DNA of 64,000 bases from Bacteriovoracaceae bacterium (GTDB lineage: Bacteria; Bdellovibrionota; Bacteriovoracia; Bacteriovoracales; Bacteriovoracaceae), in contig JAGLPP010000027.1 of the NCBI GenBank assembly GCA_023137315.1, positions 1 to 64,000 on the forward strand, written 5' to 3'. Positions 1 through 64,000 of this stretch are shown one piece after another. Position 1 is the stretch's first letter. The number at the start of each line of letters is the position of its first letter. The notes under the pieces are model-generated. The model had not been told where the DNA came from, searched no databases, and saw only the letters and a program-made list of their open reading frames with translations. Made by a program: the position numbers and the translations under genes.

Positions 1-316
1 CTCCCATCTCACTAAAACCAGCACTAAAGACTATAAAGGCCTTAACATTGTTTTGAACGGCCAGCGTTTCGATATATCCTTTAACAAATTTAGCCGGAAG
101 AGCAATAATGGCCATTTCAACATTTGGCAAATCCTGTGGAGTCGCTACAGAATTAATTCCTTGAACCTCTTTTTCCCTGGGATTTATTACATGCAAATTA
201 CCTTGAAAGTTTCCTTTCAGGATATTGTGTAAAATTTTTCCTCCAATCTTGGAAATATCGTTGGAGCCCCCAACAATAACGATGGATTTAGGATTAATTA
301 GTTCGTTATTGATCAT
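1..316 (-). CDS. ADP-forming acyl-CoA (acetyl-CoA) synthetase, N-terminal part (cut by window edge)
   Basis: Only the first ~105 codons are in the window. Translation of the minus strand from the ATG at 314-316 gives a CoA-binding Rossmann domain: an I-V-I-V-G-G-S-N-D motif near residue 12, then G-G-K-I-L-H-N-I-L, then A-I-I-A-L-P-A near residue 70 and F-S-A-G-F near residue 100. This matches the CoA-binding domain of NDP-forming acyl-CoA synthetases (ACD/succinyl-CoA synthetase alpha-like), which convert acyl-CoA + ADP + Pi to acid + ATP. The ATG overlaps the end of the upstream indolepyruvate oxidoreductase gene by 11 nt, so the two are probably one transcript. Whether alpha and beta parts are fused cannot be seen. 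A simple CoA-binding protein remains possible. Confidence 0.75.
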   Translation of the reverse strand, partial: MINNELINPKSIVIVGGSNDISKIGGKILHNILKGNFQGNLHVINPREKEVQGINSVATPQDLPNVEMAIIALPAKFVKGYIETLAVQNNVKAFIVFSAGFSEMG

Positions 317-2846
317 ATTTCCTGCCTTCCTGGAACGCGATATAATTAGCAGATTTAATAGCTTCGTTGGGAGATACTGCCATTAATGACTCTATCCAGC
401 TATCCTCTGCAATCTTATCGAATGGAGATATGGTTGATAAAATTCCAAGAACCACTACATTGGCCGTTTTTCCCATGGTATCACCCAAATTGGAGGTGAT
501 CTGGTTGGCATCTATTTTGATTATCTTCAAATTAAGTTTTTTCAGTAGCTGCTCGATGGTTTGTATCGCAGGATACTCTTCTCTTTTTCCCCCCGGTGGC
601 AAAATCATCAATTGATTTAAAATAACGGTTCCACCTGGTTTTAGTAGATCCAGAAAACCTGGTCGAAGTATCTCACCACTTTCCATAGCAACTAAAACAT
701 CTGCGGTGGCTGGCGCCAGAATTGGGGAATACACTTTCCCACAACTAAAAGTAGAGATTACGGGACCACCAAGTTGAGCCATGCCATGAGTGTCCCCCTT
801 TACTATATGTGTTTGAGCGTAAGGTGTATTAAGTGCCAAAGTCGAAAGAACTTTTCCAAAAAAAAGATTTCCCTGACCACCAACTCCTCTGATCGCCAAA
901 CGGATGGAATCTGGTAAATCCAGATCAGTATTCTGGTCTTTGATCTTAACATCCATCTTGATACTGGCATTGGTTACCACTGGAACATGAGAAATCTTTT
1001 TAGTACTTTTTTCATTGGAGATAGTGCGAAAGGCCCCAAATGGACAAGAACTCAGACACACTTGTTGGGCAGATCCACAATTAGTACAGAGATCTGTGAA
1101 GTGTGGTACTTTTTCTTCATCCAGTTCAATTCCTGGACAGATGTTACAACTTCCACATTTACGACATTTCTCATAATCTATTTCCAGAGTTCTTTTTTTC
1201 TTTGAGTTCTCAACTTCTTGAATGCATTCCCCTTCAAGAATCAAGGTCGTATACTCTCCCGAACGGGCCAGCTCCAATGATTTTATAAGTTCATTCTTAA
1301 TTGACTTAATATCATAAGCGTTGACTACTTCAGTACGCTCGTTTTCAACGGCCACTGCTCTGCTTAGGTTAAACTTGTTACCACTTCCTTCCAAATTAGA
1401 TGGAGAGCTGGGGGCCGGTTGCCCCCCGGTCATGGCAGTAGTAAAATTATTTAAGATTACCTTGACCCCGGGAACATTTCGAAAAACAGCATTTCGGGTT
1501 GAATCAAGTCCGGAGTGGCATTCACAAGAATCACCAATAATACTTATCGTTTGGGATGCCATGTCTGGTTTTGACATTACAAATCCCTGCCTCATTGAAT
1601 CAGATGCTCCCATACATAAAACAGTATCCAGCGAATTCATAAAATATAACAGGGTTGAGCAACCAATATCTCCAAAGGAAGCATAGATCTTTTTTTGTTT
1701 CTTAAGTTTACCGACAACCAGGCCAAATGCTCTGTACGGACACCCTGGACAGATGGAGGGTGGACGGTTTAAAGGGGCAATAGATAAATTTTCAGGGTTA
1801 GCATTATATGTTAGATCAAGCTGCTTTGACAGGTATTCACAAATTAACTCGGGAGTCCAGTTGGTTATGGTGCTATCCACGTCTTTCCCATTAATCTCAA
1901 CACCATTTAGTTTTATTCGATCCTGTAAAAATTGATCGCCATCTTCGAAGATAAACAATTTTCCCTTTATTTTATTGGCAAAATCCTTAATACGGTTGAT
2001 AGGGGCAGGACATGCCATCGCCAAGGAGAGAATGGATGGGGTTATTTTCAGTTTCAGCAGAGCTTCTTTAAGTATAATATCACTTTCACCACAAGTAATA
2101 ATTCCAATGTCATTATCGCCTTTGGTTTCTGTTATCAATTCCGACGAACCTTCCAGCCATTCTTTAATTTGAGGAATTCTAACCTGAGTGGCCTGGTTAT
2201 AATTTTGGCGAGCGATCGGAGGTAAAAGCATCCAGTCCTTTAAATTCCCTGGAATCTCCCGTGGGGTCACCTCTCTCGGGGTTTTCGTGGTCACTAATCC
2301 CTCTGAATGGGCCAATATTCCCGATGCCAAAACAATAACTGGAGTATTAAATTTCTTACTTATATCTGCTGCTGTCCATGCGATATCATACATTTCCTGA
2401 TGGTTTCTTGGTTCCAGAACTGGAAGTCTGGCAGAGGCAAAGAAATATCTGACATCTATAACATGTTGAGTGCTTGATGGCACATAATCAGACGCTACAA
2501 ATATTACCAGTGCTCCTGCTTTCCCTGTATAAAAAGCAGAAGTTGAAATCGCATCTCCCGCTTGAAAAATCCCGGGTATTTTCATCGTAACCACAGAATC
2601 GTATCCGGCCAGGGAGTGTCCTACTGCCACAGCAGTGGCCACGGCTTCATTGACGGACCATCCTACTTGAATTTTGTCCTGAACTTTGGCCAATGATTTA
2701 TCAATAACTTCTGTACTTGGAGTTCCTGGATATCCATCAGCAGCATGAAACCCTGCGTGCACAACACCCAAGGCAAACGCTGCATTTCCCTGTAATATAA
2801 ACTTTGACTCAGGGACTGCTTCTGTCATTTTTCTGAATTTATCCAT
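306..2846 (-). CDS. iorA: indolepyruvate:ferredoxin oxidoreductase, fused alpha and beta subunits
   Basis: Oxidatively decarboxylates aryl-pyruvates (from transaminated aromatic amino acids) to aryl-acetyl-CoA, reducing ferredoxin. About 846 aa. Residues ~1-350 are the pyrimidine-binding domain (G-Y-P-G-T-P-S-T-E near 40; NEA near 67). Residues ~365-545 are the TPP domain (CPGCPYR, GDIGC, MGASDSMRQG, GDS..., TAMTGGQPAPS). Residues ~558-605 carry two [4Fe-4S] motifs. Residues ~648-847 are the IorB-like gamma domain (RGVGGQG, TH.V.KGDTHGMAQLGG). Alpha and beta are usually separate genes; here they are one ORF. I chose the ATG at 2846 over the GTG at 2849 because GGAG (2854-2857) lies 7 nt upstream. 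The second Fe-S motif has unusual spacing. The downstream acyl-CoA synthetase would harvest the product's thioester as ATP. Confidence 0.9.
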   Translation of the reverse strand: MDKFRKMTEAVPESKFILQGNAAFALGVVHAGFHAADGYPGTPSTEVIDKSLAKVQDKIQVGWSVNEAVATAVAVGHSLAGYDSVVTMKIPGIFQAGDAISTSAFYTGKAGALVIFVASDYVPSSTQHVIDVRYFFASARLPVLEPRNHQEMYDIAWTAADISKKFNTPVIVLASGILAHSEGLVTTKTPREVTPREIPGNLKDWMLLPPIARQNYNQATQVRIPQIKEWLEGSSELITETKGDNDIGIITCGESDIILKEALLKLKITPSILSLAMACPAPINRIKDFANKIKGKLFIFEDGDQFLQDRIKLNGVEINGKDVDSTITNWTPELICEYLSKQLDLTYNANPENLSIAPLNRPPSICPGCPYRAFGLVVGKLKKQKKIYASFGDIGCSTLLYFMNSLDTVLCMGASDSMRQGFVMSKPDMASQTISIIGDSCECHSGLDSTRNAVFRNVPGVKVILNNFTTAMTGGQPAPSSPSNLEGSGNKFNLSRAVAVENERTEVVNAYDIKSIKNELIKSLELARSGEYTTLILEGECIQEVENSKKKRTLEIDYEKCRKCGSCNICPGIELDEEKVPHFTDLCTNCGSAQQVCLSSCPFGAFRTISNEKSTKKISHVPVVTNASIKMDVKIKDQNTDLDLPDSIRLAIRGVGGQGNLFFGKVLSTLALNTPYAQTHIVKGDTHGMAQLGGPVISTFSCGKVYSPILAPATADVLVAMESGEILRPGFLDLLKPGGTVILNQLMILPPGGKREEYPAIQTIEQLLKKLNLKIIKIDANQITSNLGDTMGKTANVVVLGILSTISPFDKIAEDSWIESLMAVSPNEAIKSANYIAFQEGRKYDQ

Positions 2847-2911
2847 CACAATTCTCCGATAAATAAATGGAGGAAATTCATTAAAATACCCATTATTTTA
2901 ACGATTTACCA

Positions 2912-2927
2912 CAACCAGTACTGGTTG
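2912..2927. promoter_or_regulatory. 16-bp perfect palindrome upstream of the oxidoreductase operon
   Basis: CAACCAGT followed directly by ACTGGTTG, a perfect dyad with no spacer, 66 bp upstream of the iorA start. Its size and position fit a dimeric repressor or activator site controlling the minus-strand operon. No regulator gene is adjacent. Function is inferred from symmetry only. Confidence 0.4.
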
Positions 2928-2987
2928 AACATCGAATAAGTAAAAATGAAATAACAAACACTTATTCATTGTATATTGTTATCACCC

Positions 2988-3260
2988 ATGGCTACACACT
3001 GCATCAACAGACTTCAGGATAAGGAAGGTACGACCTGGGAATTATTAATAGTTCCCATCCGTTGAAGCTACAAGAAATGAGTGAATTAAGGAAACTTGAT
3101 TGCAAAAAAGACAATCAACCTGTTGCAGATGGTATTAGTGTTGAATGTTTAATAACCGGTTATGGTGGATTTGATTTCTCCAACAGATGGGATCTTATTA
3201 TATGTTGATCTTGATGAATATGGGGATATCGAAACCACTCTTGATATTATATGGAACTAA
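2988..3260 (+). pseudogene. decayed small ORF of unknown function
   Basis: An ATG at 2988 opens a 25-codon frame ending at 3065. A second frame covers roughly 3018-3207 and the first frame resumes from about 3186 to a TAA at 3258-3260. Joined, the pieces give about 90 residues of normal-looking protein (a segment ending G-Y-G-G-F-D-F-S-N-R, then W-D-G-I-L-L-Y-V-D-L-D-E-Y-G-D). Two compensating frameshifts would restore one product. There is no Shine-Dalgarno. I do not recognise the family. It may instead be non-coding spacer; the aspartate- and aromatic-rich end is the main argument for a relic gene. Confidence 0.3.
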
Positions 3261-3408
3261 TTAAAAATATAACTTTATGACTTCAAACTTATTACATATT
3301 CCACAGTAGGATACCTTCACACCTTTTAATATTTAAATAATATCTATTTACCCACGTAAATAACTTATTATTTACCATTATTTGCGAATTTTAAGTTGCA
3401 TAATTGTG

Positions 3409-5688
<2,280 letters not shown>

Positions 5689-5691
5689 ACC

Positions 5692-7464
5692 ATGAAAAAA
5701 CTTGCTTTCAGTTTATTTGGCTGTTTATGTTTTTTATTCCTGCTCTCTTGCTCCAAAGCTCCAAATAACAAGGTTATATTGCGTCTTGATGGAGGTTGGT
5801 ATATTCCACCGGCTTTTCATGGAAATCCTTATGCGCCAGGAGGAGATGGAACTCACATGCATTTTATTTGGAATCGCCTGTTTCTTTTGGTACCTGCAAC
5901 CGATCAAAATATTCCACGTTTAGGTTTGTCCCATAATATTTCCTCCGACCGTCGCGTATTAACAATTAAACTGAGAAAAGGGGTCTTATGGCATGATGAA
6001 ACTCCTTTTACGGCCAAGGATGTCAAGGCCTCCATATTAATCAAGTATGCCGGAGGCTGGGGGGATATTATCAGAAGAATCAAGACTCCTGATGATTACA
6101 CTGTAATATTTGAGATGCGTGAGCAAATTGGCGCAATTGATGAAAAGATTATTTTTAACGATAGAATCATGGCCCCTTATCATATTTTCGGAAAAATAAC
6201 AGACCGTATAGAAAAGATCATGGAGGAAGATGATCGAAAAATGACAGGGCCACAAAAAGAAAAAAGTGCGGCTATTTTTGAAAAAAAAGCTGAGATTATG
6301 CAGGAGATTTACTCCTTCAGACCATCTGTACCTATTGGCACCGGTCCTTTTAAATTCTCTTTTGTCACAGGATCTGATTTTGGATTAAAAAAATTTAAAA
6401 AAGGATTTGAGGCCAAAAAGATTTCAATAGATGAGATTAGAATCTTAAAAAATGTTAGCAATGATATTACCTGGGCTTATCTGATAGGAGGAGCAATTGA
6501 TGTTACTCATCCTGCAACATTACAGGATGTAACCGAGCAAATTCTTAAATTAAATCCCAAAACCCGTTTGATTTTACCTTCTGATTATGGAGAGTTTGGC
6601 TTTGTTTTTAATACCAAAAAATATCCTCTTTCGGATATTAGATTTCGTAAGGCCCTGGCCTATGGGGTTAAAAAGGATAACATTCGTCTGATCTCCTACT
6701 ACTATTCCAAAACGGTAAGTAATTATAACACCGGGGTTTTACACTCATTAAGTGATCGTTGGTTGGATAAGAGTGATTTGGACAAAATGACCTCTTATGA
6801 TTACAACCCTGAAAAGACTCACCAGATATTAAAAGAGATGGGGTTTTCAATAGATAAGGAGGGGTTTTATCTTAAACCGAACGGGCTTCCTCTAAAGCTG
6901 ACCATTGCTGGTTTTGCAGGAAGATCGGATTGGGTATTGGGCTGTGAAGGATTGGTTAGTCAGCTTAGAAAATTACATATCAGAGCTGAGATAAAAACCT
7001 ATGAAGGAGCTCTATTTCATCAAAGACTGGCTGCAAATAAATTTGATATCGCTGCTAATTTTGGGGCGGATTACAGGGCCTATGCTCATCCTTTAACCAC
7101 TTTTGAGCGCTATTTTGGCAATGGTGCATATATAAAAAGTGCCAGTGGTATGCCTGATCAAGTAAAATATCACGATGGAACCACACTCTCTTTTAAAAAA
7201 GAGTTGCATGTTTTGAATAAGGCACGCGAACCTGGTTTAATAAAAAAAACGGTCGGAAAGTTAGCCTGGGCAGCTAATGAGTATCTTCCTTTTCTGTCAA
7301 TCTACGAAAAGAATTTAATGATTTTTGTAGTAGATGGAAAAAGAGTTAAAGGATGGCCTTCACCTGAGGATCCTATCTGGTCAGCAAGCTCTGCTGGAAT
7401 GGAGTCAGTCTTTGCTTATTTGATTTCAACCGGAATTGTAAGAAGCGTAAAGGAATACAGGTGA
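5692..7464 (+). CDS. ABC importer substrate-binding lipoprotein, family 5 (peptide/oligosaccharide type)
   Basis: A 590-aa lipoprotein: lipobox L-L-S-C with Cys20 after a hydrophobic signal. The mature part has the SBP_bac_5 pattern: L-x-x-x-I-S-S-D-R-R-V-L-T-I-K-L-R-K-G-V-L-W-H-D near residue 80-105 and T-A-K-D-V-K near 107. It binds its ligand in the periplasm for the permeases encoded next. Family-5 proteins bind peptides, nickel, opines or oligosaccharides; the sequence alone does not say which. Spacing of 3 nt to icd and 4 nt to the first permease indicates tight coupling. The adjacent GH130 gene makes manno-/gluco-oligosaccharides a possible ligand. Confidence 0.88.
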   Translation: MKKLAFSLFGCLCFLFLLSCSKAPNNKVILRLDGGWYIPPAFHGNPYAPGGDGTHMHFIWNRLFLLVPATDQNIPRLGLSHNISSDRRVLTIKLRKGVLWHDETPFTAKDVKASILIKYAGGWGDIIRRIKTPDDYTVIFEMREQIGAIDEKIIFNDRIMAPYHIFGKITDRIEKIMEEDDRKMTGPQKEKSAAIFEKKAEIMQEIYSFRPSVPIGTGPFKFSFVTGSDFGLKKFKKGFEAKKISIDEIRILKNVSNDITWAYLIGGAIDVTHPATLQDVTEQILKLNPKTRLILPSDYGEFGFVFNTKKYPLSDIRFRKALAYGVKKDNIRLISYYYSKTVSNYNTGVLHSLSDRWLDKSDLDKMTSYDYNPEKTHQILKEMGFSIDKEGFYLKPNGLPLKLTIAGFAGRSDWVLGCEGLVSQLRKLHIRAEIKTYEGALFHQRLAANKFDIAANFGADYRAYAHPLTTFERYFGNGAYIKSASGMPDQVKYHDGTTLSFKKELHVLNKAREPGLIKKTVGKLAWAANEYLPFLSIYEKNLMIFVVDGKRVKGWPSPEDPIWSASSAGMESVFAYLISTGIVRSVKEYR

Positions 7465-7468
7465 GATA

Positions 7469-8455
7469 GTGAAAAAAAAGTATAAAAAATATTTCTCATC
7501 TGCGATTACCATTTTTGTAGCGATTATTATCTCCTTTTATCTGGTCAGGAGTATGCCGGGTGATTTTATTCATTTGCGTGCGACCGAGATTCAATTGCAG
7601 CAAAGTTTAACCTATGAGACAGCATATAATATTGCCAAAAGACAATATAACTACGATCCTTCCGTTCCGATCTATAAACAGTTTATTGGTTATGTAGGAG
7701 GATTGGCCCATGGGAATCTGGGGCAATCAGTAATTTTAAGGATTCCAGTAACTGATATTATTAGAAAGGCTTTGCCGTGGACCATCTTTTTATGTTCAGT
7801 TTCACTCTTCATCAGTTTTTTATTGGGATCAATTATTGGACTGTTTGTCTCTTTTCGTTCACGTATTAGATGGTTGGATTCAACTGTATCGTTTGCTGCG
7901 GCATTATCGCAATCGATACCTGATTTTATTATAGCACTTCTTCTAATAGTTATATTGGCCATCAATATTCAGCTTTTTCCGCTACGCGGGGCCTATGATG
8001 TTGACACCGTCCCGGGATTTAATATTCCATTTATTTTGGGAGTTTTGTATCATGCCGTTTTACCGGTAATGAGTTACGTAATCAGTACCATAGGTGCCTG
8101 GACGCTGACCATGAAAGCATCTGCATCCACTGTTTTGTCGGAAGATTATATCAATGTTGCCAAGGCCAAGGGACTTCGTGACAAAAGAATTCTTTCTAAA
8201 TATATAGGAAAAAATGCAGTAATACCTCTGGTTCCCGGACTTGCCATCTCGTTTGCCATGATGCTGAGTAGTTCATTATTTATTGAAAACATTTTTAGCT
8301 ACCCTGGAATCGGATACTTCTTTGGATTCTCCATCGGTAATCGTGATTTTACCTTGCTGCAAGGAATTCTTTTAATATCAATTGTGATGATTGTTATATC
8401 AAACCATGTGGCTGACAAAGTGCATGAATGGTTGGATCCCAGAATTGATTTGTAA
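7469..8455 (+). CDS. ABC importer permease, DppB/OppB family
   Basis: A 328-aa inner-membrane protein with an N-terminal anchor (F-x-V-R-S-M-P-G-D, residues ~20-32), the periplasmic segment P-I-Y-K-Q-F-x-x-Y-V-G-G-L-x-x-G-N-L-G-Q-S typical of DppB, and about five further membrane segments. The cytoplasmic EAA-type loop reads D-Y-I-N-V-A-K-A-K-G-L-R near residue 225 and contacts the ATPases. The start is GTG (7469); no ATG fits as well. It is the third gene of the icd-importer run. Confidence 0.9.
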   Translation: MKKKYKKYFSSAITIFVAIIISFYLVRSMPGDFIHLRATEIQLQQSLTYETAYNIAKRQYNYDPSVPIYKQFIGYVGGLAHGNLGQSVILRIPVTDIIRKALPWTIFLCSVSLFISFLLGSIIGLFVSFRSRIRWLDSTVSFAAALSQSIPDFIIALLLIVILAINIQLFPLRGAYDVDTVPGFNIPFILGVLYHAVLPVMSYVISTIGAWTLTMKASASTVLSEDYINVAKAKGLRDKRILSKYIGKNAVIPLVPGLAISFAMMLSSSLFIENIFSYPGIGYFFGFSIGNRDFTLLQGILLISIVMIVISNHVADKVHEWLDPRIDL

Positions 8456-8464
8456 GAGGTTAAT

Positions 8465-9328
8465 ATGAAGTTGATAGACTCGTTGACCAGTAGATATAAA
8501 ATTTTAACCCATAATAATCGTGCATTTTTTGGGTTTTTAATTTTGATTCTGTATTTTTTAATGGCAACCATCGGCCCACACCTGGTCTCACTGGATAATA
8601 TCATTGATTATGCCGGAAGATATCAAGGAATCTCCTTACAACACTGGCTGGGAACTGATTATGCCGGAAGAGATACTTTTTCTCAAATTGTTCACGGATC
8701 AACTGACGTAATGTTGATTGCTTTTAGTACTGCATTCTTCGCTACTTTTATGGCAATTATTATCGGCATTTTTTCAGGACTAAAAGGTGGAAGAATTGAT
8801 GCCTTTATTATGAAGATAGTTGATATCCTTTTGACCTTGCCTCAATTCCCTATTATGGCGATCTTTGCAGGTATCTTTACCATCAAGGATTCTATTACCT
8901 TTGGAATACTTTTGGCCTGTTTTTCCTGGGCCCCGCTTTCCAGGGGAATAAGGAGTCAGGTTCTATCTATAAAGAACAAGGAGTTTATCGAAGTTTGCCA
9001 TATAATGAATATGTCGACCTTTCATATTATCTTTAAGGAGCTTTTACCAAACATGATTCCCTTTATATCCATTAACTTTATTCACATTGCTAAAAACGCT
9101 ATTATCGCCAGCGTGGGTATTATGCTTTTAGGAATTGTACCACTTTCAGTTACCAACTGGGGTATGATGATTAATATCGCCACTAAACAAGTAGGTGCAA
9201 TCTACGTGCCCCACGCATTGCCATACCTTCTGTCACCCATCTTTTTTATTGTAGTTTTTCAGTTTGCACTAATAAACTTTGCTTCCGGGGTGGAAGAACT
9301 TTTCGACCCTAGATCCCGGGGTAGGTAA
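8465..9328 (+). CDS. ABC importer permease, DppC/OppC family
   Basis: A 287-aa membrane protein. After a first membrane segment comes the DppC signature W-L-G-T-D-Y-A-G-R-D-T-F-S-Q-I near residue 58-75, then about five membrane helices and an EAA-like loop (E-F-I-E-V-C-H-I-M-N-M near residue 175). The C-terminus ends in F-D-P-R-S-R-G-R, as is usual for the family. The preceding spacer carries AGAGGTTAAT as a ribosome-binding site. It forms the transmembrane channel with the preceding permease. Confidence 0.9.
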   Translation: MKLIDSLTSRYKILTHNNRAFFGFLILILYFLMATIGPHLVSLDNIIDYAGRYQGISLQHWLGTDYAGRDTFSQIVHGSTDVMLIAFSTAFFATFMAIIIGIFSGLKGGRIDAFIMKIVDILLTLPQFPIMAIFAGIFTIKDSITFGILLACFSWAPLSRGIRSQVLSIKNKEFIEVCHIMNMSTFHIIFKELLPNMIPFISINFIHIAKNAIIASVGIMLLGIVPLSVTNWGMMINIATKQVGAIYVPHALPYLLSPIFFIVVFQFALINFASGVEELFDPRSRGR

Positions 9329-9331
9329 TAT

Positions 9332-10324
9332 ATGGAAAATATATTGGAAATTAAAAATCTTGATATCTCATATTCCACCCACAACGGGTTTTTGAAATCA
9401 GTTGATAATTTAAGTATTACTTTTGAAAAGGGAAAGGTTACGGGAGTTATAGGGGAGTCTGGTTGTGGAAAAACAACCATTATAAACTCTATTATGAAGA
9501 TTCTGCCGGCCAATGCTCAAATTGGAAAAAATTCGAGAATCATTTTCAAAGGCAATGATAAAAATCTTTTAACTATTCGAAAAGGGGAGTTGCAAGACTT
9601 TCGTTGGCGAAAAGCCTCGATGGTTTTTCAAGCGGCTCAAAATTCCTTGAATCCAACTCTTCAGATTTCAGAACAGTTAATGGATTCCATTTGGGATCAT
9701 GATAGTTCCATCTCTAAAAAAGATTGTATCAGAAAAACTGAAAAGCTATTACATATGGTTCGCTTAAATCCGGAGAGGGTGATGGATTCCTATCCTCACC
9801 AACTTTCCGGTGGTATGAGACAGAGAGTTATCATTGCCATGGCCCTGGTATTGGAACCGGAATTTATTATTCTGGATGAACCTACCACCGCTCTGGATGT
9901 TATTACTCAATCTTTTATTTTTGATATCCTGGTTGATCTCCAAAAGCAAAAAAATCTTAGCATGATTTTAATCACTCATGATCTGGCATCGGCAGCCAAG
10001 CTGGCACACAACATGGTAATTATGTATGGTGGAGAGTTGATGGAGGTGGCCCCTTCGATGAAACTTTTTAATAATCCTCTACACCCATATACCAAAGGAC
10101 TTTTAGGTGCCATTCCTTTTATTGATGGCGACATTATCACTAAAAAATCAATTGATGGTACTCCGCCTGATTTAATTAATAAACCGATTGGATGTATCTT
10201 TCAAGATCGTTGTCCGAAGGTATTTGACCGATGTAAAAAGGAACATCCAGAAATTAGAGACGTCCCGGGAAGTGATGGTAAAAGAAAAGTAGCATGTCAC
10301 TTGGAGGAGATTTTCAATGAATAA
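9332..10324 (+). CDS. ABC importer ATPase, DppD/OppD family
   Basis: A 330-aa cytoplasmic ATPase: Walker A G-E-S-G-C-G-K-T-T near residue 40, Q-loop M-V-F-Q-A, signature L-S-G-G-M-R-Q-R, Walker B F-I-I-L-D-E-P-T-T-A-L-D and switch histidine L-I-T-H-D. The C-terminal oligopeptide-importer tail contains a cysteine pattern (G-C-I-F-Q-D-R-C-P...C...C) that in this family can bind a [4Fe-4S] cluster. Its end overlaps the next ATPase gene by 8 nt. Confidence 0.92.
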   Translation: MENILEIKNLDISYSTHNGFLKSVDNLSITFEKGKVTGVIGESGCGKTTIINSIMKILPANAQIGKNSRIIFKGNDKNLLTIRKGELQDFRWRKASMVFQAAQNSLNPTLQISEQLMDSIWDHDSSISKKDCIRKTEKLLHMVRLNPERVMDSYPHQLSGGMRQRVIIAMALVLEPEFIILDEPTTALDVITQSFIFDILVDLQKQKNLSMILITHDLASAAKLAHNMVIMYGGELMEVAPSMKLFNNPLHPYTKGLLGAIPFIDGDIITKKSIDGTPPDLINKPIGCIFQDRCPKVFDRCKKEHPEIRDVPGSDGKRKVACHLEEIFNE

Positions 10325-11315
10325 ACAAAGCTCCTTGTTGAAACTGGAAAATATTAATATGTATTTCAAGCTGAAAAATGGCGATGAGCTACAAGCTTCT
10401 CATAATGTAAATTTAAAAATAGACAATGGAGAGATGGTCGTAGTGGTTGGAGAGTCGGGATGTGGTAAATCCACTGTTGGCAAAATGAGTCTTGGAGTTT
10501 TAAAACCCTCTTGTGGTACAATCTCTTTGGATGGACAGGATATATGGCAAAAAGGATTTAAGTGGCCCGCCAAATTAAGAACTGAAGTACAAGTAGTTCA
10601 TCAAGATTCATTTTCTAGTTTAAATCCTGTCAAAACCATTTTCCAAACACTCTCAGCACCACTTCTTAGACATAAATTGGTTAAAAACAAAAAAGAAGCG
10701 TTGGTAAAGATTAATGAACTTTTATATTCAGTTGATTTAACACCTGTAGAGTATTTTATTCATAAATACCCCTTTCAACTATCTGGAGGACAGCGACAAC
10801 GCGTCTCCATCATAAGGGCCACTATTTTAAAACCTAAACTGATTGTAGCTGATGAGCCGGTTTCCGCTGTCGATGCTTCATCAAGACTTTCCATTTTGGA
10901 TTTAATGAAAGGAATCAATAAAAAGCATGGCATTGCTTTTTTATATATTACTCATGATCTGGCGACTGCCCGATATTTTGCTCCCGAAGGAAGAATTGTA
11001 GTGATGTACCTGGGAAGGGTGGTGGAAACCGGGAAAATCAAAGACTGTATCTCTGGGCCAGCTCATCCCTATTTACAGGCACTCTTAACCGCTATCCCCC
11101 ATTCTGATCCACAAAAAGCAAAGGAGCCGATAAAGATCCCATTAAAATCTTTTGATATGCCAAAGGCCACACATCCGCCATCAGGTTGTGTTTTTAATCC
11201 ACGCTGTCTTTATGCCACTGATATATGCACTAAAGAAGTTCCACTATTGGAGAAGTATCGTGGAAGACAGATTGCATGTCATAATAAGGAAGATATTCCA
11301 GGATTTAAAAAGTGA
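10317..11315 (+). CDS. ABC importer ATPase, DppF/OppF family
   Basis: A 332-aa partner of the preceding ATPase. Walker A is G-E-S-G-C-G-K-S-T, the Q-loop V-V-H-Q-D, the signature L-S-G-G-Q-R-Q-R and Walker B L-I-V-A-D-E-P-V-S-A-V-D. The C-terminal cysteine tail (S-G-C-V-F-N-P-R-C...C...C) is also present. Five complete genes (binding protein, two permeases, two ATPases) make a whole importer. Its stop overlaps the GTG of a tiny membrane protein gene. Confidence 0.92.
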   Translation: MNKQSSLLKLENINMYFKLKNGDELQASHNVNLKIDNGEMVVVVGESGCGKSTVGKMSLGVLKPSCGTISLDGQDIWQKGFKWPAKLRTEVQVVHQDSFSSLNPVKTIFQTLSAPLLRHKLVKNKKEALVKINELLYSVDLTPVEYFIHKYPFQLSGGQRQRVSIIRATILKPKLIVADEPVSAVDASSRLSILDLMKGINKKHGIAFLYITHDLATARYFAPEGRIVVMYLGRVVETGKIKDCISGPAHPYLQALLTAIPHSDPQKAKEPIKIPLKSFDMPKATHPPSGCVFNPRCLYATDICTKEVPLLEKYRGRQIACHNKEDIPGFKK

Positions 11316-11503
11316 AAGAACTTTATCCGGCCATTATAAAAATATCAATCATTTTAACAATTATGAGTTTAATCAGCGTAGCACTAACTATTAGTATTGC
11401 GGGCCCGGAACTGATTGTCTCAATTATATCATTAGGGTTGTCGCTTACTGTGCTGATGATAACTCTTTCAATAGTTGGTCTATTTCAATCTTTGCAAAAT
11501 TAG
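11312..11503 (+). CDS. small two-helix membrane protein coupled to the importer operon
   Basis: 63 codons from a GTG that overlaps the previous stop (GTGA). The product is almost wholly hydrophobic: two membrane segments (about residues 8-30 and 33-58) separated by G-P-E-L, with charge only at the N-terminus (K-E, K). The 3' 59 nt lie antisense to the end of the GH130 gene. The 4-nt overlap with the ATPase gene argues it is translated. No family recognised; it could be a small accessory subunit of the importer. Confidence 0.55.
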   Translation: MKELYPAIIKISIILTIMSLISVALTISIAGPELIVSIISLGLSLTVLMITLSIVGLFQSLQN

Positions 11504-12704
11504 TGTATAAATCGGAAGCGGCGTAAGGAATAACTAAATAACCATTATGAATAATGGCACCACAGGTATACACCACATTTGGTACATAACCTTCACGCTC
11601 TTTTTCGTCTGGAGACAATAGAGGTTTCTCTGAGCGCTTGAGCACCTTTGACGGATCATTTAAATCCAACAACATTGCTCCAATACAATATTTGCGTAAA
11701 GGTCCCACCCCATGAGTTAGTAAAAGCCAACCATCTGGAGTTTCCATTGGAGAACCACAATTACCAATTTTCGCCTGTTCCCAAATAAACTTTGGGCCTG
11801 CAATTTTTTCACCGGTTTCCCAGCTATAAAGATCATCCGAATAATTAATAAATAAACTCTCACCGTCTGCGCGTGAAATCATGGCGTATTTGCCATTTAT
11901 TTTGCGTGGAAACAGGGCCATCCCCTTATTGTTGGAAAATTTTCCTTTTAATGCCTTGGAGGTGAAACTGATAAAATCCTTGGTTTGAATAATTTTGGAT
12001 TTGATATGGTGTCCATCATATCCAGTATAGCTTGCCAAATATTCTTCTTCACCGTTGTCATCAGTAAACTTCACAAAACGAAAATCTTCAATTCCTTTAC
12101 ACTCGTCTTGCACCTCGGGGAAAATAACTCTTTCAGAAAGCAGAGAATTCGCTCTAAAGACGAGTTTATAATCTGTGTTGGAAATTTTCATCAGAGTTTG
12201 AGGAAGCTCGGCAAATTTCTCCCTTTTTATAAGGCTGATGGTTCCATCAGCAGATATGAGTCCCTCTCTAAATGTCAAAGAAGATATGTGTCCTTCGCCG
12301 GTGGCCCTTAGGCTAAGAATAATTTTCAACTTGTTATCACTTACTCCACTTTGATCAGGGTGGACAATTATAGAAGGATTAAAAAGAGCGGCTGCTTCAA
12401 AGGAATACTCCATGGTGGAAAGTAATCCGAGAAGTCTAGTCCTTTCAGAAGATAATTTCGCAAAATTTTCCAGTTTAACTTCAACCAGCTTTGAATTTCT
12501 TAAAATATTTTCTGCAAACAATCGATGTCGATGTTTAAAAGATGATTCATACTCTCTATAAATATCTACACACTCTGTTTCTGATAATGAACTGACAAAA
12601 TCGGCAATTCTTTTAATATAATCTTTTCCGCCGTAAAGACGTAAACGCATGATAACCCTGGAACAATCAGACGTGATTGATTCCTGAGCTTTTATCATTT
12701 TCAT
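11445..12704 (-). CDS. glycoside hydrolase/phosphorylase family 130 protein
   Basis: About 419 aa with the five-bladed propeller pattern of GH130 (former DUF377), enzymes that phosphorolyse or hydrolyse beta-mannosides. Visible landmarks: F-N-P-S-I near residue 108, C-K-G-I-E-D-F-R-F (the E-D-x-R motif) near 205, Y-T-G-Y-D-G-H, G-N-K-G-M-A-L-F-P-R-K, S-P-M-E-T-P-D-G-W-L-L-L-T-H-G-V-G near 325 and V-P-N-V-V-Y-T-C-G-A near 380. An ATG at 12725 abuts the previous gene's stop but has no Shine-Dalgarno; the ATG at 12704 has AGGAG (12712-12716) at good spacing, so I start there. No signal peptide, so probably cytoplasmic. Confidence 0.88.
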   Translation of the reverse strand: MKMIKAQESITSDCSRVIMRLRLYGGKDYIKRIADFVSSLSETECVDIYREYESSFKHRHRLFAENILRNSKLVEVKLENFAKLSSERTRLLGLLSTMEYSFEAAALFNPSIIVHPDQSGVSDNKLKIILSLRATGEGHISSLTFREGLISADGTISLIKREKFAELPQTLMKISNTDYKLVFRANSLLSERVIFPEVQDECKGIEDFRFVKFTDDNGEEEYLASYTGYDGHHIKSKIIQTKDFISFTSKALKGKFSNNKGMALFPRKINGKYAMISRADGESLFINYSDDLYSWETGEKIAGPKFIWEQAKIGNCGSPMETPDGWLLLTHGVGPLRKYCIGAMLLDLNDPSKVLKRSEKPLLSPDEKEREGYVPNVVYTCGAIIHNGYLVIPYAASDLYTNFAKIEIDQLLKELSSAQ

Positions 12705-12725
12705 TATTTTACTCCTGGATCTCAT

Positions 12726-13559
12726 CTAAAAATAATTAATTACCATGGCAATATTGTAAACGTTGGTATTTGACCAATTATGATTGTAGAAAATACCTTT
12801 TTTTGAGTCACCGGTATAAACCCGCCAGGTGGTCGTTAGATTAAACCTTACCAAGCTGGTAGCGCGATAGGAAAGGACAGGAATCAGGTGATAGCCTCGT
12901 TCTCGTAAACCAGAAACTTTTCGAACGTCTTCATAGCGAAAGTTTGTAGAAAATTCAAAATTCTGTCCTGGTTTAAATATTGGTGTGAAAAGAAGTGCAT
13001 GGTAATCCCGGTTTAAATCCGAATGAGATCGCTTCCTTGCCCTGATTTCGTATTTGACAGAGGTGGAGAGGCTAAACCAGGTATTAAAATCTTTTGAAAA
13101 GGAAAGACCTGATATAAATTTACCATGGTAATTATTTTTAGCCTCATCATTTAATTCCTGAACGAACAGGGCTTCGTAGTTGGAGTTAATTCTAAAAGTT
13201 GATAAAGAGAATACTTTTCCAGAGACTTTATAAAGTATCTCATTCAAGCGAGTTCCTTTCTTTTCCGATGAATTATTTCGCCATAACATTTTTGGCATAA
13301 GCATGGTGGAATGATTCTCAGTAAGCTCTTTTACCAATCCAAGCCCCATACCGCTGTTAAATCCATCTATCTCTGTTTTGGCGTTTCGATGTTGTTCTAC
13401 ATTCATTTCACTAAAGCAATGATGTTTCCTGGTCAAAGGAGCTAACGTATTCAACGTCTTTAAAACGTCAGTCTTTTGAATCTCTGCTGAAAAAGCAGAT
13501 GATACCATAAGACAAAAAATTAATAATTTACAAAAATTTAGCTTCATTATTTTCAACAT
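12726..13559 (-). CDS. predicted outer-membrane beta-barrel protein
   Basis: 277 aa with a signal peptide (positive start, hydrophobic stretch to A-F-S-A, residues ~1-25) and a mature part of alternating polar/hydrophobic strands rich in aromatics (for example F-S-L-S-T-F-R-I-N-S-N-Y-E, K-F-I-S-G-L-S-F-S, W-F-S-L-S-T-S-V-K-Y-E). It ends in a terminal Phe (I-N-Y-F), the usual outer-membrane assembly signal. No named family recognised. An alternative start is Met5 (13547); neither has a clear ribosome-binding site. It precedes the GH130 gene with 21 nt between its stop and the chosen GH130 start. Confidence 0.72.
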   Translation of the reverse strand: MLKIMKLNFCKLLIFCLMVSSAFSAEIQKTDVLKTLNTLAPLTRKHHCFSEMNVEQHRNAKTEIDGFNSGMGLGLVKELTENHSTMLMPKMLWRNNSSEKKGTRLNEILYKVSGKVFSLSTFRINSNYEALFVQELNDEAKNNYHGKFISGLSFSKDFNTWFSLSTSVKYEIRARKRSHSDLNRDYHALLFTPIFKPGQNFEFSTNFRYEDVRKVSGLRERGYHLIPVLSYRATSLVRFNLTTTWRVYTGDSKKGIFYNHNWSNTNVYNIAMVINYF

Positions 13560-13587
13560 CTACTGAAAAAGTTGGTCTTTGCATACG

Positions 13588-13608
13588 ATATTACTATTTT
13601 TGTAATAT
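13588..13608. promoter_or_regulatory. AT-rich inverted repeat between divergent genes
   Basis: ATATTAC, a 7-nt spacer, then GTAATAT, lying 29 bp upstream of the barrel gene's start in the 186-bp divergent region to the 657-aa orphan. It could be an operator or a weak hairpin; AT-only symmetry arises easily by chance in this DNA. Confidence 0.25.
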
Positions 13609-13745
13609 TTTCAATCATTCACTGTAAATTAAGGACATCCCTTTGTTATTAATCAGATATTTTCAAGTAACTGTTTAAAATTACAAACCATATAAAAATT
13701 CCCCTCCCCCATCACAAAGTTAATTAAGTTTTGTAAGGTCCAATT

Positions 13746-15719
13746 ATGGTGAGAATAATTTTTATAATATCGTTGATTACATTGATTCAATTGGTGACGA
13801 TAACACCGTCATCTGCCAACAATAATTCATGCACCAAATTGTTACAGGCTTTTATTAAGGATTCAGGAAATTTAAAATTCAAAGATAATCAAACCAAAAT
13901 TTTAAAACAATTACTTGAAAACAAGGGGATTGCCGAGGAAGATATTCCCGGACTCATGAACAGACTTACAAGAATGACTTCTGAATACGGAGTAAAACCC
14001 AAACAATTAATTGGCATCTTTGCTGATATAAAAGCAGAACGTTGCAGGACTGATGTTATAACCGGCCGAAAACAATTGATGGATTTTATTGATTTTTATT
14101 CCAAAAAACATGGTGACAAACTTTCAGTCAACGACATCATTAGAATTATAAATGACAACCTGATTTGGATGTATCTTGGTAAAAATTATTCTAAAAAGGG
14201 CAAAAAGCTATTTAAAGAGATTGCAGATATTCCTTCCGGTGGAATTCCAGGCAAGCTCAAGCTTTGGATTAAAAATAGAAAAGCAATGTTGAAGACGAAA
14301 CAAGCACAACAAAAACTTAAATTGAAAGCCTATGATTATACCGCCCGTGAATATATGCGACTCATAGAGAAGCCTTTTTCAAAATATGATTCAGTAGAGG
14401 ATATGCACCACGATACAATTGAAGCCATCTTGAATTTTGCTGCCATAGAAGCCAGATTCAAGCCGAATGAGGTCATTTCCCATTTCGAAAATAATATTTT
14501 TCCAAATATTGATGAAGAATCATTTCAACAGCTAAAAAAAGGAACAAAAAAATTGAAGGATTTTTTATCTGATGAATTTGAACGTTTTTCCAAGTTCAAA
14601 GATTCAGCATTTTTACCCAAAGAATTCAAAAAGCCAATTGGCACGATAGGAGATGTGCCAAAGGAAATTAAACATTCTTTGACAGATGAAATGAGAAAGG
14701 CAGGAAAGAAGGCATTGGACATTCAACAAAAATGTTCAGGTAAAGTCGATTGTTTAAACTCCAAAATGAAGAATTTAAAAGCAAAGATTTCTTTAGAATT
14801 TCATTTATCCGCAGTTAAAAAAAGAATGTCCAAGTTGTATCCTTGTCTTAGTCGCAATAAGTTGGTTGTGGCAGATATGTTTACAGGCTTAAGCTTCTTT
14901 ACTGCACAAACCATTTGGCGCTATCGTGACAAATGGGGAACCAAGGATTTTCCATACGAGAATTTTGTAAATTCCTATCTATGGTTTTCCATTGGATCCG
15001 AGGCAGGCTGCCGAGGTATGTTCAGATCACGCCAGAAATTTGGAGAAGCAGTAAAATTGGTTCCGGCCACTCGAAAAGAAAACTTAAAACATTTCTGGAA
15101 ACGCTACTATCCGCCATTGCTGGTGACCTCTGCATCTGTGAGTTCTTTTCTGGGAGTGAGATATTACCTCGATAGAAAATTAGAAAGGGAAGAGCCTTTA
15201 ACCAAAGAACAAATATTGTATGATTTACCGGTTTATACACTCTATAGTTCAGTTTATGGGCCGATGAAAAGCCTTTTATTGGTGGACAGAATAAAATATA
15301 TCACCATACCTTCCATTACCAGAATGCTTACACGCAATGTAGTTAGTGAGAAGATTAAAAGTATTGCCACCTGGCTTTTATTAACCGGTGTGGACAAGGG
15401 AATAATTGGCTGGCTCAATCTTATGGAGTGGCGTTTCTTTGATGAGATATTCATTAAAAAATATCATGAATTTATAGAAAGAAGAAAAGAAAGCGAAGAG
15501 ACAGAAAAAGTTGGATCGCCACTGGGTCAAAAAGTTAAAATCAGCACTATCGTAGATGATGAAGATGCCCCTTTTTCCATATATGGTGTGGATTATGGCG
15601 AGACTTTTCAGAATAATACGATTCAAAAAATAATTTTGGAAATTGAAGCTTTAAATATTGAAAGCACTCAGAATGAATTGGTTTTAAAGAGACTGTCAAA
15701 CGAACAATACTTGGATTGA
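13746..15719 (+). CDS. exported protein of unknown function with C-terminal membrane segments
   Basis: 657 aa; signal peptide at residues 1-25 (hydrophobic run ending S-S-A-N). Residues ~25-370 are charged, helical and lysine-rich. Residues ~375-600 contain several hydrophobic stretches (around L-V-V-A-D-M-F-T-G-L-S-F-F, P-P-L-L-V-T-S-A-S-V, S-I-A-T-W-L-L-L-T-G-V) that could be membrane helices. The tail is acidic. Cysteines occur in pairs (C-S-G-K-V-D-C, C-L-S, C-R). I do not recognise the family. AAGG lies before the ATG. The gene stands alone between divergent and convergent neighbours. Confidence 0.65.
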   Translation: MVRIIFIISLITLIQLVTITPSSANNNSCTKLLQAFIKDSGNLKFKDNQTKILKQLLENKGIAEEDIPGLMNRLTRMTSEYGVKPKQLIGIFADIKAERCRTDVITGRKQLMDFIDFYSKKHGDKLSVNDIIRIINDNLIWMYLGKNYSKKGKKLFKEIADIPSGGIPGKLKLWIKNRKAMLKTKQAQQKLKLKAYDYTAREYMRLIEKPFSKYDSVEDMHHDTIEAILNFAAIEARFKPNEVISHFENNIFPNIDEESFQQLKKGTKKLKDFLSDEFERFSKFKDSAFLPKEFKKPIGTIGDVPKEIKHSLTDEMRKAGKKALDIQQKCSGKVDCLNSKMKNLKAKISLEFHLSAVKKRMSKLYPCLSRNKLVVADMFTGLSFFTAQTIWRYRDKWGTKDFPYENFVNSYLWFSIGSEAGCRGMFRSRQKFGEAVKLVPATRKENLKHFWKRYYPPLLVTSASVSSFLGVRYYLDRKLEREEPLTKEQILYDLPVYTLYSSVYGPMKSLLLVDRIKYITIPSITRMLTRNVVSEKIKSIATWLLLTGVDKGIIGWLNLMEWRFFDEIFIKKYHEFIERRKESEETEKVGSPLGQKVKISTIVDDEDAPFSIYGVDYGETFQNNTIQKIILEIEALNIESTQNELVLKRLSNEQYLD

Positions 15720-15722
15720 GAC

Positions 15723-15769
15723 TACTGCGAATGCCATGCTTCACAGTAATACTTTAAATAATTTTTTTA
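15723..15769 (+). terminator. possible terminator between the 657-aa gene and uvrA
   Basis: TACTGCGAA and TTCACAGTA form a 9-bp stem with one C/A mismatch around an 8-nt loop just after the stop codon. It is followed, after an AT-rich gap, by a run of T (15762-15768). The hairpin-to-T distance is longer than normal, so this is a weak call. Confidence 0.35.
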
Positions 15770-18616
15770 TCAAAGAACCTTTTTAAGGTATTTTCCGGTA
15801 TAACTTCCTTTTATTTTGGATACATCCTCAGGAGTTCCCTCGGCAACAATTTTTCCTCCGGCCTTTCCTCCATCAGGGCCAAGATCAATAATCCAATCGG
15901 AACATTTTATAACATCCATATTATGTTCAATAACAATAACGGTATTACCGGCATCAACCAGTCTTGAAAGAACCTTCAGCAGCATTTTTATATCCCTGAA
16001 ATGAAGTCCTGTTGTGGGTTCATCCAAAAGATAAAGAGTTTCCCCTGTAGCAGCTTTTGCAAGTTCACGGGCAAGCTTAATCCTCTGGGCCTCTCCTCCT
16101 GATAAGGTTGTTGCTGATTGTCCAAGTTTTATATAAGCAAGACCAACATCCACAAGAGTTTGAAGTATTTTTTTGATTTTCGGCTGGTTTAAAAATAATT
16201 CATAGGCCTGCAAAACGGAAAGGTCCAGTATATCAGCTATGGAATGTCCCTTGAAAAGAACTTCAAGAGTTGCATCATTAAAACGTCTTCCTTTGCACGA
16301 TTCGCAGGGAACAAAAACATCTGCCAGAAAATGCATCTCAACCCTGATAAATCCATCACCCTGACATTTTTCGCACCTTCCGCCTTTTACATTGAATGAA
16401 AATCTTCCTTTTTTATATCCTCTCTCCCTCGATTCGGGCATCAAGGCATAAAGATCTCTTATATAATCAAAAACCTTGGTATAAGTGGCAGGATTACTTC
16501 TTGGTGTCCGTCCAATCGGTTTTTGATTAATATTGATAACTTTGTTTAGATGCTCAAGACCTGAGATACTTTTGTGATCCCCTATCTCAATAACCGAATC
16601 ATGAAGTTTTTGGGCAAGTGCCGGATAGAGGATTTGATTTATCAACGACGATTTTCCTGCTCCTGAAACTCCAGTTATTGTGATGAAACCACCAAGAGGA
16701 ATCTTTACCGTTAAGTTATCAAGATTGTTTTGATTGGCATTTCTTATGATGATTTGTTTTCCTAAAAATTTTCTTCTTGTTGATGGAAGCGAAATTTTCT
16801 CTTTTCCCGAAAGATATCTCCCCGTGACCGATCGTGGATTTTTAATAATTTGTTCAGGAGTTCCCTCTGCTACAATTTGTCCTCCAAGGTGTCCTGCACC
16901 TGGACCGATATCAACAACCCAATCAGCCGTTTCCATGGTTTCCTGATCGTGTTCCACCACTATGAGAGTGTTTCCAATATTGCGAAGATGGCAAAGAGTT
17001 TGAAGAAGTTTTTTGTTGTCTTTTTGATGAAGCCCTATGGATGGTTCATCAAGGATATACAAAACTCCAGTCAGTTCGGAGCCAATTTGAGAAGCAAGTC
17101 TTATTCTTTGGGATTCTCCTCCTGACAGCGTAGGTCCGGCCCTGTTAAGGGATAAATAATCAAGTCCAACGTTAACAAGAAATTTAAGCCTGCTCAAAAT
17201 TTCCTTGTTCAGCTCATTTGAAATCAGCTTTCTGTTTCCTTCAAACTTCAGGTTTTTTATAAAATCACAGGCCTCGCCAATAGTCATTTCAGTGACATCA
17301 AAAATTGATTTATCCTTAATTAAAATATGTAATGCCTCTTCTTTTAACCTTTTTCCGTTACATGCCTTGCAGGATTTCGAGGACATGAATTTTCCATACC
17401 ATTTTTTCATTCCCTCAGATTTTGTCTGCTTGAATCTCCTGAGCATGGAATGAACAATTCCCTCAAAACCGGACTGAACCTCACCCCTGAAATTTTTTGA
17501 CTGCCAATCCACCCTTAGTTCCTGTCCCTGGGCACCAAAAAGAATCATTTTTTGAATTTTTTTATTCAATTTTTTCCATGGTACATCAAGTTTAAGTCCC
17601 CATTGCTCCTGCATTGCCTTGATTTTTGCCTTACCCCAGCTATTATCAAGATCCTTGTCAACAGAAAAATACCCCCTCCACGGAACTATCGCCCCGTCCT
17701 TTATACTTAAATTTTTATCGGGCACTACTTTATCCTGGTCGATCGTAAGAAGCGTTCCTATGCCATTACAATGCTTGCACATTCCGATAGGGGAATTAAA
17801 GGAAAAAAGCTGTGGAGAAAGTTCTGGATAAGCTATGTTGCAACATGAACGGGACTCACTCATTTTTAAATCTTCGCGATCAACAACATGAACAATCATT
17901 TGTCCATGTCCATATTTAAGCGCAACTTCAACGGAATCAATCAAGCGTTTTTTTATCCCATTTTTTATCACCAGACGATCAACCACCACTTCAATATTAT
18001 GTTTTTTATTTTTTTGAAGTAAAACAACATCCTTGATGTTTTGAATCACTCCATCAATTCTTACACGTTGAAATCCTCCCCGCTTCAGTTCATCTATTCT
18101 ATCCCTGTGTTCCCCTTTTCTGTTCTCAACAATTGGAGCAAGAATCATGATTTTTGATCCGGGGGGAATACTCATAATTTGCGCGACCATCTCCTCAGGG
18201 GAACCTCTTCCGACTGGTTTGTTGCACTTTATGCAATATTGTTCACCTACTCTTGCAAACAAAACTCTTAAATAGTCATAGATTTCAGTGATTGTTCCAA
18301 CCGTTGAGCGTGGATTTTTACTTGCGGCCTTTTGCTCTATTGAAATTGTCGGAGATAATCCCTTGATTGTGTCATATTTTGGTTTTTCCATCTGGCCTAT
18401 GAATTGTCTTGCATATGCCGATAACGACTCAACATATCGCCTCTGGCCTTCAGCAAAAATCGTATCAAAGGCAAGTGAGGATTTTCCAGAACCGGAAACT
18501 CCGGTAAAAACAATTAACTTTTTTTTAGGCAACTCCAAAGTGACATTTTTAAGATTATGCTCCCTGGCACCCTTTACAATTATTGAATCAAGTTCAGCTT
18601 TATTTTTTCCAACCAT
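15770..18616 (-). CDS. uvrA: UvrABC excinuclease subunit A
   Basis: About 948 aa, the normal UvrA length. This damage-recognition ATPase loads UvrB in nucleotide excision repair. It has two ABC ATPase halves: G-V-S-G-S-G-K-S-S near residue 40 and G-V-S-G-A-G-K-S-S near 640, signatures L-S-G-G-E-S-Q-R-I-R and L-S-G-G-E-A-Q-R-I-K, and zinc fingers C-x2-C...C-x2-C including the C-E-K-C-Q-G-D-G-F motif near 735. G-A-R-E-H-N-L-K-N sits at the N-terminus. I chose the ATG at 18616; an in-frame TTG at 18634 would add six residues. Neither has a clear Shine-Dalgarno. Single gene, convergent with its downstream neighbour. Confidence 0.97.
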   Translation of the reverse strand: MVGKNKAELDSIIVKGAREHNLKNVTLELPKKKLIVFTGVSGSGKSSLAFDTIFAEGQRRYVESLSAYARQFIGQMEKPKYDTIKGLSPTISIEQKAASKNPRSTVGTITEIYDYLRVLFARVGEQYCIKCNKPVGRGSPEEMVAQIMSIPPGSKIMILAPIVENRKGEHRDRIDELKRGGFQRVRIDGVIQNIKDVVLLQKNKKHNIEVVVDRLVIKNGIKKRLIDSVEVALKYGHGQMIVHVVDREDLKMSESRSCCNIAYPELSPQLFSFNSPIGMCKHCNGIGTLLTIDQDKVVPDKNLSIKDGAIVPWRGYFSVDKDLDNSWGKAKIKAMQEQWGLKLDVPWKKLNKKIQKMILFGAQGQELRVDWQSKNFRGEVQSGFEGIVHSMLRRFKQTKSEGMKKWYGKFMSSKSCKACNGKRLKEEALHILIKDKSIFDVTEMTIGEACDFIKNLKFEGNRKLISNELNKEILSRLKFLVNVGLDYLSLNRAGPTLSGGESQRIRLASQIGSELTGVLYILDEPSIGLHQKDNKKLLQTLCHLRNIGNTLIVVEHDQETMETADWVVDIGPGAGHLGGQIVAEGTPEQIIKNPRSVTGRYLSGKEKISLPSTRRKFLGKQIIIRNANQNNLDNLTVKIPLGGFITITGVSGAGKSSLINQILYPALAQKLHDSVIEIGDHKSISGLEHLNKVININQKPIGRTPRSNPATYTKVFDYIRDLYALMPESRERGYKKGRFSFNVKGGRCEKCQGDGFIRVEMHFLADVFVPCESCKGRRFNDATLEVLFKGHSIADILDLSVLQAYELFLNQPKIKKILQTLVDVGLAYIKLGQSATTLSGGEAQRIKLARELAKAATGETLYLLDEPTTGLHFRDIKMLLKVLSRLVDAGNTVIVIEHNMDVIKCSDWIIDLGPDGGKAGGKIVAEGTPEDVSKIKGSYTGKYLKKVL

Positions 18617-18713
18617 AAACAAGTCTATACTCAAAAAAGCAGTATTTGAGAACCCTGCTGATAAATTAAAGTGATTTCACGTAATTACCGATAAAATATG
18701 ACGGGGGATTTAC

Positions 18714-19166
18714 ATGAAATACGTCATCATATTAACGGCTTTTTTTGGACTTTCAGCCTGTTCCACTTTTTACAACGGGAAGGCCGAAAAAAAGCACACC
18801 ATAAGAACGCCCGCCTCTATGAAAAAAAGCTATCAATGCTATGTTGTCCGGATTAAATGCGCAAATTGTGCCATATGCAAACATTCTGACCCCAACATTG
18901 TGATCTCCAATCTTCAAGAGCTTTATGGTTATATGAAAAGATTAGAGGAAGACAATTCCGAGATAGGCTACGAATTCTATCTCGACAGGAAAATTGCCGG
19001 AATTACTGTTCGTTATACTACCGACCGTGAAACAGCAAAAAACATGTTAATCGTTCACGTTAAGGATGGAATCAATAACGATTTCAAGGAAGGCCTGGAG
19101 TATTTTAAAACCAACTGCCGGGAATATACTCTCGACACGCTGGAGTTACCCGAAACATCGCTATAA
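18714..19166 (+). CDS. small lipoprotein of unknown function
   Basis: 150 aa; lipobox L-S-A-C with Cys16 after a short hydrophobic signal. The mature part has a tight cysteine cluster (C-A-N-C-A-I-C-K, around residues 57-64) plus two more cysteines, suggesting disulphides or metal binding. GGGGGA precedes the ATG. The 3' end faces the convergent 799-aa lipoprotein gene 10 nt away. No family recognised. Confidence 0.65.
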   Translation: MKYVIILTAFFGLSACSTFYNGKAEKKHTIRTPASMKKSYQCYVVRIKCANCAICKHSDPNIVISNLQELYGYMKRLEEDNSEIGYEFYLDRKIAGITVRYTTDRETAKNMLIVHVKDGINNDFKEGLEYFKTNCREYTLDTLELPETSL

Positions 19167-19176
19167 ACATCCATTC

Positions 19177-21576
19177 CTATTTTCCACTTTGCACCGACTG
19201 AATCACTTTTTTCAACTCTTCACTGGATGCCGGTACAACTTTAAATTCCTCTCCATTTTTTTTCATCTTTTCAATATCCAAAATTGTTCCACCTGGCAGA
19301 TCATCACCTTTTCCAAGTTTTCCTGAAACAGCATAGATAACCCAGCGCGGGCCCTCCATTGAAAGTACAAGATATGATGCATCGGAAACGGCCAGAATCC
19401 CCTGGGCACTCAGATGAACAAGCGCACCATAGGTAAGAACTATTCCGGAACCCAGAGTATAGCTGCTTGGAACTGCAATACCTTTTCCAACCTCATATGC
19501 ACTCAATGTAGTTGCAACCCCGGCGGAAACGGCGACACCTCCAACCAAAGTTGTTCCTGCAATGGTATTTCCAAAAACATAAGTTCCACCTGCAACGGCC
19601 TGACCGGCCAGATAATAACTTGATCCTGCAGCAATACCGGCACCTCCAACAGCAACACCAAGACTTGTTCCCGTTGTTGGAATGCCAACGCTGGCAAGAG
19701 GAACTCCAACATAAACCGAGTTTGAGGCTATTTTACCTCCCATATATGTAGTTGCTTCAACCATATGGGCACCGGCCCAGGTTCCGGACTTTAATCCTTT
19801 CGCCGAAGCAAAGGTTGTACCGCGAATTAATTTTCCTGTGCCCTTTAATACATATTTCCCGCTTTTTCCTATTCCATAACCGCCTGCACGCGATACTTTT
19901 CCAACAGAATAAGTTGTGGCAGTTGCAACAGGAGCAAAAACATAAATCCCACCCCTTGCTGCTTTTCCAAAAAGATACGAACCACCTCTATAAAGCTTTC
20001 CAAATCCACGTATCAGTAAATCCGTGGATTTTCCGGCCCCCTTTAAAAAACCCTTGATACCATGGCCAACTCCCTTGAGGGTGAATTTACCAGGGGTGGC
20101 AATTGCCGCAGTTGTTCCTGCCGCAATTTTTCCTCCGGTATATTCAAGAAGACTGTAAACTCCGGCCACTGAGGCAATGGCCGTTGGAGCAATCAGATCA
20201 TAGGTTGTTCCTCCGACACCCTTTACCACTTCAACTGCAAGTTTGGTTGTGGCCACACCTCCCTGAACAACAAGCGTAGTAGGGTAAGCGACAGTGTTTA
20301 CAGACAGATATCCCAATCCTGCCGCAGAGGCCTTGCCAAGAGGTTTTATGGATACATCCCAAAGAAATGCCTTTGTAAGCCACGCCATGGCCTTTATTGA
20401 ACCAAGAGTGTATCCGATGGTCTTGGAATTTTTCGTAAATTCATTTTTTGCATCCGCTACGGATTTATTAAAATCATCACCCCATGATGAAAGGGTTTTT
20501 GAGAAAAAATAAGCTGACTTTCCAGAGTATTTTTTGCGAAACTCTTCGGATATTTTAAATCTTTTGGAAAATTGCGGTAAAGTGGAAGCTATGTCATCCA
20601 CTCTTTTCCCTATATTCTCCGGAACCACCACATATCCCTGGATAAATTTTCGTTTGGCAAAATCAAGATGTGTTGATGCCAATTTTTGTGTTTTTAAATT
20701 GGTTGTTTTGGCGGCATCGTATAGACCATCTTCAACTTTTTCGGCAAATTTATCAATTTCATCTTTTGAATTTCTACCGGCATCACTAAAACTGTTATAA
20801 ATCTTCTTTCCTGTTTTTTGTGAACCTTGGTCAACCATCTTCCCAAAATCTGAAATTCCATTATCAATTGTTTTGGAACTTTCCAACATCTCCTTGAATT
20901 TTTCTCTGGATTTGTTTTTCATGTGATGATCAAAGGAACGTCCGTCTTTTCGCATTTTTTTATCAAATCTGTCTCCTGAAGTGCTAAGATTCTTGTCCGA
21001 TCTTTTTCCCCATTGTTCCAGATGATGTGAAGCGAGATATCCATCATAAAGCATGTCCTCCCTGGTTTCCTTTGACGATTTTTTTGTTTTTTCATCAATT
21101 CTACGTGCCAGATCCAATATGGCCCTGTTCACCTGCCTCGTGTATTCGATGGATTTTTTAAGTGATTTTTTTGGAAGTGGAGCTGATTTTGAGATTAAAA
21201 ACCACGCATCGTCTTTAACTTCACGACCAATATCATTCGTAATTTTTCCTGTCCTTGTATGAATTTTCTTTGAAATTTTCAATGACTTCAGGGTTCCCGC
21301 CTTTACAAGATTATACGAAGATGCAGCATTTTTGAGACTAAGAAGAAAGGAGTCTCTTGCCTTGATACCAACCAGCGTATAGGTTATTTCTAGCGTATCG
21401 GGACCTGGCGGAATCAGTTTTATTTTTGTTTTAGGAACCTTGAAAGCACCATTGTTGTAAAGGGAGGAGTGTCCCTCTTTTACAAGTTTTTTTGTATTTT
21501 TCAGAGGATCATCCGAAGTTGCACATGATATGCTGATAATTAGAATTACAAGAAGGAGTGGATATGCACGTTTCAT
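19177..21576 (-). CDS. large lipoprotein built of 11-residue repeats
   Basis: 799 aa. Signal with lipobox I-S-I-S-C (Cys18). Residues ~25-130 form a module shared with the upstream paralogue (S-L-Y-N-N-G...P-K-T-K; K-x-x-x-F-L-L-S-L-K-N-A-A-S-S). From about residue 158 to 685 the sequence runs in an unbroken 11-residue register. Residues 158-345 are charged helical repeats (for example K-T-I-D-N-G-I-S-D-F-G at 235). Residues 420-685 are Gly/Ala/Thr-rich with aromatic at position 3, Gly at 6 and Lys at 7 (Y534, Y545, Y556, Y567, W600, Y611, Y622, Y655, Y666). A C-terminal module (residues 735-795) again matches the paralogue. The start overlaps the upstream stop by 4 nt. Function unknown; membrane-lining or lipid-binding is inference. 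Confidence 0.75.
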   Translation of the reverse strand: MKRAYPLLLVILIISISCATSDDPLKNTKKLVKEGHSSLYNNGAFKVPKTKIKLIPPGPDTLEITYTLVGIKARDSFLLSLKNAASSYNLVKAGTLKSLKISKKIHTRTGKITNDIGREVKDDAWFLISKSAPLPKKSLKKSIEYTRQVNRAILDLARRIDEKTKKSSKETREDMLYDGYLASHHLEQWGKRSDKNLSTSGDRFDKKMRKDGRSFDHHMKNKSREKFKEMLESSKTIDNGISDFGKMVDQGSQKTGKKIYNSFSDAGRNSKDEIDKFAEKVEDGLYDAAKTTNLKTQKLASTHLDFAKRKFIQGYVVVPENIGKRVDDIASTLPQFSKRFKISEEFRKKYSGKSAYFFSKTLSSWGDDFNKSVADAKNEFTKNSKTIGYTLGSIKAMAWLTKAFLWDVSIKPLGKASAAGLGYLSVNTVAYPTTLVVQGGVATTKLAVEVVKGVGGTTYDLIAPTAIASVAGVYSLLEYTGGKIAAGTTAAIATPGKFTLKGVGHGIKGFLKGAGKSTDLLIRGFGKLYRGGSYLFGKAARGGIYVFAPVATATTYSVGKVSRAGGYGIGKSGKYVLKGTGKLIRGTTFASAKGLKSGTWAGAHMVEATTYMGGKIASNSVYVGVPLASVGIPTTGTSLGVAVGGAGIAAGSSYYLAGQAVAGGTYVFGNTIAGTTLVGGVAVSAGVATTLSAYEVGKGIAVPSSYTLGSGIVLTYGALVHLSAQGILAVSDASYLVLSMEGPRWVIYAVSGKLGKGDDLPGGTILDIEKMKKNGEEFKVVPASSEELKKVIQSVQSGK

Positions 21577-23006
21577 TTTTCACTCCCGTTCAAGTCATAT
21601 GGAAGTTTCTTTAAAACTTTTTGGATTACTTTTTCGTCTTCAGTGAGTATTTTTACTTTTACTCCCCTTTTATCAAGCTCCTTCATGTTAACAACAGAAC
21701 CAACAGGTAATTCCGTTACGCTTGAACCGGCAATATCGCCATTTGCGTAAGCAAGAAAAAGTTTTGGCCCGTCATAAACCAAAAAGACCGTGCCATTAAC
21801 GGCCGTTAAAAAAGTCTGGACGGGTAATTGAGTTAGGGCATTGTATCCAAGGACCACACCACTGACGGTTGTTCCAGAGATTAATTTTCCGGTTTCTTTC
21901 CCGAAAAGGTAGAGAAGTTGACCGGCATAGCGTGTACTGGAACCTGCTGCCGCCAATGTTGTAAAAGAAGCACCTCCGACAACACCGGAAGTACTGAGTG
22001 CAACCTGATTCATGGCACCGGCCGTTTTACCGGCAACCCATGTTGGAGCGGTGGATGCAACGGACAACATTGAAACGGACGCCAAAAGTCCTCCTTCAAC
22101 AGTTTTTGCAATAATTTTTACACCTATCTTTGTAGTGTAATAAATTATGCCACCAAGTGAAAAAATGGTTCTTCCTGAAATAATAACCACACCGGCAACA
22201 GGGAAAAGGACCCCCTTGCCAATCCACTTCATTGTCTTTTTTCCGGTATAAGTACCCTTCTTTTCAATTTCCTCTCCGGCAGGTTTGATTAAACCGTACC
22301 ACAAGGCCTTTACATGCCCCCATAAAACATAAGGAAGAGCTACCAGGGTATTTTTTTTCCTTCCTGATTTTTCGTATTCACTATTCCATTCCAAACGGGC
22401 CTTCGAAAGCGCATCACTCCAGGAAACTTCTATATCATTTTTCTTTTTTGACCTTAAAAACGAAACCATTTCCTTTAATTTTTTAAAATCATTTTTAATC
22501 CTTGATGGATAGGACACTGGAATTGCCTTCAATCTTTCCCAGTCATCATGAACCAGATCATTCATATGAATGGTTCCAATAAGAATGCTGTCCCACGCTT
22601 TTTTGAAATTTTTTCTTGAATATTCATATTCCAATGACACGATTTTATCTGTTTTTTTATTGATCCACTTCCTGCCTTTTTTTCCATATTTATGAAAAAA
22701 CTTTACTGCTCTTTTGAAGTGTTCAGGTTTTTTTCTGATGGACTGGTAAAATTCATTCGAACCATCAGAGGCTTTGTTCATCACTTCAAGCCAAGCCTCT
22801 TTTGCCGTACCAATTGATCTTTCATGACAATATTCAAGACTTTTTTGAGTGGAGGGAATGATGAGCCAGCCATCATTATAAAGGGCCTTCTGTCCGCGAA
22901 AATTTGCCGTGGAAAATTTTATGATTTCGGATACACTCTTTTTCCCTGTTTGAGCAAACGTAAAAAATGAAACAAGAATGAATACAAAAATAAGTCCCGT
23001 TTTCAT
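21573..23006 (-). CDS. exported paralogue of the 11-residue-repeat lipoprotein
   Basis: About 477 aa; cleavable signal peptide (K-T-G-L-I-F...F-F-T-F-A-Q). N-terminal module K-A-L-Y-N-D-G-W-L-I-I-P...A-K-E-A-W-L-E-V-M-N-K-A-S parallels the 799-aa protein. The middle is charged and helical, then residues ~255-420 are Gly/Ala/Thr/Val-rich with an 11-residue rhythm (for example A-P-T-W-V-A-G-K-T-A-G and L-L-Y-L-F-G-K-E-T-G-K). The C-terminus (G-P-K-L-F-L-A-Y-A-N-G...L-P-V-G-S-V-V-N-M-K-E-L) matches the paralogue's end. I start at the ATG at 23006, with GGAGAG (23011-23016) as ribosome-binding site. An ATG 21 nt upstream falls in the terminator's T-run. Confidence 0.72.
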   Translation of the reverse strand: MKTGLIFVFILVSFFTFAQTGKKSVSEIIKFSTANFRGQKALYNDGWLIIPSTQKSLEYCHERSIGTAKEAWLEVMNKASDGSNEFYQSIRKKPEHFKRAVKFFHKYGKKGRKWINKKTDKIVSLEYEYSRKNFKKAWDSILIGTIHMNDLVHDDWERLKAIPVSYPSRIKNDFKKLKEMVSFLRSKKKNDIEVSWSDALSKARLEWNSEYEKSGRKKNTLVALPYVLWGHVKALWYGLIKPAGEEIEKKGTYTGKKTMKWIGKGVLFPVAGVVIISGRTIFSLGGIIYYTTKIGVKIIAKTVEGGLLASVSMLSVASTAPTWVAGKTAGAMNQVALSTSGVVGGASFTTLAAAGSSTRYAGQLLYLFGKETGKLISGTTVSGVVLGYNALTQLPVQTFLTAVNGTVFLVYDGPKLFLAYANGDIAGSSVTELPVGSVVNMKELDKRGVKVKILTEDEKVIQKVLKKLPYDLNGSEK

Positions 23007-23016
23007 TATACTCTCC

Positions 23017-23052
23017 ATAAAAAACAACCCTCGACATTTGTCGAGGGTTGTT
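23017..23052 (-). terminator. rho-independent terminator after hppA, abutting the next start
   Basis: A perfect 13-bp stem (23023-23035 with 23040-23052, containing AACCCTCGAC/GTCGAGGGTT) with a 4-nt loop. On the minus strand it is followed by six T at 23019-23024, the run overlapping the stem base. The T-run ends directly at the ribosome-binding site of the 477-aa gene, so that gene is either transcribed by read-through of this terminator or from a promoter hidden in the 78-nt gap. Confidence 0.85.
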
Positions 23053-23083
23053 ATTTTTTTAACTGAATTTCCAATTTTATTTA

Positions 23084-25435
23084 TTAAAAATATTGAAAAA
23101 TCTTTTCAAGCATGGCCTGGAGCCAACCACCGTAGGCAACAACAACGCCGGAAAAAACAACGGAGACCATGGTCATGACTTTTAATAGAATATTCAATGA
23201 CGGTCCAGAAGTATCCTTGAATGGATCACCAACTGTATCACCTGTAACACATGCTTTATGGGTATCAGATCCCTTACCGCCGTGCTCGCCTTTTTCAACA
23301 AATTTCTTGGCATTATCCCAGGCACCACCTGAATTATTGAGCATAATTGCGAGACAATATCCTGTTGTAAGAACGCCTATCAGCATTCCAAAAACTCCAG
23401 TGACTCCCAAAATAAGTCCTATGATAATCGGAGCGGCAATTGCAAGAAGTGATGGAATAATCATTTCACGTTGGGCACCCTTTGTTGAAATAGAAACACA
23501 GCTTGCATATTCAGGTTTTCCTGTTCCATCCATAATTCCAGGAATTTCCCTGAACTGGCGTCTGACTTCTTCAACCATCGCCTGTGCCGCACGTCCAACT
23601 GCCCTCATGGTCATTGAACAGAAAACGAAGGCAATCATGGAACCGATAAATATACCTACCAGAAGATATGGATTCATGATTGTAAGATCATATGCCTGAA
23701 TAAAGGTCTGAATTTTTGCGCTTGAAACATCAATGGCATTGTTGGCATAGGCTGCAGTTTCATTGGCAGCAAATTTAATTCCACCTACTTCATAAATACC
23801 GCCTGCCTTAATTGCAAGTTTGGCAATCCAAATTCTGATTTCCTCAACATATGCAACCAAAAGTGCAAGTGCCGTAAGGGCCGCAGAACCAATTGCAAAA
23901 CCTTTACCTGTTGCCGCAGTAGTATTTCCAAGCGTATCAAGTGCATCAGTTCTTTCCCTGACCTCTTTACCAAGGTTTGCCATTTCTGCATTACCACCGG
24001 CATTGTCTGCTATTGGCCCGTAAGCATCAGTTGCAAGAGTTACTCCCAAAGTGGAAAGCATTCCAACAGCGGCAAATCCGATTCCGTAAAGTCCTTGGGA
24101 GAAGTCAAAAAGTCCTCCCGCAAAAGCGTAGGAAAGAATAATTGCTACTGCTATTGTAATAACCGGAATGCCGGTTGAACGCATACCAACAGCCATACCT
24201 TCAATAATGGTGGTTGCGTGTCCCATTTTTCCAGCTTCGGCAATTCCCCTGGTTGGAGCATATTCGTCCGATGTATCATGTTCTGTCGATTGTCCGATGA
24301 TTATACCGGCCAGAAGTCCTGTAACAACAGAAAGGCCGATTTTCCAATCAAGTCCCAGTAAAGGAAGTGTGACAAATGTAGCAATTACAATTAAAAATGA
24401 TGGAACCCAAACGCTGACTCCCAACGCACGAAGAAGGTTTTTCTGAGTCGCCTCCTCCTTGGTTCTTACAAGAAAAATACCGATGATTGAAAGTACAGAT
24501 CCAATACCTGCAATCACCATTGGAGCGATAATATAGGAAAATAGCATTTCACTTCCAACCGAAATAGAAGCTCCGATAGCTGCCGTGGCAAGAATACATC
24601 CGCAATAGGATTCATAAAGATCGGCACCCATACCAGCAACGTCACCAACATTATCACCAACGTTGTCAGCAATAGTTGCAGGATTTCTCGGATCATCTTC
24701 CGGAATTCCTGCCTCAACCTTACCAACAAGATCGGCACCGACATCAGCCGCTTTTGTAAAAATTCCACCACCAACCCTGGCAAAAAGTGCTTGAGTTGAA
24801 GCACCCATTCCAAATGTCAGCATGGTGGTTGTTATTGCGACCATTTTACCTTTTATAAAAGCCTCATCGGTCAACCATGATGTATCAAATGCAGTACTTG
24901 CAGAGGCAATACCTACGTGCTCTGCAAGATGTTGGGCAAGACCGAAAACATTTGCATCATAAAGAATGTTCAATATAAAATACCAAAGTGTGATATCGAG
25001 AAGTCCAAAACCTACAACAACCAGCCCCATAACGGCACCGGCACGAAAAGCAACCTTGAGTCCCTCGTTTAGGGATTTCTTGGCACCCCATGCTGTTCTG
25101 GAACTTGCTTCAGTGGCAATCTTCATTCCAATAAAACCACAAAGACCGGAGAAAAAACCGCCTGTTAGAAAAGCAACCGGAACAAATGGGTTCTGGATGC
25201 CAAGAAAGGCTAAAATTGTAAGTAGTACGACGAGAATGGCAAAGACCAGACCTACAACGCTGTATTGCTTTTTAAGATAAGCAAAGGCGCCTTCCTGAAC
25301 GTAGCCTGCGATTTCCCTCATTCTTTCCGTTCCACGCTCAAAGCTTAGTACGGATTTGAAAAAATACATTGCAAAAATCAACGCCAAAATTGATGCGATA
25401 GGCGCAATCCAAAAATAAAGTGGTATGGAATTCAT
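23084..25435 (-). CDS. hppA: membrane-bound ion-translocating pyrophosphatase
   Basis: 783 aa with about 16 membrane helices. Hydrolyses PPi and pumps H+ and/or Na+ across the inner membrane. The substrate loop [11 protein letters not shown]...E-D-D-P-R-N-P and [12 protein letters not shown] near residues 225-265 is intact, as is the C-terminal D-N-x-x-K-x-x-E...K-G-S-D-x-H-K-A...D-T-V-G-D-P-F-K-D. The motif [10 protein letters not shown] has Ala where K+-independent enzymes have Lys, so this is the K+-dependent subfamily; H+ versus Na+ cannot be decided by eye. The start at 25435 has AAGGAG at 25441-25446. Divergent from tpiA. Confidence 0.96.
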
Positions 25436-25477
25436 TAATCCTCCTTCTGGATATCCAATACTCCAATACAAAAACAG

Positions 25478-25506
25478 ATAATATTACCAAGACAAAATCA
25501 CGTAAA
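25478..25506 (-). promoter_or_regulatory. predicted hppA promoter
   Basis: On the minus strand TTTACG (25501-25506), 17-nt spacer, TATTAT (25478-25483). It leaves a 5' leader of roughly 35 nt before the hppA ATG. Sigma70-type by consensus only. Confidence 0.5.
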
Positions 25507-25557
25507 ATTATGAATTAAAATATGAGGGTTTGTATATCTTTTTTAAATTAAATTTCA

Positions 25558-25586
25558 TTGCTTCATGGCCATGCTTTTTATAGGAT
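25558..25586 (+). promoter_or_regulatory. predicted tpiA promoter
   Basis: TTGCTT (25558-25563), 17-nt spacer, TAGGAT (25581-25586), 34 bp upstream of the tpiA ATG. Both hexamers match the sigma70 consensus at four of six positions. Confidence 0.4.
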
Positions 25587-25620
25587 TATTGTGTTTTATC
25601 AACATTGAAGGAGAATATTT

Positions 25621-26370
25621 ATGACGCGTGAAATCTACATCGTAGGTAATTGGAAAATGAATCAAAAAATTTCGGACATTGAATCTTTTTTCAACGCAAT
25701 GAAAAAAATTAAAGGTAAGTACAACTGTCATGCATGGGTTGCCCCGCAGGCGATGCATATTGAAACGTGCCTTAAACTCGGAAGAGACAATGGCATCCTG
25801 GTTGGTTCACAAAATTGTGCTGATCATCAGTCTGGTGCTTACACTGGAGAACTTTCGCCCCTTTCATTGAAAGATATTGGGGCCCATTTTTCCATTATCG
25901 GCCATTCTGAAAGACGTCATATTTATGGTGAAGTAGACAACTACCTTAATGCCAAAACACTTCTTGCCCTTCAAAGCGGACTTTGGGCCATTTTCTGTGT
26001 CGGAGAAAAACTAGAAGAGCGCGAAGCCGGAAAAACAAATGAAGTAGTGAAAAGACAGGTTACTGAGGGACTGAAGAATATTCCTAGCGAATATCATGAT
26101 CGAATTATTATTGCGTATGAGCCTGTATGGGCAATTGGAACCGGAAAAACGGCCACACCGCAACAGGCCCAAGAGGTTCATTCATTCATTCGAAATGAAT
26201 TACTGGAGCAAATTAATCTTGACGCCAAAGCAATAAGCATACTTTACGGTGGCAGCGTAAAACCAAGTAATGTAAAAGAGCTTTTAGGACAGAACGATAT
26301 TGATGGTGCGCTGGTTGGTGGTGCAAGCCTTAAAGGCGAGGATTTTGGAAAACTCTGTATGCCGGAATAA
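25621..26370 (+). CDS. tpiA: triosephosphate isomerase
   Basis: 249 aa. Interconverts DHAP and glyceraldehyde-3-phosphate. N-terminal G-N-W-K-M-N (catalytic Lys), catalytic His in I-I-G-H-S-E-R-R near residue 96, catalytic Glu in A-Y-E-P-V-W-A-I-G-T-G-K near 166 (loop 6), phosphate-binding Y-G-G-S-V and G-A-L-V-G-G-A-S-L near the end. GAAGGAG precedes the ATG. It lies in a glycolytic block with gapA and pfp. Confidence 0.97.
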   Translation: MTREIYIVGNWKMNQKISDIESFFNAMKKIKGKYNCHAWVAPQAMHIETCLKLGRDNGILVGSQNCADHQSGAYTGELSPLSLKDIGAHFSIIGHSERRHIYGEVDNYLNAKTLLALQSGLWAIFCVGEKLEEREAGKTNEVVKRQVTEGLKNIPSEYHDRIIIAYEPVWAIGTGKTATPQQAQEVHSFIRNELLEQINLDAKAISILYGGSVKPSNVKELLGQNDIDGALVGGASLKGEDFGKLCMPE

Positions 26371-26384
26371 AATTATGACACAAC

Positions 26385-26413
26385 AAAAAAAGGCCCCGAA
26401 AGGGGCCTTTTTT
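26385..26413. terminator. bidirectional terminator between tpiA and gapA
   Basis: A-run, stem AGGCCCC / GGGGCCT with a GAAA tetraloop, then T-run. Symmetric, so it serves both the plus-strand tpiA and the minus-strand gapA, which converge here. Confidence 0.93.
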
Positions 26414-26430
26414 ATTTCAAGATAATCAGT

Positions 26431-27441
26431 CTAAATATTTTTTCCCATTAATTTGAAAAGATCAACGCACTTGCAGGAGTAAGCGTACTCGTTGTCATAC
26501 CATGAAACAACTTTAACCATGGTACCTTCAACCACCATGGTACTTTTTGCATCAAAAACGGATGTATGAGAATCTCCAATAATGTCAGTAAGGACAATTG
26601 GATCTTCAACATAGTCCAAAACTCCCTTGAGACTACCGTTTGCGGCCTCTTTCATGGCAGCATTAATTTCTTCGACCGTAGCAGACTTATTAAGAGTTAC
26701 AACCAGATCAACAAGAGATCCTGTTTGAGTGGGGACTCTCATGGCGCAACCATTTAGTTTTCCCTTGAGTTCAGGAATAACCAAACCGACAGCCTTTGCC
26801 GCACCGGTTGTTGTTGGAATAATATTAGTGGCGGCACTTCTGGCACGCCTGAGATCACTGTGGGGGGCATCTATAACATTCTGGTCATTTGTATAGGAAT
26901 GAATAGTTGTCATCAAACCTTTTTGGATACCAAATTTTTCATGCAAAACCTTGGCAACAGGGGCCAGACAGTTGGTCGTACATGATGCGTTCGAGACAAG
27001 TTTGTGATCACCCTTAAGAATATCACTATTAACACCGAAAACTATGGTGGCATCCACATCCTCTGGAGTCTTGGAAGGAACAGAAAGAAGAACTTTTTTT
27101 GCACCTCCGGCCAGATGTTTTTCAATGCCGGCCCTGTTCCTGAAAATACCAGTTGATTCAAGAACTATGTCCACGTTTTTGTTTCCCCAACCAATATTTG
27201 CAGGGTCTTTTTCTGCGCTGATTGTAATGGGCTTTCCATTAACAATTATGGCGTTGTCGGAAGTTTCAACTGTACCCTTAAAGCGTCCCATTATGGAATC
27301 ATATTTCAAAAGATGGGCAAGCGTTTTAGGATCTACAAGATCGTTGATGGCAACAACCTCAATATCGTTATATTCCTGAAGAATTCGAAATACTGTACGT
27401 CCAATACGTCCAAAACCGTTGATGCCTATTCTGATAGTCAT
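26431..27441 (-). CDS. gapA: glyceraldehyde-3-phosphate dehydrogenase, type I
   Basis: 336 aa. Converts glyceraldehyde-3-phosphate to 1,3-bisphosphoglycerate. NAD-binding G-I-N-G-F-G-R-I-G-R-T at residues 6-16; catalytic Cys in S-N-A-S-C-T-T-N-C-L-A-P near 153; W-Y-D-N-E-Y at the C-terminus. Asp is present at the end of strand beta-2 (I-N-D-L), which favours NAD over NADP. GGAGG precedes the ATG. Divergent from pfp across a 244-bp region that contains an inverted repeat (27503-27519). Confidence 0.96.
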   Translation of the reverse strand: MTIRIGINGFGRIGRTVFRILQEYNDIEVVAINDLVDPKTLAHLLKYDSIMGRFKGTVETSDNAIIVNGKPITISAEKDPANIGWGNKNVDIVLESTGIFRNRAGIEKHLAGGAKKVLLSVPSKTPEDVDATIVFGVNSDILKGDHKLVSNASCTTNCLAPVAKVLHEKFGIQKGLMTTIHSYTNDQNVIDAPHSDLRRARSAATNIIPTTTGAAKAVGLVIPELKGKLNGCAMRVPTQTGSLVDLVVTLNKSATVEEINAAMKEAANGSLKGVLDYVEDPIVLTDIIGDSHTSVFDAKSTMVVEGTMVKVVSWYDNEYAYSCKCVDLFKLMGKNI

Positions 27442-27615
27442 GAGTGCCTCCGTGGGGTGAAAGATTTCTTTTAAAAAACTAACATGTTAATGACTAACTC
27501 GATTGAAAGCACTTTTCAAGTGATTTTGCGTTATGCAAAGAAACATTTACCCGAGTTTCCCTGTCAATCTTTTGTTATTTTTAAGTCAGAAAATGATTAA
27601 AAACGTTGCCAGCTA

Positions 27616-27643
27616 TTGTGTCTGTAGTCCTTTCATTTATTAT
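27616..27643 (+). promoter_or_regulatory. predicted pfp promoter
   Basis: TTGTGT (27616-27621), 16-nt spacer, TATTAT (27638-27643), about 43 bp upstream of the ATG; an overlapping TATAGT (27641-27646) is an alternative -10. Confidence 0.35.
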
Positions 27644-27685
27644 AGTATTTGTACATTTATTGCTACAGCAGGAAAGGAGATTAAA

Positions 27686-28867
27686 ATGGGTTCAAAGGGT
27701 ACAATAGGAATTTTGACAGGTGGAGGAGATGTTCCAGGACTTAATCCAGCAATTAGAGCGGTCACCATTCGTGCGGTAAAAGAAGGCTATAGTGTTATTG
27801 GAATTAAAAATGGATGGAAAGGCCTTATCAATATCGACCGCGACGCCCCTGCTAACGAACAACGTTACGCCGAAGCACTTGACATAAAAACTGTACATCC
27901 AATAGGAAGAAAAGGAGGTACGTTTCTTCATTCATCGAGAACCAATCCTTTGCATGTCTCAAAAAAGAATGTCCCTGCACATTTAAAACATAAATACGAC
28001 AATGATGACAATGATCTTACGGACGAGGTTCTTAAAAATCTCGAATACTTGAATATTGATTGCCTTCTTCCAATTGGAGGTGACGATACCTTGAGTTATG
28101 CGGCTCATTTACACAAGATGAATTTTAAGTGTGTAGCCATGCCTAAAACAATGGATAACGATGTTCCAGGAACTGACTATTGCCTCGGCTTTAGTACATG
28201 CGTTACAAGAACCGTCCATTATACTAATCAACTACGTACTTGTGCAGGATCACATGAGCGATTTTTGGTGATTGAAGTATTTGGCCGTTATGCCGGTTTT
28301 TCCGCTTTGATCCCATGCCTGGCAGGGGCCGCAGACAGATGCGTTATTCCTGAGTACAAATTTGATATTGAAAGACTTACAGACCTTTTGGTTTCTGACA
28401 AAAAAAACAATCCAAGTGATTATTCAGTTGTATTTGTTTCAGAAGGTGCCATGTTTGAAGACAGTGAAATGATTTTCCAGGGAAATGAAGTGGACGGTTT
28501 CGGACACAAAAAACTTGGAGGTATTGGAGAAAGTGTTTCGTCTCAACTTAAGAAAATTTCTCCACAATTTAACAATGGTGAATCGGTACATGTTATTAAC
28601 CAAAGACTCGGTTATCTTGTTAGGTCGGGAGACCCTGACGCGCTTGACTCAATGATCTCCATGGCATATGCCAATCTGGCCATGAACATGATTATTGAAA
28701 ACAAAAGCGGAGTGATGGTTTGTCTCAGAAAGGGCCGTTACGAGGTTGTTCCTTTGGATGTAGTAGTCAGCTACAAAAAGCTTGTTGATGTATCGAAGTT
28801 TTATGATGTGGAACGATACCGCCCCATTTACAAAAATTTTGAGGATAAACCGATGTGGATCATCTGA
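27686..28867 (+). CDS. pfp: 6-phosphofructokinase, predicted pyrophosphate-dependent
   Basis: 393 aa. Phosphorylates fructose-6-phosphate; N-terminal G-I-L-T-G-G-G-D-V-P-G-L-N, then G-G-D-D-T at 131-135 and M-P-K-T-M-D-N-D at 152-159, and a C-terminal substrate helix (I-N-Q-R-L-G-Y-L-V-R-S-G). In ATP enzymes these are G-G-D-G-S and P-G-T-I-D-N-D; the Asp (134) and Lys (154) seen here are the residues that block ATP and mark PPi-dependent enzymes. I start at 27686, preceded by AAAGGAG; a longer upstream frame lacks family sequence. Lies beside the membrane pyrophosphatase. Confidence 0.88.
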   Translation: MGSKGTIGILTGGGDVPGLNPAIRAVTIRAVKEGYSVIGIKNGWKGLINIDRDAPANEQRYAEALDIKTVHPIGRKGGTFLHSSRTNPLHVSKKNVPAHLKHKYDNDDNDLTDEVLKNLEYLNIDCLLPIGGDDTLSYAAHLHKMNFKCVAMPKTMDNDVPGTDYCLGFSTCVTRTVHYTNQLRTCAGSHERFLVIEVFGRYAGFSALIPCLAGAADRCVIPEYKFDIERLTDLLVSDKKNNPSDYSVVFVSEGAMFEDSEMIFQGNEVDGFGHKKLGGIGESVSSQLKKISPQFNNGESVHVINQRLGYLVRSGDPDALDSMISMAYANLAMNMIIENKSGVMVCLRKGRYEVVPLDVVVSYKKLVDVSKFYDVERYRPIYKNFEDKPMWII

Positions 28868-28895
28868 CGTTACGCTAGGTTTTCAGGGGAAAAAA

Positions 28896-30137
28896 TTGCT
28901 GAAGCGAAAATGGTCCATTCTTCTTTTTATAGTTACATTTCTTGCACTGATTGATGCAGTTTATCTTGTTTATCATCATCACAAAATAAACATTCTCTCC
29001 ATTGAACAACCAAGCTTTTGTAAAATTAATGAAGTAATAGATTGTGATATAGTTACCAAAAGCGGCTATGGGGAATTTTTCGGAGTTGCGTCGGCAAGTA
29101 TCGGGGTTTTTGCTTATTTTTTTCTATCATTTCTTTTTGCTTTTTGCCTTTTTGGAAAATCAGTGGATGCAAGAAAATATCTTGTTTTCAGTTACCCTGT
29201 AATGATTTTAATGGCACTGTTTTCCTTATATGAGTTAGCAGTTTCAATCCTTGTCATCAATGCCATTTGCATTATGTGCTCTCTCCTATACGTTGCAATT
29301 ATCCTAATGTTGATTTTTTGCAAAAAGGCCATCGCTTCCACACTCAAAAATATTTTCAGGGAATTTGGTGCTTTTTTTTTCCCACTGATAACTTTCAGAG
29401 GGAAACCTTGGGACACTATCCTGTTTGTAGTAAATTTTTTGCTGTCAATTATTGTTGCCACTATTTTTGATTTTTATACGCAGGAACATTTTTCTGCCAT
29501 GTCAGCGCAAAATAACATGGTGGATAAGCAAAAAAATGAACACTCCAACCGACAGATACTTTTAAATACATTTGAAAAAATGAAAAATCACGATATTAAT
29601 CTTGAAAATGCACCTTTTAAAGGAAGCGAGGATGCACCTCTGATTTTCGTGGAATTCAGTGACTTTCAATGCCCCTACTGCTCCGAGAAGGCCCAATCAA
29701 TGCTGGAATTGGTAAAAGAGTATGAAGGCATTGTAAAATTATACTTCATACATTATCCACTTGATCATCATTGTAATACAAAAGTTCAGAAAAAATTCCA
29801 CGAATTCGCCTGCATGGCATCCATGTATTCCATTTGTGCCGCCGAACAAAAAAAATTCTGGGAATATCATGACCATCTTTTTAAAAACCAGCGATCAATT
29901 AATTCCAATTTTTTGAAATCATCAGTAAAGCTGTTCAAATTCAACAAAACGCGATTCAACTACTGTCTGAAAGAAATTGCTCCGGCCCGTATACTTGAGG
30001 ATATTGATGAATCCAATCGATTGAAACTACCAGGAACTCCAACAATTTTCCTGAACGGACGAAACATTTCCGATACATTTCAAAGTCCAAATCAGATTAG
30101 ACGATTGATTGATGCCATGATTGAAGATGCCCAATAA
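28896..30137 (+). CDS. VKOR-DsbA fusion (disulphide-bond formation)
   Basis: 413 aa from a TTG preceded by AGGGGA; an ATG at 28782 lies inside pfp and would add 38 unrelated residues. Residues ~1-180 are the quinone-linked VKOR domain: membrane helices, an outer loop Cys pair (F-C-K-I-N-E-V-I-D-C-D) and the active-site C-I-M-C. Further helices anchor it. Residues ~235-413 are a periplasmic DsbA/DsbG-type thioredoxin domain with F-S-D-F-Q-C-P-Y-C and cis-Pro L-P-G-T-P-T-I-F. The VKOR half would re-oxidise the thioredoxin half, replacing DsbB plus DsbA. 28 nt after pfp; stop overlaps the trmO ATG by 1 nt. Confidence 0.88.
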   Translation: MLKRKWSILLFIVTFLALIDAVYLVYHHHKINILSIEQPSFCKINEVIDCDIVTKSGYGEFFGVASASIGVFAYFFLSFLFAFCLFGKSVDARKYLVFSYPVMILMALFSLYELAVSILVINAICIMCSLLYVAIILMLIFCKKAIASTLKNIFREFGAFFFPLITFRGKPWDTILFVVNFLLSIIVATIFDFYTQEHFSAMSAQNNMVDKQKNEHSNRQILLNTFEKMKNHDINLENAPFKGSEDAPLIFVEFSDFQCPYCSEKAQSMLELVKEYEGIVKLYFIHYPLDHHCNTKVQKKFHEFACMASMYSICAAEQKKFWEYHDHLFKNQRSINSNFLKSSVKLFKFNKTRFNYCLKEIAPARILEDIDESNRLKLPGTPTIFLNGRNISDTFQSPNQIRRLIDAMIEDAQ

Positions 30138-30862
30138 TGACTGAATTTACCTTTAAATCCATTGGAAAGATTAAAACCCCGTATCGCGAAAAATTTTGTA
30201 TTCCAAGACAGGCCGGATTGGTTCCAAACGTGAAAGGAACCATTGAACTTGAAAGGGAATTTTCAAGTCCTGGAATTACTGCAGGACTTGAGGGATTTTC
30301 CCATATATGGATACTTTTTGTATTTCATAAAAACTTGAATAAGAATTGGATGCCCACCGTAAGACCACCGCGACTTGGTGGAAACAAAAAAAAGGGTGTT
30401 TTTGCAAGTAGATCACCTTTTCGGCCAAATCTCATTGGCATGTCTATTTTAGAGTTGGATTCCATCGAAGAGAAAAATGGAAAGGTTTATCTACATGTAA
30501 ATTCCCCGGACATGATGGATGGAACCCCTATTCTGGATATAAAACCATACATTCCGGATAACGATATCAAGAAAAATGCGCGGCATGGATGGCTTGACAA
30601 TGCTCCGACAGATTCTAAATTCCCGGTAACATTCTCACAGCAGGCCTTGGACTTTCTGAAAAAAGAAAAAAGGGAAATGTTGAAAGATCAGATTGAGGCC
30701 ATTTTATGCCTTGATCCACGTCCGCCTTATTACCGAATGAATCCCAAGGACAGGCCCAAAGAGGATTTTGCTTTTGGTTTTGACGATTTCGATATTCATT
30801 TTAAGATGGTGGATGGTGTTTTTTTAGTCACATGGATCGAATTTCTAGCTGAAAAGTCTTGA
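30137..30862 (+). CDS. trmO: tRNA (N6-threonylcarbamoyladenosine(37)-N6)-methyltransferase TrmO
   Basis: 241 aa; adds the N6-methyl group to t6A37 in tRNA(Thr), using SAM. Family landmarks: I-G-K-I-K-T-P-Y near residue 10, P-R-Q-A-G-L near 23, G-L-E-G-F-S-H-I-W near 49, R-S-P-F-R-P-N-L-I-G-M-S near 94, and the C-terminal Y-Y-R-M...F-G-F-D-D-F-D. Overlaps the upstream fusion gene by 1 nt (TAATG), so translation is coupled. Confidence 0.9.
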   Translation: MTEFTFKSIGKIKTPYREKFCIPRQAGLVPNVKGTIELEREFSSPGITAGLEGFSHIWILFVFHKNLNKNWMPTVRPPRLGGNKKKGVFASRSPFRPNLIGMSILELDSIEEKNGKVYLHVNSPDMMDGTPILDIKPYIPDNDIKKNARHGWLDNAPTDSKFPVTFSQQALDFLKKEKREMLKDQIEAILCLDPRPPYYRMNPKDRPKEDFAFGFDDFDIHFKMVDGVFLVTWIEFLAEKS

Positions 30863-30911
30863 ATTTCAAGTACTTTACTGAATATTAAATGAGAGGATAA
30901 GCTATTTCCCC

Positions 30912-30941
30912 TTGGGTTCATCTGTGCTATTAGGATAGAAT
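30912..30941 (+). promoter_or_regulatory. predicted promoter of the nifU-nifS pair
   Basis: TTGGGT (30912-30917), 18-nt spacer, TAGAAT (30936-30941), 43 bp upstream of the ATG. No Rrf2-type regulator gene is in the neighbourhood. Confidence 0.45.
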
Positions 30942-30984
30942 TAGAGTTAAATTTTTTTACTGTACCTTGAGGAGGGATTCGCAC

Positions 30985-31869
30985 ATGGCATGGGAGTATA
31001 GCGAAAAAATAAAGGATCTTTTCATGAATGCAATCACCAATGAAAAAGATTCCCATTTCGGTGAAATCAAGGATGCCGACGGTATGGGACGACACGGCTC
31101 CATTACGTGTGGTGACACGATGGTTTTTTATTTTAAAGTGAAAAAGGATGACAAGAATCCGTTAAATGACCGCATCATTCAAACCAAATACAAGACATTC
31201 GGCTGCACCTCGGCCATTGCTTCATCAGAGGCCCTCTGCCATATGATAGAGGAAAAACAAATGACCCCTGCCAAGGCACTCCAACTTACCAACCAGGATA
31301 TTGTTGATTTTCTGGGAGGAATGCCTTCGCAAAAAATTCACTGTTCCGTAATGGGAACTGAAGTTCTAAAAATTGCCGTAGCCGATTGGGCCATCAAAAG
31401 GGGTGTCAATCTCCAACAGCTTTGTGGAGATCTGGAGGAAACGCTTCATGATGATGAGGGCAAAATTGTCTGTGATTGTTATGATCTGACACATAATTAT
31501 ATCAAACGCAAAATTGTGGAACTTGATCTTAAAAATGCTGAAGACATCACCAACGCCATCAAGGCCGGAGGTGGATGCGGATTATGTGTCAATCGCCCCA
31601 ACGGACTCAACGCCATTTTACAGGAAGTCTGGGGAGTAAATTCGCAAAATAACAATGCAACTCCTGTATCCGGAAAAAATTTTGATGAGTTAAGGGAAAA
31701 AATCGAACACGTATTTAAAAATAGTATCTCCTCCGAATTCAATAAAATAGATCTCGTTGAAATCAAGGGTAACAAGGTTTATTGTGTTGTAACGAAAGAT
31801 CAAAAGAACAAGCTCGAAGAACATCTGCGAACAAATATTGATGAAAATATTATTGTAATAGATGTCTAA
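30985..31869 (+). CDS. nifU: NifU-type Fe-S cluster assembly scaffold
   Basis: 294 aa with three domains. The IscU-like domain (1-125) has ligand cysteines in S-I-T-C-G-D, F-G-C-T-S-A-I-A-S-S-E and H-C-S-V-M. The central BFD-like [2Fe-2S] domain (~145-205) has C-D-C and C-G-L-C. The C-terminal Nfu-like domain (~225-294) lacks the usual C-x2-C; only one Cys is visible (V-Y-C-V-V). It builds clusters from sulphur supplied by the desulfurase encoded next. GGAGG lies 9 nt before the chosen ATG; a TTG at 30967 is inside the ribosome-binding region and is rejected. Not evidence of nitrogen fixation: such NifU also serve housekeeping roles. Confidence 0.88.
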   Translation: MAWEYSEKIKDLFMNAITNEKDSHFGEIKDADGMGRHGSITCGDTMVFYFKVKKDDKNPLNDRIIQTKYKTFGCTSAIASSEALCHMIEEKQMTPAKALQLTNQDIVDFLGGMPSQKIHCSVMGTEVLKIAVADWAIKRGVNLQQLCGDLEETLHDDEGKIVCDCYDLTHNYIKRKIVELDLKNAEDITNAIKAGGGCGLCVNRPNGLNAILQEVWGVNSQNNNATPVSGKNFDELREKIEHVFKNSISSEFNKIDLVEIKGNKVYCVVTKDQKNKLEEHLRTNIDENIIVIDV

Positions 31870-31885
31870 GGGCCCTGGAGTATAA

Positions 31886-33082
31886 ATGGTCATCTATCTT
31901 GATAACAACGCAACAACAAAAGTGGACCCCGATGTTGTAAAAACCATAATCCCATATCTTGAAGAATTCTACTACAACCCAAGTTCAGCCTATAACCAGG
32001 CATTGCTTACAAGACATGCCATAGATAGTGCCCGTCTCAATATAATGAAATTTCTTGGCATAGAACATGATACAGAGCTTGTCTTCACAGGATCGGCAAC
32101 TGAAAGTAACAGTTTTGCAATTAACGGTGTTCTCGGCGTAAGTGGAAATCGCAAACACATTATTACCACTACAGTGGAACATCCCGCTGTCTTTGAATTA
32201 TGCAAGGATCTTGAAAAAAGAGGGTATGATGTTACCTACCTTCATGTTGATGAAGACGGAAATTTGAATATCAAGGACCTGATTAATGCGATAAGGGAAG
32301 ATACTGCACTTGTTTCAATCATGTATGCCAACAACGAGACTGGAGTTGTTTTTCCAATAGAGAAATTATCCCGTATCGTAAAACTGACCGATCCAAAAAT
32401 TGTTTTCCACACCGATGCAACCCAGGCTGTTGGAAAAATTGATATTAATCTAAAGGAACAACTCACCTTTGTGGACCTTTTGAGTTTTTCAGGACATAAA
32501 ATCTATGCACCCAAGGGAGTTGGTGCATTGTTTTTGAGAAAAGGGACACCGATAAGACCGATAATAATTGGAGGACACCAGGAATTTGGAATGAGGGCCG
32601 GTACTGAAAATATCTCCTTTATAGTGGCACTTTCCAAGGCATGTCTGCTTAGCATGGAAGAACCTGAAGAAGAGAAGGAAAGGCTGAAGTCTTTGAGGGA
32701 TGAACTTGAGATATTTGTACAAAAAAATATTCCTGAAATAAAAATAAACGGAAAAAATGCACCAAGAATATGCAATACATCCGATATAAGTTTTTATGGT
32801 GTCGAGGGAGAAAGTATTTTATATGCATTAAATGAGCACGGAATTTGCTGTTCCACAGGATCGGCCTGTTCTTCCGGTTCATTGGCACCATCACACGTAT
32901 TACAGGCAATGAACGTACCTTTTACTTACGCACATGGTTCCATAAGAGTATCATTTGGAAGGTTTAATACTTCAAAAGATCTTGAACAACTCAAGAAATT
33001 TTTACCTCCGGTTATTTCAAAACTCAGGGAAATTTCACCCTACTGGGATAATGAAAAAAATATTCCTATTGATGAAGATTGA
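31886..33082 (+). CDS. nifS: cysteine desulfurase (NifS/IscS family)
   Basis: 398 aa PLP enzyme that takes sulphur from cysteine for Fe-S assembly. N-terminal Y-L-D-N-N-A-T-T-K; A-T-E-S-N near residue 73; H-T-D-A-T-Q-A near 175; PLP lysine in S-F-S-G-H-K-I-Y-A-P-K-G near 203; active Cys in C-C-S-T-G-S-A-C-S-S-G near 328. GGAG precedes the ATG. 16 nt after nifU, forming a two-gene unit. Confidence 0.93.
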   Translation: MVIYLDNNATTKVDPDVVKTIIPYLEEFYYNPSSAYNQALLTRHAIDSARLNIMKFLGIEHDTELVFTGSATESNSFAINGVLGVSGNRKHIITTTVEHPAVFELCKDLEKRGYDVTYLHVDEDGNLNIKDLINAIREDTALVSIMYANNETGVVFPIEKLSRIVKLTDPKIVFHTDATQAVGKIDINLKEQLTFVDLLSFSGHKIYAPKGVGALFLRKGTPIRPIIIGGHQEFGMRAGTENISFIVALSKACLLSMEEPEEEKERLKSLRDELEIFVQKNIPEIKINGKNAPRICNTSDISFYGVEGESILYALNEHGICCSTGSACSSGSLAPSHVLQAMNVPFTYAHGSIRVSFGRFNTSKDLEQLKKFLPPVISKLREISPYWDNEKNIPIDED

Positions 33083-33236
33083 TCACGGACCAAATACAAC
33101 GGCCAACATTTTCGAGACTATCTTTAATGTTGTCAAGTGAAAAACCAATAACCATGGTATTTAACAGATTCTCGAACTCCCAATCCCCCATTTATTGCCT
33201 TTTTCGGAAGTTGGGACATTTTTTTTCAATCTATCA

Positions 33237-33266
33237 TTGACTTTTAAAAACGTCTGCGAATAAACT
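33237..33266 (+). promoter_or_regulatory. predicted promoter of the HU gene
   Basis: TTGACT (33237-33242), 18-nt spacer, TAAACT (33261-33266), 40 bp upstream of the ATG. The -35 box is near-perfect. Between nifS and this promoter (33083-33236) a long-loop TCCCAA/TTGGGA pair followed by eight T could be a weak terminator. Confidence 0.5.
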
Positions 33267-33305
33267 TTTCGTATGTAATAAACGTTAATGACTGAAGGAG
33301 ATCAC

Positions 33306-33584
33306 ATGAACAGAAAAGAACTTATTGAAGCTATCATCAAAGACAAGCACCTAAATCACATCACAAAAAAAGATGCAGACTATTTTGTATCAACATTGCT
33401 TGAAACAGTTAAGAAAGCTGTTAAAAAAGGTGACGACGTTTCTCTTGTTGGTTTTGGAACTTTTTCAAGAGTCAGAAGAAAAGCCAGACTTGGTGTAAAT
33501 CCTGCAACTGGCGAAAAGATTAAAATTAAGGCAAAAACACTTCCTAAATTTCGTCCTGGAAAAGCTTTCAAAGACGTTATGTAA
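33306..33584 (+). CDS. hup: HU/IHF-family DNA-binding protein
   Basis: 92 aa, the normal HU length. It has the dimerisation helices (N-R-K-E-L-I-E-A-I), the core L-V-G-F-G-T-F and the DNA-inserting arm R-K-A-R-L-G-V-N-P-A-T-G-E-K-I-K-I. Bends and compacts nucleoid DNA. The ATG at 33306 follows GAAGGAG; an earlier in-frame ATG at 33288 lies upstream of that site. Monocistronic, bounded by its own promoter and terminator. Confidence 0.95.
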   Translation: MNRKELIEAIIKDKHLNHITKKDADYFVSTLLETVKKAVKKGDDVSLVGFGTFSRVRRKARLGVNPATGEKIKIKAKTLPKFRPGKAFKDVM

Positions 33585-33610
33585 TTTTTCCTTAAAATTA
33601 AATTTACGCA

Positions 33611-33643
33611 AAAAAGGGCCCGTCTTTAAGACGGGCTTTTTTA
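33611..33643. terminator. terminator between HU and the pseudopilin genes
   Basis: A-run, stem GCCCGTCTT / AAGACGGGC with a very short loop, then six T. It serves HU and, in the other direction, the convergent pseudopilin gene. Confidence 0.92.
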
Positions 33644-33649
33644 TATCAA

Positions 33650-34318
33650 CTAATCCAAAAGAATAATATCGTTCCTTGATTCATCCTCTTCAAAAAGATT
33701 ATTCATGTCTGTAGAAAAAGTCATAGTTGTCGTTCTTGTCTCAAATTCCGCCATAAACCTTTTAGAAGAAAGTTGCGGTACTGGAGAAATGCCGGATTCA
33801 GGAACATTCGCCCCCATTGAATAACAATTTCCTATCGGCACCACTCCGCCTTTGCACCAGACGATTTTTGAGATTCCCCTATAGGACATTGTTCTTCCAG
33901 AAGGGTTGGAATCTGTCTTTACGGTACGAATTACACACGGAACAGTCCTTGTTCCCTCCTTGCAGTCGCTGTTTGAATATTCAACAGTCATTTCCTCAAC
34001 CTTTGTGCTCCTGAACTTGTTTATTTTTAATTCAAGATAGAGGGGATGGGTACTTGTGGCCGTGATTTCCCTGATTTTAAAGGCCATTGAAACATCCCGT
34101 TTAAAAGCGTTTATCGGGGTCATCGCATTGATAAGATGAGCATAATCACTCTGGGATTTCTTTGTCAGCGCATTTTTATTTTTGGTAATTGTAAAAAAAC
34201 CGAAGACAAGAATCCCCCCAAGCCCGATGGCAAGAACCATTTCGAGCAATGTTGAACCACGTTCTGTTAAACCGGATTTACCATCTATAAATCCGGAAAT
34301 TCTTCGCCAACAACCCAT
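33650..34318 (-). CDS. type IV pilin-like (pseudopilin) protein
   Basis: About 222 aa. A class III prepilin leader of 21 residues ends in Gly, followed by S-T-L-L-E with Glu at +5 and a hydrophobic helix (M-V-L-A-I-G-L-G-G-I-L-V-F-G-F-F). The globular part has four cysteines. The ATG at 34318 is preferred to a GTG at 34327; both lie inside the upstream gene. It overlaps that gene by 34 nt. The product would be processed by PilD and could be a minor pilin or a type II secretion pseudopilin. Confidence 0.72.
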   Translation of the reverse strand: MGCWRRISGFIDGKSGLTERGSTLLEMVLAIGLGGILVFGFFTITKNKNALTKKSQSDYAHLINAMTPINAFKRDVSMAFKIREITATSTHPLYLELKINKFRSTKVEEMTVEYSNSDCKEGTRTVPCVIRTVKTDSNPSGRTMSYRGISKIVWCKGGVVPIGNCYSMGANVPESGISPVPQLSSKRFMAEFETRTTTMTFSTDMNNLFEEDESRNDIILLD

Positions 34319-34833
34319 TTTCGCCACTTCACTTCATGTATTTTTGTATTTTTCTTATAATCATATAAGACCGTTGTCTCAATTTCCTTATGACATCGCT
34401 TCAAATTATCAATGCTGGATTCGCACATAGGGGATTTTGTCTCGTCCCTATCATAAATATCAATTTTGAAGAAAACTTTTTTAATTCTGGGCCCGGAATT
34501 TTCCCACGATAACAGCCAGTCTTGATCATTAATGGAGGCCGGACTTGACTCGGAATAATGTATAATACCATCTCCAATTTTATTGTCTGCGCTATTAAGC
34601 TGGGTATAAAGCGCAGTCGCTGTCATGGAGGCCACCAGATTGGTTACACTTTCTGCAACAAGTTGGGCACGCCATTTTGCCTCCAGCTTTACAACATTCT
34701 CATGATCTTTTTGAAACATTTGAGTAAATGAATAATAGGAGATTGTTGCAAGAAGTCCCGCAACCATCAATTCCATGAGGTTTGTGCCACCTTTTACATC
34801 TTTAAGGAGACCGCGAATAAACATCATCTTCAT
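34285..34833 (-). CDS. type IV pilin-like (pseudopilin) protein
   Basis: 182 aa from the ATG at 34833. Prepilin leader of 16 residues ending G-G, then T-N-L-M-E with Glu at +5 and a hydrophobic stretch, followed by helical and beta-rich regions with two cysteines. TGGTATAAT (an extended -10) sits at 34840-34848, so the transcript may start at or next to the ATG; AAGG at 34836-34839 is the only ribosome-binding candidate. Paired with the next pseudopilin gene. No other pilus gene is in the window. Confidence 0.68.
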   Translation of the reverse strand: MKMMFIRGLLKDVKGGTNLMELMVAGLLATISYYSFTQMFQKDHENVVKLEAKWRAQLVAESVTNLVASMTATALYTQLNSADNKIGDGIIHYSESSPASINDQDWLLSWENSGPRIKKVFFKIDIYDRDETKSPMCESSIDNLKRCHKEIETTVLYDYKKNTKIHEVKWRKWVVGEEFPDL

Positions 34834-34926
34834 GGCCTTATTATACCAAATTTCAGCAGCAATATGGTGATGGACGAGATTTCTCTGGTCAGTATCCAAT
34901 AACCGATAAAAAAGATATAGCAAATG

Positions 34927-35817
34927 TTACAAGGATGTATTCAAAAGATGGGCCATACGGATTCCGGCCTGTAATAATCTTTTGTCGAGTAATGGAGAAA
35001 AATCGTAATGGTATTTATATTCCTTGTATTTTCTTTTGTAACGCTTTTTTTCAACCAGGGCATAAACCGAACGGCGAAGCTCCAAACATTCATTCAGCCA
35101 ATCCATCGGGCCACTTTTTCGCCACTTTCTGACATCACCCTTCTTCACATCACCAAGGAGAAAATCTGCATATTCTGTATAGCTAAGTTTTTGCATCTCA
35201 ATCAAATAACTATCCCAGACAGCATGTAAATTGGTGCTCACACCAAACCACTCCACTTTTACGTCATTACCACCGCGATCTTTTTTATATCCGCAATGAA
35301 GTGGCTGATGAATATCACCAACAAGATGAGCCAAAAATTTAATTGCCTCCGCCCTTTTCTTATTTGATTCATTTTTATTTTTTAGCCTTTTTATGAAATG
35401 TTCAATAGCCCAATAGATATCACCCTTTATGGCCCCTTCCATTTTTTCAAATTCCTTGCCTTTTTTTCTTTCAATTTCCGCGTATGTGAGTTCTGGAAAT
35501 TGTTTTTCTGTAACTTCATAAGTTTTTTCAGGATCAAGTCTTTCGTAGGTTTTCCCATCGGGTACATTAACGTAGTGCCACCTGTATGATGGAGACTGAA
35601 GTTTTGGGTCGCTCTTTATTTCATCCATCCAGTTGCAGACTTTAACAAGAGCATTTCTACCAAGCAGTTTTCGAAGTTTTATTTTGCTTTTTTTCGTCAG
35701 ATAGGTATCGGCAATTTTTCCAATTATACGATGTCCTGTCTTTCCCCAGGCAAATGCGTCAGAAGGAAATGCGCTGATAACCATTGTTATCAGCAAAATG
35801 CCGGATATTTTTTTCAT
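34927..35817 (-). CDS. S1/P1-family secreted nuclease
   Basis: 296 aa. Signal peptide ends A-F-A, exposing the mature N-terminal W-G-K-T-G-H-R, whose Trp is a zinc ligand in this family. Further ligands: V-C-N-W-M-D, W-H-Y-V-N, H-L-V-G-D-I-H-Q-P-L-H-C (three zinc residues) and G-G-N-D...N-L-H-A-V-W-D. All trinuclear zinc ligands seem present. Cleaves single-stranded DNA/RNA outside the cytoplasm, for nutrient scavenging or prey digestion. The C-terminus is lysine/tyrosine-rich (~30 residues), an odd basic patch. Confidence 0.9.
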   Translation of the reverse strand: MKKISGILLITMVISAFPSDAFAWGKTGHRIIGKIADTYLTKKSKIKLRKLLGRNALVKVCNWMDEIKSDPKLQSPSYRWHYVNVPDGKTYERLDPEKTYEVTEKQFPELTYAEIERKKGKEFEKMEGAIKGDIYWAIEHFIKRLKNKNESNKKRAEAIKFLAHLVGDIHQPLHCGYKKDRGGNDVKVEWFGVSTNLHAVWDSYLIEMQKLSYTEYADFLLGDVKKGDVRKWRKSGPMDWLNECLELRRSVYALVEKKRYKRKYKEYKYHYDFSPLLDKRLLQAGIRMAHLLNTSL

Positions 35818-35845
35818 ATTTTTTCCATATTGCTTTTTTTAACGA

Positions 35846-36154
35846 TTAGATAAATTCCCGCCTGAACATGCCTTTTTTGGCAAAATCACTTTGACTGGAT
35901 TTTCTGGTACTATCAGGAATCTGATGAATATCTGCACAGCGGGCACATATCCATTGGGCATCCACCGTTGGATTTCTATGCTTATAAAGCTCGACATCCG
36001 GACATACGTTTTTACAAACCTCACAGAAATTTCTTTCCTCCTGATGCTTAACCACTTTCGTCTTTTTCTTGCGTTTTATCATTGGCCGTTCATTTTCCTG
36101 ACGACTTGCCTTGAACCCCGCTTTCTTTAAAGCATCCTTTAAACTGTTGCCCAT
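35846..36154 (-). CDS. small zinc-ribbon protein of unknown function
   Basis: 102 aa from the ATG at 36154, which follows AGGAGG; a longer frame upstream has no ribosome-binding site. N-terminus N-S-L-K-D-A-L-K-K-A-G-F-K resembles the start of DUF2058/YaiL-like proteins, followed by a lysine-rich stretch and two Cys pairs (F-C-E-V-C and I-C-A-R-C) that could bind zinc. Cytoplasmic by lack of signal. Function unknown. Confidence 0.65.
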   Translation of the reverse strand: MGNSLKDALKKAGFKASRQENERPMIKRKKKTKVVKHQEERNFCEVCKNVCPDVELYKHRNPTVDAQWICARCADIHQIPDSTRKSSQSDFAKKGMFRREFI

Positions 36155-36321
36155 GACTCCAACCTCCTGACATATGGGTGACGTAACATCATTATTAATT
36201 AATTTTATTGGATTATGAAAGTAATTTCTTGCAAAATAAGACTGATCTTTGACATCATGATATTCTGCACAAAACAGCATATATCTGAAATCATGGAAAT
36301 CGGTACAAAAGGGGGTATTTC

Positions 36322-37638
36322 ATGATTGCGAAATATTTTGAATTTGAAAAAAATAGAACCAATTTAAAACAGGAAATTTTAGCCGGGATTACTGTATTTC
36401 TGGCAATAATCTATATCGTGGTGGTTAACCCGATAATTTTAGGGCAATCCGGGCTTTCCTTTGATGGAGTCGTTACAGCAACTGTAATGATTACTTTTTT
36501 TTCCAGCATATTAATGGGTATTTTTGCAAAAAATCCCATTGTCGTGGCACCTGGAATGGGACTTAATGCATATTTCACATTCAGCGTCGTAAAGGGAATG
36601 AATGTATCACCTGAAATCGCCCTCGGAACAGTATTCTGGTCCGGCGTTGTTTTTGTTTTACTTTCAGTAACCAATATACGATCAAAAATAGTTGAGGCAA
36701 TTCCGAAACAGCTTCGTTATGCCATCTCATGCGGTATAGGACTTTTTATCGCCGTAATAGGTCTTATTAATGCCGGTTTTATTGTTTCAAATCCATCCAC
36801 AGTCATCGGACAAGGCCATCTTAATTCAACGGCCATTACGTTTATTATCGGATTATTAGCCACCTCCTTTCTGGTAGTCAAAAGAATTCCTGGAAATCTA
36901 ATTTTTGGTATTTTGCTTACAACACTTTTAGCATGGCCAATCGGAAGATGGTGGGGAGTGGAATTACCTGAACTTGTCAGATGGAAAGGACTTGTATCCA
37001 TGCCCGAGTTTAGTCTGTTTTTCAAATTAAAAATTATTGAGAGTTTAAAATTTGCCTACATACCTGTCATCTTTTCATTTCTATTTACAGATATGTTTGA
37101 CAGTCTCTCCACATTTATGGGTGTTGCGGAGGCAGGTAATCTTCTTGACAAGGATGGAAACCCAAGAAATCTGAAGAAATCACTGACTGTTGATGCCATC
37201 TCCACTTTGATATCCGGCCTGTTCGGATCTTCTGCCGGAACAAGTTATATTGAATCCGCCGCAGGAGTTGAGATGGGTGGAAGAACCGGCATGGTTTCGG
37301 TTGTGGCCGGAATTTTATTTCTACCACTTCTTTTCTTTTCCCCGATACTTTCGATGATTCCCCCCCTTGCGACTGCACCCGTACTTGTGTTGGTCGGTGT
37401 TTTTATGATGGGACCAATTACCAAAATTCGATGGAAACAATTTGATGATGCCATTCCATGTTTTCTGGCAATAATTTTGATACCTCTGACTTATTCAATA
37501 ACAAATGGAATTATCTGGGGAATTCTTTCATATACAATTATCAAATCGGCAACTGGAAAATTTTCAAGCATCAATGTTTCTCTTATACTCGTAAGCTTGT
37601 TTTCCCTTCTTGCCCTGTACTTTGCACATTTTTACTAG
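36322..37638 (+). CDS. NCS2-family purine (adenine/guanine/hypoxanthine) permease
   Basis: 438 aa with about 12-14 membrane helices. AzgA/GhxP-like subfamily: opening F-E-F-E-K-N-R-T-N-L-K-Q-E-I-L-A-G, A-P-G-M-G-L-N-A-Y-F-T-F near residue 75, T-D-M-F-D-S-L-S-T-F-M-G near 255 and S-S-A-G-T-S-Y-I-E-S-A-A-G-V near 305. Imports purine bases with H+ (or Na+). GGGGG lies before the ATG. Single gene, convergent with amrS 8 nt away. Confidence 0.9.
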   Translation: MIAKYFEFEKNRTNLKQEILAGITVFLAIIYIVVVNPIILGQSGLSFDGVVTATVMITFFSSILMGIFAKNPIVVAPGMGLNAYFTFSVVKGMNVSPEIALGTVFWSGVVFVLLSVTNIRSKIVEAIPKQLRYAISCGIGLFIAVIGLINAGFIVSNPSTVIGQGHLNSTAITFIIGLLATSFLVVKRIPGNLIFGILLTTLLAWPIGRWWGVELPELVRWKGLVSMPEFSLFFKLKIIESLKFAYIPVIFSFLFTDMFDSLSTFMGVAEAGNLLDKDGNPRNLKKSLTVDAISTLISGLFGSSAGTSYIESAAGVEMGGRTGMVSVVAGILFLPLLFFSPILSMIPPLATAPVLVLVGVFMMGPITKIRWKQFDDAIPCFLAIILIPLTYSITNGIIWGILSYTIIKSATGKFSSINVSLILVSLFSLLALYFAHFY

Positions 37639-37646
37639 GTTGAATG

Positions 37647-38660
37647 TTAAAACCGCCCGTAACATTGAGTTCCGCAAAATTTGCATTTTCCATCTTTTTC
37701 AAGATTGAATTCGAGAAGTTCATACCAGTCTCTTTTAATAATAGGTTTTTTGCAGTTGTGACAATAGGTACTCGCTCCCTCGGGATCATGAACATTACCG
37801 GTAAACACGTAATACAGACCATTTTTTATCGCAATTTCGCGGGAACGTTTCAAAGTGGAAACAGGCGTACGTTCCTTGTTCGTCACCTTCCACGCAGGGT
37901 GAAATGCGGAAAAATGAACAGGAACGGAAGGCCCAAGCGTTTGTGCGATCCATCTGGTCATTTGATCAATTTCTTCAGAAGAATCATTTTCACCGGGAAT
38001 TAATAATGTTGTAATTTCAAGCCAGACATTTGTTTCTTTTTTTATGTACTCCAGGGTTTCCAGAATCGGAGCAAGTTCGGCACTACAAAATTTTGAATAA
38101 AAATCCGGATTGAAACTCTTTAAATCAACGTTGGCAGCGTCAATAAAGGAGAAAAATTCCTTTCTTGGTTCCGGATTAATATAACCCGCAGTAACGGCCA
38201 CAGTTTGAATCCCCTGCAAACGGGCAAGATTGGCAATATCCGCAGCATATTCAAGAAAAATGACCGGATCATTATAAGTGAATGCGATACTTTTACATTT
38301 ATTTAAAACTGCAAGTTTGACCATTTCATCAGGAGAAACTTTTCTTGAAAGTATTTCGGTTTCTCTTGATTTCGAGATATCCCAATTTTGACAGAACTTG
38401 CATCCAAGATTACACCCCGCCGTTCCAAAAGAAAGAACTTTCGAGTTTGGGTAAAAGTGGTTTAGTGGCTTTTTTTCGATTGGGTCGACGGCAATACCGC
38501 TTGTTTTACCGTAAGCATGAAGAACAATTTCATTATTTTGTCTTCCCCTGACGAAACAGAATCCACGCTGACCTTCGTCCAACAGACATCCTCGCGGACA
38601 CAAATCGCACTTGATTTTTCCATTATCACATTCATGCCAATAAACAGTTTTTTTTGCCAT
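37647..38660 (-). CDS. amrS: AmmeMemoRadiSam-system radical SAM enzyme (AmrS type)
   Basis: 337 aa from the ATG of M-A-K-K-T-V-Y-W. N-terminal zinc-like cysteines (C-D-L-C-P-R-G-C), K-P-L-N-H-F-Y-P, then the radical SAM motif G-C-N-L-G-C-K-F-C-Q-N-W-D-I-S near residue 75. A C-terminal C-H-N-C...C-K-F-C ribbon follows, as in this family. The reaction is not established. Partner genes amrA and amrB (Memo) are not in the window. A 29-residue upstream extension is hydrophobic and unrelated; no Shine-Dalgarno supports either start. Confidence 0.87.
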   Translation of the reverse strand: MAKKTVYWHECDNGKIKCDLCPRGCLLDEGQRGFCFVRGRQNNEIVLHAYGKTSGIAVDPIEKKPLNHFYPNSKVLSFGTAGCNLGCKFCQNWDISKSRETEILSRKVSPDEMVKLAVLNKCKSIAFTYNDPVIFLEYAADIANLARLQGIQTVAVTAGYINPEPRKEFFSFIDAANVDLKSFNPDFYSKFCSAELAPILETLEYIKKETNVWLEITTLLIPGENDSSEEIDQMTRWIAQTLGPSVPVHFSAFHPAWKVTNKERTPVSTLKRSREIAIKNGLYYVFTGNVHDPEGASTYCHNCKKPIIKRDWYELLEFNLEKDGKCKFCGTQCYGRF

Positions 38661-38813
38661 ACAAAAGCATAATAACAAAAGCAGAGTTAGTCTGTAATCA
38701 AATGTTAGAATTATTCTGCTTCCTGCGCTTCGTGTCTTTTTTGACAATTACAACTCAAAAATAAGACAATTGTACGAATGTATTTAACGCATAAAACCAA
38801 CCAGGAAGGATTT

Positions 38814-40157
38814 ATGAAAAAAATCAGACTGTTAATTATTGCGATTGCAATTGTTGTATCATCCAGTCTTTTTGCACGGGCAATTGTCAAGGAAGGACAC
38901 TTCATTCATGACGCAAACAAGCAATATCTTAAAATGTTTTACGCAAATCCGGACCTTACTATTGACCTGGTTAGCAGCGATGGTTACGAAGTCTACGGGC
39001 CTGATGGTCTGGGACAATGGCTTGATCAAATAAAGGTCAATTACACAAAGCTGGAACAGGGAAATGAAAAAAATATCAAATCTGGTTATCCTTCTCCGGA
39101 AAAAATAAATGAGGAACTTCAAAGGATCGTAAACAAATATTCACACATTATGAAAATCGTTAAAATTGGCAAGTCGGTCAATGGACGTGATCTTGTTTTT
39201 GTAAAAATCTCAGATAATCCTGAAATTGATGAAGTGGAACCTGAATTTAAATATATCGGAAATATGCACGGTGACGAAATTACCAACCGCGATGTATTGG
39301 TTAAGTTTATTGAATGGTTGGGAGAAAGCTACGCAACAAACACCCAGGTCGGCGAATTGATTGATAACACTGAAATTTGGATAATGCCTTCAATGAATCC
39401 TGATGGCGCAGCAAGAAGGAGAAGGGGTAATGCAAAATGGATTGATCTCAACAGAGACTTCCCGGATTTCACCACCAATGACAACGAAAATACAGTTCAA
39501 GGCAGAGCCATTGAAACCCAGGCCGTGATGAATTTTCAAAAGGAAAGACGTTTTGCACTTTCGGCTAACTTTCATGGTGGTGCCGTTGTTGTGAACTACC
39601 CGTGGGACACGACTTCAGCAAGACCTCCGCTTCACGAATTAATTACTGAAATATCAAGTGAGTACGCAAATCTTGTTGACGAGATGGTGAATTCCAGTCG
39701 GTTTCCAGGAGGCATAGTTAACGGCTACGATTGGTACACAATCAACGGAGGCATGCAGGACTGGAGTTTTTACTGGCATGGAGATCTTCAAACGACAATT
39801 GAAATGCATGGGATCAAATGGCCGTCCTACAGTGCTGTTGAGAAATTTTATGAAGATCACCGTGAATCGCTACTAAAGTATATAAGGAGAGTTCACCATG
39901 GTGCCGGACTTAAACTAAGTGAACCTGTCTCCGGCAATGTTAAAATTTTCAAAATTGATGCCGGACTTAAAAAGAACGAGAAAGAGGATATTGGTAGATT
40001 TTCCTTTAACAAGGGAGAATTTTTTAAAGTTCTTGAGTCTGGAAACTACGAATTTATGATTTCAACAAAAAATCGCGGTAACTATCATGTAGAACTATCC
40101 GTGGAACCAAACAGTATTTTTCCAAACGGTAATTACAAATATATTGAATTAAAATAA
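38814..40157 (+). CDS. secreted zinc carboxypeptidase, M14 (carboxypeptidase D/M type)
   Basis: 447 aa from the ATG preceded by AGGAAGG. Signal peptide residues 1-20 (ending F-A-R-A). Catalytic domain: zinc ligands in N-M-H-G-D-E near residue 147, N-P-D-G-A-A-R-R-R-R-G-N substrate site near 205, second His in S-A-N-F-H-G-G near 255, catalytic Glu in T-T-I-E-M-H-G near 330. A ~75-residue C-terminal domain resembles the transthyretin-like module of regulatory carboxypeptidases. Removes C-terminal residues from peptides in the periplasm or outside. Confidence 0.88.
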   Translation: MKKIRLLIIAIAIVVSSSLFARAIVKEGHFIHDANKQYLKMFYANPDLTIDLVSSDGYEVYGPDGLGQWLDQIKVNYTKLEQGNEKNIKSGYPSPEKINEELQRIVNKYSHIMKIVKIGKSVNGRDLVFVKISDNPEIDEVEPEFKYIGNMHGDEITNRDVLVKFIEWLGESYATNTQVGELIDNTEIWIMPSMNPDGAARRRRGNAKWIDLNRDFPDFTTNDNENTVQGRAIETQAVMNFQKERRFALSANFHGGAVVVNYPWDTTSARPPLHELITEISSEYANLVDEMVNSSRFPGGIVNGYDWYTINGGMQDWSFYWHGDLQTTIEMHGIKWPSYSAVEKFYEDHRESLLKYIRRVHHGAGLKLSEPVSGNVKIFKIDAGLKKNEKEDIGRFSFNKGEFFKVLESGNYEFMISTKNRGNYHVELSVEPNSIFPNGNYKYIELK

Positions 40158-40184
40158 TCGAGCCCGTCTTAAATAATAGAATAA

Positions 40185-40219
40185 AAAAGGCCCCGCAATT
40201 ATTGCGAGGCTTTTTTTAT
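40185..40219. terminator. bidirectional terminator between the M14 gene and flgE
   Basis: A-run, stem GCCCCGCAAT / ATTGCGAGGC with one mismatch, then T-run. It ends both the carboxypeptidase gene and the long minus-strand flagellar operon. Confidence 0.88.
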
Positions 40220-40235
40220 TCATCTATAGCTAATA

Positions 40236-41519
40236 TCAATTTCTCTTAATATTGATTACTTCCTGTAGCATTTGGTCGGCAGTCATTAGTGTTTTCGCAC
40301 TTGCCTGAAAATTCCTCTGGGTCGTAATCAAATCCACAAACTCCTGGGCAAGATCGACATTGGAAAGCTCCAATGACTTGGAAATAACCTCTCCACGTCC
40401 ACTTTCATTTGGCTTGCCAATCACGGCCTGTCCTGAACGTCTGGTTTCTTTAGTGAGGTTTTTACCCATTTTAAACAGACCTTCGTTATTCTCAAACTTG
40501 GCCACGGCAACCTGGCTGACATTTCTTGAAAATCCGTTATTATAAACTGCCGTCAAAATACCATCGTCATTGAAAGACAGTGATGCCAAAGTTGCAGCAC
40601 TCATACCGTCCTGTGTGTGACGTGCAACCGATGACTCAGAACCATACTGGGTTGAAGCATCAATTCCCGTTCCACCCTCCGTAATGGATTTACCAAAGTT
40701 AAAGTTGATCTTCTGGCCTGGAGAAGCTCCCTGGTTGAAGTTAAAAGAATTGTTTCCCTCTGTTTCCTGTTGTAGAACACCCTTGTCGTTAAAGGAAACT
40801 GTACCTGTCGCCATTTCAACAAATTTGCCTTCCTCTCCTCCCTGCGCATCCTTACCGTCAACAAGAGCATGATAGTTCCAGGTATTATCGGCACTTTTAT
40901 TGAAATAAAGCGTTACCAATCTGGCAGAACCAACATTGTCGTAAACGGTTACACCTGTGTTGAAAGAGGAGGTATTATCCGGATCTTCAACATTGAATTC
41001 ATGTATTTTGGCACGCGAATCAATATTCAGGGAAAATTCCACATTCTTGGTGCCCTGTGCAGGAACCGTTGTATTACCCAACCTGATCGACTCCAATCTA
41101 TTTGAGACCTTACCATCCTCATTCGCCTTATAGCCCAAAATTTTGTAGCCATCACCGTTAATCAGATATCCTTCCTTGTCAAAATGGAAAGAACCATCTC
41201 TTGTGTAACCACGGCCAAAAGGAGCATCCAGAGCAAACCAACCATCACCATTAAGGGCAAGATCTGTTGCATTCTCAGTTCTGGTAATACTACCTTGCGT
41301 GAATACAGGTTTTATATGGCCCAATTTTGTACCATGACCAAACTGGTCACCTCCATCCACACCTTTAAGAGAAGTCGAAAGAACGTCCTGAAATTCGGCC
41401 CGTGAACGTTTAAAACCCGTCGTTCCGGCATTGGAAATATTGTCACCAATGACTGTCAGACCGTTTCCTGTTGCAGCGAGACCAGACACACCGATTTGGA
41501 ATGATTGAAGAATACCCAT
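40236..41519 (-). CDS. flgE: flagellar hook protein FlgE
   Basis: 427 aa. N-terminal F-Q-I-G-V-S-G-L-A-A-T-G and N-I-S-N-A-G-T-T-G-F-K-R-S, and C-terminal E-L-S-N-V-D-L-A-Q-E-F-V-D-L-I-T-T-Q-R-N-F-type coiled-coil sequence, both typical of axial proteins; the central variable domain is hook-sized. Forms the universal joint. AGGAGG precedes the ATG. Last gene of the operon; a 96-nt spacer before it is the largest in the distal half. Confidence 0.95.
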   Translation of the reverse strand: MGILQSFQIGVSGLAATGNGLTVIGDNISNAGTTGFKRSRAEFQDVLSTSLKGVDGGDQFGHGTKLGHIKPVFTQGSITRTENATDLALNGDGWFALDAPFGRGYTRDGSFHFDKEGYLINGDGYKILGYKANEDGKVSNRLESIRLGNTTVPAQGTKNVEFSLNIDSRAKIHEFNVEDPDNTSSFNTGVTVYDNVGSARLVTLYFNKSADNTWNYHALVDGKDAQGGEEGKFVEMATGTVSFNDKGVLQQETEGNNSFNFNQGASPGQKINFNFGKSITEGGTGIDASTQYGSESSVARHTQDGMSAATLASLSFNDDGILTAVYNNGFSRNVSQVAVAKFENNEGLFKMGKNLTKETRRSGQAVIGKPNESGRGEVISKSLELSNVDLAQEFVDLITTQRNFQASAKTLMTADQMLQEVINIKRN

Positions 41520-41615
41520 TAGTCCCTCCTAGACAATTTATTCGAGTCGGGTTTTCAAACAACTACAGGTTTGAATAGGGCCTCCAGAAAGGACCGGCCT
41601 TTTCCCAACTTCTAA

Positions 41616-42041
41616 TTAATCAACAAACAGTGTTGAATCTATTTTCGTAAAAACATTTTCCGCCATCTTTCCCCTTTCAATGGCCGTTACAATTTTATTA
41701 CTACCAACATCAACAATGTAGGCAGCCTTGTCAGTCACTACCAGCGAATCACGTCCACCTTTGCTTTTCAATTTGCCAATAGCGTCTTTCAATTTATGAT
41801 ATTCCGAAGCATCCATTTCAAGATTTCTTTCACGCATTCTTTTTGCAGCATGTGTTGAAAGACTGATGCCTTCTTGTTTTTGATGAACACCAATATCTTC
41901 GCCAAGTTGCTTTTTTAGAAGATCATTAAATTCACCAGGGGAAACATTCTTATCCAGCCGATTTCTAAGATCAACATTCTTGTGTCCCTTCAGCTTTGAA
42001 ACATTCGGAACAAGATAGTTGTTAACTTTTCCCTCAGCCAT
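41616..42041 (-). CDS. flagellar operon protein (TIGR02530-like)
   Basis: 141 aa. Core I-S-L-S-T-H-A-A-K-R-M-R-E-R-N (residues ~58-72) and D-K-A-A-Y-I-V-D-V...V-T-A-I-E-R (residues ~102-124) match the small conserved protein that sits between flgD and flgE in many flagellar operons. Role not settled; probably assists hook assembly. Flanked exactly as expected. Confidence 0.8.
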   Translation of the reverse strand: MAEGKVNNYLVPNVSKLKGHKNVDLRNRLDKNVSPGEFNDLLKKQLGEDIGVHQKQEGISLSTHAAKRMRERNLEMDASEYHKLKDAIGKLKSKGGRDSLVVTDKAAYIVDVGSNKIVTAIERGKMAENVFTKIDSTLFVD

Positions 42042-42049
42042 TTTTTTCC

Positions 42050-42904
42050 CTATTGATTTTTCCCCATACTATTGTATGCCTGCACTGCTTCTTGCTGATT
42101 CATCTTCTTGGCTAAAGCATTTGCATTCTGTTTATTATTTTGCTCCAAAACCTTGAAAGATTCAACATCGCGCAAAAATATCCTCTTCTTACCATCTATC
42201 TCAAGTATTGTTTCGCCATCACGGAAATTTACGGATGTCACCTTTCCCACAACTTTTGTTTCACCTGAAAATTTTGCCAGTGTTTTATCCCATCCAAGAA
42301 TCTCAACTGTATATATATCATTGGCGGTTTTATATCCGTTATTAGCCTTACCATCCCAAATCATGGTGTGATCACCCTTGGGAACATTTTCATGCTGCAA
42401 TTGCCTTACAATCTGCCCTTTACTGTCAAAGATTCTAACCATACAGTTTGAAGCATCTTTTGGAAGGTAGAAAGGTATCTCTACATCATTACCTTTATAA
42501 TTAACAGTAGTTCCATTGGTAACAGCAAGTTTCCCTAGAACATTTGCTGCGTTAATTTTTATTTCATCCGGTTTGCCATCAACCATCTGCTCCAGTTTTT
42601 TATTCATATTCGTCATCTGTTCAAGAGCTGAGAACTGGGCAAGCTCTGCGGCAAATTGCTTCTGATCCATTGGACTTGACGGATCTTGCAATGAAAGTTG
42701 GTGCGTCATGATTTTAAAAAAATCATTCTTCCCTAATTTATTATGTTTCTTTCCATCAACAAATCGTCCGCCTGCTGTGTCGGAATTTCCAGCAAGCCTG
42801 TTCAATTCATTCGCCTTGCTATTAGAAGTTACATCAATCTTGTTTTTGATCGAAATTTGGGAAAATTTCTTATTCAGTTCGTTAGGTTTTCCTAAACTTG
42901 GCAT
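42050..42904 (-). CDS. flgD: flagellar hook assembly (capping) protein FlgD
   Basis: 284 aa. N-terminal L-G-K-N-D-F-F-K-I-M-T-H-Q-L-S-L-Q-D-P and A-E-L-A-Q-F-S-A-L-E-Q-M are hallmark FlgD sequences; the middle has the Ig-like D-G-K-A-N-N-G fold. An extra C-terminal tail beyond ~residue 250 is Asn/Gln-rich. ATG overlaps the fliK stop by 1 nt. Confidence 0.93.
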   Translation of the reverse strand: MPSLGKPNELNKKFSQISIKNKIDVTSNSKANELNRLAGNSDTAGGRFVDGKKHNKLGKNDFFKIMTHQLSLQDPSSPMDQKQFAAELAQFSALEQMTNMNKKLEQMVDGKPDEIKINAANVLGKLAVTNGTTVNYKGNDVEIPFYLPKDASNCMVRIFDSKGQIVRQLQHENVPKGDHTMIWDGKANNGYKTANDIYTVEILGWDKTLAKFSGETKVVGKVTSVNFRDGETILEIDGKKRIFLRDVESFKVLEQNNKQNANALAKKMNQQEAVQAYNSMGKNQ

Positions 42905-44211
42905 TAAGCTTGATACCTCTCTTTAAACATTTCCCAGAGCATCTTTCTTCTACGGGAATCATCATTCCCCTGATGATCATCACTTCCATAAAAATTCTGC
43001 GAAGATCTGCTGGATGATGAATATTCCTTCGATGAAGAATTGTTATCCTGATTCATATTAAAAAATTCATTTGATGTTGTAATCTTAAAATCCCCTACTC
43101 TTAATCCTGAATTCTGCAGGGTTTTGATTAAATTATGTTCATTTTTGACAAAGAAATCATGCCCTTTATCAGTAATGGTTCGAATTTCAATATTCAGATT
43201 ATCCATATTCCTTAGTTTGCTGATATTCAATTCGAATTGTCCAAGTTCCCTGTGCTTGACAACAAGATCCAGGGAGTCCTTGTTCTTAATTGAATTTTCA
43301 GAAATATAACTTGAAATCTGCTCAATAATCTTCTCGGTATTAACAGTGTTTAGATTTTCAAGGTTAAGAACCTGTTGTGAAGCATCACTTTTTTGCACGA
43401 CAACTGGTCCGTTTTCAAGATGCCCGCCTCTTACCAAAAAAGGCATCTCATCTGTTTTAAAATTCTCATTACTTTGAATCGGTCTGGTTTCAAAAAGATT
43501 TTTTTCCAAAGACTGCTGTTTTTTAGATTCGTCCTTGTTGAAATTTATTCTGATCAGATTATCTGCAGGCTTATTATCGGAATAATTTTTTGCTATAGAC
43601 ACTTTTCCATTTCCTAAAAAGAATGGTTTTCTCTTATTTGAAAAAACAGGTGGATTCTTTTCGATATTTTTTCTAACAGGATTAAAACCTGCATTCTTAG
43701 CAGTCTCTTCCTGTATTCTATTAAAAGAATGACTAACCTGATTTCCCTTGGGAAGAACCTGATTCTTTTTCTTCCACATCATCTCGTGAACAACCTCGTT
43801 ATTATCGACTTTTTGATGCTCATTGGTTGCGACAATTTTCTGTGGTGATTTTTTTGAAGACAGTAATTGTAAAATGTCATGGCCATTGGATTTTTTTACT
43901 TCCGGATTTTTGTGGCCATCTTTTCCATCGTGGACTTGTTCTAAAATTTGTACCAACCCGTCGTTATGACCTTTTACCTGTTCCGCAGTTAATTCCGTAA
44001 TTGGCTTTTCTGCTGATTTCGGGGTGGTTTGCCCAAGAAGTCCATTTTCAGCAAGAATCTTTTGCGCCTTGATCATTTCCTGCGATTTTCCAGATGAAGC
44101 ACTCTGCGACTGAAGCATTTCCAGAAATACATCCGTTCCGACCTGCCCGGCGTGCGGAGCCACCTCTTGTGGCATCTGATCAATGTTGATTTTTAACGGC
44201 GCAATATGCAT
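42904..44211 (-). CDS. fliK: flagellar hook-length control protein FliK-like
   Basis: 435 aa, mostly low-complexity and charged as FliK ruler regions are. The C-terminal Flg_hook domain (~residues 290-375) reads L-D-L-V-V-K-H-R-E-L-G-Q-F-E-L-N, then a helix and L-R-V-G-D-F-K-I-T, the substrate-specificity switch. Called on this domain and on position upstream of flgD. Confidence 0.85.
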   Translation of the reverse strand: MHIAPLKINIDQMPQEVAPHAGQVGTDVFLEMLQSQSASSGKSQEMIKAQKILAENGLLGQTTPKSAEKPITELTAEQVKGHNDGLVQILEQVHDGKDGHKNPEVKKSNGHDILQLLSSKKSPQKIVATNEHQKVDNNEVVHEMMWKKKNQVLPKGNQVSHSFNRIQEETAKNAGFNPVRKNIEKNPPVFSNKRKPFFLGNGKVSIAKNYSDNKPADNLIRINFNKDESKKQQSLEKNLFETRPIQSNENFKTDEMPFLVRGGHLENGPVVVQKSDASQQVLNLENLNTVNTEKIIEQISSYISENSIKNKDSLDLVVKHRELGQFELNISKLRNMDNLNIEIRTITDKGHDFFVKNEHNLIKTLQNSGLRVGDFKITTSNEFFNMNQDNNSSSKEYSSSSRSSQNFYGSDDHQGNDDSRRRKMLWEMFKERYQA

Positions 44212-44245
44212 AAATTTATTCTACCTGTTTTAACCTAACGTGTTA

Positions 44246-44818
44246 TCATCTTTTCATAGTTAAGTACTGTTTTTGAAGCCGGGCAGAAATTTCCTTATCC
44301 ATCAAATTAAATATTTTCGCAACCTTGGTTGCCGGTAACTCAGAAAGAATTTTCACGGAAATGCCTGGATCCTGAACTGAAAGCACATCCGCTGCATTCT
44401 GTGGCCTCATATTGGAAACAGTATCAACCATATGCTCAACTCTTTTACTCTCCTTTTTATGTATTTCATCCATGCAAACAAGAAGCTTTTCCTGCTTTTG
44501 ACGAAATTCCTTCACTTTTTTCTCAAAATTTTTCATACTAAGCTTGAGTTGTTCATCCTCTTTCTCAGTCTTTATTTTTTTAAGATCCAACTCCTGTTGC
44601 TTTTGAACAAGCTCTTTTGAAAACTCAACAACCTTGCCATGGCCCAACCTTTTCAACCTCTTTTCCAATTCCTTCGTAACCGCTTTCTCAAATTCCTCAT
44701 TGGTATATTCACGTTTCGGCAGTGTTTTAGCAGTCTTCGTATTTTCTTCTGCTTTTTCCGAATACAGTGGAAGAGATATAATCATGAGCACCATTATCAC
44801 TAATACTCTCATCGTCAT
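44246..44818 (-). CDS. MotE-like flagellar periplasmic protein
   Basis: 190 aa. Signal or anchor at the N-terminus, a long coiled coil (~residues 40-125, E/K-rich), and a C-terminal MgtE-N-like domain (L-S-V-Q-D-P-G-I-S-V-K-I-L-S-E-L-P, residues ~143-160). Such proteins (MotE/FliG-like fold) act with the stator or FliL. Overlaps fliJ by 4 nt, so it belongs to the operon. Confidence 0.75.
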   Translation of the reverse strand: MTMRVLVIMVLMIISLPLYSEKAEENTKTAKTLPKREYTNEEFEKAVTKELEKRLKRLGHGKVVEFSKELVQKQQELDLKKIKTEKEDEQLKLSMKNFEKKVKEFRQKQEKLLVCMDEIHKKESKRVEHMVDTVSNMRPQNAADVLSVQDPGISVKILSELPATKVAKIFNLMDKEISARLQKQYLTMKR

Positions 44819-45261
44819 TCTCCCCGGTTTTCCTTTCTCATTCTAAGTATATCCTCAATATCATTTTGCATTGTTTTGTTATAATATTTTTTATATTCAG
44901 CGTAGTTTCTCTTCCTGATACTATCAATTACCTTCACTTCCCCCATGGCCTGACTCAATTCCACTGTTTTTTCTTCATACTCCACTCTCAACTGCTTCAG
45001 CTTCTCCTTATTCTCGCGAATTGTCTCCCTCTTGCCATTGATATAATACTGAAAGAAATGAAGTATCGACCCTCCCACCATTTCCGACACCAGTTTATTT
45101 TGATTCTCAAAAGCTTCACCAATATCCTTATCAAGCCTCGCATTATCCCCTTTCAGATTATTCATCCTGCTCACTATTTCACCAAGCTCAATTTTTATCT
45201 TATCCTCCTTAAAGGCTCGAAACCTTTGAAGGCCCTGAAGCTTAAAATTAAATTTCTTCAT
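44815..45261 (-). CDS. fliJ: flagellar export protein FliJ
   Basis: 148 aa, almost wholly coiled coil, opening F-K-L-Q-G-L-Q-R-F-R-A-F-K-E-D. It is the usual length and position for FliJ, the stalk of the FliI ATPase ring. Overlaps fliI by 14 nt and motE by 4 nt. Confidence 0.82.
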   Translation of the reverse strand: MKKFNFKLQGLQRFRAFKEDKIKIELGEIVSRMNNLKGDNARLDKDIGEAFENQNKLVSEMVGGSILHFFQYYINGKRETIRENKEKLKQLRVEYEEKTVELSQAMGEVKVIDSIRKRNYAEYKKYYNKTMQNDIEDILRMRKENRGE

Positions 45262-46654
45262 CTAATACATTCCTCTCATCTTTCTTTTCAAGAAATTCCG
45301 GATTAACCGCATGTTCCGCCTTTTTTGCAAGCTCCACCATACGATCATAAAGCTCTTCAATTGATAAACAATCACAAAAATCCTGTTCCTGTCTCATGAG
45401 TCCAATTAGTTCCTCATGAATCACAAGTGCCTTATCCACCTTGTTATTTGAACCTTTTGCGTAGGCCCCAACATTTATAAGATCTTCCATCTTTCTATAT
45501 TCGGCCATAAGATCGCGCAAATGAGCGGCCACTACCCTGTGTTCCGGAGTAACGACCTTGTTCATGAGCCTCGAAATCGAACCAAGAACATCCACCGCTG
45601 GAAACTGGTTTCTGGATGCCAATTCCCTTGAAAGAACTATGTGGCCATCTGAAATTGCCCTGACAGCATCGGAAATCGGCTCATCAAAATCATCCCCTTC
45701 CACTAAAACAGTATATATTCCGGTAATTGTTCCTGCTCCCTCCATCGTTCCGACTCTTTCCATCAGCTTCGGCATTTTTGAAAAAACCGAAGGAGTATAA
45801 CCTTTCTGACCAGGAGGTTCCCCGGCACTTAAACCAATCTCACGATTTGCCATGGCAAATCGTGTTATCGAATCCATCATAAATAAAACATCGTTTTGCT
45901 GATCACGAAAATATTCAGCTATTGTTGTTGCAACATATGCTGCCTTTGCTTTTATCAACGGAGACATATCAGAAGTTGCCACAATAACAACTGATTTTTT
46001 CAGGCCTTCTTCTCCAAGATCATTATCAATAAACTCAAGAACCTCTCTTCCCCTTTCTCCAATAAGGGCAATAACAGTTACATCAGCATTTGTATTTCTG
46101 GCAATCATACCCATCAAAACCGATTTACCAACACCTGATCCGGCCATAATGGACAGTCGCTGCCCCTTGCCGACGGTTGTAAAACAATTGATGGAATGAA
46201 TCCCGGTATCAAGTGGTTCCTTGATTGCCGGTCTCTCCAAGGGGTTTATACTTGAACCAAAAATACTTCTTGGATCAAACGGCCCGTCTATCGGCCCTTT
46301 TCCGTCAATGGGTTTTCCCTGATAATCAATAACCCTTCCAACAAATTTTTCGGAAATATTAATTACAGTGGTAAGCTCTTTCAAATAAACTCTGGTTTCC
46401 GAATTGATTCCGGACATCTCCTCGTATGGCATGGCAATACATCTTTCACCTTTTATCGCAACAACCTCACCAAAGCAACGTTCACCTGACTCAGTTACAA
46501 ATTCAACATTACTGCCAAGAACGGCCCTTGGTAATTTAACTTCAAAAACCATTCCATGGTTGGAATGAATTTTTCCAATCTTCTGATATGGAATGGAATA
46601 CTCATATGCTTTATGTATCTGGGCAAGATTTAAAGCACCATCATTTTTCATCAT
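45248..46654 (-). CDS. fliI: flagellum-specific export ATPase FliI
   Basis: 468 aa. Walker A G-S-G-V-G-K-S-V near residue 173, A-L-I-G-E-R-G-R-E-V near 205, Walker B with V-L-F-M-M-D-S-I-T-R-F-A near 260, and G-E-P-P-G-Q-K-G-Y-T-P-S near 280. Powers flagellar protein export. Overlaps fliH by 4 nt (ATGA). Confidence 0.95.
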   Translation of the reverse strand: MMKNDGALNLAQIHKAYEYSIPYQKIGKIHSNHGMVFEVKLPRAVLGSNVEFVTESGERCFGEVVAIKGERCIAMPYEEMSGINSETRVYLKELTTVINISEKFVGRVIDYQGKPIDGKGPIDGPFDPRSIFGSSINPLERPAIKEPLDTGIHSINCFTTVGKGQRLSIMAGSGVGKSVLMGMIARNTNADVTVIALIGERGREVLEFIDNDLGEEGLKKSVVIVATSDMSPLIKAKAAYVATTIAEYFRDQQNDVLFMMDSITRFAMANREIGLSAGEPPGQKGYTPSVFSKMPKLMERVGTMEGAGTITGIYTVLVEGDDFDEPISDAVRAISDGHIVLSRELASRNQFPAVDVLGSISRLMNKVVTPEHRVVAAHLRDLMAEYRKMEDLINVGAYAKGSNNKVDKALVIHEELIGLMRQEQDFCDCLSIEELYDRMVELAKKAEHAVNPEFLEKKDERNVLDEEI

Positions 46655-47547
46655 CCCTTGAAATCTCCACCATGATTTTCAATTTCAGATTCATTGTTAT
46701 CTTTGGAGTCTCCACCAAAAAACCTGTCATCAACCCCAACTGAATCAAAAAGACTGTCTAAATTCTCAAACTGCTGCTCCAGCGTGCCGTTGATTATTCC
46801 GTTATCACATTCCATCACTATCCCGTTCTTCGAAATATCATAATCAACTTCCACACGAACATTTTCAAGTCCCCCCATCTTTTGCTGAATCACCTCCAGA
46901 ATATCCGACATTTTTTCAAAATCTTTTTTATTAACCTGAAAAAAAAGATTTTTCTTCGCATTCATTTCTATCAACAACTTTTCAATAAGACGCTCAAGAT
47001 ACTGTCCGTCCTCTTTAAGCTCCTTGAGAATGATCCATTTTGTCAGATTCCTGATCAAATAATATATCTGCTTTTTTTGAGCGTTAATTAATTCTTCCTG
47101 CGTCCCCAGAACCTCATTGATCATATTTGTCAATAATGCCAACTTCTCCTCCGTAGCGGCCCTGGTCTGATCGTAAACTTCTTTCTTGCCAGCTTCAACT
47201 CCTTCGCTGTATCCCTGTTCAAATCCTTGCTTTTCGACAAGCTTGAATCTTCTTTCAACCTCTTCATTTATACGTCTTTCTTTTTCCTGGTAGTCGCGAT
47301 CCTTGAACCCCTTATGCTCACGAACAATAGGAAGTATATTGAATCCCTTCTCCCTGGAATTTTTGGCAATGTAGTTTATAATCTCTTCTTGTCTCTTCAG
47401 ATCTGTTTGCTTGGTCTGCGTAATCGATGGAAATTCATAATTCGACACCACATTTGGAACAAACTTTTCATCCTTGTTTGCTCTGTCGAAAGACACAAAA
47501 TTATAATCCGAAATTTTTAATTCTTTCTTTTTACTGGTGGTTTCCAT
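46651..47547 (-). CDS. fliH: flagellar assembly protein FliH
   Basis: 298 aa. N-terminal unstructured region, a charged middle with E-G-Y-S-E-G-V-E-A-G-K-K-E (a short G-x3-G repeat of FliH), and a C-terminal domain with I-L-K-E-L and V-E-V-D-Y-D-I-S-K-N-G-I-V-M-E. Negative regulator and stator of FliI. Located between fliG and fliI as expected. Confidence 0.85.
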   Translation of the reverse strand: METTSKKKELKISDYNFVSFDRANKDEKFVPNVVSNYEFPSITQTKQTDLKRQEEIINYIAKNSREKGFNILPIVREHKGFKDRDYQEKERRINEEVERRFKLVEKQGFEQGYSEGVEAGKKEVYDQTRAATEEKLALLTNMINEVLGTQEELINAQKKQIYYLIRNLTKWIILKELKEDGQYLERLIEKLLIEMNAKKNLFFQVNKKDFEKMSDILEVIQQKMGGLENVRVEVDYDISKNGIVMECDNGIINGTLEQQFENLDSLFDSVGVDDRFFGGDSKDNNESEIENHGGDFKG

Positions 47548-47591
47548 ATAGCAAATCCATTTTTTTTATGGCATAAATGCCGATCCAATCG

Positions 47592-48638
47592 TTAAACGAG
47601 CGTATCCCCCTCTCCGCCACGAGCAATAAATGCCTTGCCTTCAGCTTCAAGATCCTTACATTTCTGAACGACCTCTGATTGAGCCTTTTCAACATCTGAA
47701 AGCTTTGTCGGTCCGAGTGCTTCAAGATCCTCTTTTAGCAAGGTTGCTGCACGATTAGACATATTTTTAAACAACTTTGCCTTGACATCATCGGGTGCTA
47801 TTTTGAGAGCAATAACCAATTTTGCGTTATCAACCTCTTTAAGAAGATTCTGAATACCTTTTTCATCAACATGAACCAGATCTTCAAAAACAAACATCAG
47901 CTTTCTGATCTCGTCAGCAAGTTCAGGATCCTTCTCCTCGACCCTGTTCATAATATTCTTCTCGTTTGTCTTATCCATGAGGTTTAACATATCTGCGATA
48001 GGTTCAACACCGCCCAATTGCTGCGTATCAATCGAACCAAGAGTTGATAGCTCTGTTTTCAAGACATCATCCAACTGTGCAATGAGTTCCGGTGATACGT
48101 AATCAAGGTTGGCGACTCTGAGAACAATTTCCGACTGAAGACCTTCGGGTAATCTCTTTAAAACTTCCACTTTTTTATCCGCAGGCAAATGCGCAATAAT
48201 CAGAGCAATTGTCTGTGGATGCTCATTAATGAGAAAGTTTGAAAGCGTTCTCATATCCACAAGCTCAAGGGATTCAAGCGTATGGCCATGATCAATATCA
48301 ACAATTTGTCCCAATAACTGTTTTGCCCTGTCCTCTCCCAGGGTATTCATAATAAAATCCTTACCCCTGTTATCCGAGAAAACGAAGTCTGCATCCTCAT
48401 TCAGAAGTGAATAAAATTCACCAAGAATCTTTTTAGTCATCCAAATTGGTGCCTTCTTCACATTGGCCATGGCATTGATCATTCTTTTTACATCATTATC
48501 CCTGAGATGATTAAAAATCAACTGGGTCGTCTGCGACCCCAGAAGGGAAAGTAAAATACCCGCTTTTTCCGTACCGGAGAGCAAGCTATATTCAACACCT
48601 GGATCAATGCTTTCACTATTAGGATCTGGTACTGCCAC
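47592..48638 (-). CDS. fliG: flagellar motor switch protein FliG
   Basis: 348 aa. Contains L-S-G-T-E-K-A-G-I-L-L-S-L-L-G near residue 19, the conserved E-H-P-Q-T-I-A-L-I near 130, and a C-terminal torque helix region (D-P-E-L-A-D-E-I-R-K-L-M-F-V-F-E-D-L near 235). Transmits stator force to the rotor. Confidence 0.95.
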   Translation of the reverse strand: MAVPDPNSESIDPGVEYSLLSGTEKAGILLSLLGSQTTQLIFNHLRDNDVKRMINAMANVKKAPIWMTKKILGEFYSLLNEDADFVFSDNRGKDFIMNTLGEDRAKQLLGQIVDIDHGHTLESLELVDMRTLSNFLINEHPQTIALIIAHLPADKKVEVLKRLPEGLQSEIVLRVANLDYVSPELIAQLDDVLKTELSTLGSIDTQQLGGVEPIADMLNLMDKTNEKNIMNRVEEKDPELADEIRKLMFVFEDLVHVDEKGIQNLLKEVDNAKLVIALKIAPDDVKAKLFKNMSNRAATLLKEDLEALGPTKLSDVEKAQSEVVQKCKDLEAEGKAFIARGGEGDTLV

Positions 48639-48656
48639 GTAAATCCCCCTGGTTTA

Positions 48657-50345
48657 TTACGCTATTTCCTTGTTTGAATCCTGACTATGAATCATATCCC
48701 TGACCACCTGTGCGGCCTTGGATGGGTCATTCTCAACAAGAGATATAATCTTTTCCCTTAACATATTACCCTCGATTTTCTCGGGGTTAATTTTCTCTTC
48801 AATCTGCGGTAACGCTTCCTCTAACCCAGGCAACTTTTGATTCGACTGAATTTTCTCCAACTCTTCGAGCGTCTTGGGAAGAAAATCTTCAATGGACTCC
48901 ACTGTATTGTCCGTAACCCATTGAACAAACGGCCTGACAACGAGAAAGAAAAAAAGCGTAATGGTTAAACCAACCGCCAAATATTTCACAATACTGAGAA
49001 TAAGTTTTCTGTTTTCTTTTTGCCTCATCATAGCTTCAATGGTTGCAAGATCCTCCTGCGCAAACTCCATATTCTCTATGACCACACTATCTCCACGCTT
49101 ATCATCAATACCGATGGCCCTGGTCACAACCGATTTAAAACTTGCAATATCGGCCTCCGACCATGGCTCATATTTCATTACCTGATTTCCATCCTTACCC
49201 ATTACTGCATTCCCTTTTTCATCCGTTGTGGGAATCCTTTTTCCATCAACCATCACAGCAACACTTATCCTTTTAATTCCGGCCGTTGGGGTCTTGGACT
49301 TGGTAATCCTTGTAGGATTGCTGTAATTTCTTGTAGAAAGTCTCTTATCGACATCGTTTCGTGTCTCTGGAATTCCAGGTTGCGGTTTTTCCCCAGGAAG
49401 ATTACTCCTTGCTCCCGGAATTCCCTGTGGAGAAGGTCTTGCACCTTTTAAACGCTGGGTATTGATTACTTCCGACACCACCGCCCTGTTTTCACTATCA
49501 TATTTTGTTTCGGTGGAGACAGATTCTGTAAAATCCATTTGCACATTTACCTTGGCGATAACTTTTCCATCACCAACAACCTTCCCCAACATCTCTTCCA
49601 CTCGTTTTTCATATCCTCTGTTTAATTTTGTCTCAAGCGCAATTCTATTCGCTGTATATTCGGTAAGAGGGTCACCGATATTTTCCGAAAGTTTCTTCCC
49701 TCTATGGTCAAGAATCACCACGTTCTCAGGTCTCATTTCATTAACCGCAGACGATACAAGTGATGCAATCCCCTTGATTTCCGCAGACGTAAGAGAACGC
49801 CCATCATAAAAATCCAAAATAACCGAAGCAGATGGTGGCTTTTTCTCTGAAACAAATGGGCTGTTATCCGGTATGGATAAATGTACCCTTGCGCGCCTCA
49901 CTCCCTTGATATATTTTATGGTCTTGATCAATTCCCCTTCAAGCGCCCTTTGACGGTTTACTTTTTGCACAAATGTCGTTGTACCAAATGATTGCTTGTC
50001 AAAAACCTCGTATCCAACAGTCCCGCTGAAAGAAACTCCCTGCATGGCAAGCTTTAGTCTCCAGGTATCCACCATGTCACCTGGAATATGAATAACCTTG
50101 CCGTCTTTTGACAGTTGATAGGAGATATTTTTTTCCTTCAAGAGTATCGCTATCTGGGCCGAATCCTCCTTATTGAGGTCTGTATAAAGGATCTCGTACT
50201 GTGTCTTTGATGCCCATATCACAACACTTACCATCGTTGCGATAATGATGCATGTAAGAGCAACAAACCCCATCTTTCTGGCAGGAGCAAGGTTGGAAAA
50301 CATGTCCAGAAAATTTTTTGTTATTCGTTCTATAAAATCTTGCAA
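48657..50345 (-). CDS. fliF: flagellar MS-ring protein FliF
   Basis: 562 aa. Two membrane anchors (residues ~25-45 and ~450-472) around a large periplasmic part with the RBM motifs (Y-T-D-L-N-K-E-D; S-A-S-V-I-L-D-F). The C-terminal tail that binds FliG ends in an N-D-P-S-K-A-A-Q-V-V-R-D-M-I motif. A Pro/Gly-rich insert lies at ~300-325. 18 nt before fliG. Confidence 0.95.
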   Translation of the reverse strand: MQDFIERITKNFLDMFSNLAPARKMGFVALTCIIIATMVSVVIWASKTQYEILYTDLNKEDSAQIAILLKEKNISYQLSKDGKVIHIPGDMVDTWRLKLAMQGVSFSGTVGYEVFDKQSFGTTTFVQKVNRQRALEGELIKTIKYIKGVRRARVHLSIPDNSPFVSEKKPPSASVILDFYDGRSLTSAEIKGIASLVSSAVNEMRPENVVILDHRGKKLSENIGDPLTEYTANRIALETKLNRGYEKRVEEMLGKVVGDGKVIAKVNVQMDFTESVSTETKYDSENRAVVSEVINTQRLKGARPSPQGIPGARSNLPGEKPQPGIPETRNDVDKRLSTRNYSNPTRITKSKTPTAGIKRISVAVMVDGKRIPTTDEKGNAVMGKDGNQVMKYEPWSEADIASFKSVVTRAIGIDDKRGDSVVIENMEFAQEDLATIEAMMRQKENRKLILSIVKYLAVGLTITLFFFLVVRPFVQWVTDNTVESIEDFLPKTLEELEKIQSNQKLPGLEEALPQIEEKINPEKIEGNMLREKIISLVENDPSKAAQVVRDMIHSQDSNKEIA

Positions 50346-50395
50346 GGAATTCCTCCTTAATCAAATCCACGACCTTCCGGCCAAAATTATTTTAA

Positions 50396-50749
50396 TCACA
50401 TTTGCATTCTCATAACTTCCTTATAAGCTTCAATCACCTTACTTCGTATCTGATTCATCGTTCTAAACGCAATATCCGCTTTTTCAACCGAAAGCATCGT
50501 TTCATGTATGTTCTTCGATTTTCCGGTTGCAAGTTTTTCAATAGCCTTATTCGCCTCTTGTTGAAGATTATTCACTTCCGAGATCGAATTCACCAACATT
50601 TCACTGAAAGACACTGTCTTTTTATCATTATCCAAAGTGAGATTGGAACTACGTGGTACACTAGCACCTTCAATATTAGCGCTTTTCACCCATTCGTTTG
50701 TATTTCCAGTCTTTAAAATGTTCGCAAGCGAAACAGCATCCTTGATCAT
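50396..50749 (-). CDS. fliE: flagellar hook-basal body protein FliE
   Basis: 117 aa. C-terminal half V-N-N-L-Q-Q-E-A-N-K-A, A-T-G-K-S-K-N-I-H-E-T-M, A-F-R-T-M-N-Q-I-R-S-K-V-I-E-A-Y-K-E-V-M-R-M is the FliE signature. Links MS ring to rod. Lies between flgC and fliF as in many bacteria. Confidence 0.92.
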   Translation of the reverse strand: MIKDAVSLANILKTGNTNEWVKSANIEGASVPRSSNLTLDNDKKTVSFSEMLVNSISEVNNLQQEANKAIEKLATGKSKNIHETMLSVEKADIAFRTMNQIRSKVIEAYKEVMRMQM

Positions 50750-50777
50750 ATACTATCCTCCATTATGGATAACAAAT

Positions 50778-51215
50778 TCATCTACCAATCTCCAACGCCT
50801 TCAAGGCCATATTTTTTGTCGTATTAAGTGCCGAAATATTCGCCTCATAGGCCCTTGAAGCTTCAATCATATTCGCCATTTCTTTCATCACATTTATATC
50901 GGGATAAGCAACATACCCTTTATCATTAGCGTCCGGATGAGTCGGATCATATTTTAGAATTGGCGGTCTATTCGTTGAAATCACTTCAGTCGCATGAACA
51001 GTCTGCGCCTTGGCATCAATCTCACCTTCGAGAATTTCTGAAAAACTTTCCCTTGCAGGTTCAGAACCAAATACAACCTCTTTGGGCCTGTATGGCCCAC
51101 CTTCAGCCGTTTTTGTCGTTTGGGCGTTGGCAATGTTTGACGATGTTGCTGCCATTCGCTTTTTCTGTGCAGCAAGCCCTGAAGCGCTAATTTTCAAACT
51201 TGTCAAAAGATCCAT
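50778..51215 (-). CDS. flgC: flagellar basal-body rod protein FlgC
   Basis: 145 aa. N-terminal L-K-I-S-A-S-G-L-A-A-Q-K-K-R and S-N-I-A-N-A-Q-T-T; P-Y-R-P-K-E-V-V-F near residue 43; C-terminal V-A-Y-P-D-I-N-V-M-K-E-M and R-A-Y-E-A-N. ATG at 51215 follows GGGAGG; a TTG one codon earlier is less likely. Confidence 0.95.
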   Translation of the reverse strand: MDLLTSLKISASGLAAQKKRMAATSSNIANAQTTKTAEGGPYRPKEVVFGSEPARESFSEILEGEIDAKAQTVHATEVISTNRPPILKYDPTHPDANDKGYVAYPDINVMKEMANMIEASRAYEANISALNTTKNMALKALEIGR

Positions 51216-51230
51216 CAAGTCCTCCCAAAC

Positions 51231-51638
51231 CTATTTCTCTGAACTTACCGCGTACTTCAACATTCCAAGTTTTTTGTTCAAAAGTTGAACAGAAGCATTA
51301 TAAAGAATATTGTTCTCCAACATCAGAGAAAGTTCCCTCTCACGATCAACGGTATTTCCGTTTTCATTCACAACACCATTGGCATCCTCGTAAACTTCCG
51401 GCTGTAGGTTGTCAAACCCTCCTCCTCCAACATTAAAATGACGTTCATCATTAACCTTGAGGGTCTGCTGTCCATCGATATCCAACGCTCTGGCAAGTGC
51501 CTCTTCAAAATCAATCCTCTTCGCCTTGTAACCAGGAGTTTCTGCATTCGCGATATTGGAAGCGATAATCTCCTGTCTCATCTGCCTGAGATTTAAAGAT
51601 GCTCTTAATGCCTGTATCGTTTTATCACCTATCTTCAC
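51231..51638 (-). CDS. flgB: flagellar basal-body rod protein FlgB
   Basis: 135 aa. N-terminal R-Q-E-I-I-A-S-N-I-A-N-A-E-T-P-G-Y-K-A-K, and C-terminal D-R-E-L-S-L-M-L-E-N-N-I-L-Y-N-A-type helix. Proximal rod protein. GAGGAGG precedes the ATG. First structural gene of the operon, 26 nt after the regulator gene. Confidence 0.95.
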   Translation of the reverse strand: MKIGDKTIQALRASLNLRQMRQEIIASNIANAETPGYKAKRIDFEEALARALDIDGQQTLKVNDERHFNVGGGGFDNLQPEVYEDANGVVNENGNTVDRERELSLMLENNILYNASVQLLNKKLGMLKYAVSSEK

Positions 51639-51664
51639 AATACCTCCTCGTCATGCCAAGGCCG

Positions 51665-52603
51665 TTATCGAAGGTTTACGAAATATACATCCCTGTCATT
51701 TCGATACTCATTTATCTTGTTTCTAAGTGTTCTAATTGAAACACCCAATATTTTCGCTGCCTGGGTCCTGTTTTCGCTGGTATGAACAAGTGCTTTTTTA
51801 ATAAGAAGTTTCTCGGCCTCTTTAAGTGACATCAGCCTGATTCCTTCACTGTCATCTTCATTAATAATGCTAACTGCCTTTTTCTCGCCGATAGTAAGAT
51901 TCGTCTCACTCAATACATCTTCTTCAGCACTGGATACGGAATTTTCAATAACTGTCCGCAATTCGTGTATGTTATGAGTCCAATAGTGTGTCAATATCCT
52001 GTCCATTGCATCCTTTCCAATTACAAGATTTTTTCCTTGTTTAGCGGAGAAACCATTAACAAAATAATTTACCAGCATTTCAAGATCACCAATTCTTTCC
52101 CTTAGTGGAGTCAACGTAATCACGTTTGATGACACAAATGTATAAAGACCACGATAAAAGCGTCCTGATCCAACCAGCTTTGAAAGATTTTTTGTGGTGG
52201 CAGCAACAACTCTTACATCAATATCATAATCACTTAATTGATGAAAAATCTTATGAAGCCTCTTCTGAAAGTTGTCCTCCAAACCATCAATATTTGCAAG
52301 AACAACAGTTCCCCTGTTTGCCGTCTCAAGTACACCCTTTGTAAAACGTCCTGTTTGCTCATCCCTGTGGCCAAGAATTTTATTCTCAACTTCTTTTGAA
52401 GGATTGGAGCAATCAACAATTTCCAACGGTTGATCTGCGCGATTTGAATTCTCATGGATAAACTTTGCCAGAGATTTTTTACCTACACCAACTTCACCAT
52501 TGATCAAGACTGAAGCCTTGGTCACTGAAACATTCCTAGCAACTGAAATGGCCTTTTGAATTTTAGGATCCTTACCAAACAATTCGACATTTATGTTATC
52601 CAT
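51665..52603 (-). CDS. degenerate sigma54-type (NtrC-family) AAA+ regulator in the flagellar operon
   Basis: 312 aa from the ATG at 52603 (AGGAGG 6 nt upstream). No receiver domain. An AAA+ domain of the sigma54-activator family covers residues 8-225 and a Fis-type helix-turn-helix 278-302 (N-R-T-Q-A-A-K-I-L-G-V-S). Walker A is G-E-V-G-V-G-K-K-S (36-44), but the Walker B acidic pair is Ala-Asn (103-104), GAFTGA reads G-R-F-T-K-G (85-90) with about seven residues missing after it, the arginine-finger position is Phe156, and sensor II Arg is His213. Family knowledge says these are needed for ATP hydrolysis and sigma54 remodelling, so it is probably not a classical activator. Likely a DNA-binding regulator of flagellar genes. 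Confidence 0.82.
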   Translation of the reverse strand: MDNINVELFGKDPKIQKAISVARNVSVTKASVLINGEVGVGKKSLAKFIHENSNRADQPLEIVDCSNPSKEVENKILGHRDEQTGRFTKGVLETANRGTVVLANIDGLEDNFQKRLHKIFHQLSDYDIDVRVVAATTKNLSKLVGSGRFYRGLYTFVSSNVITLTPLRERIGDLEMLVNYFVNGFSAKQGKNLVIGKDAMDRILTHYWTHNIHELRTVIENSVSSAEEDVLSETNLTIGEKKAVSIINEDDSEGIRLMSLKEAEKLLIKKALVHTSENRTQAAKILGVSIRTLRNKINEYRNDRDVYFVNLR

Positions 52604-52644
52604 TTGACCTCCTGTCATGACAACTCCCTTCCTGGGATAATAAT

Positions 52645-55356
52645 CTATAACGTTCTATCTTTAATTTTTAACAGCGATAATTCCGACCTCGCCAACTCCT
52701 TAATATAGTTTGCAACTTCTGTACCACTTACCAATGTTTCAAGAATCTTTTTTCCTTCATTGACTCGATCAGAGGAAACAAGTGTGACAGCATATAAATA
52801 ATTCAATCTATCCATATAACTTGATTTTTTATAAATTCTTTTAAATTCTCCTATCTTCTGCTGAAGAACTTCCATCTTTTTTCCATTATGACTGGTGGAT
52901 GCCATCATCTCTATGTAAAGATATGCCATTCTCTCACGCACTTGATACATATACTGATTGCCCGGCGCATAATTTTCAGTATCATCAAGAACGGCCTTTA
53001 CAACACGTTTGAATTTATCGTGAAGATTCATCTCAAACAATGAATCCGTATATGCCTTCAGCAGATTCGCCACTTCGGAAACATCATAAACCGTTTTTTC
53101 CTGCTGGCCTGCGAGAAAAAGTTCCAGATATTTTGCGGAGTTTTTGTAATTTTTGCGCTTGGAGAACATCATTCCCTTGTAATAGTTAATCCTATTATAA
53201 TCAGGCTTGATTTTCTCAAGAAGTGATATATATTTTTCAACCTGCTTCCAATTTTCAAGTTTAAAATTCGCCATAACCTTCAACTCAAGAAGAAGAACCC
53301 TGGAATTTCTGATGTTTTTACGTTTATTCCAGGCCGGATAAGTCTTAGGGGGTGAGTTTTTAATCTTCTCAAAAGAGGAATAGAGCTTCTCAAATCCCTT
53401 ATATAAACCAAGCTTGATATAAGAATTTCCAACAATGAAATTTAAAAACGGATCCATGGCCACTTTTGCAATATATTTTTCCCTGTAAATTTCCCATATT
53501 TTAACAACCTTTGAATATTCGGATTCACTGTATAGTTTAAAAAGAATGCCATAAACAATCTCAGCCCCGTCTCCTTCGAAAACCCTTGCATCCGGAGCAC
53601 TAAGCGATGTCAAAGGTATGACTGATAAATAACTTAAAGCTTCCTTGAATTTACCATCCACTATAAAACTTCTTAACCTTACAAGCCAAAGAAGCTTATT
53701 GATATTCTTTGTAAACCTGTAATCACTATTGGATTTTTTTTCAAGAAAAATTCTTAATTCCCTGTCCTTTTTGGTAATGTTCCTTCTTCGAATACTGGCA
53801 AGAGCAACGTAGCGTATTTTTGCTTCATAAGTTATATCCAACGATTGCGATCTGTTAATCGTATTTTTATAAAGCTCCAGAGTCTTGTTAATATCCTTCT
53901 CCAGTACCTCGTGCGCAAGGGCAATCCTGAGTCTCGCATGCGAGGAATATGTAAGGTGGGAAAACATTGAAAGAAAGGTATCAAAAATATCAATGGACTT
54001 CTGATATTTGGCATCCCGAAAATAAGCCTCTGCCACGTTGTAAAGAATTGTAGGATCAATCGGTTTTACAAGAGCACTCTTTCTTTTCTCATACAACCTG
54101 ATAACGTCCTCATGTCTTCCAAGTCTAAGCAGGGTAAACATGTTATAGGCAATCATAATCTGAGCTGGAAGTATTTTCTTAACTGTTTTCTCTCTTATAA
54201 ATTCAATAATAGTTTCGATCTGATTCAAATTTGCGAGATTATAGAGGATAGTCTCGGCGGCATAAACAGATTCTTCCCTGTCAAAATTTTCAAGCGACAA
54301 TACATAAAACCTCTTCGCGGCCTTCAAGCATTGCACATATTCATTTTCACTGATAAAGAAGCTAATCATATATTTGTAGATCGCCTTCTGAAGAGGATAG
54401 ATTTTCGTTCTCTTGGCAACAGCTTCATACATATTCATGGCCATTTTTTGTGGCGCTGGATCCCTTTTTATAAAATTACTTCTGAGTAATGCATTGGCCT
54501 TTAAATATTCATGCAGGTCCTCCTGCTTTGCACTTTCGTCAGGATATTTTCCCTCGAACAGTTTAATTGATTTATGCATCAGCCCCCATTTGCCTTTTCT
54601 AAACAAATTTATAGTCAACTGAAGATGGGCCTCCATCGCATTTTTTTCATATTCCCTGTCCTTGATCGTATAAAAGTATTCTGCGGTTTTACTTTCAATA
54701 TTGATAACTTGTTTTAATTTCAATAACAGTGGTTCGTAATCCCATATAAAGGAGGCACCATATCGAAAATCAAAATACTTGTTTAAATGTTTAAAAAGCT
54801 TTCCACCACTTTTGGGCAAAGCAACCGTTTCTTTCTCCACAAGCTTTTTAACATCGGGAATCCTAACTGTTACAACTTGTTTTTTAATAGAAGGAGTCTT
54901 TTTTATAATTTTCTTTTTCGCTACAGCTGATTTTTTGGACTCAACATGGTCAACATTTGACCAGAAATCCAACACATATTTATTTTCCTTTCCCCTGTAA
55001 AAATGAAACAGCTCCACTTCACTATCCGCTAGTTTTATTTCAATCATGGACACATTGTTTGTAGAAGCTGATCCAGGTTTTTTAAAATCAATTGCTGAAA
55101 AGTACTTTTTATCAGAATCAAACCTGGATACATCCTTGATCAACTTTTCAAATATCTCAACATTAAGTGTTTTAATAAAAACACTGTCAGCCTTTTTCGA
55201 TACTTCCAATTGATCTTCAGAAAGAAAAATATTCCAACGAACATATGTCTTGTGTTTTTCCTGATTGGCGATTTGCGCAAGGACAAAAGTTCCACACAAA
55301 AACTGTGAGCAAATTACAATCGTCAAAATTTTGATTATCGTCTTTTTTGTCAACAC
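52645..55356 (-). CDS. large secreted TPR-repeat protein leading the flagellar operon
   Basis: 903 aa from a GTG start (AGGA upstream). Signal peptide residues 1-27 (ending L-A-Q). Residues ~30-140 are a small beta-rich domain; a lysine-rich linker follows (~145-175). From about residue 200 on there are many helical repeats of TPR type (for example F-D-T-F-L-S-M-F-S-H-L; Y-K-G-M-M-F-S-K-R-K-N-Y-K-N-S-A-K-Y-L-E). 41 nt separate it from the regulator. Probably a periplasmic or outer-membrane scaffold for motor assembly, but that is inference from position. Confidence 0.72.
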   Translation of the reverse strand: MLTKKTIIKILTIVICSQFLCGTFVLAQIANQEKHKTYVRWNIFLSEDQLEVSKKADSVFIKTLNVEIFEKLIKDVSRFDSDKKYFSAIDFKKPGSASTNNVSMIEIKLADSEVELFHFYRGKENKYVLDFWSNVDHVESKKSAVAKKKIIKKTPSIKKQVVTVRIPDVKKLVEKETVALPKSGGKLFKHLNKYFDFRYGASFIWDYEPLLLKLKQVINIESKTAEYFYTIKDREYEKNAMEAHLQLTINLFRKGKWGLMHKSIKLFEGKYPDESAKQEDLHEYLKANALLRSNFIKRDPAPQKMAMNMYEAVAKRTKIYPLQKAIYKYMISFFISENEYVQCLKAAKRFYVLSLENFDREESVYAAETILYNLANLNQIETIIEFIREKTVKKILPAQIMIAYNMFTLLRLGRHEDVIRLYEKRKSALVKPIDPTILYNVAEAYFRDAKYQKSIDIFDTFLSMFSHLTYSSHARLRIALAHEVLEKDINKTLELYKNTINRSQSLDITYEAKIRYVALASIRRRNITKKDRELRIFLEKKSNSDYRFTKNINKLLWLVRLRSFIVDGKFKEALSYLSVIPLTSLSAPDARVFEGDGAEIVYGILFKLYSESEYSKVVKIWEIYREKYIAKVAMDPFLNFIVGNSYIKLGLYKGFEKLYSSFEKIKNSPPKTYPAWNKRKNIRNSRVLLLELKVMANFKLENWKQVEKYISLLEKIKPDYNRINYYKGMMFSKRKNYKNSAKYLELFLAGQQEKTVYDVSEVANLLKAYTDSLFEMNLHDKFKRVVKAVLDDTENYAPGNQYMYQVRERMAYLYIEMMASTSHNGKKMEVLQQKIGEFKRIYKKSSYMDRLNYLYAVTLVSSDRVNEGKKILETLVSGTEVANYIKELARSELSLLKIKDRTL

Positions 55357-55743
55357 GAAACTTCCTGTTTCATAATTCCACTAAGACACTGCCGGAAAGC
55401 CCCTTCCTGGGACATCCCTCATACACTTCAATTCTACTATTTTTTGAGTTTTTTAAAAGGAAAATTTTTCTTATGGGCACTTTTTTCCGAGACATTTATT
55501 TGACATGGGAAATTTTTATCTATTTACGGTGTTTTAGAATTATTATCGGACAAAATGACTTCAGCATTTTTTTAAAAAATTGTCATTGGTCCCAAAAAGA
55601 CACCATCTTTCGCCTGGTAATTCATGGTACGGCCTCCAAACCAAATACTGATTCAGAAGCATATGTAATTCTTACAATCAATCTTTCGCACCGCGCAATT
55701 TTGCGCTATTATGTATGTTACCACACAGAAAAGAGGAGATTTC
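55357..55743. other. 387-bp divergent intergenic region
   Basis: Separates the flagellar operon head (minus) from a secreted protein gene (plus). It is AT-rich and must hold the promoter of the flagellar operon; I cannot identify a clear sigma54 (-24/-12) or sigma28 site in it. An open frame of 155 codons crosses most of it on the plus strand but has no ribosome-binding site and unlikely composition. Its right end carries a palindrome-containing promoter. Confidence 0.5.
55693..55712 (+). promoter_or_regulatory. promoter -10 with adjacent palindrome (GCGCAA-TT-TTGCGC)
   Basis: A perfect 6-2-6 inverted repeat at 55693-55706 directly abuts TATTAT (55707-55712), 31 bp upstream of the secreted-protein ATG. 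A -35 match (TTTCGC, 55684-55689) at 17-nt spacing is weak. The dyad occupies the -35/-10 spacer, the classic place for a repressor site, and is GC-rich in AT-rich surroundings. Confidence 0.45.
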
Positions 55744-56448
55744 ATGAAACTGGCAAAATTAATAGTTCTTTTTATTACATTGTTCCCCTGCCTCAGCAAT
55801 GTCTCTCTTGCTGAAGATACAGAATCCGGTAATTACCAATCATTTAATATTGAACTAAAAAGAATTGAATTTATTGGTAACTACGGAAAATATCCCGGAA
55901 TGAGGGGTGGTGTAATGGAGCTAGCTGCTGATATGTACGTGAAGGCCCTTTTTCCAATTCTAAACGAGAACGATAGTCGTTATGATAAAGAAAAACAAAA
56001 CTTCGTAACTGGAAAGAGAAATTTATTATCTGCCGGTGAATTCGAATACAATATAAGGAGGGGACTTGTAATTGATAATTCCGAGTCTCAGTGGGGAAAA
56101 AGCGAACACCTTAAATTCGAGGGACAAAACGTGGCCATCCCCAACGCTTCGATTAGCACTGAGTTTATAGAGTTTTATATCACCATTGATGAAACCGACT
56201 ACTTATTGGATCTTGCCTCACTGGGTGAAATGAAACAACTCTGTCTGGCCCATATAAGAATTCCAAAATCCGCGTTAACAACGGAGAAAAAAAGATATTC
56301 TTTCCATAAGACAGGCACATTCAAAGCAAGTCAATATTTTGGTTTCGACATGAAAAGAAAAGACCATCCCAAGTATAAAAATGTTAATAGTTGCAGGGTG
56401 TTTTTTGACTTAATCGTGAAAGAACACCAGAGTTTGGATTTGGATTAG
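55744..56448 (+). CDS. secreted protein of unknown function
   Basis: 234 aa from the ATG preceded by GAGGAG. Signal peptide 1-22 (ending S-L-A). The mature part is beta-rich with a few cysteines. There is no family I recognise. Its 3' end overlaps the convergent 154-aa secreted protein by 4 nt. Confidence 0.65.
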   Translation: MKLAKLIVLFITLFPCLSNVSLAEDTESGNYQSFNIELKRIEFIGNYGKYPGMRGGVMELAADMYVKALFPILNENDSRYDKEKQNFVTGKRNLLSAGEFEYNIRRGLVIDNSESQWGKSEHLKFEGQNVAIPNASISTEFIEFYITIDETDYLLDLASLGEMKQLCLAHIRIPKSALTTEKKRYSFHKTGTFKASQYFGFDMKRKDHPKYKNVNSCRVFFDLIVKEHQSLDLD

Positions 56449-56909
56449 AACCCCACACTACATGTATATTGTTCATCATTACTCTTGATAATGACTTCGT
56501 AATACATGTCACCTGCTTTTTCAAACCTCAACGTATGTTGATCAATTTTATATGTATCGTAAGTATAAAAACCAACATTCTCACCATCGCTTCCATCAGA
56601 TTCTTCGCGAACAAGAGTGTATGCTTGTTTCTCGGAAACATAAAAACGTATCTTCGGATTTTGATTTTTATCTGTAATAACAACTTCAAGAAAATTCTTT
56701 TCATTACTTATCATAATATATGAATGGCACTGTCTCCCGGAATGATCCTCTCCAAAAGAAAAACTTAACCAGTCACGTTCACTGGACATGATCTCATTGA
56801 TTGTATCTATTCCACTTAGTTCTTTTGTAGTTACAACAAAGCCTTCTTTAGCTTGAGCAAATGTTGATAGAGCAAATAACACAAGAAAAAATATTGACGC
56901 AAGTTTCAT
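56445..56909 (-). CDS. small secreted protein of unknown function
   Basis: 154 aa. Signal peptide (K-L-A-S-I-F-F-L-V-L-F-A-L-S-T-F-A-Q-A) followed by about 135 residues, beta-rich, with one cysteine mid-protein and one near the end (Y-T-C-S-V-G-F), able to form a disulphide. GGAG precedes the ATG. The 180 bp upstream (56910-57089) holds AT-rich spacer and presumably its promoter. Confidence 0.62.
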   Translation of the reverse strand: MKLASIFFLVLFALSTFAQAKEGFVVTTKELSGIDTINEIMSSERDWLSFSFGEDHSGRQCHSYIMISNEKNFLEVVITDKNQNPKIRFYVSEKQAYTLVREESDGSDGENVGFYTYDTYKIDQHTLRFEKAGDMYYEVIIKSNDEQYTCSVGF

Positions 56910-57089
56910 TTCTCCTCCAAAATTTATTTTTACGTTCTTACTAATAATATTAATTAATCAAACAGATACGATATCAGGCCTGTTAATGGCAACATCTTCA
57001 ACTTATGATTGTAATTATTACAATTATAAGAAACTATACAAAACCATGCAGTATATATCAGGGTGTGGGACATAAAAGAGAAGATATTT

Positions 57090-57641
57090 CTATTTAGCCA
57101 ACATTACTACGTGAGAACGTTTGATCACAGATTTTTCAACTTTTTTGAAACCAATCTGACATGCTAAATCCGCAGTGTTGGCAAACTCTTTGCTGGACAC
57201 GTGTCCGACTGGCTCGGCTAGTAGTATTCGGCCACCGTCCTTTAATAAATCATACAACTCTTGCAATGTTTTTTTTTGATCTGGCAATTCATGCATTACT
57301 GCAAATGCCAGAGCGAAATCAATTTTTCCGTTATAATTATCAAGATCAAGAGAATTTTCACTGCAAAGATGCGCTAATATCTGATTATCAACCTTGTATT
57401 TACATGCTCTTTTGTTTAGACGGGCCAGCATTTTTTCCTGTAAATCAACCGCAATAATTCTGCCATTATCACCAACAAGCTGTGCCATTGGAATAGTAAA
57501 ATATCCCATTCCAGAACCAACATCAACAGCGGTTATCCCCCTTTTAATATGTGGGGATAGAATCTTATGAGGGTTTTGGAACAATTTTCTTAGTGGATTG
57601 ATTAAAAAATATCCCATCCACCAAGGACAGACATGCGCCAT
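57090..57641 (-). CDS. class I SAM-dependent methyltransferase
   Basis: 183 aa from the ATG at 57641, with GAGGTG upstream; a longer frame to 57686 has no family sequence. SAM motif I V-D-V-G-S-G-M-G-Y-F near residue 39, post-I I-A-V-D-L near 63, motif III region D-G-G-R-I-L-L-A-E-P near 135. N-terminus V-C-P-W-W-M-G-Y-F. Methyltransf_11/UbiE-like; substrate unknown. Confidence 0.82.
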   Translation of the reverse strand: MAHVCPWWMGYFLINPLRKLFQNPHKILSPHIKRGITAVDVGSGMGYFTIPMAQLVGDNGRIIAVDLQEKMLARLNKRACKYKVDNQILAHLCSENSLDLDNYNGKIDFALAFAVMHELPDQKKTLQELYDLLKDGGRILLAEPVGHVSSKEFANTADLACQIGFKKVEKSVIKRSHVVMLAK

Positions 57642-57766
57642 ATTGCACCTCGCGTTTTGAAAATTACAGCTAACTTCATACCACAATTTTGCAATTTTTT
57701 CATTTCATAAATAATTCTGCACAATGAATTAATTATTGCAGCGTGCAACCATGAGTGATAACAAGA

Positions 57767-57789
57767 TATAATGAGTTCAGAATTTAATA
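57767..57789 (+). repeat. 23-bp direct repeat, copy 1 (upstream of the M23 gene)
   Basis: Starts TATAATGAG and ends TTTAATA; identical over all 23 positions to 58933-58955, with neighbouring bases differing on both sides. It ends 38 bp before the M23 ATG. It could be a shared promoter element (TATAAT) or a duplication scar. Confidence 0.85.
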
Positions 57790-57827
57790 AAATCACCAGC
57801 CAAGTGTGTAACCCTCTGGAGTAAAAT

Positions 57828-58937
57828 ATGAAAATTCAACTTGCTTCGAAGAATCTAATTCCAATGATTTCAAAAACCGGTAATGGACAAATAGTTTTTG
57901 ATTTAATGCTTCATGGATTGCTCATAACAAATACTGGAAAACACGAAAAGACAATAAAGAAAATCTCTTTAAGTTTGATTAAAGGCAAGCAAGAGATTGA
58001 AACAAGAATAATTCATGATACTCAACTTAAAAAAGAAGTAAAAGCTTTAAGAAAAAATTTATTAAGCAATATTCCTGAATTTATAGGTATCAAGTTTTCA
58101 AAAAAATTACCAAAATCTTTAAATTTGGTTAATACTCTGAAGATTAAAAACACTGAGAGTATAATTACAGCGCACGAATATTTTCATTTGAGAAATACAA
58201 TTATTCCAACAAAAATTGAGATTAAAGTTCTCTTCCAAGAAGGAAATAAGAAAAAAGAGGAGAAACAATATTTCCAGTTAAGGACACACATTTGTAAAAA
58301 CAAATATATTTTTCCTCTAAAAGGCAAGATCGTATGTTTGGCTGGTCCGGGATGTGGAGATGGACATCATCGAAGTGTAACAAGCCAGGAGTTTGCTTAC
58401 GATTTTGTCTCATTAAATAAAGAGTGTGACATGACAATGGGAAAGGGCAATGCTAATTCAAAATTTCACGCTTTTGGCGATTCAGTAATTGCTCCAGCTT
58501 CAGGAAGAATCATATTCGCCAAAGATGGGATTAAAGATAATAATAAACTTGGAGATGTCCCTCCAATAACACTTGATAAAATTAAAAAGTGGGGATTGGA
58601 TCACGTTTTCCCGGGAAATATCGTTATCATTAAACATGCTAATGATGAATATAGTTTAATGGCCCATCTTAAAAAAGGTTCAATCAAGGTAAAAAAAGGG
58701 CAAAGAGTCAAGAAAGGAGAAGTTGTTGGAGAGCTTGGCAATACAGGAAATTCCACTGCCCCACATCTTCACTATCATTTAATGGATGCAGACAATATGT
58801 TTTGGGGACGATCAATACCAATCAAATTTGAAAATATCAGAATAATAGGAATGAAAGATTTAGAAGCGAGTCATCCAAACGAAGAATTTAATAATAATAT
58901 CAACGTATTAATTGATCCTATTGTGAAAACAGTATAA
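57828..58937 (+). CDS. M23-family metallopeptidase (LytM/lysostaphin type)
   Basis: 369 aa. Residues ~1-150 are a beta-rich domain without homology I recognise. The catalytic domain (~190-340) has H-x3-D-like G-H-H-R-S...Y-D-F and G-N-T-G-N-S-T-A-P-H-L-H-Y-H, with zinc ligands His and Asp and the HxH pair. M23 enzymes cut peptidoglycan cross-links. There is no signal peptide, so export, if any, is non-classical; it may also be a cytoplasmic or biotin-lipoyl-like duplicated hybrid fold. The gene is very AT-rich. Its stop lies inside copy 2 of the 23-bp repeat. Confidence 0.82.
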   Translation: MKIQLASKNLIPMISKTGNGQIVFDLMLHGLLITNTGKHEKTIKKISLSLIKGKQEIETRIIHDTQLKKEVKALRKNLLSNIPEFIGIKFSKKLPKSLNLVNTLKIKNTESIITAHEYFHLRNTIIPTKIEIKVLFQEGNKKKEEKQYFQLRTHICKNKYIFPLKGKIVCLAGPGCGDGHHRSVTSQEFAYDFVSLNKECDMTMGKGNANSKFHAFGDSVIAPASGRIIFAKDGIKDNNKLGDVPPITLDKIKKWGLDHVFPGNIVIIKHANDEYSLMAHLKKGSIKVKKGQRVKKGEVVGELGNTGNSTAPHLHYHLMDADNMFWGRSIPIKFENIRIIGMKDLEASHPNEEFNNNINVLIDPIVKTV

Positions 58938-58955
58938 TGAGTTCAGAATTTAATA
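58933..58955 (+). repeat. 23-bp direct repeat, copy 2 (between the M23 and M29 genes)
   Basis: Exact copy of 57767-57789, 1166 bp downstream. It includes the M23 stop codon and ends 44 bp before the aminopeptidase ATG, nearly the same distance as copy 1 from its gene. Confidence 0.85.
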
Positions 58956-58999
58956 TGCATGGTCACTGTATATTGACTTATTAATATCAAGGAGAAGGT

Positions 59000-61057
59000 A
59001 TGTTTAATACAAAAGAATATTTTTCAAAAATTAATAAAAAATCAGAAGCTTCTTATTTAAATAATTTAAAGGAAATCAAAAAAATAAATAAAAAAATCCA
59101 AAAAACATCCTGTAAAAACGATGAACTTTTTGAGTATTGGGATCTGATGCTTGCTACAAGCAACAGAATTTTAAAGATGGCATCTTTAGAAGAAGAAATA
59201 GATGATACATTTTTTAAAAAAGCATCAATGGAGAATCTTAAAAAAATGCATGATGATTTTTTCTTCGAAGTCATGCCAGAGAATTATGATAAAAGTTACG
59301 CAAATCCAGCTTTCACTGTGGCAAAACTTGGAGAAAAATGGGGACAACTTTTTTGTAGTTTTTATGTAAAATATCGAGGTTATTATGATCATGCATTAAA
59401 GCATAAGACATTTGCCATGGATGAAATAAATTCGGTCTTTATTGATGTATATAATGTCTTGAAAAATAAAGGTCTTAATTATGATGATTTAAAGGAAATT
59501 ATTACAAGACCTACAAAACATGAAAAACTTGAATATCGAATTGCTGCTATGAGAGAAAATATTGACAAAAACTTTCGTTACTACAGAGATATTATTGAAA
59601 ATGATGATTTAACCAATTTTCGTTATCTATATAAAACCGGGGATTATATTTCGGAGCATATATTGGCCACTGCTGATTTTTTAAAAAGTTATCCCGAAGA
59701 TAAACTTAGAGGGCTTGCTCAATTATTCGCTGATGCATACATTAGGGGATTTGAAGTAGAAAACAAGGATTTATCTAAAAAATCAACCATTACAATTTTA
59801 TATCAACCTGGTATGGAAATAATTTACAAACATTTAGTAACAATACTTTCCGACAAGGGGTTGGAGTCACTATTCGTTGATTACTATGTTGTTCCCCCAA
59901 ATAGACAATACGCTCATGATCATAAATTTGATACTGCCCTTGTGCTGGACAAAGAGTTTGTTGGAAATAAAAAGGATTTACTGGAAAAAGCCTTTTTAGC
60001 GATTAGCTCCATGTATAAAGAAAATTCAGGGGTAATTATATTTGATTCCTTCGGAGAAACACCATTTAAACCAGAAAACAAAAAAGAGTGTATGAAAGTT
60101 TCTGAAGAGCAACAACCTCTATATCAAGAGTTTATTAATAATTTTATTAATATCAAGGAAAAACATTCTCCAAGTAACGAAACGAGTTTTTCAATAATGG
60201 CGTTTCCATCACCAGAGATAGGTGAAGACTTTGTTGAGATTTTCAGAGAGATCATGGATATTAACATGCTTGATCCTTTGAAATATCAAAAAATTCAGCA
60301 AACGATGATTGATGTTTTGGATAAAGCAGACCATGTTATTATCAAGGGAAAAGGGAGCAATAGAACCAGTTTAAAAGTTAAATTACATGAAATAAAAAAT
60401 CCAGACAAAGAGACAATATTTGAAAATTGTGGAGCTGATATCAACATACCTGTTGGAGAAGTATACACCTCTCCAGTTCTTGCTGAAACAGATGGTGTAC
60501 TACATGTTGATGAAAATTATTTAGATGGGCTTAAATACGAAAACCTTGCTTTAACTTTTAAAGATGGATATATCAGCGATTATGAGTGTAGCAATTTTCC
60601 TACGACCGAAGAGAACAAAAAGTTTATTGAAGAAAATCTCTTATTTCCTCACAAAACACTACCAATGGGAGAATTTGCTATTGGAACAAACACACTTGCG
60701 TACATGGTGGCTCAAAAGTATGGAATAATGTCTAAACTTCCCATTTTAATTATTGAAAAGATGGGCCCACATTTTGCGATAGGAGATACCTGTTTTAGCA
60801 GAGAAGAAGATAGTGAATCATTTAATCTATTTAATGGTAAAAAAATGATTGCCAAAGATAATGAGAAAACGCTTATAAGAAAAAGTGATACATCAAAAGC
60901 TTATACATATCGACATACTGATATAACACTCCCTTATTGTTCAATAGGCTCAATCACAGCAGTAAGCAGCAATGGTGAATGTGTCGATATCATAAGGGAT
61001 GAGAGATTTGTACTTGATGGCACCCTTGAATTGAATAAACCTCTGGATAATATCTAA
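59000..61057 (+). CDS. M29-family aminopeptidase with a large N-terminal domain
   Basis: 685 aa, about 275 longer than typical M29 enzymes (~410 aa). Residues 1-265 are helical and unrelated to the core. The catalytic part has N-I-P-V-G-E-V-Y-T-S-P near 487, M-G-E-F-A-I-G-T-N near 557, E-K-M-G-P-H-F-A-I-G-D near 588 and Y-R-H-T-D near 638, the metal ligands (Glu, Glu, His, His, Asp) of leucyl aminopeptidase T. GGAGAAGG precedes the ATG. Cytoplasmic peptide degradation. Confidence 0.85.
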   Translation: MFNTKEYFSKINKKSEASYLNNLKEIKKINKKIQKTSCKNDELFEYWDLMLATSNRILKMASLEEEIDDTFFKKASMENLKKMHDDFFFEVMPENYDKSYANPAFTVAKLGEKWGQLFCSFYVKYRGYYDHALKHKTFAMDEINSVFIDVYNVLKNKGLNYDDLKEIITRPTKHEKLEYRIAAMRENIDKNFRYYRDIIENDDLTNFRYLYKTGDYISEHILATADFLKSYPEDKLRGLAQLFADAYIRGFEVENKDLSKKSTITILYQPGMEIIYKHLVTILSDKGLESLFVDYYVVPPNRQYAHDHKFDTALVLDKEFVGNKKDLLEKAFLAISSMYKENSGVIIFDSFGETPFKPENKKECMKVSEEQQPLYQEFINNFINIKEKHSPSNETSFSIMAFPSPEIGEDFVEIFREIMDINMLDPLKYQKIQQTMIDVLDKADHVIIKGKGSNRTSLKVKLHEIKNPDKETIFENCGADINIPVGEVYTSPVLAETDGVLHVDENYLDGLKYENLALTFKDGYISDYECSNFPTTEENKKFIEENLLFPHKTLPMGEFAIGTNTLAYMVAQKYGIMSKLPILIIEKMGPHFAIGDTCFSREEDSESFNLFNGKKMIAKDNEKTLIRKSDTSKAYTYRHTDITLPYCSIGSITAVSSNGECVDIIRDERFVLDGTLELNKPLDNI

Positions 61058-61070
61058 AAAAAGTGGCAAT

Positions 61071-61090
61071 AAGGATTTTCCTGATATTTC
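61071..61090 (+). repeat. 20-bp imperfect dispersed repeat, copy 1
   Basis: AAGGATTTTCCTGATATTTC, matching 62393-62412 at 18 of 20 positions in the same orientation. The two copies flank the 377-aa gene. The two differences leave a small GG..CC hairpin intact in each copy. Confidence 0.45.
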
Positions 61091-61170
61091 CATTATTGTA
61101 ACCAATATTGGATCATTCATCAGAATCAACAAGACTAAAATAAATTCCGATGGTTCTGAAACTGTTTTTT

Positions 61171-62304
61171 TTAATTAACATCAGGAGGTACATCTACAAA
61201 TTGATCCTCGTAAAAACTCCTAATGAGATTTATTTTAACAAGATACTTCCAGGAACTTTGATATTTCTCCTCTCTTGGAATTTTTTGTTCCGAACGATAA
61301 TCGGGATGAATATATTTGCTCCTTTCCCAGAGAGGCATTACAAATTGGGCATAATCATAGTCCAATGCTTTTGACCGAACACCATAACTTGTAATCGGGG
61401 AACCATTGTCAACAAAGTTTATTCCAGCAATCCAAATCTTGTTCTCACGATTCTTGATGACATAATATTCGACCTCTGCATTATATGATCGATATATAAG
61501 TCCTGAAACTTCCCCATAATGCTTAATTGAATAATCTAAAGACTGAATTAACCCTGTGGAATAGTTTGGCATGTTTTTTTGATCACAAAGTCTTATTGAA
61601 TTCGGTTGAGGAAAAATATCCTTTCTTAATTCTCCCTTATAGATATATTCTCTTTCGTCATAAACAAAATCATGGATAAAATTATCGACAAAGGATACTT
61701 CTTGCGCCATAAGGTGCTTTTGATGTTCGTTATATTTTTCAAACTCTTTGGCACTTCCAGCATATTCATCAATTCCTGTCTTTTCTTCAAAGCTGGCAAC
61801 CAGTTTTACAATATGCTTTAAATTTATATCCGATCTGAAAGCTTGTTGGGCAATCTTATCAAAGAGATATAATTGGACTTTTCCCGGTATTGATAGTGAT
61901 CCCTCCCCTATTCCCTTGCTATACCAGGTAATACCCGTAATTGGCTTCCCCTCAGTGTTAACAGTATCGTAGTATGTTACAAATGGAGCGACTCTAAAAA
62001 TTCCATGTGATCCTGATTTATAAAAAAACCTTAGAGATGTTCTCCCATCATCTAATTCGACATAAGCAAAAACTCCAAATCTCTTCTTTCCATCTATGGC
62101 GGGAATATACTCTTGGTATTGAAAAACATCACTCAAATGAAAAATTGCATTTGAAATCCGAATGCTTTTAACTGGAGCAAGATTAAGTTCCCTTATCAGC
62201 TGGGCAGAACATTCCGGCAATGAGTCGAAAAAAGTGATTTTGCAATTATTTGAATAAGCAATTGTACCAAAGATGAGAAATAAAATCGTTTGCATCCACT
62301 TCAT
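61171..62304 (-). CDS. secreted protein of unknown function
   Basis: 377 aa. Signal peptide residues 1-18 (ending A-Y-S). The mature protein is aromatic-rich with charged surface segments; two N-terminal cysteines (C-K-I...E-C-S). No family recognised. GAGG lies 8 nt before the ATG. It stands alone and is bracketed by a 20-bp imperfect repeat. Confidence 0.65.
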   Translation of the reverse strand: MKWMQTILFLIFGTIAYSNNCKITFFDSLPECSAQLIRELNLAPVKSIRISNAIFHLSDVFQYQEYIPAIDGKKRFGVFAYVELDDGRTSLRFFYKSGSHGIFRVAPFVTYYDTVNTEGKPITGITWYSKGIGEGSLSIPGKVQLYLFDKIAQQAFRSDINLKHIVKLVASFEEKTGIDEYAGSAKEFEKYNEHQKHLMAQEVSFVDNFIHDFVYDEREYIYKGELRKDIFPQPNSIRLCDQKNMPNYSTGLIQSLDYSIKHYGEVSGLIYRSYNAEVEYYVIKNRENKIWIAGINFVDNGSPITSYGVRSKALDYDYAQFVMPLWERSKYIHPDYRSEQKIPREEKYQSSWKYLVKINLIRSFYEDQFVDVPPDVN

Positions 62305-62392
62305 GTTTCGTACCTCATATTAAATGATGATAGAAGTATAGCATGTTGCCAAATAATCATCTAACAAAACCAAGTCAACCCTGTAAAATCGT

Positions 62393-62412
62393 AAGGGTTT
62401 TCCCGATATTTC
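62393..62412 (+). repeat. 20-bp imperfect dispersed repeat, copy 2
   Basis: AAGGGTTTTCCCGATATTTC, 18 of 20 identical to 61071-61090. Contains GGG-TTTT-CCC, a tiny hairpin. It may belong to a family of short repeats elsewhere in the genome. Confidence 0.45.
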
Positions 62413-62642
62413 AACGCAAATCAAGTCAGTTACTTTAAAGTGCTGGCTTTTGGTTCCTGGCCTAAACCTTGTGTTGTTCAAGATAATAAGAAAGCAAAAT
62501 GGGAGAAAAACTTTGACGTTTTTATCTCCTGAACATTGGATAGTCAGACCCTCTTTTTTTACTTACACCTATGATTTCATAACTCCAAACCATGGAATCA
62601 TGCCTTAAAAAATGAAAAGAATTTTTAACAAGAAAGAGAGCA

Positions 62643-62670
62643 TTGACACATTTACACAATGTGGTAATAT
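62643..62670 (+). promoter_or_regulatory. higBA promoter with near-leaderless start
   Basis: TTGACA (62643-62648), 16-nt spacer, TAATAT (62665-62670). The -10 box ends 6 bp before the higB ATG, so the transcript should begin at or within a base or two of the start codon. No Shine-Dalgarno precedes higB. Confidence 0.7.
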
Positions 62671-62678
62671 GTTAACAT
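62647..62678. promoter_or_regulatory. two palindromes over the higBA promoter and start codon
   Basis: CACATT-N5-AATGTG (62647-62663) fills the spacer between -35 and -10. ATGTTAACAT (62669-62678) overlaps the -10 end and the higB ATG. HigA antitoxins repress their own operon by binding such dyads; either or both could be the operator. Confidence 0.6.
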
Positions 62679-62970
62679 GATTAAGTCTCTAAACGGAAAG
62701 ATCATTAAGAATATTGCGAATAAAGGAACTTCTAAGAAGTTTCCAGAAAGATTGAATAAAAGGGCCATCTTTTTATTAATGGCTTTAAGTGATGTGACAG
62801 GCATAGAGGATTTAAAAAAGATCTGCGAGCCGCCTTCTTTAAAACTGCATAAGTTAAAAGGAAGCATGAAAGAATATTGGTCAATAACTATTGAAAAACC
62901 ATGGTGTATTATTTTTAAATATTCCAAAGGTGAGTTCAAAGATGTTGAAATAGGAGATTATCATGATTGA
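62677..62970 (+). CDS. higB: HigB-family toxin (RelE/ParE superfamily)
   Basis: 97 aa. Matches the HigB host-inhibition pattern: M-I-K-S-x-x-G-K, P-E-R-L-N-K-R-A near residue 25, D-L-K-K-I...P-P-S-L-K-L-H-K-L-K-G near 47-64, W-S-I-T-I-E-K-P-W-C-I-I-F near 67 and V-E-I-G-D-Y-H at the end. A ribosome-dependent mRNA endonuclease by family knowledge. Toxin first, antitoxin second, as usual for higBA; the genes overlap by 8 nt. Confidence 0.9.
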   Translation: MIKSLNGKIIKNIANKGTSKKFPERLNKRAIFLLMALSDVTGIEDLKKICEPPSLKLHKLKGSMKEYWSITIEKPWCIIFKYSKGEFKDVEIGDYHD

Positions 62971-63223
62971 AATTAAGCAAAGGTATTCAGCGGGTGAATT
63001 TCTTAAGGTGATGATTCTTGAAGAGCGAGGCCTTACTCAAAAATGGTTGGCACAGAAAATTGGTTGTGCGGAAAGAAAGATTTCTGAAATTTGTAATAAT
63101 AAGCGTGGGATGAGTGCTAAGTTTGCACTAGACCTTGAAAGAGTTTTTGGAATTAGTGCAGAATTTTGGGTTACAATGCAGGCCAAGTGGGAACTGAAGA
63201 ATGCACGCGATATTGCAGCTTAA
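62963..63223 (+). CDS. higA: HigA-family antitoxin (HTH)
   Basis: 86 aa. Helix-turn-helix G-L-T-Q-K-W-L-A-Q-K-I-G-C and R-K-I-S-E-I-C-N-N-K-R near residues 25-50, then F-G-I-S-A-E-F-W-V-T-M-Q near 66, the HigA signature. The typical H-P-G-E-I-L start is replaced by Y-S-A-G-E-F-L. Neutralises HigB and represses the operon. Confidence 0.9.
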   Translation: MIEIKQRYSAGEFLKVMILEERGLTQKWLAQKIGCAERKISEICNNKRGMSAKFALDLERVFGISAEFWVTMQAKWELKNARDIAA

Positions 63224-63520
63224 TTAAAAATATCTAAGCACAACAGCATTTCTCACCGAAAAATAGCACTGAAAAAGAAAACTATCCATGAATTATGATG
63301 TAATATGTTCCCAAGAGAAAGCAATGAGCAACTACTCATACCTCAAACGACCTACGTACATAGTCCTAAATATCGGCTGGCACATTTCCACATCGAGTTA
63401 ATAGATATGTTCATGTGTACTTGAAAGTGTGAGCTTATATCATATTTTATGCCGTAAGTTACATAACCTTCATTTTTATAATATATTCTGAATATGTAAT
63501 CTTTAAGAAGGGAGGTAAAT
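63224..63520. other. 297-bp spacer before a leader ORF and rsgA
   Basis: AT-rich with no long frame. Near its right end TATAAT (63477-63482) is a perfect -10, overlapped on the 3' side by ATATTC-T-GAATAT (63483-63495); no good -35 is visible. This could be the promoter of the 17-codon ORF and rsgA. Confidence 0.4.
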
Positions 63521-63574
63521 ATGAAACATTCGATTATTCAAACTAGTATGATGGCCTCTATACAAGCTTCTTAA
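63521..63574 (+). CDS. 17-codon ORF with consensus ribosome-binding site upstream of rsgA
   Basis: ATG preceded by GGGAGG at 5-nt spacing, among the strongest ribosome-binding sites in the window, then M-K-H-S-I-I-Q-T-S-M-M-A-S-I-Q-A-S and TAA. 71 bp before the rsgA ATG. The mix (Ser, Ile, Met, Gln) does not point to one regulatory amino acid. Could be a leader peptide, a small protein, or a relic 5' end. Confidence 0.4.
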   Translation: MKHSIIQTSMMASIQAS

Positions 63575-63645
63575 TTTACTTAAGAATCAATTTTAGCCGG
63601 CCATTAATTAAAAATTAAATTATTTTCCAACCCAGGAGTATGTTT

Positions 63646-64000
63646 ATGCAATTAAACACGTTGGGGTGGTCCGCTTTTTTTAAAGATCAGATTCTTAATA
63701 ACAAGATCTATAACATTGGCAGGATTACCCATTCTCAAAGAGAAAAATTTATTATTCACGATGGTACCAAGGAAATTCATTGTGAGTTTTCGGGTAAGTT
63801 TAGACACAATATTATTGATAAAGATCAATTACCTGTTATTGGTGACTGGTGTCAATTTAGTAGACCGTACACAGGAGCATCATTGCGACAATGTGCTTTT
63901 ATTGAAAGAGTATTAAAGCGTAAAACAAAATTAAGAAGGATTGTTCCAGGAGAGCAATCTGACGAGCAGGTGTTGGCAGCAAACATTGATTATGTATTTA
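63646..64000 (+). CDS. rsgA: ribosome small-subunit GTPase RsgA, N-terminal part (cut by window edge)
   Basis: 118 codons before the window ends. Opening L-G-W-S-A-F-F, the OB-fold segment V-I-G-D-W-C-Q-F near residue 65, and the linker R-K-T-K-L-R-R, then E-Q-V-L-A-A-N-I-D-Y-V-F at the edge, just before the GTPase domain. It helps mature the 30S subunit. The ATG at 63646 is 7 nt from AGGAG; an ATG at 63640 is too close. Confidence 0.88.
   Translation, partial: MQLNTLGWSAFFKDQILNNKIYNIGRITHSQREKFIIHDGTKEIHCEFSGKFRHNIIDKDQLPVIGDWCQFSRPYTGASLRQCAFIERVLKRKTKLRRIVPGEQSDEQVLAANIDYVF

Follow-up and report, generated by a model that had tools for sequence, protein, structure and literature searches.

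The antiparallel arms of SMC and Rad50 proteins have to match in length, and Omp-alpha and Lpp form envelope-spanning rods anchored at the outer membrane. Long antiparallel helical hairpins are found in the envelope in HlyD/EmrA-type membrane fusion proteins and TolC, with lengths that depend on the family; the EmrA coiled coil is given as 127 Å (PMC4158417). An 11-residue period, an 11/3 helix and runs of 11- or 33-mers characterize alpha-synuclein, perilipin 4 and the exchangeable apolipoproteins, which are rich in Gly, Ala, Val, Thr and Lys.

The gene pair described here, A and B, lies in the window (the whole stretch of DNA analyzed, 64,000 nucleotides). A shares the period, helix geometry and repeat runs of alpha-synuclein, perilipin 4 and the apolipoproteins, and its C-terminal arm has a similar make-up (Gly/Ala/Val/Thr with Lys). 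Unlike them, and with no sequence match to them, A is an exported bacterial lipoprotein with two arms that differ in composition and co-vary in length, and with a conserved turn, N-terminal segment and C-terminal domain. The proposed hairpin of A resembles those of HlyD/EmrA-type proteins and TolC, but Pfam detected no lipoyl, beta-barrel (HlyD-type) or outer-membrane efflux (TolC) domain, the repeats are of 11 rather than 7 residues, and the partner of A is its paralogue B rather than a transporter. SMC and Rad50, in contrast to A, are cytoplasmic ATPases built on heptads, and Omp-alpha and Lpp are parallel oligomers of single helices, whereas A is a proposed hairpin with no sequence match to Omp-alpha or Lpp. 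Our preferred reading, with a probability of about 0.45, is that A and B form a two-gene envelope system in which A is a hairpin rod or spacer of adjustable length and B a fixed-length partner.

Results

A (19177..21576, minus strand, 799 aa) and B (21573..23006, minus strand, 477 aa) are the two open reading frames for which the original prediction had proposed exported, repeat-built proteins. Their frames overlap by ATGA; a Shine-Dalgarno-like GGGAG precedes the start of A, and the ATG start of B has GGAG upstream. A terminator-like inverted repeat with a 13-bp stem (23023..23052, strand not assigned) separates B from the upstream pyrophosphatase gene. Reciprocal profile matches identify B and A as true paralogues, B having the same layout at a fixed length and A being a long-arm member of its family. 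The signal peptide of A ends at a lipid-attachment cysteine, Cys18 (ISIS↓CATSD; 21523..21576, minus), nearly invariant in the family, and the site, judged by eye, follows a PS51257-like pattern. By this lipobox motif, A is exported and lipidated. The residue after Cys18 is Ala, which in Escherichia coli lipoproteins favors the outer membrane. B carries a signal peptide (FFTFA↓Q; 22953..23006, minus) that is probably cleaved by signal peptidase I, whereas most B relatives have a lipoprotein cysteine at this site.

Alignments place a conserved N-terminal segment, DPLxxTKKLVxEGHxSLYxNGAFxVPxTxIKLIPPGP, at residues 24-87 of A (21316..21507, as all features of A on the minus strand). A charged arm with the 98-degree moment of an 11/3 helix follows (N-arm, residues 95-386; 20419..21294), then the proposed turn TIGYTL (residues 386-391; 20404..20421), which reads T-T-G-[IVL]-S in the family, and a conserved apolar segment (residues 392-464; 20185..20403) whose spacing is constant in all relatives. 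The C-arm (residues 464-703; 19468..20187) consists of Gly/Ala/Tyr/Lys 11-residue repeats, with an 11/3 moment significant to about residue 617; its Gly content, 20–24%, is unusual for a soluble helix. The protein ends in a small, putatively alpha/beta domain (residues 704-799; 19180..19467) with the motif EGPRWVIYAV, common to B.

Adjacent B-A pairs with conserved N-terminal and C-terminal segments are present in Bdellovibrionota, Nitrospirota, Gammaproteobacteria, Myxococcota and Leptospira, and B and A are adjacent wherever one contig carries both. A and B are an unnamed family pair in at least five bacterial groups, annotated, where annotation was seen, as 'hypothetical protein' only. The claim that no described bacterial family resembles them agrees with our searches: Pfam, NCBIfam and PHROGs gave no model above threshold for A or B, no Pfam model, those for synuclein, perilipin and apolipoprotein included, reached a curated threshold in A, B or any aligned relative, no LEA model was among the Pfam or NCBIfam matches, and the literature searched named no such family. 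PDB-sequence profile matches (weak ones to spectrin and designed bundles, and one to a ChuA-binding protein at E 0.0013) were taken as helical-composition noise, and a match to apolipophorin-III was weak (E 0.57). A phage origin was rejected, with no phage or PHROGs match. Neighboring genes (MutS, PurL, Nudix, histidine kinase, TonB receptor) differ in almost every lineage and were rejected as a clue to function. In Leptospira the neighbors are mdoD/mdoH, and the pair of Leptospira biflexa, a laboratory saprophyte, is on plasmid p74 (A, LBF_RS18700; B, LBF_RS18705). No conserved transporter partner was found among the neighbors, and A matches neither membrane fusion protein nor outer-membrane efflux families in sequence. 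Both results count against an oligomeric alpha-helical conduit or pore, a tube of several hairpins comparable in principle to TolC or ClyA, whose barrel would be lined or cemented by the small-residue C-arms. We consider such a conduit improbable, although a long hairpin, an outer-membrane lipid anchor and a nearly all-apolar C-arm suggest burial in a higher-order bundle and a barrel could lengthen by whole repeats.

The 11-residue repeat predicted for A is evident in residues 158-685, where lag-11 autocorrelation exceeds that of shuffled sequences (z 6.2 for hydrophobicity, 9.2 for residue identity) and recurs at lag 22. Period 11 keeps a z of 4.5 after shuffling within 22-residue blocks, with every other period at 2.3 or below. 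The helical moment peaks at 98.0 degrees, the value of an 11/3 helix, and the position preferences are as originally described: positions 3 and 7 are hydrophobic and position 11 is Gly/Ser/Ala (93%) in the N-terminal repeats, and position 6 is Gly/Ala (95%) and positions 7 and 10 are Lys/Arg in the C-terminal repeats. The 11/3 helix extends to relatives: all 38 tested have an N-arm moment peak at 96–99 degrees, 25 of them also have a C-arm peak at 97–98.5 degrees, and the period is kept at 35–40% identity. The prediction of one unbroken register, however, did not survive. In a scan at 98.2 degrees, the hydrophobic phase is steady over residues ~112-309 (window starts 90-266, 298–334 degrees), fades at ~376-441 and is back at 107–125 degrees over ~464-617, about 170 degrees off; after about residue 618 the moment is not significant. 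We reread the predicted switch between charged and Gly/aromatic repeats as the passage from one hairpin arm to the other across a conserved turn. For B, said to have the same rhythm less strictly, an 11-residue signal exists but is weak (z 2.1 for hydrophobicity, 3.5 for identity), and lags 4, 7, 11 and 18 are about equal in its family-averaged N-terminal half, as in any helix.

Comparison of arm lengths among relatives provides the main argument for a hairpin. Relative to the common state, N-arm and C-arm differ by +31/+33, +53/+55, +66/+66 and +99/+98-99 residues, corresponding to +33/+33, +55/+55, +66/+66 and +99/+99, each within 2 residues. The A of the window represents the last of these, an equal gain of whole hendecads: 99 residues (9 hendecads) in an N-arm zone at ~176-303 (20668..21051, minus) are missing from most relatives, and a C-arm zone at ~506-621 (19714..20061, minus) holds the matching 98–99 extra residues. 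The remaining spacings of A are nearly constant, and the six length classes require 5 changes on the tree, the minimum possible. Tandem repeats at the DNA level occur in three Nitrospirota genes, with one period shared by the N-arm and C-arm of each gene (99 bp in L106, 33 bp in L104 and L107). Mismatches occur in L013 (-32/-22), in L108, where 18–19 residues are missing from an N-arm block near the turn and the C-arm is unaffected, and in Leptospira (about -10/-4, not whole hendecads). The 1:1 repeat count implies an equal rise per repeat and hence helix in both arms. Beta structure for the C-arm was rejected, since the 160–180 degree component is not dominant in the window, the lag-2 correlation is negative and equal repeat counts argue against an unequal rise.

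These data also bear on the main rival of the rod or spacer, a lipid-associated hairpin with both arms along the membrane surface, each an 11/3 amphipathic helix of the synuclein/perilipin kind. The apolar C-arm would be embedded in the inner leaflet of the outer membrane and covered by the charged N-arm, and the hairpin would stabilize or curve the membrane. The lipid anchor of A fits such a coat, as does the C-arm, which is apolar on most faces (GRAVY 0.2–0.9, with the Gly content given above), with Lys at 7 and 10 and aromatics at 3. Perilipin 4, whose helix is not folded in solution, shares the indel-free 3 x 11 organization (PMC5889406). However, equal length is not required of independent lipid helices, and concerted arm change calls for direct arm-arm pairing. 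We regard membrane coating as less likely than the rod or spacer; given its synuclein/perilipin-like composition, the C-arm may contact lipid. A synuclein-like helix alone on lipid, as first suggested, is not the best reading, because the blocks change by the same hendecad number, as expected of an antiparallel hairpin but not of helices lying independently on lipid; the suggestion of a long lipid-anchored rod fits, but as arms that co-vary in length, not as a single uninterrupted fiber.

Several observations place the turn. Gly388 is invariant in the family, and the centers implied by the inserts fall near the conserved turn (401 vs 386-391, 377 vs 367-370 and 358 vs 362-365), as does the loss of phase. 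Inter-arm covariation peaks on antidiagonals i+j = 596–608 in a sequence whose turn is at 301-303; with only 34 sequences (effective 24) in the set and a parallel control that also reaches 4.4–5.8, covariation is supportive only. From sequence, the most likely fold of A is a hairpin of two antiparallel helices that turns at T-G-[IVL]-S. AlphaFold2 models had low confidence, both for the A of the window (24 sequences, mean pLDDT 52.2) and for L030, a 620-aa Nitrospira relative (35 sequences, mean pLDDT 46.2), with strands predicted in the C-terminal domain of the former (block pLDDT mostly 62–80 from residue 711). Foldseek of the window model against the PDB gave generic coiled-coil matches alone, with TM-scores of about 0.1, and was not used; its SMC/Rad50 matches, coming from a low-confidence model, are uninformative. 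Low AlphaFold confidence and high Gly content could also reflect low-complexity or disordered repeats, with blocks that share no structure and lengths that match by chance. This is very improbable given an 11/3 phase steady over about 200 and 150 residues, a period kept in relatives at 35–40% identity, lengths matched within 2 residues in four classes and, within single genes, DNA repeats whose period is shared by the two arms.

Discussion

A model based on these data is that the charged arm of A runs out to the turn and the apolar, Gly/Ala-rich arm returns in 11/3 (hendecad) geometry, bringing the C-terminal domain close to the lipid anchor. The arms would pack in register, so that the shaft evolves only by equal gain or loss of 11-residue units in both. 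The job of A would most likely be mechanical, as a rod or spacer that starts at the outer membrane's inner face and extends into the periplasm. A is probably oligomeric, since nearly every side of its C-arm is apolar; we infer its location, oligomeric state and spacer role from these features. Reach would be set by repeat number, in steps of 1.6 nm, and 99 residues per arm at 1.5 Å per residue would add about 15 nm. B does not lengthen with A and therefore cannot run alongside the whole shaft; its invariant pairing with A suggests a capping or basal partner. The wide periplasm of Nitrospira (PMC4070959) was set aside as support for a spacer, because no more than 22 of the 296 Nitrospirota genomes sampled have the pair.

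More tentatively, the pair may be a widespread, unnamed two-protein device, in which an outer-membrane lipoprotein hairpin has its reach set in each lineage by equal numbers of hendecads per arm and a fixed-length paralogue sits at one end. It is rare for two separate segments of one gene to preserve, through equal, quantized length changes, a legible record of a structure being lengthened and shortened in evolution. If the spacer reading is true, repeat number in a protein would predict a physical distance in the envelope, and this is testable in L. biflexa. Judged from sequence, cells seem to adjust the length of a rod in the envelope through steps of 11 residues in the arms of A.

Results

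Gene A (19177-21576, minus strand) encodes a 799-aa lipoprotein and is preceded, in the same direction and with an ATGA overlap, by gene B (21573-23006, minus strand), encoding a 477-aa exported paralogue. The signal peptide of A ends in ISIS immediately before C18, which is nearly invariant among relatives, while that of B in the window ends at a signal peptidase I-type site; most B relatives are lipoproteins. An inverted repeat with a 13-bp stem and a T-run (23023-23052), terminator-like on both strands, separates B from an upstream membrane pyrophosphatase gene. Convergent with A lies a gene for a small putative lipoprotein (18714-19166, plus strand; 150 aa) with a Cys-rich CANCAIC motif, and an unclassified 657-aa exported protein is encoded beside a uvrA-like gene (13746-15719, plus strand).

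The original prediction that residues 158-685 of A are built from an 11-residue repeat was confirmed by lag-11 autocorrelation against shuffled sequences (z 6.2 for hydrophobicity, 9.2 for identity), which recurred at lag 22. When shuffling was confined to 22-residue blocks, period 11 still stood out (z 4.5; double period 22, z 2.3). The hydrophobic-moment spectra of both the N-arm (residues 95-386) and the C-arm (464-703) have their maximum at 98.0 degrees, the value of an 11/3 helix; among relatives, the peak lies at 96-99 degrees in 38/38 N-arms and at 97-98.5 degrees in 25/38 C-arms. The proposed single unbroken register was not borne out: the hydrophobic phase is 298-334 degrees in windows starting at 90-266, no significant moment is found around 376-441, a new phase of 107-125 degrees holds over 464-617, and past 618 the moment vanishes, yet the Gly/aromatic spacing goes on. 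The paralogue B was said to keep the same rhythm less strictly, and its periodicity is mostly that of an ordinary helix.

The window's genome holds one copy of A. Within the same family, profile searches found A in 5 of 129 genomes; among 291 sampled genomes of the phylum, no other family had it. They also found it at 29 loci in GTDB contigs titled Bdellovibrio, Nitrospira, Nitrospirae, Gammaproteobacteria, Myxococcota, Deltaproteobacteria, Desulfobacterales and Lambdaproteobacteria. A occurs in 22/296 Nitrospirota genomes, including 12/14 of one small class, in 3/274 genomes from the class to which a gammaproteobacterial member belongs and in 2/237 from the phylum that includes a Myxococcota member. 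In Leptospira it lies on plasmids, in L. biflexa (p74) and in L. kobayashii, where the annotation says no more than hypothetical protein. The family matches no Pfam, NCBIfam or PHROGs model at threshold. The order B then A holds on every contig with both genes, and other neighbours vary by lineage. On p74 of L. biflexa, an experimentally tractable host, the pair (L123 4436-7710; NC_010846.1 64020-67294) adjoins mdoD/mdoH-type glucan synthesis genes and is followed by diguanylate cyclase and Ser/Thr kinase genes; L. kobayashii pE30-1 shares these downstream genes. Short Nitrospirota ORFs of ~70-120 aa (L086 1543-1758, L089 1498-1728) match the C-terminal EGPRWVxY domain only and may be solo domains or gene remnants; genomes G632 and G628 hold further such small matches.

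Measured between conserved residues (window numbering), the spacings in A hardly vary outside two zones. P626-P703 is 77 residues and L391-P464 sums to 73 in all relatives, and in most relatives of all phyla S87-I312 is 126 and P464-P626 is 64. The two zones depart from these values together: to 157 and 97 at relative locus L107 (+31/+33), 179 and 119 at L104 (+53/+55), 192 and 130 at L105/L106 (+66/+66), and 225 and 162-163 in the window, L012 and L014 (+99/+98-99), with L110 about the same. Both zones thus change by an equal number of hendecads (3, 5, 6 or 9), within 2 residues, and B is constant in length save for small loop changes. The length classes of A need five changes on the tree, as few as six classes permit. 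Were residues modulo 11 random, eight changes would all lie no more than 2 residues from a multiple of 11 with a probability of ~0.002, a rough figure since the sisters L104 and L107 may share an event, and one in which the equality of the arms is not yet counted. In three of the Nitrospirota variants the expansions can still be read in the DNA: both zones of one gene contain tandem repeats, of 33 bp in L104 and L107 and of 99 bp in L106. Tandem DNA repeats were not detected in L105 or in the window A, whose copies have diverged past detection. Exceptions to the matching are L013 (-32/-22), Leptospira (about -10/-4) and L108 (1-1792), where the stretch from P319 to L391 alone has become 18-19 residues shorter and the other arm shows no counterpart; an assembly or frameshift effect may be the cause.

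Discussion

Segments that gain equal numbers of repeats probably have an equal rise per repeat and lie in contact, for which the simplest arrangement would be antiparallel pairing across a turn. Insert midpoints place this turn near 401 in the window A, 377 in L104 and 358 in L105; the conserved T-G-[IVL]-S break, the proposed hairpin turn, lies at 386-391, 367-370 and 362-365, respectively. In a separate test, mutual information between the arms (34 sequences, numbered as in L030, the 620-aa Nitrospira relative) is strongest on antidiagonals i+j = 596-608, the predicted turn in L030 being 301-303, and the place of the peak is nearly independent of box choice or of omitting near neighbours. 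Because the parallel control likewise exceeds the column-permutation null, we regard this test as supportive of arm pairing, not proof. AlphaFold2 gives helix throughout both arms at low confidence, the small C-terminal alpha/beta domain being the better part of the model.

Charged residues are frequent in the N-arm (23% Lys/Arg, 18% Asp/Glu), whose apolar stripe is narrow. Nearly all C-arm positions, save two Lys-rich ones, are apolar or small, suggesting that this arm is buried, either within lipid or at the core of an oligomer. The main rival to a projecting rod is a hairpin lying on lipid as a coat. Under this reading the predicted lipid-lying helix survives in part, since the C-arm is similar in character to perilipin 4, in which three 11-mers, free of indels, make up each 33-mer (PMC5889406).

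Hendecad helices and matched-length hairpins are both already known. Undescribed, to the extent searched, is their union in one exported lipoprotein pair, whose family is unnamed and which records paired, quantised length changes. From sequence we infer the localisation, oligomeric state and role of A: with a lipoprotein anchor of the outer-membrane type, A would most likely be a rod or spacer that projects from the outer membrane and can be adjusted in 1.6 nm steps, with B as its fixed-length partner.
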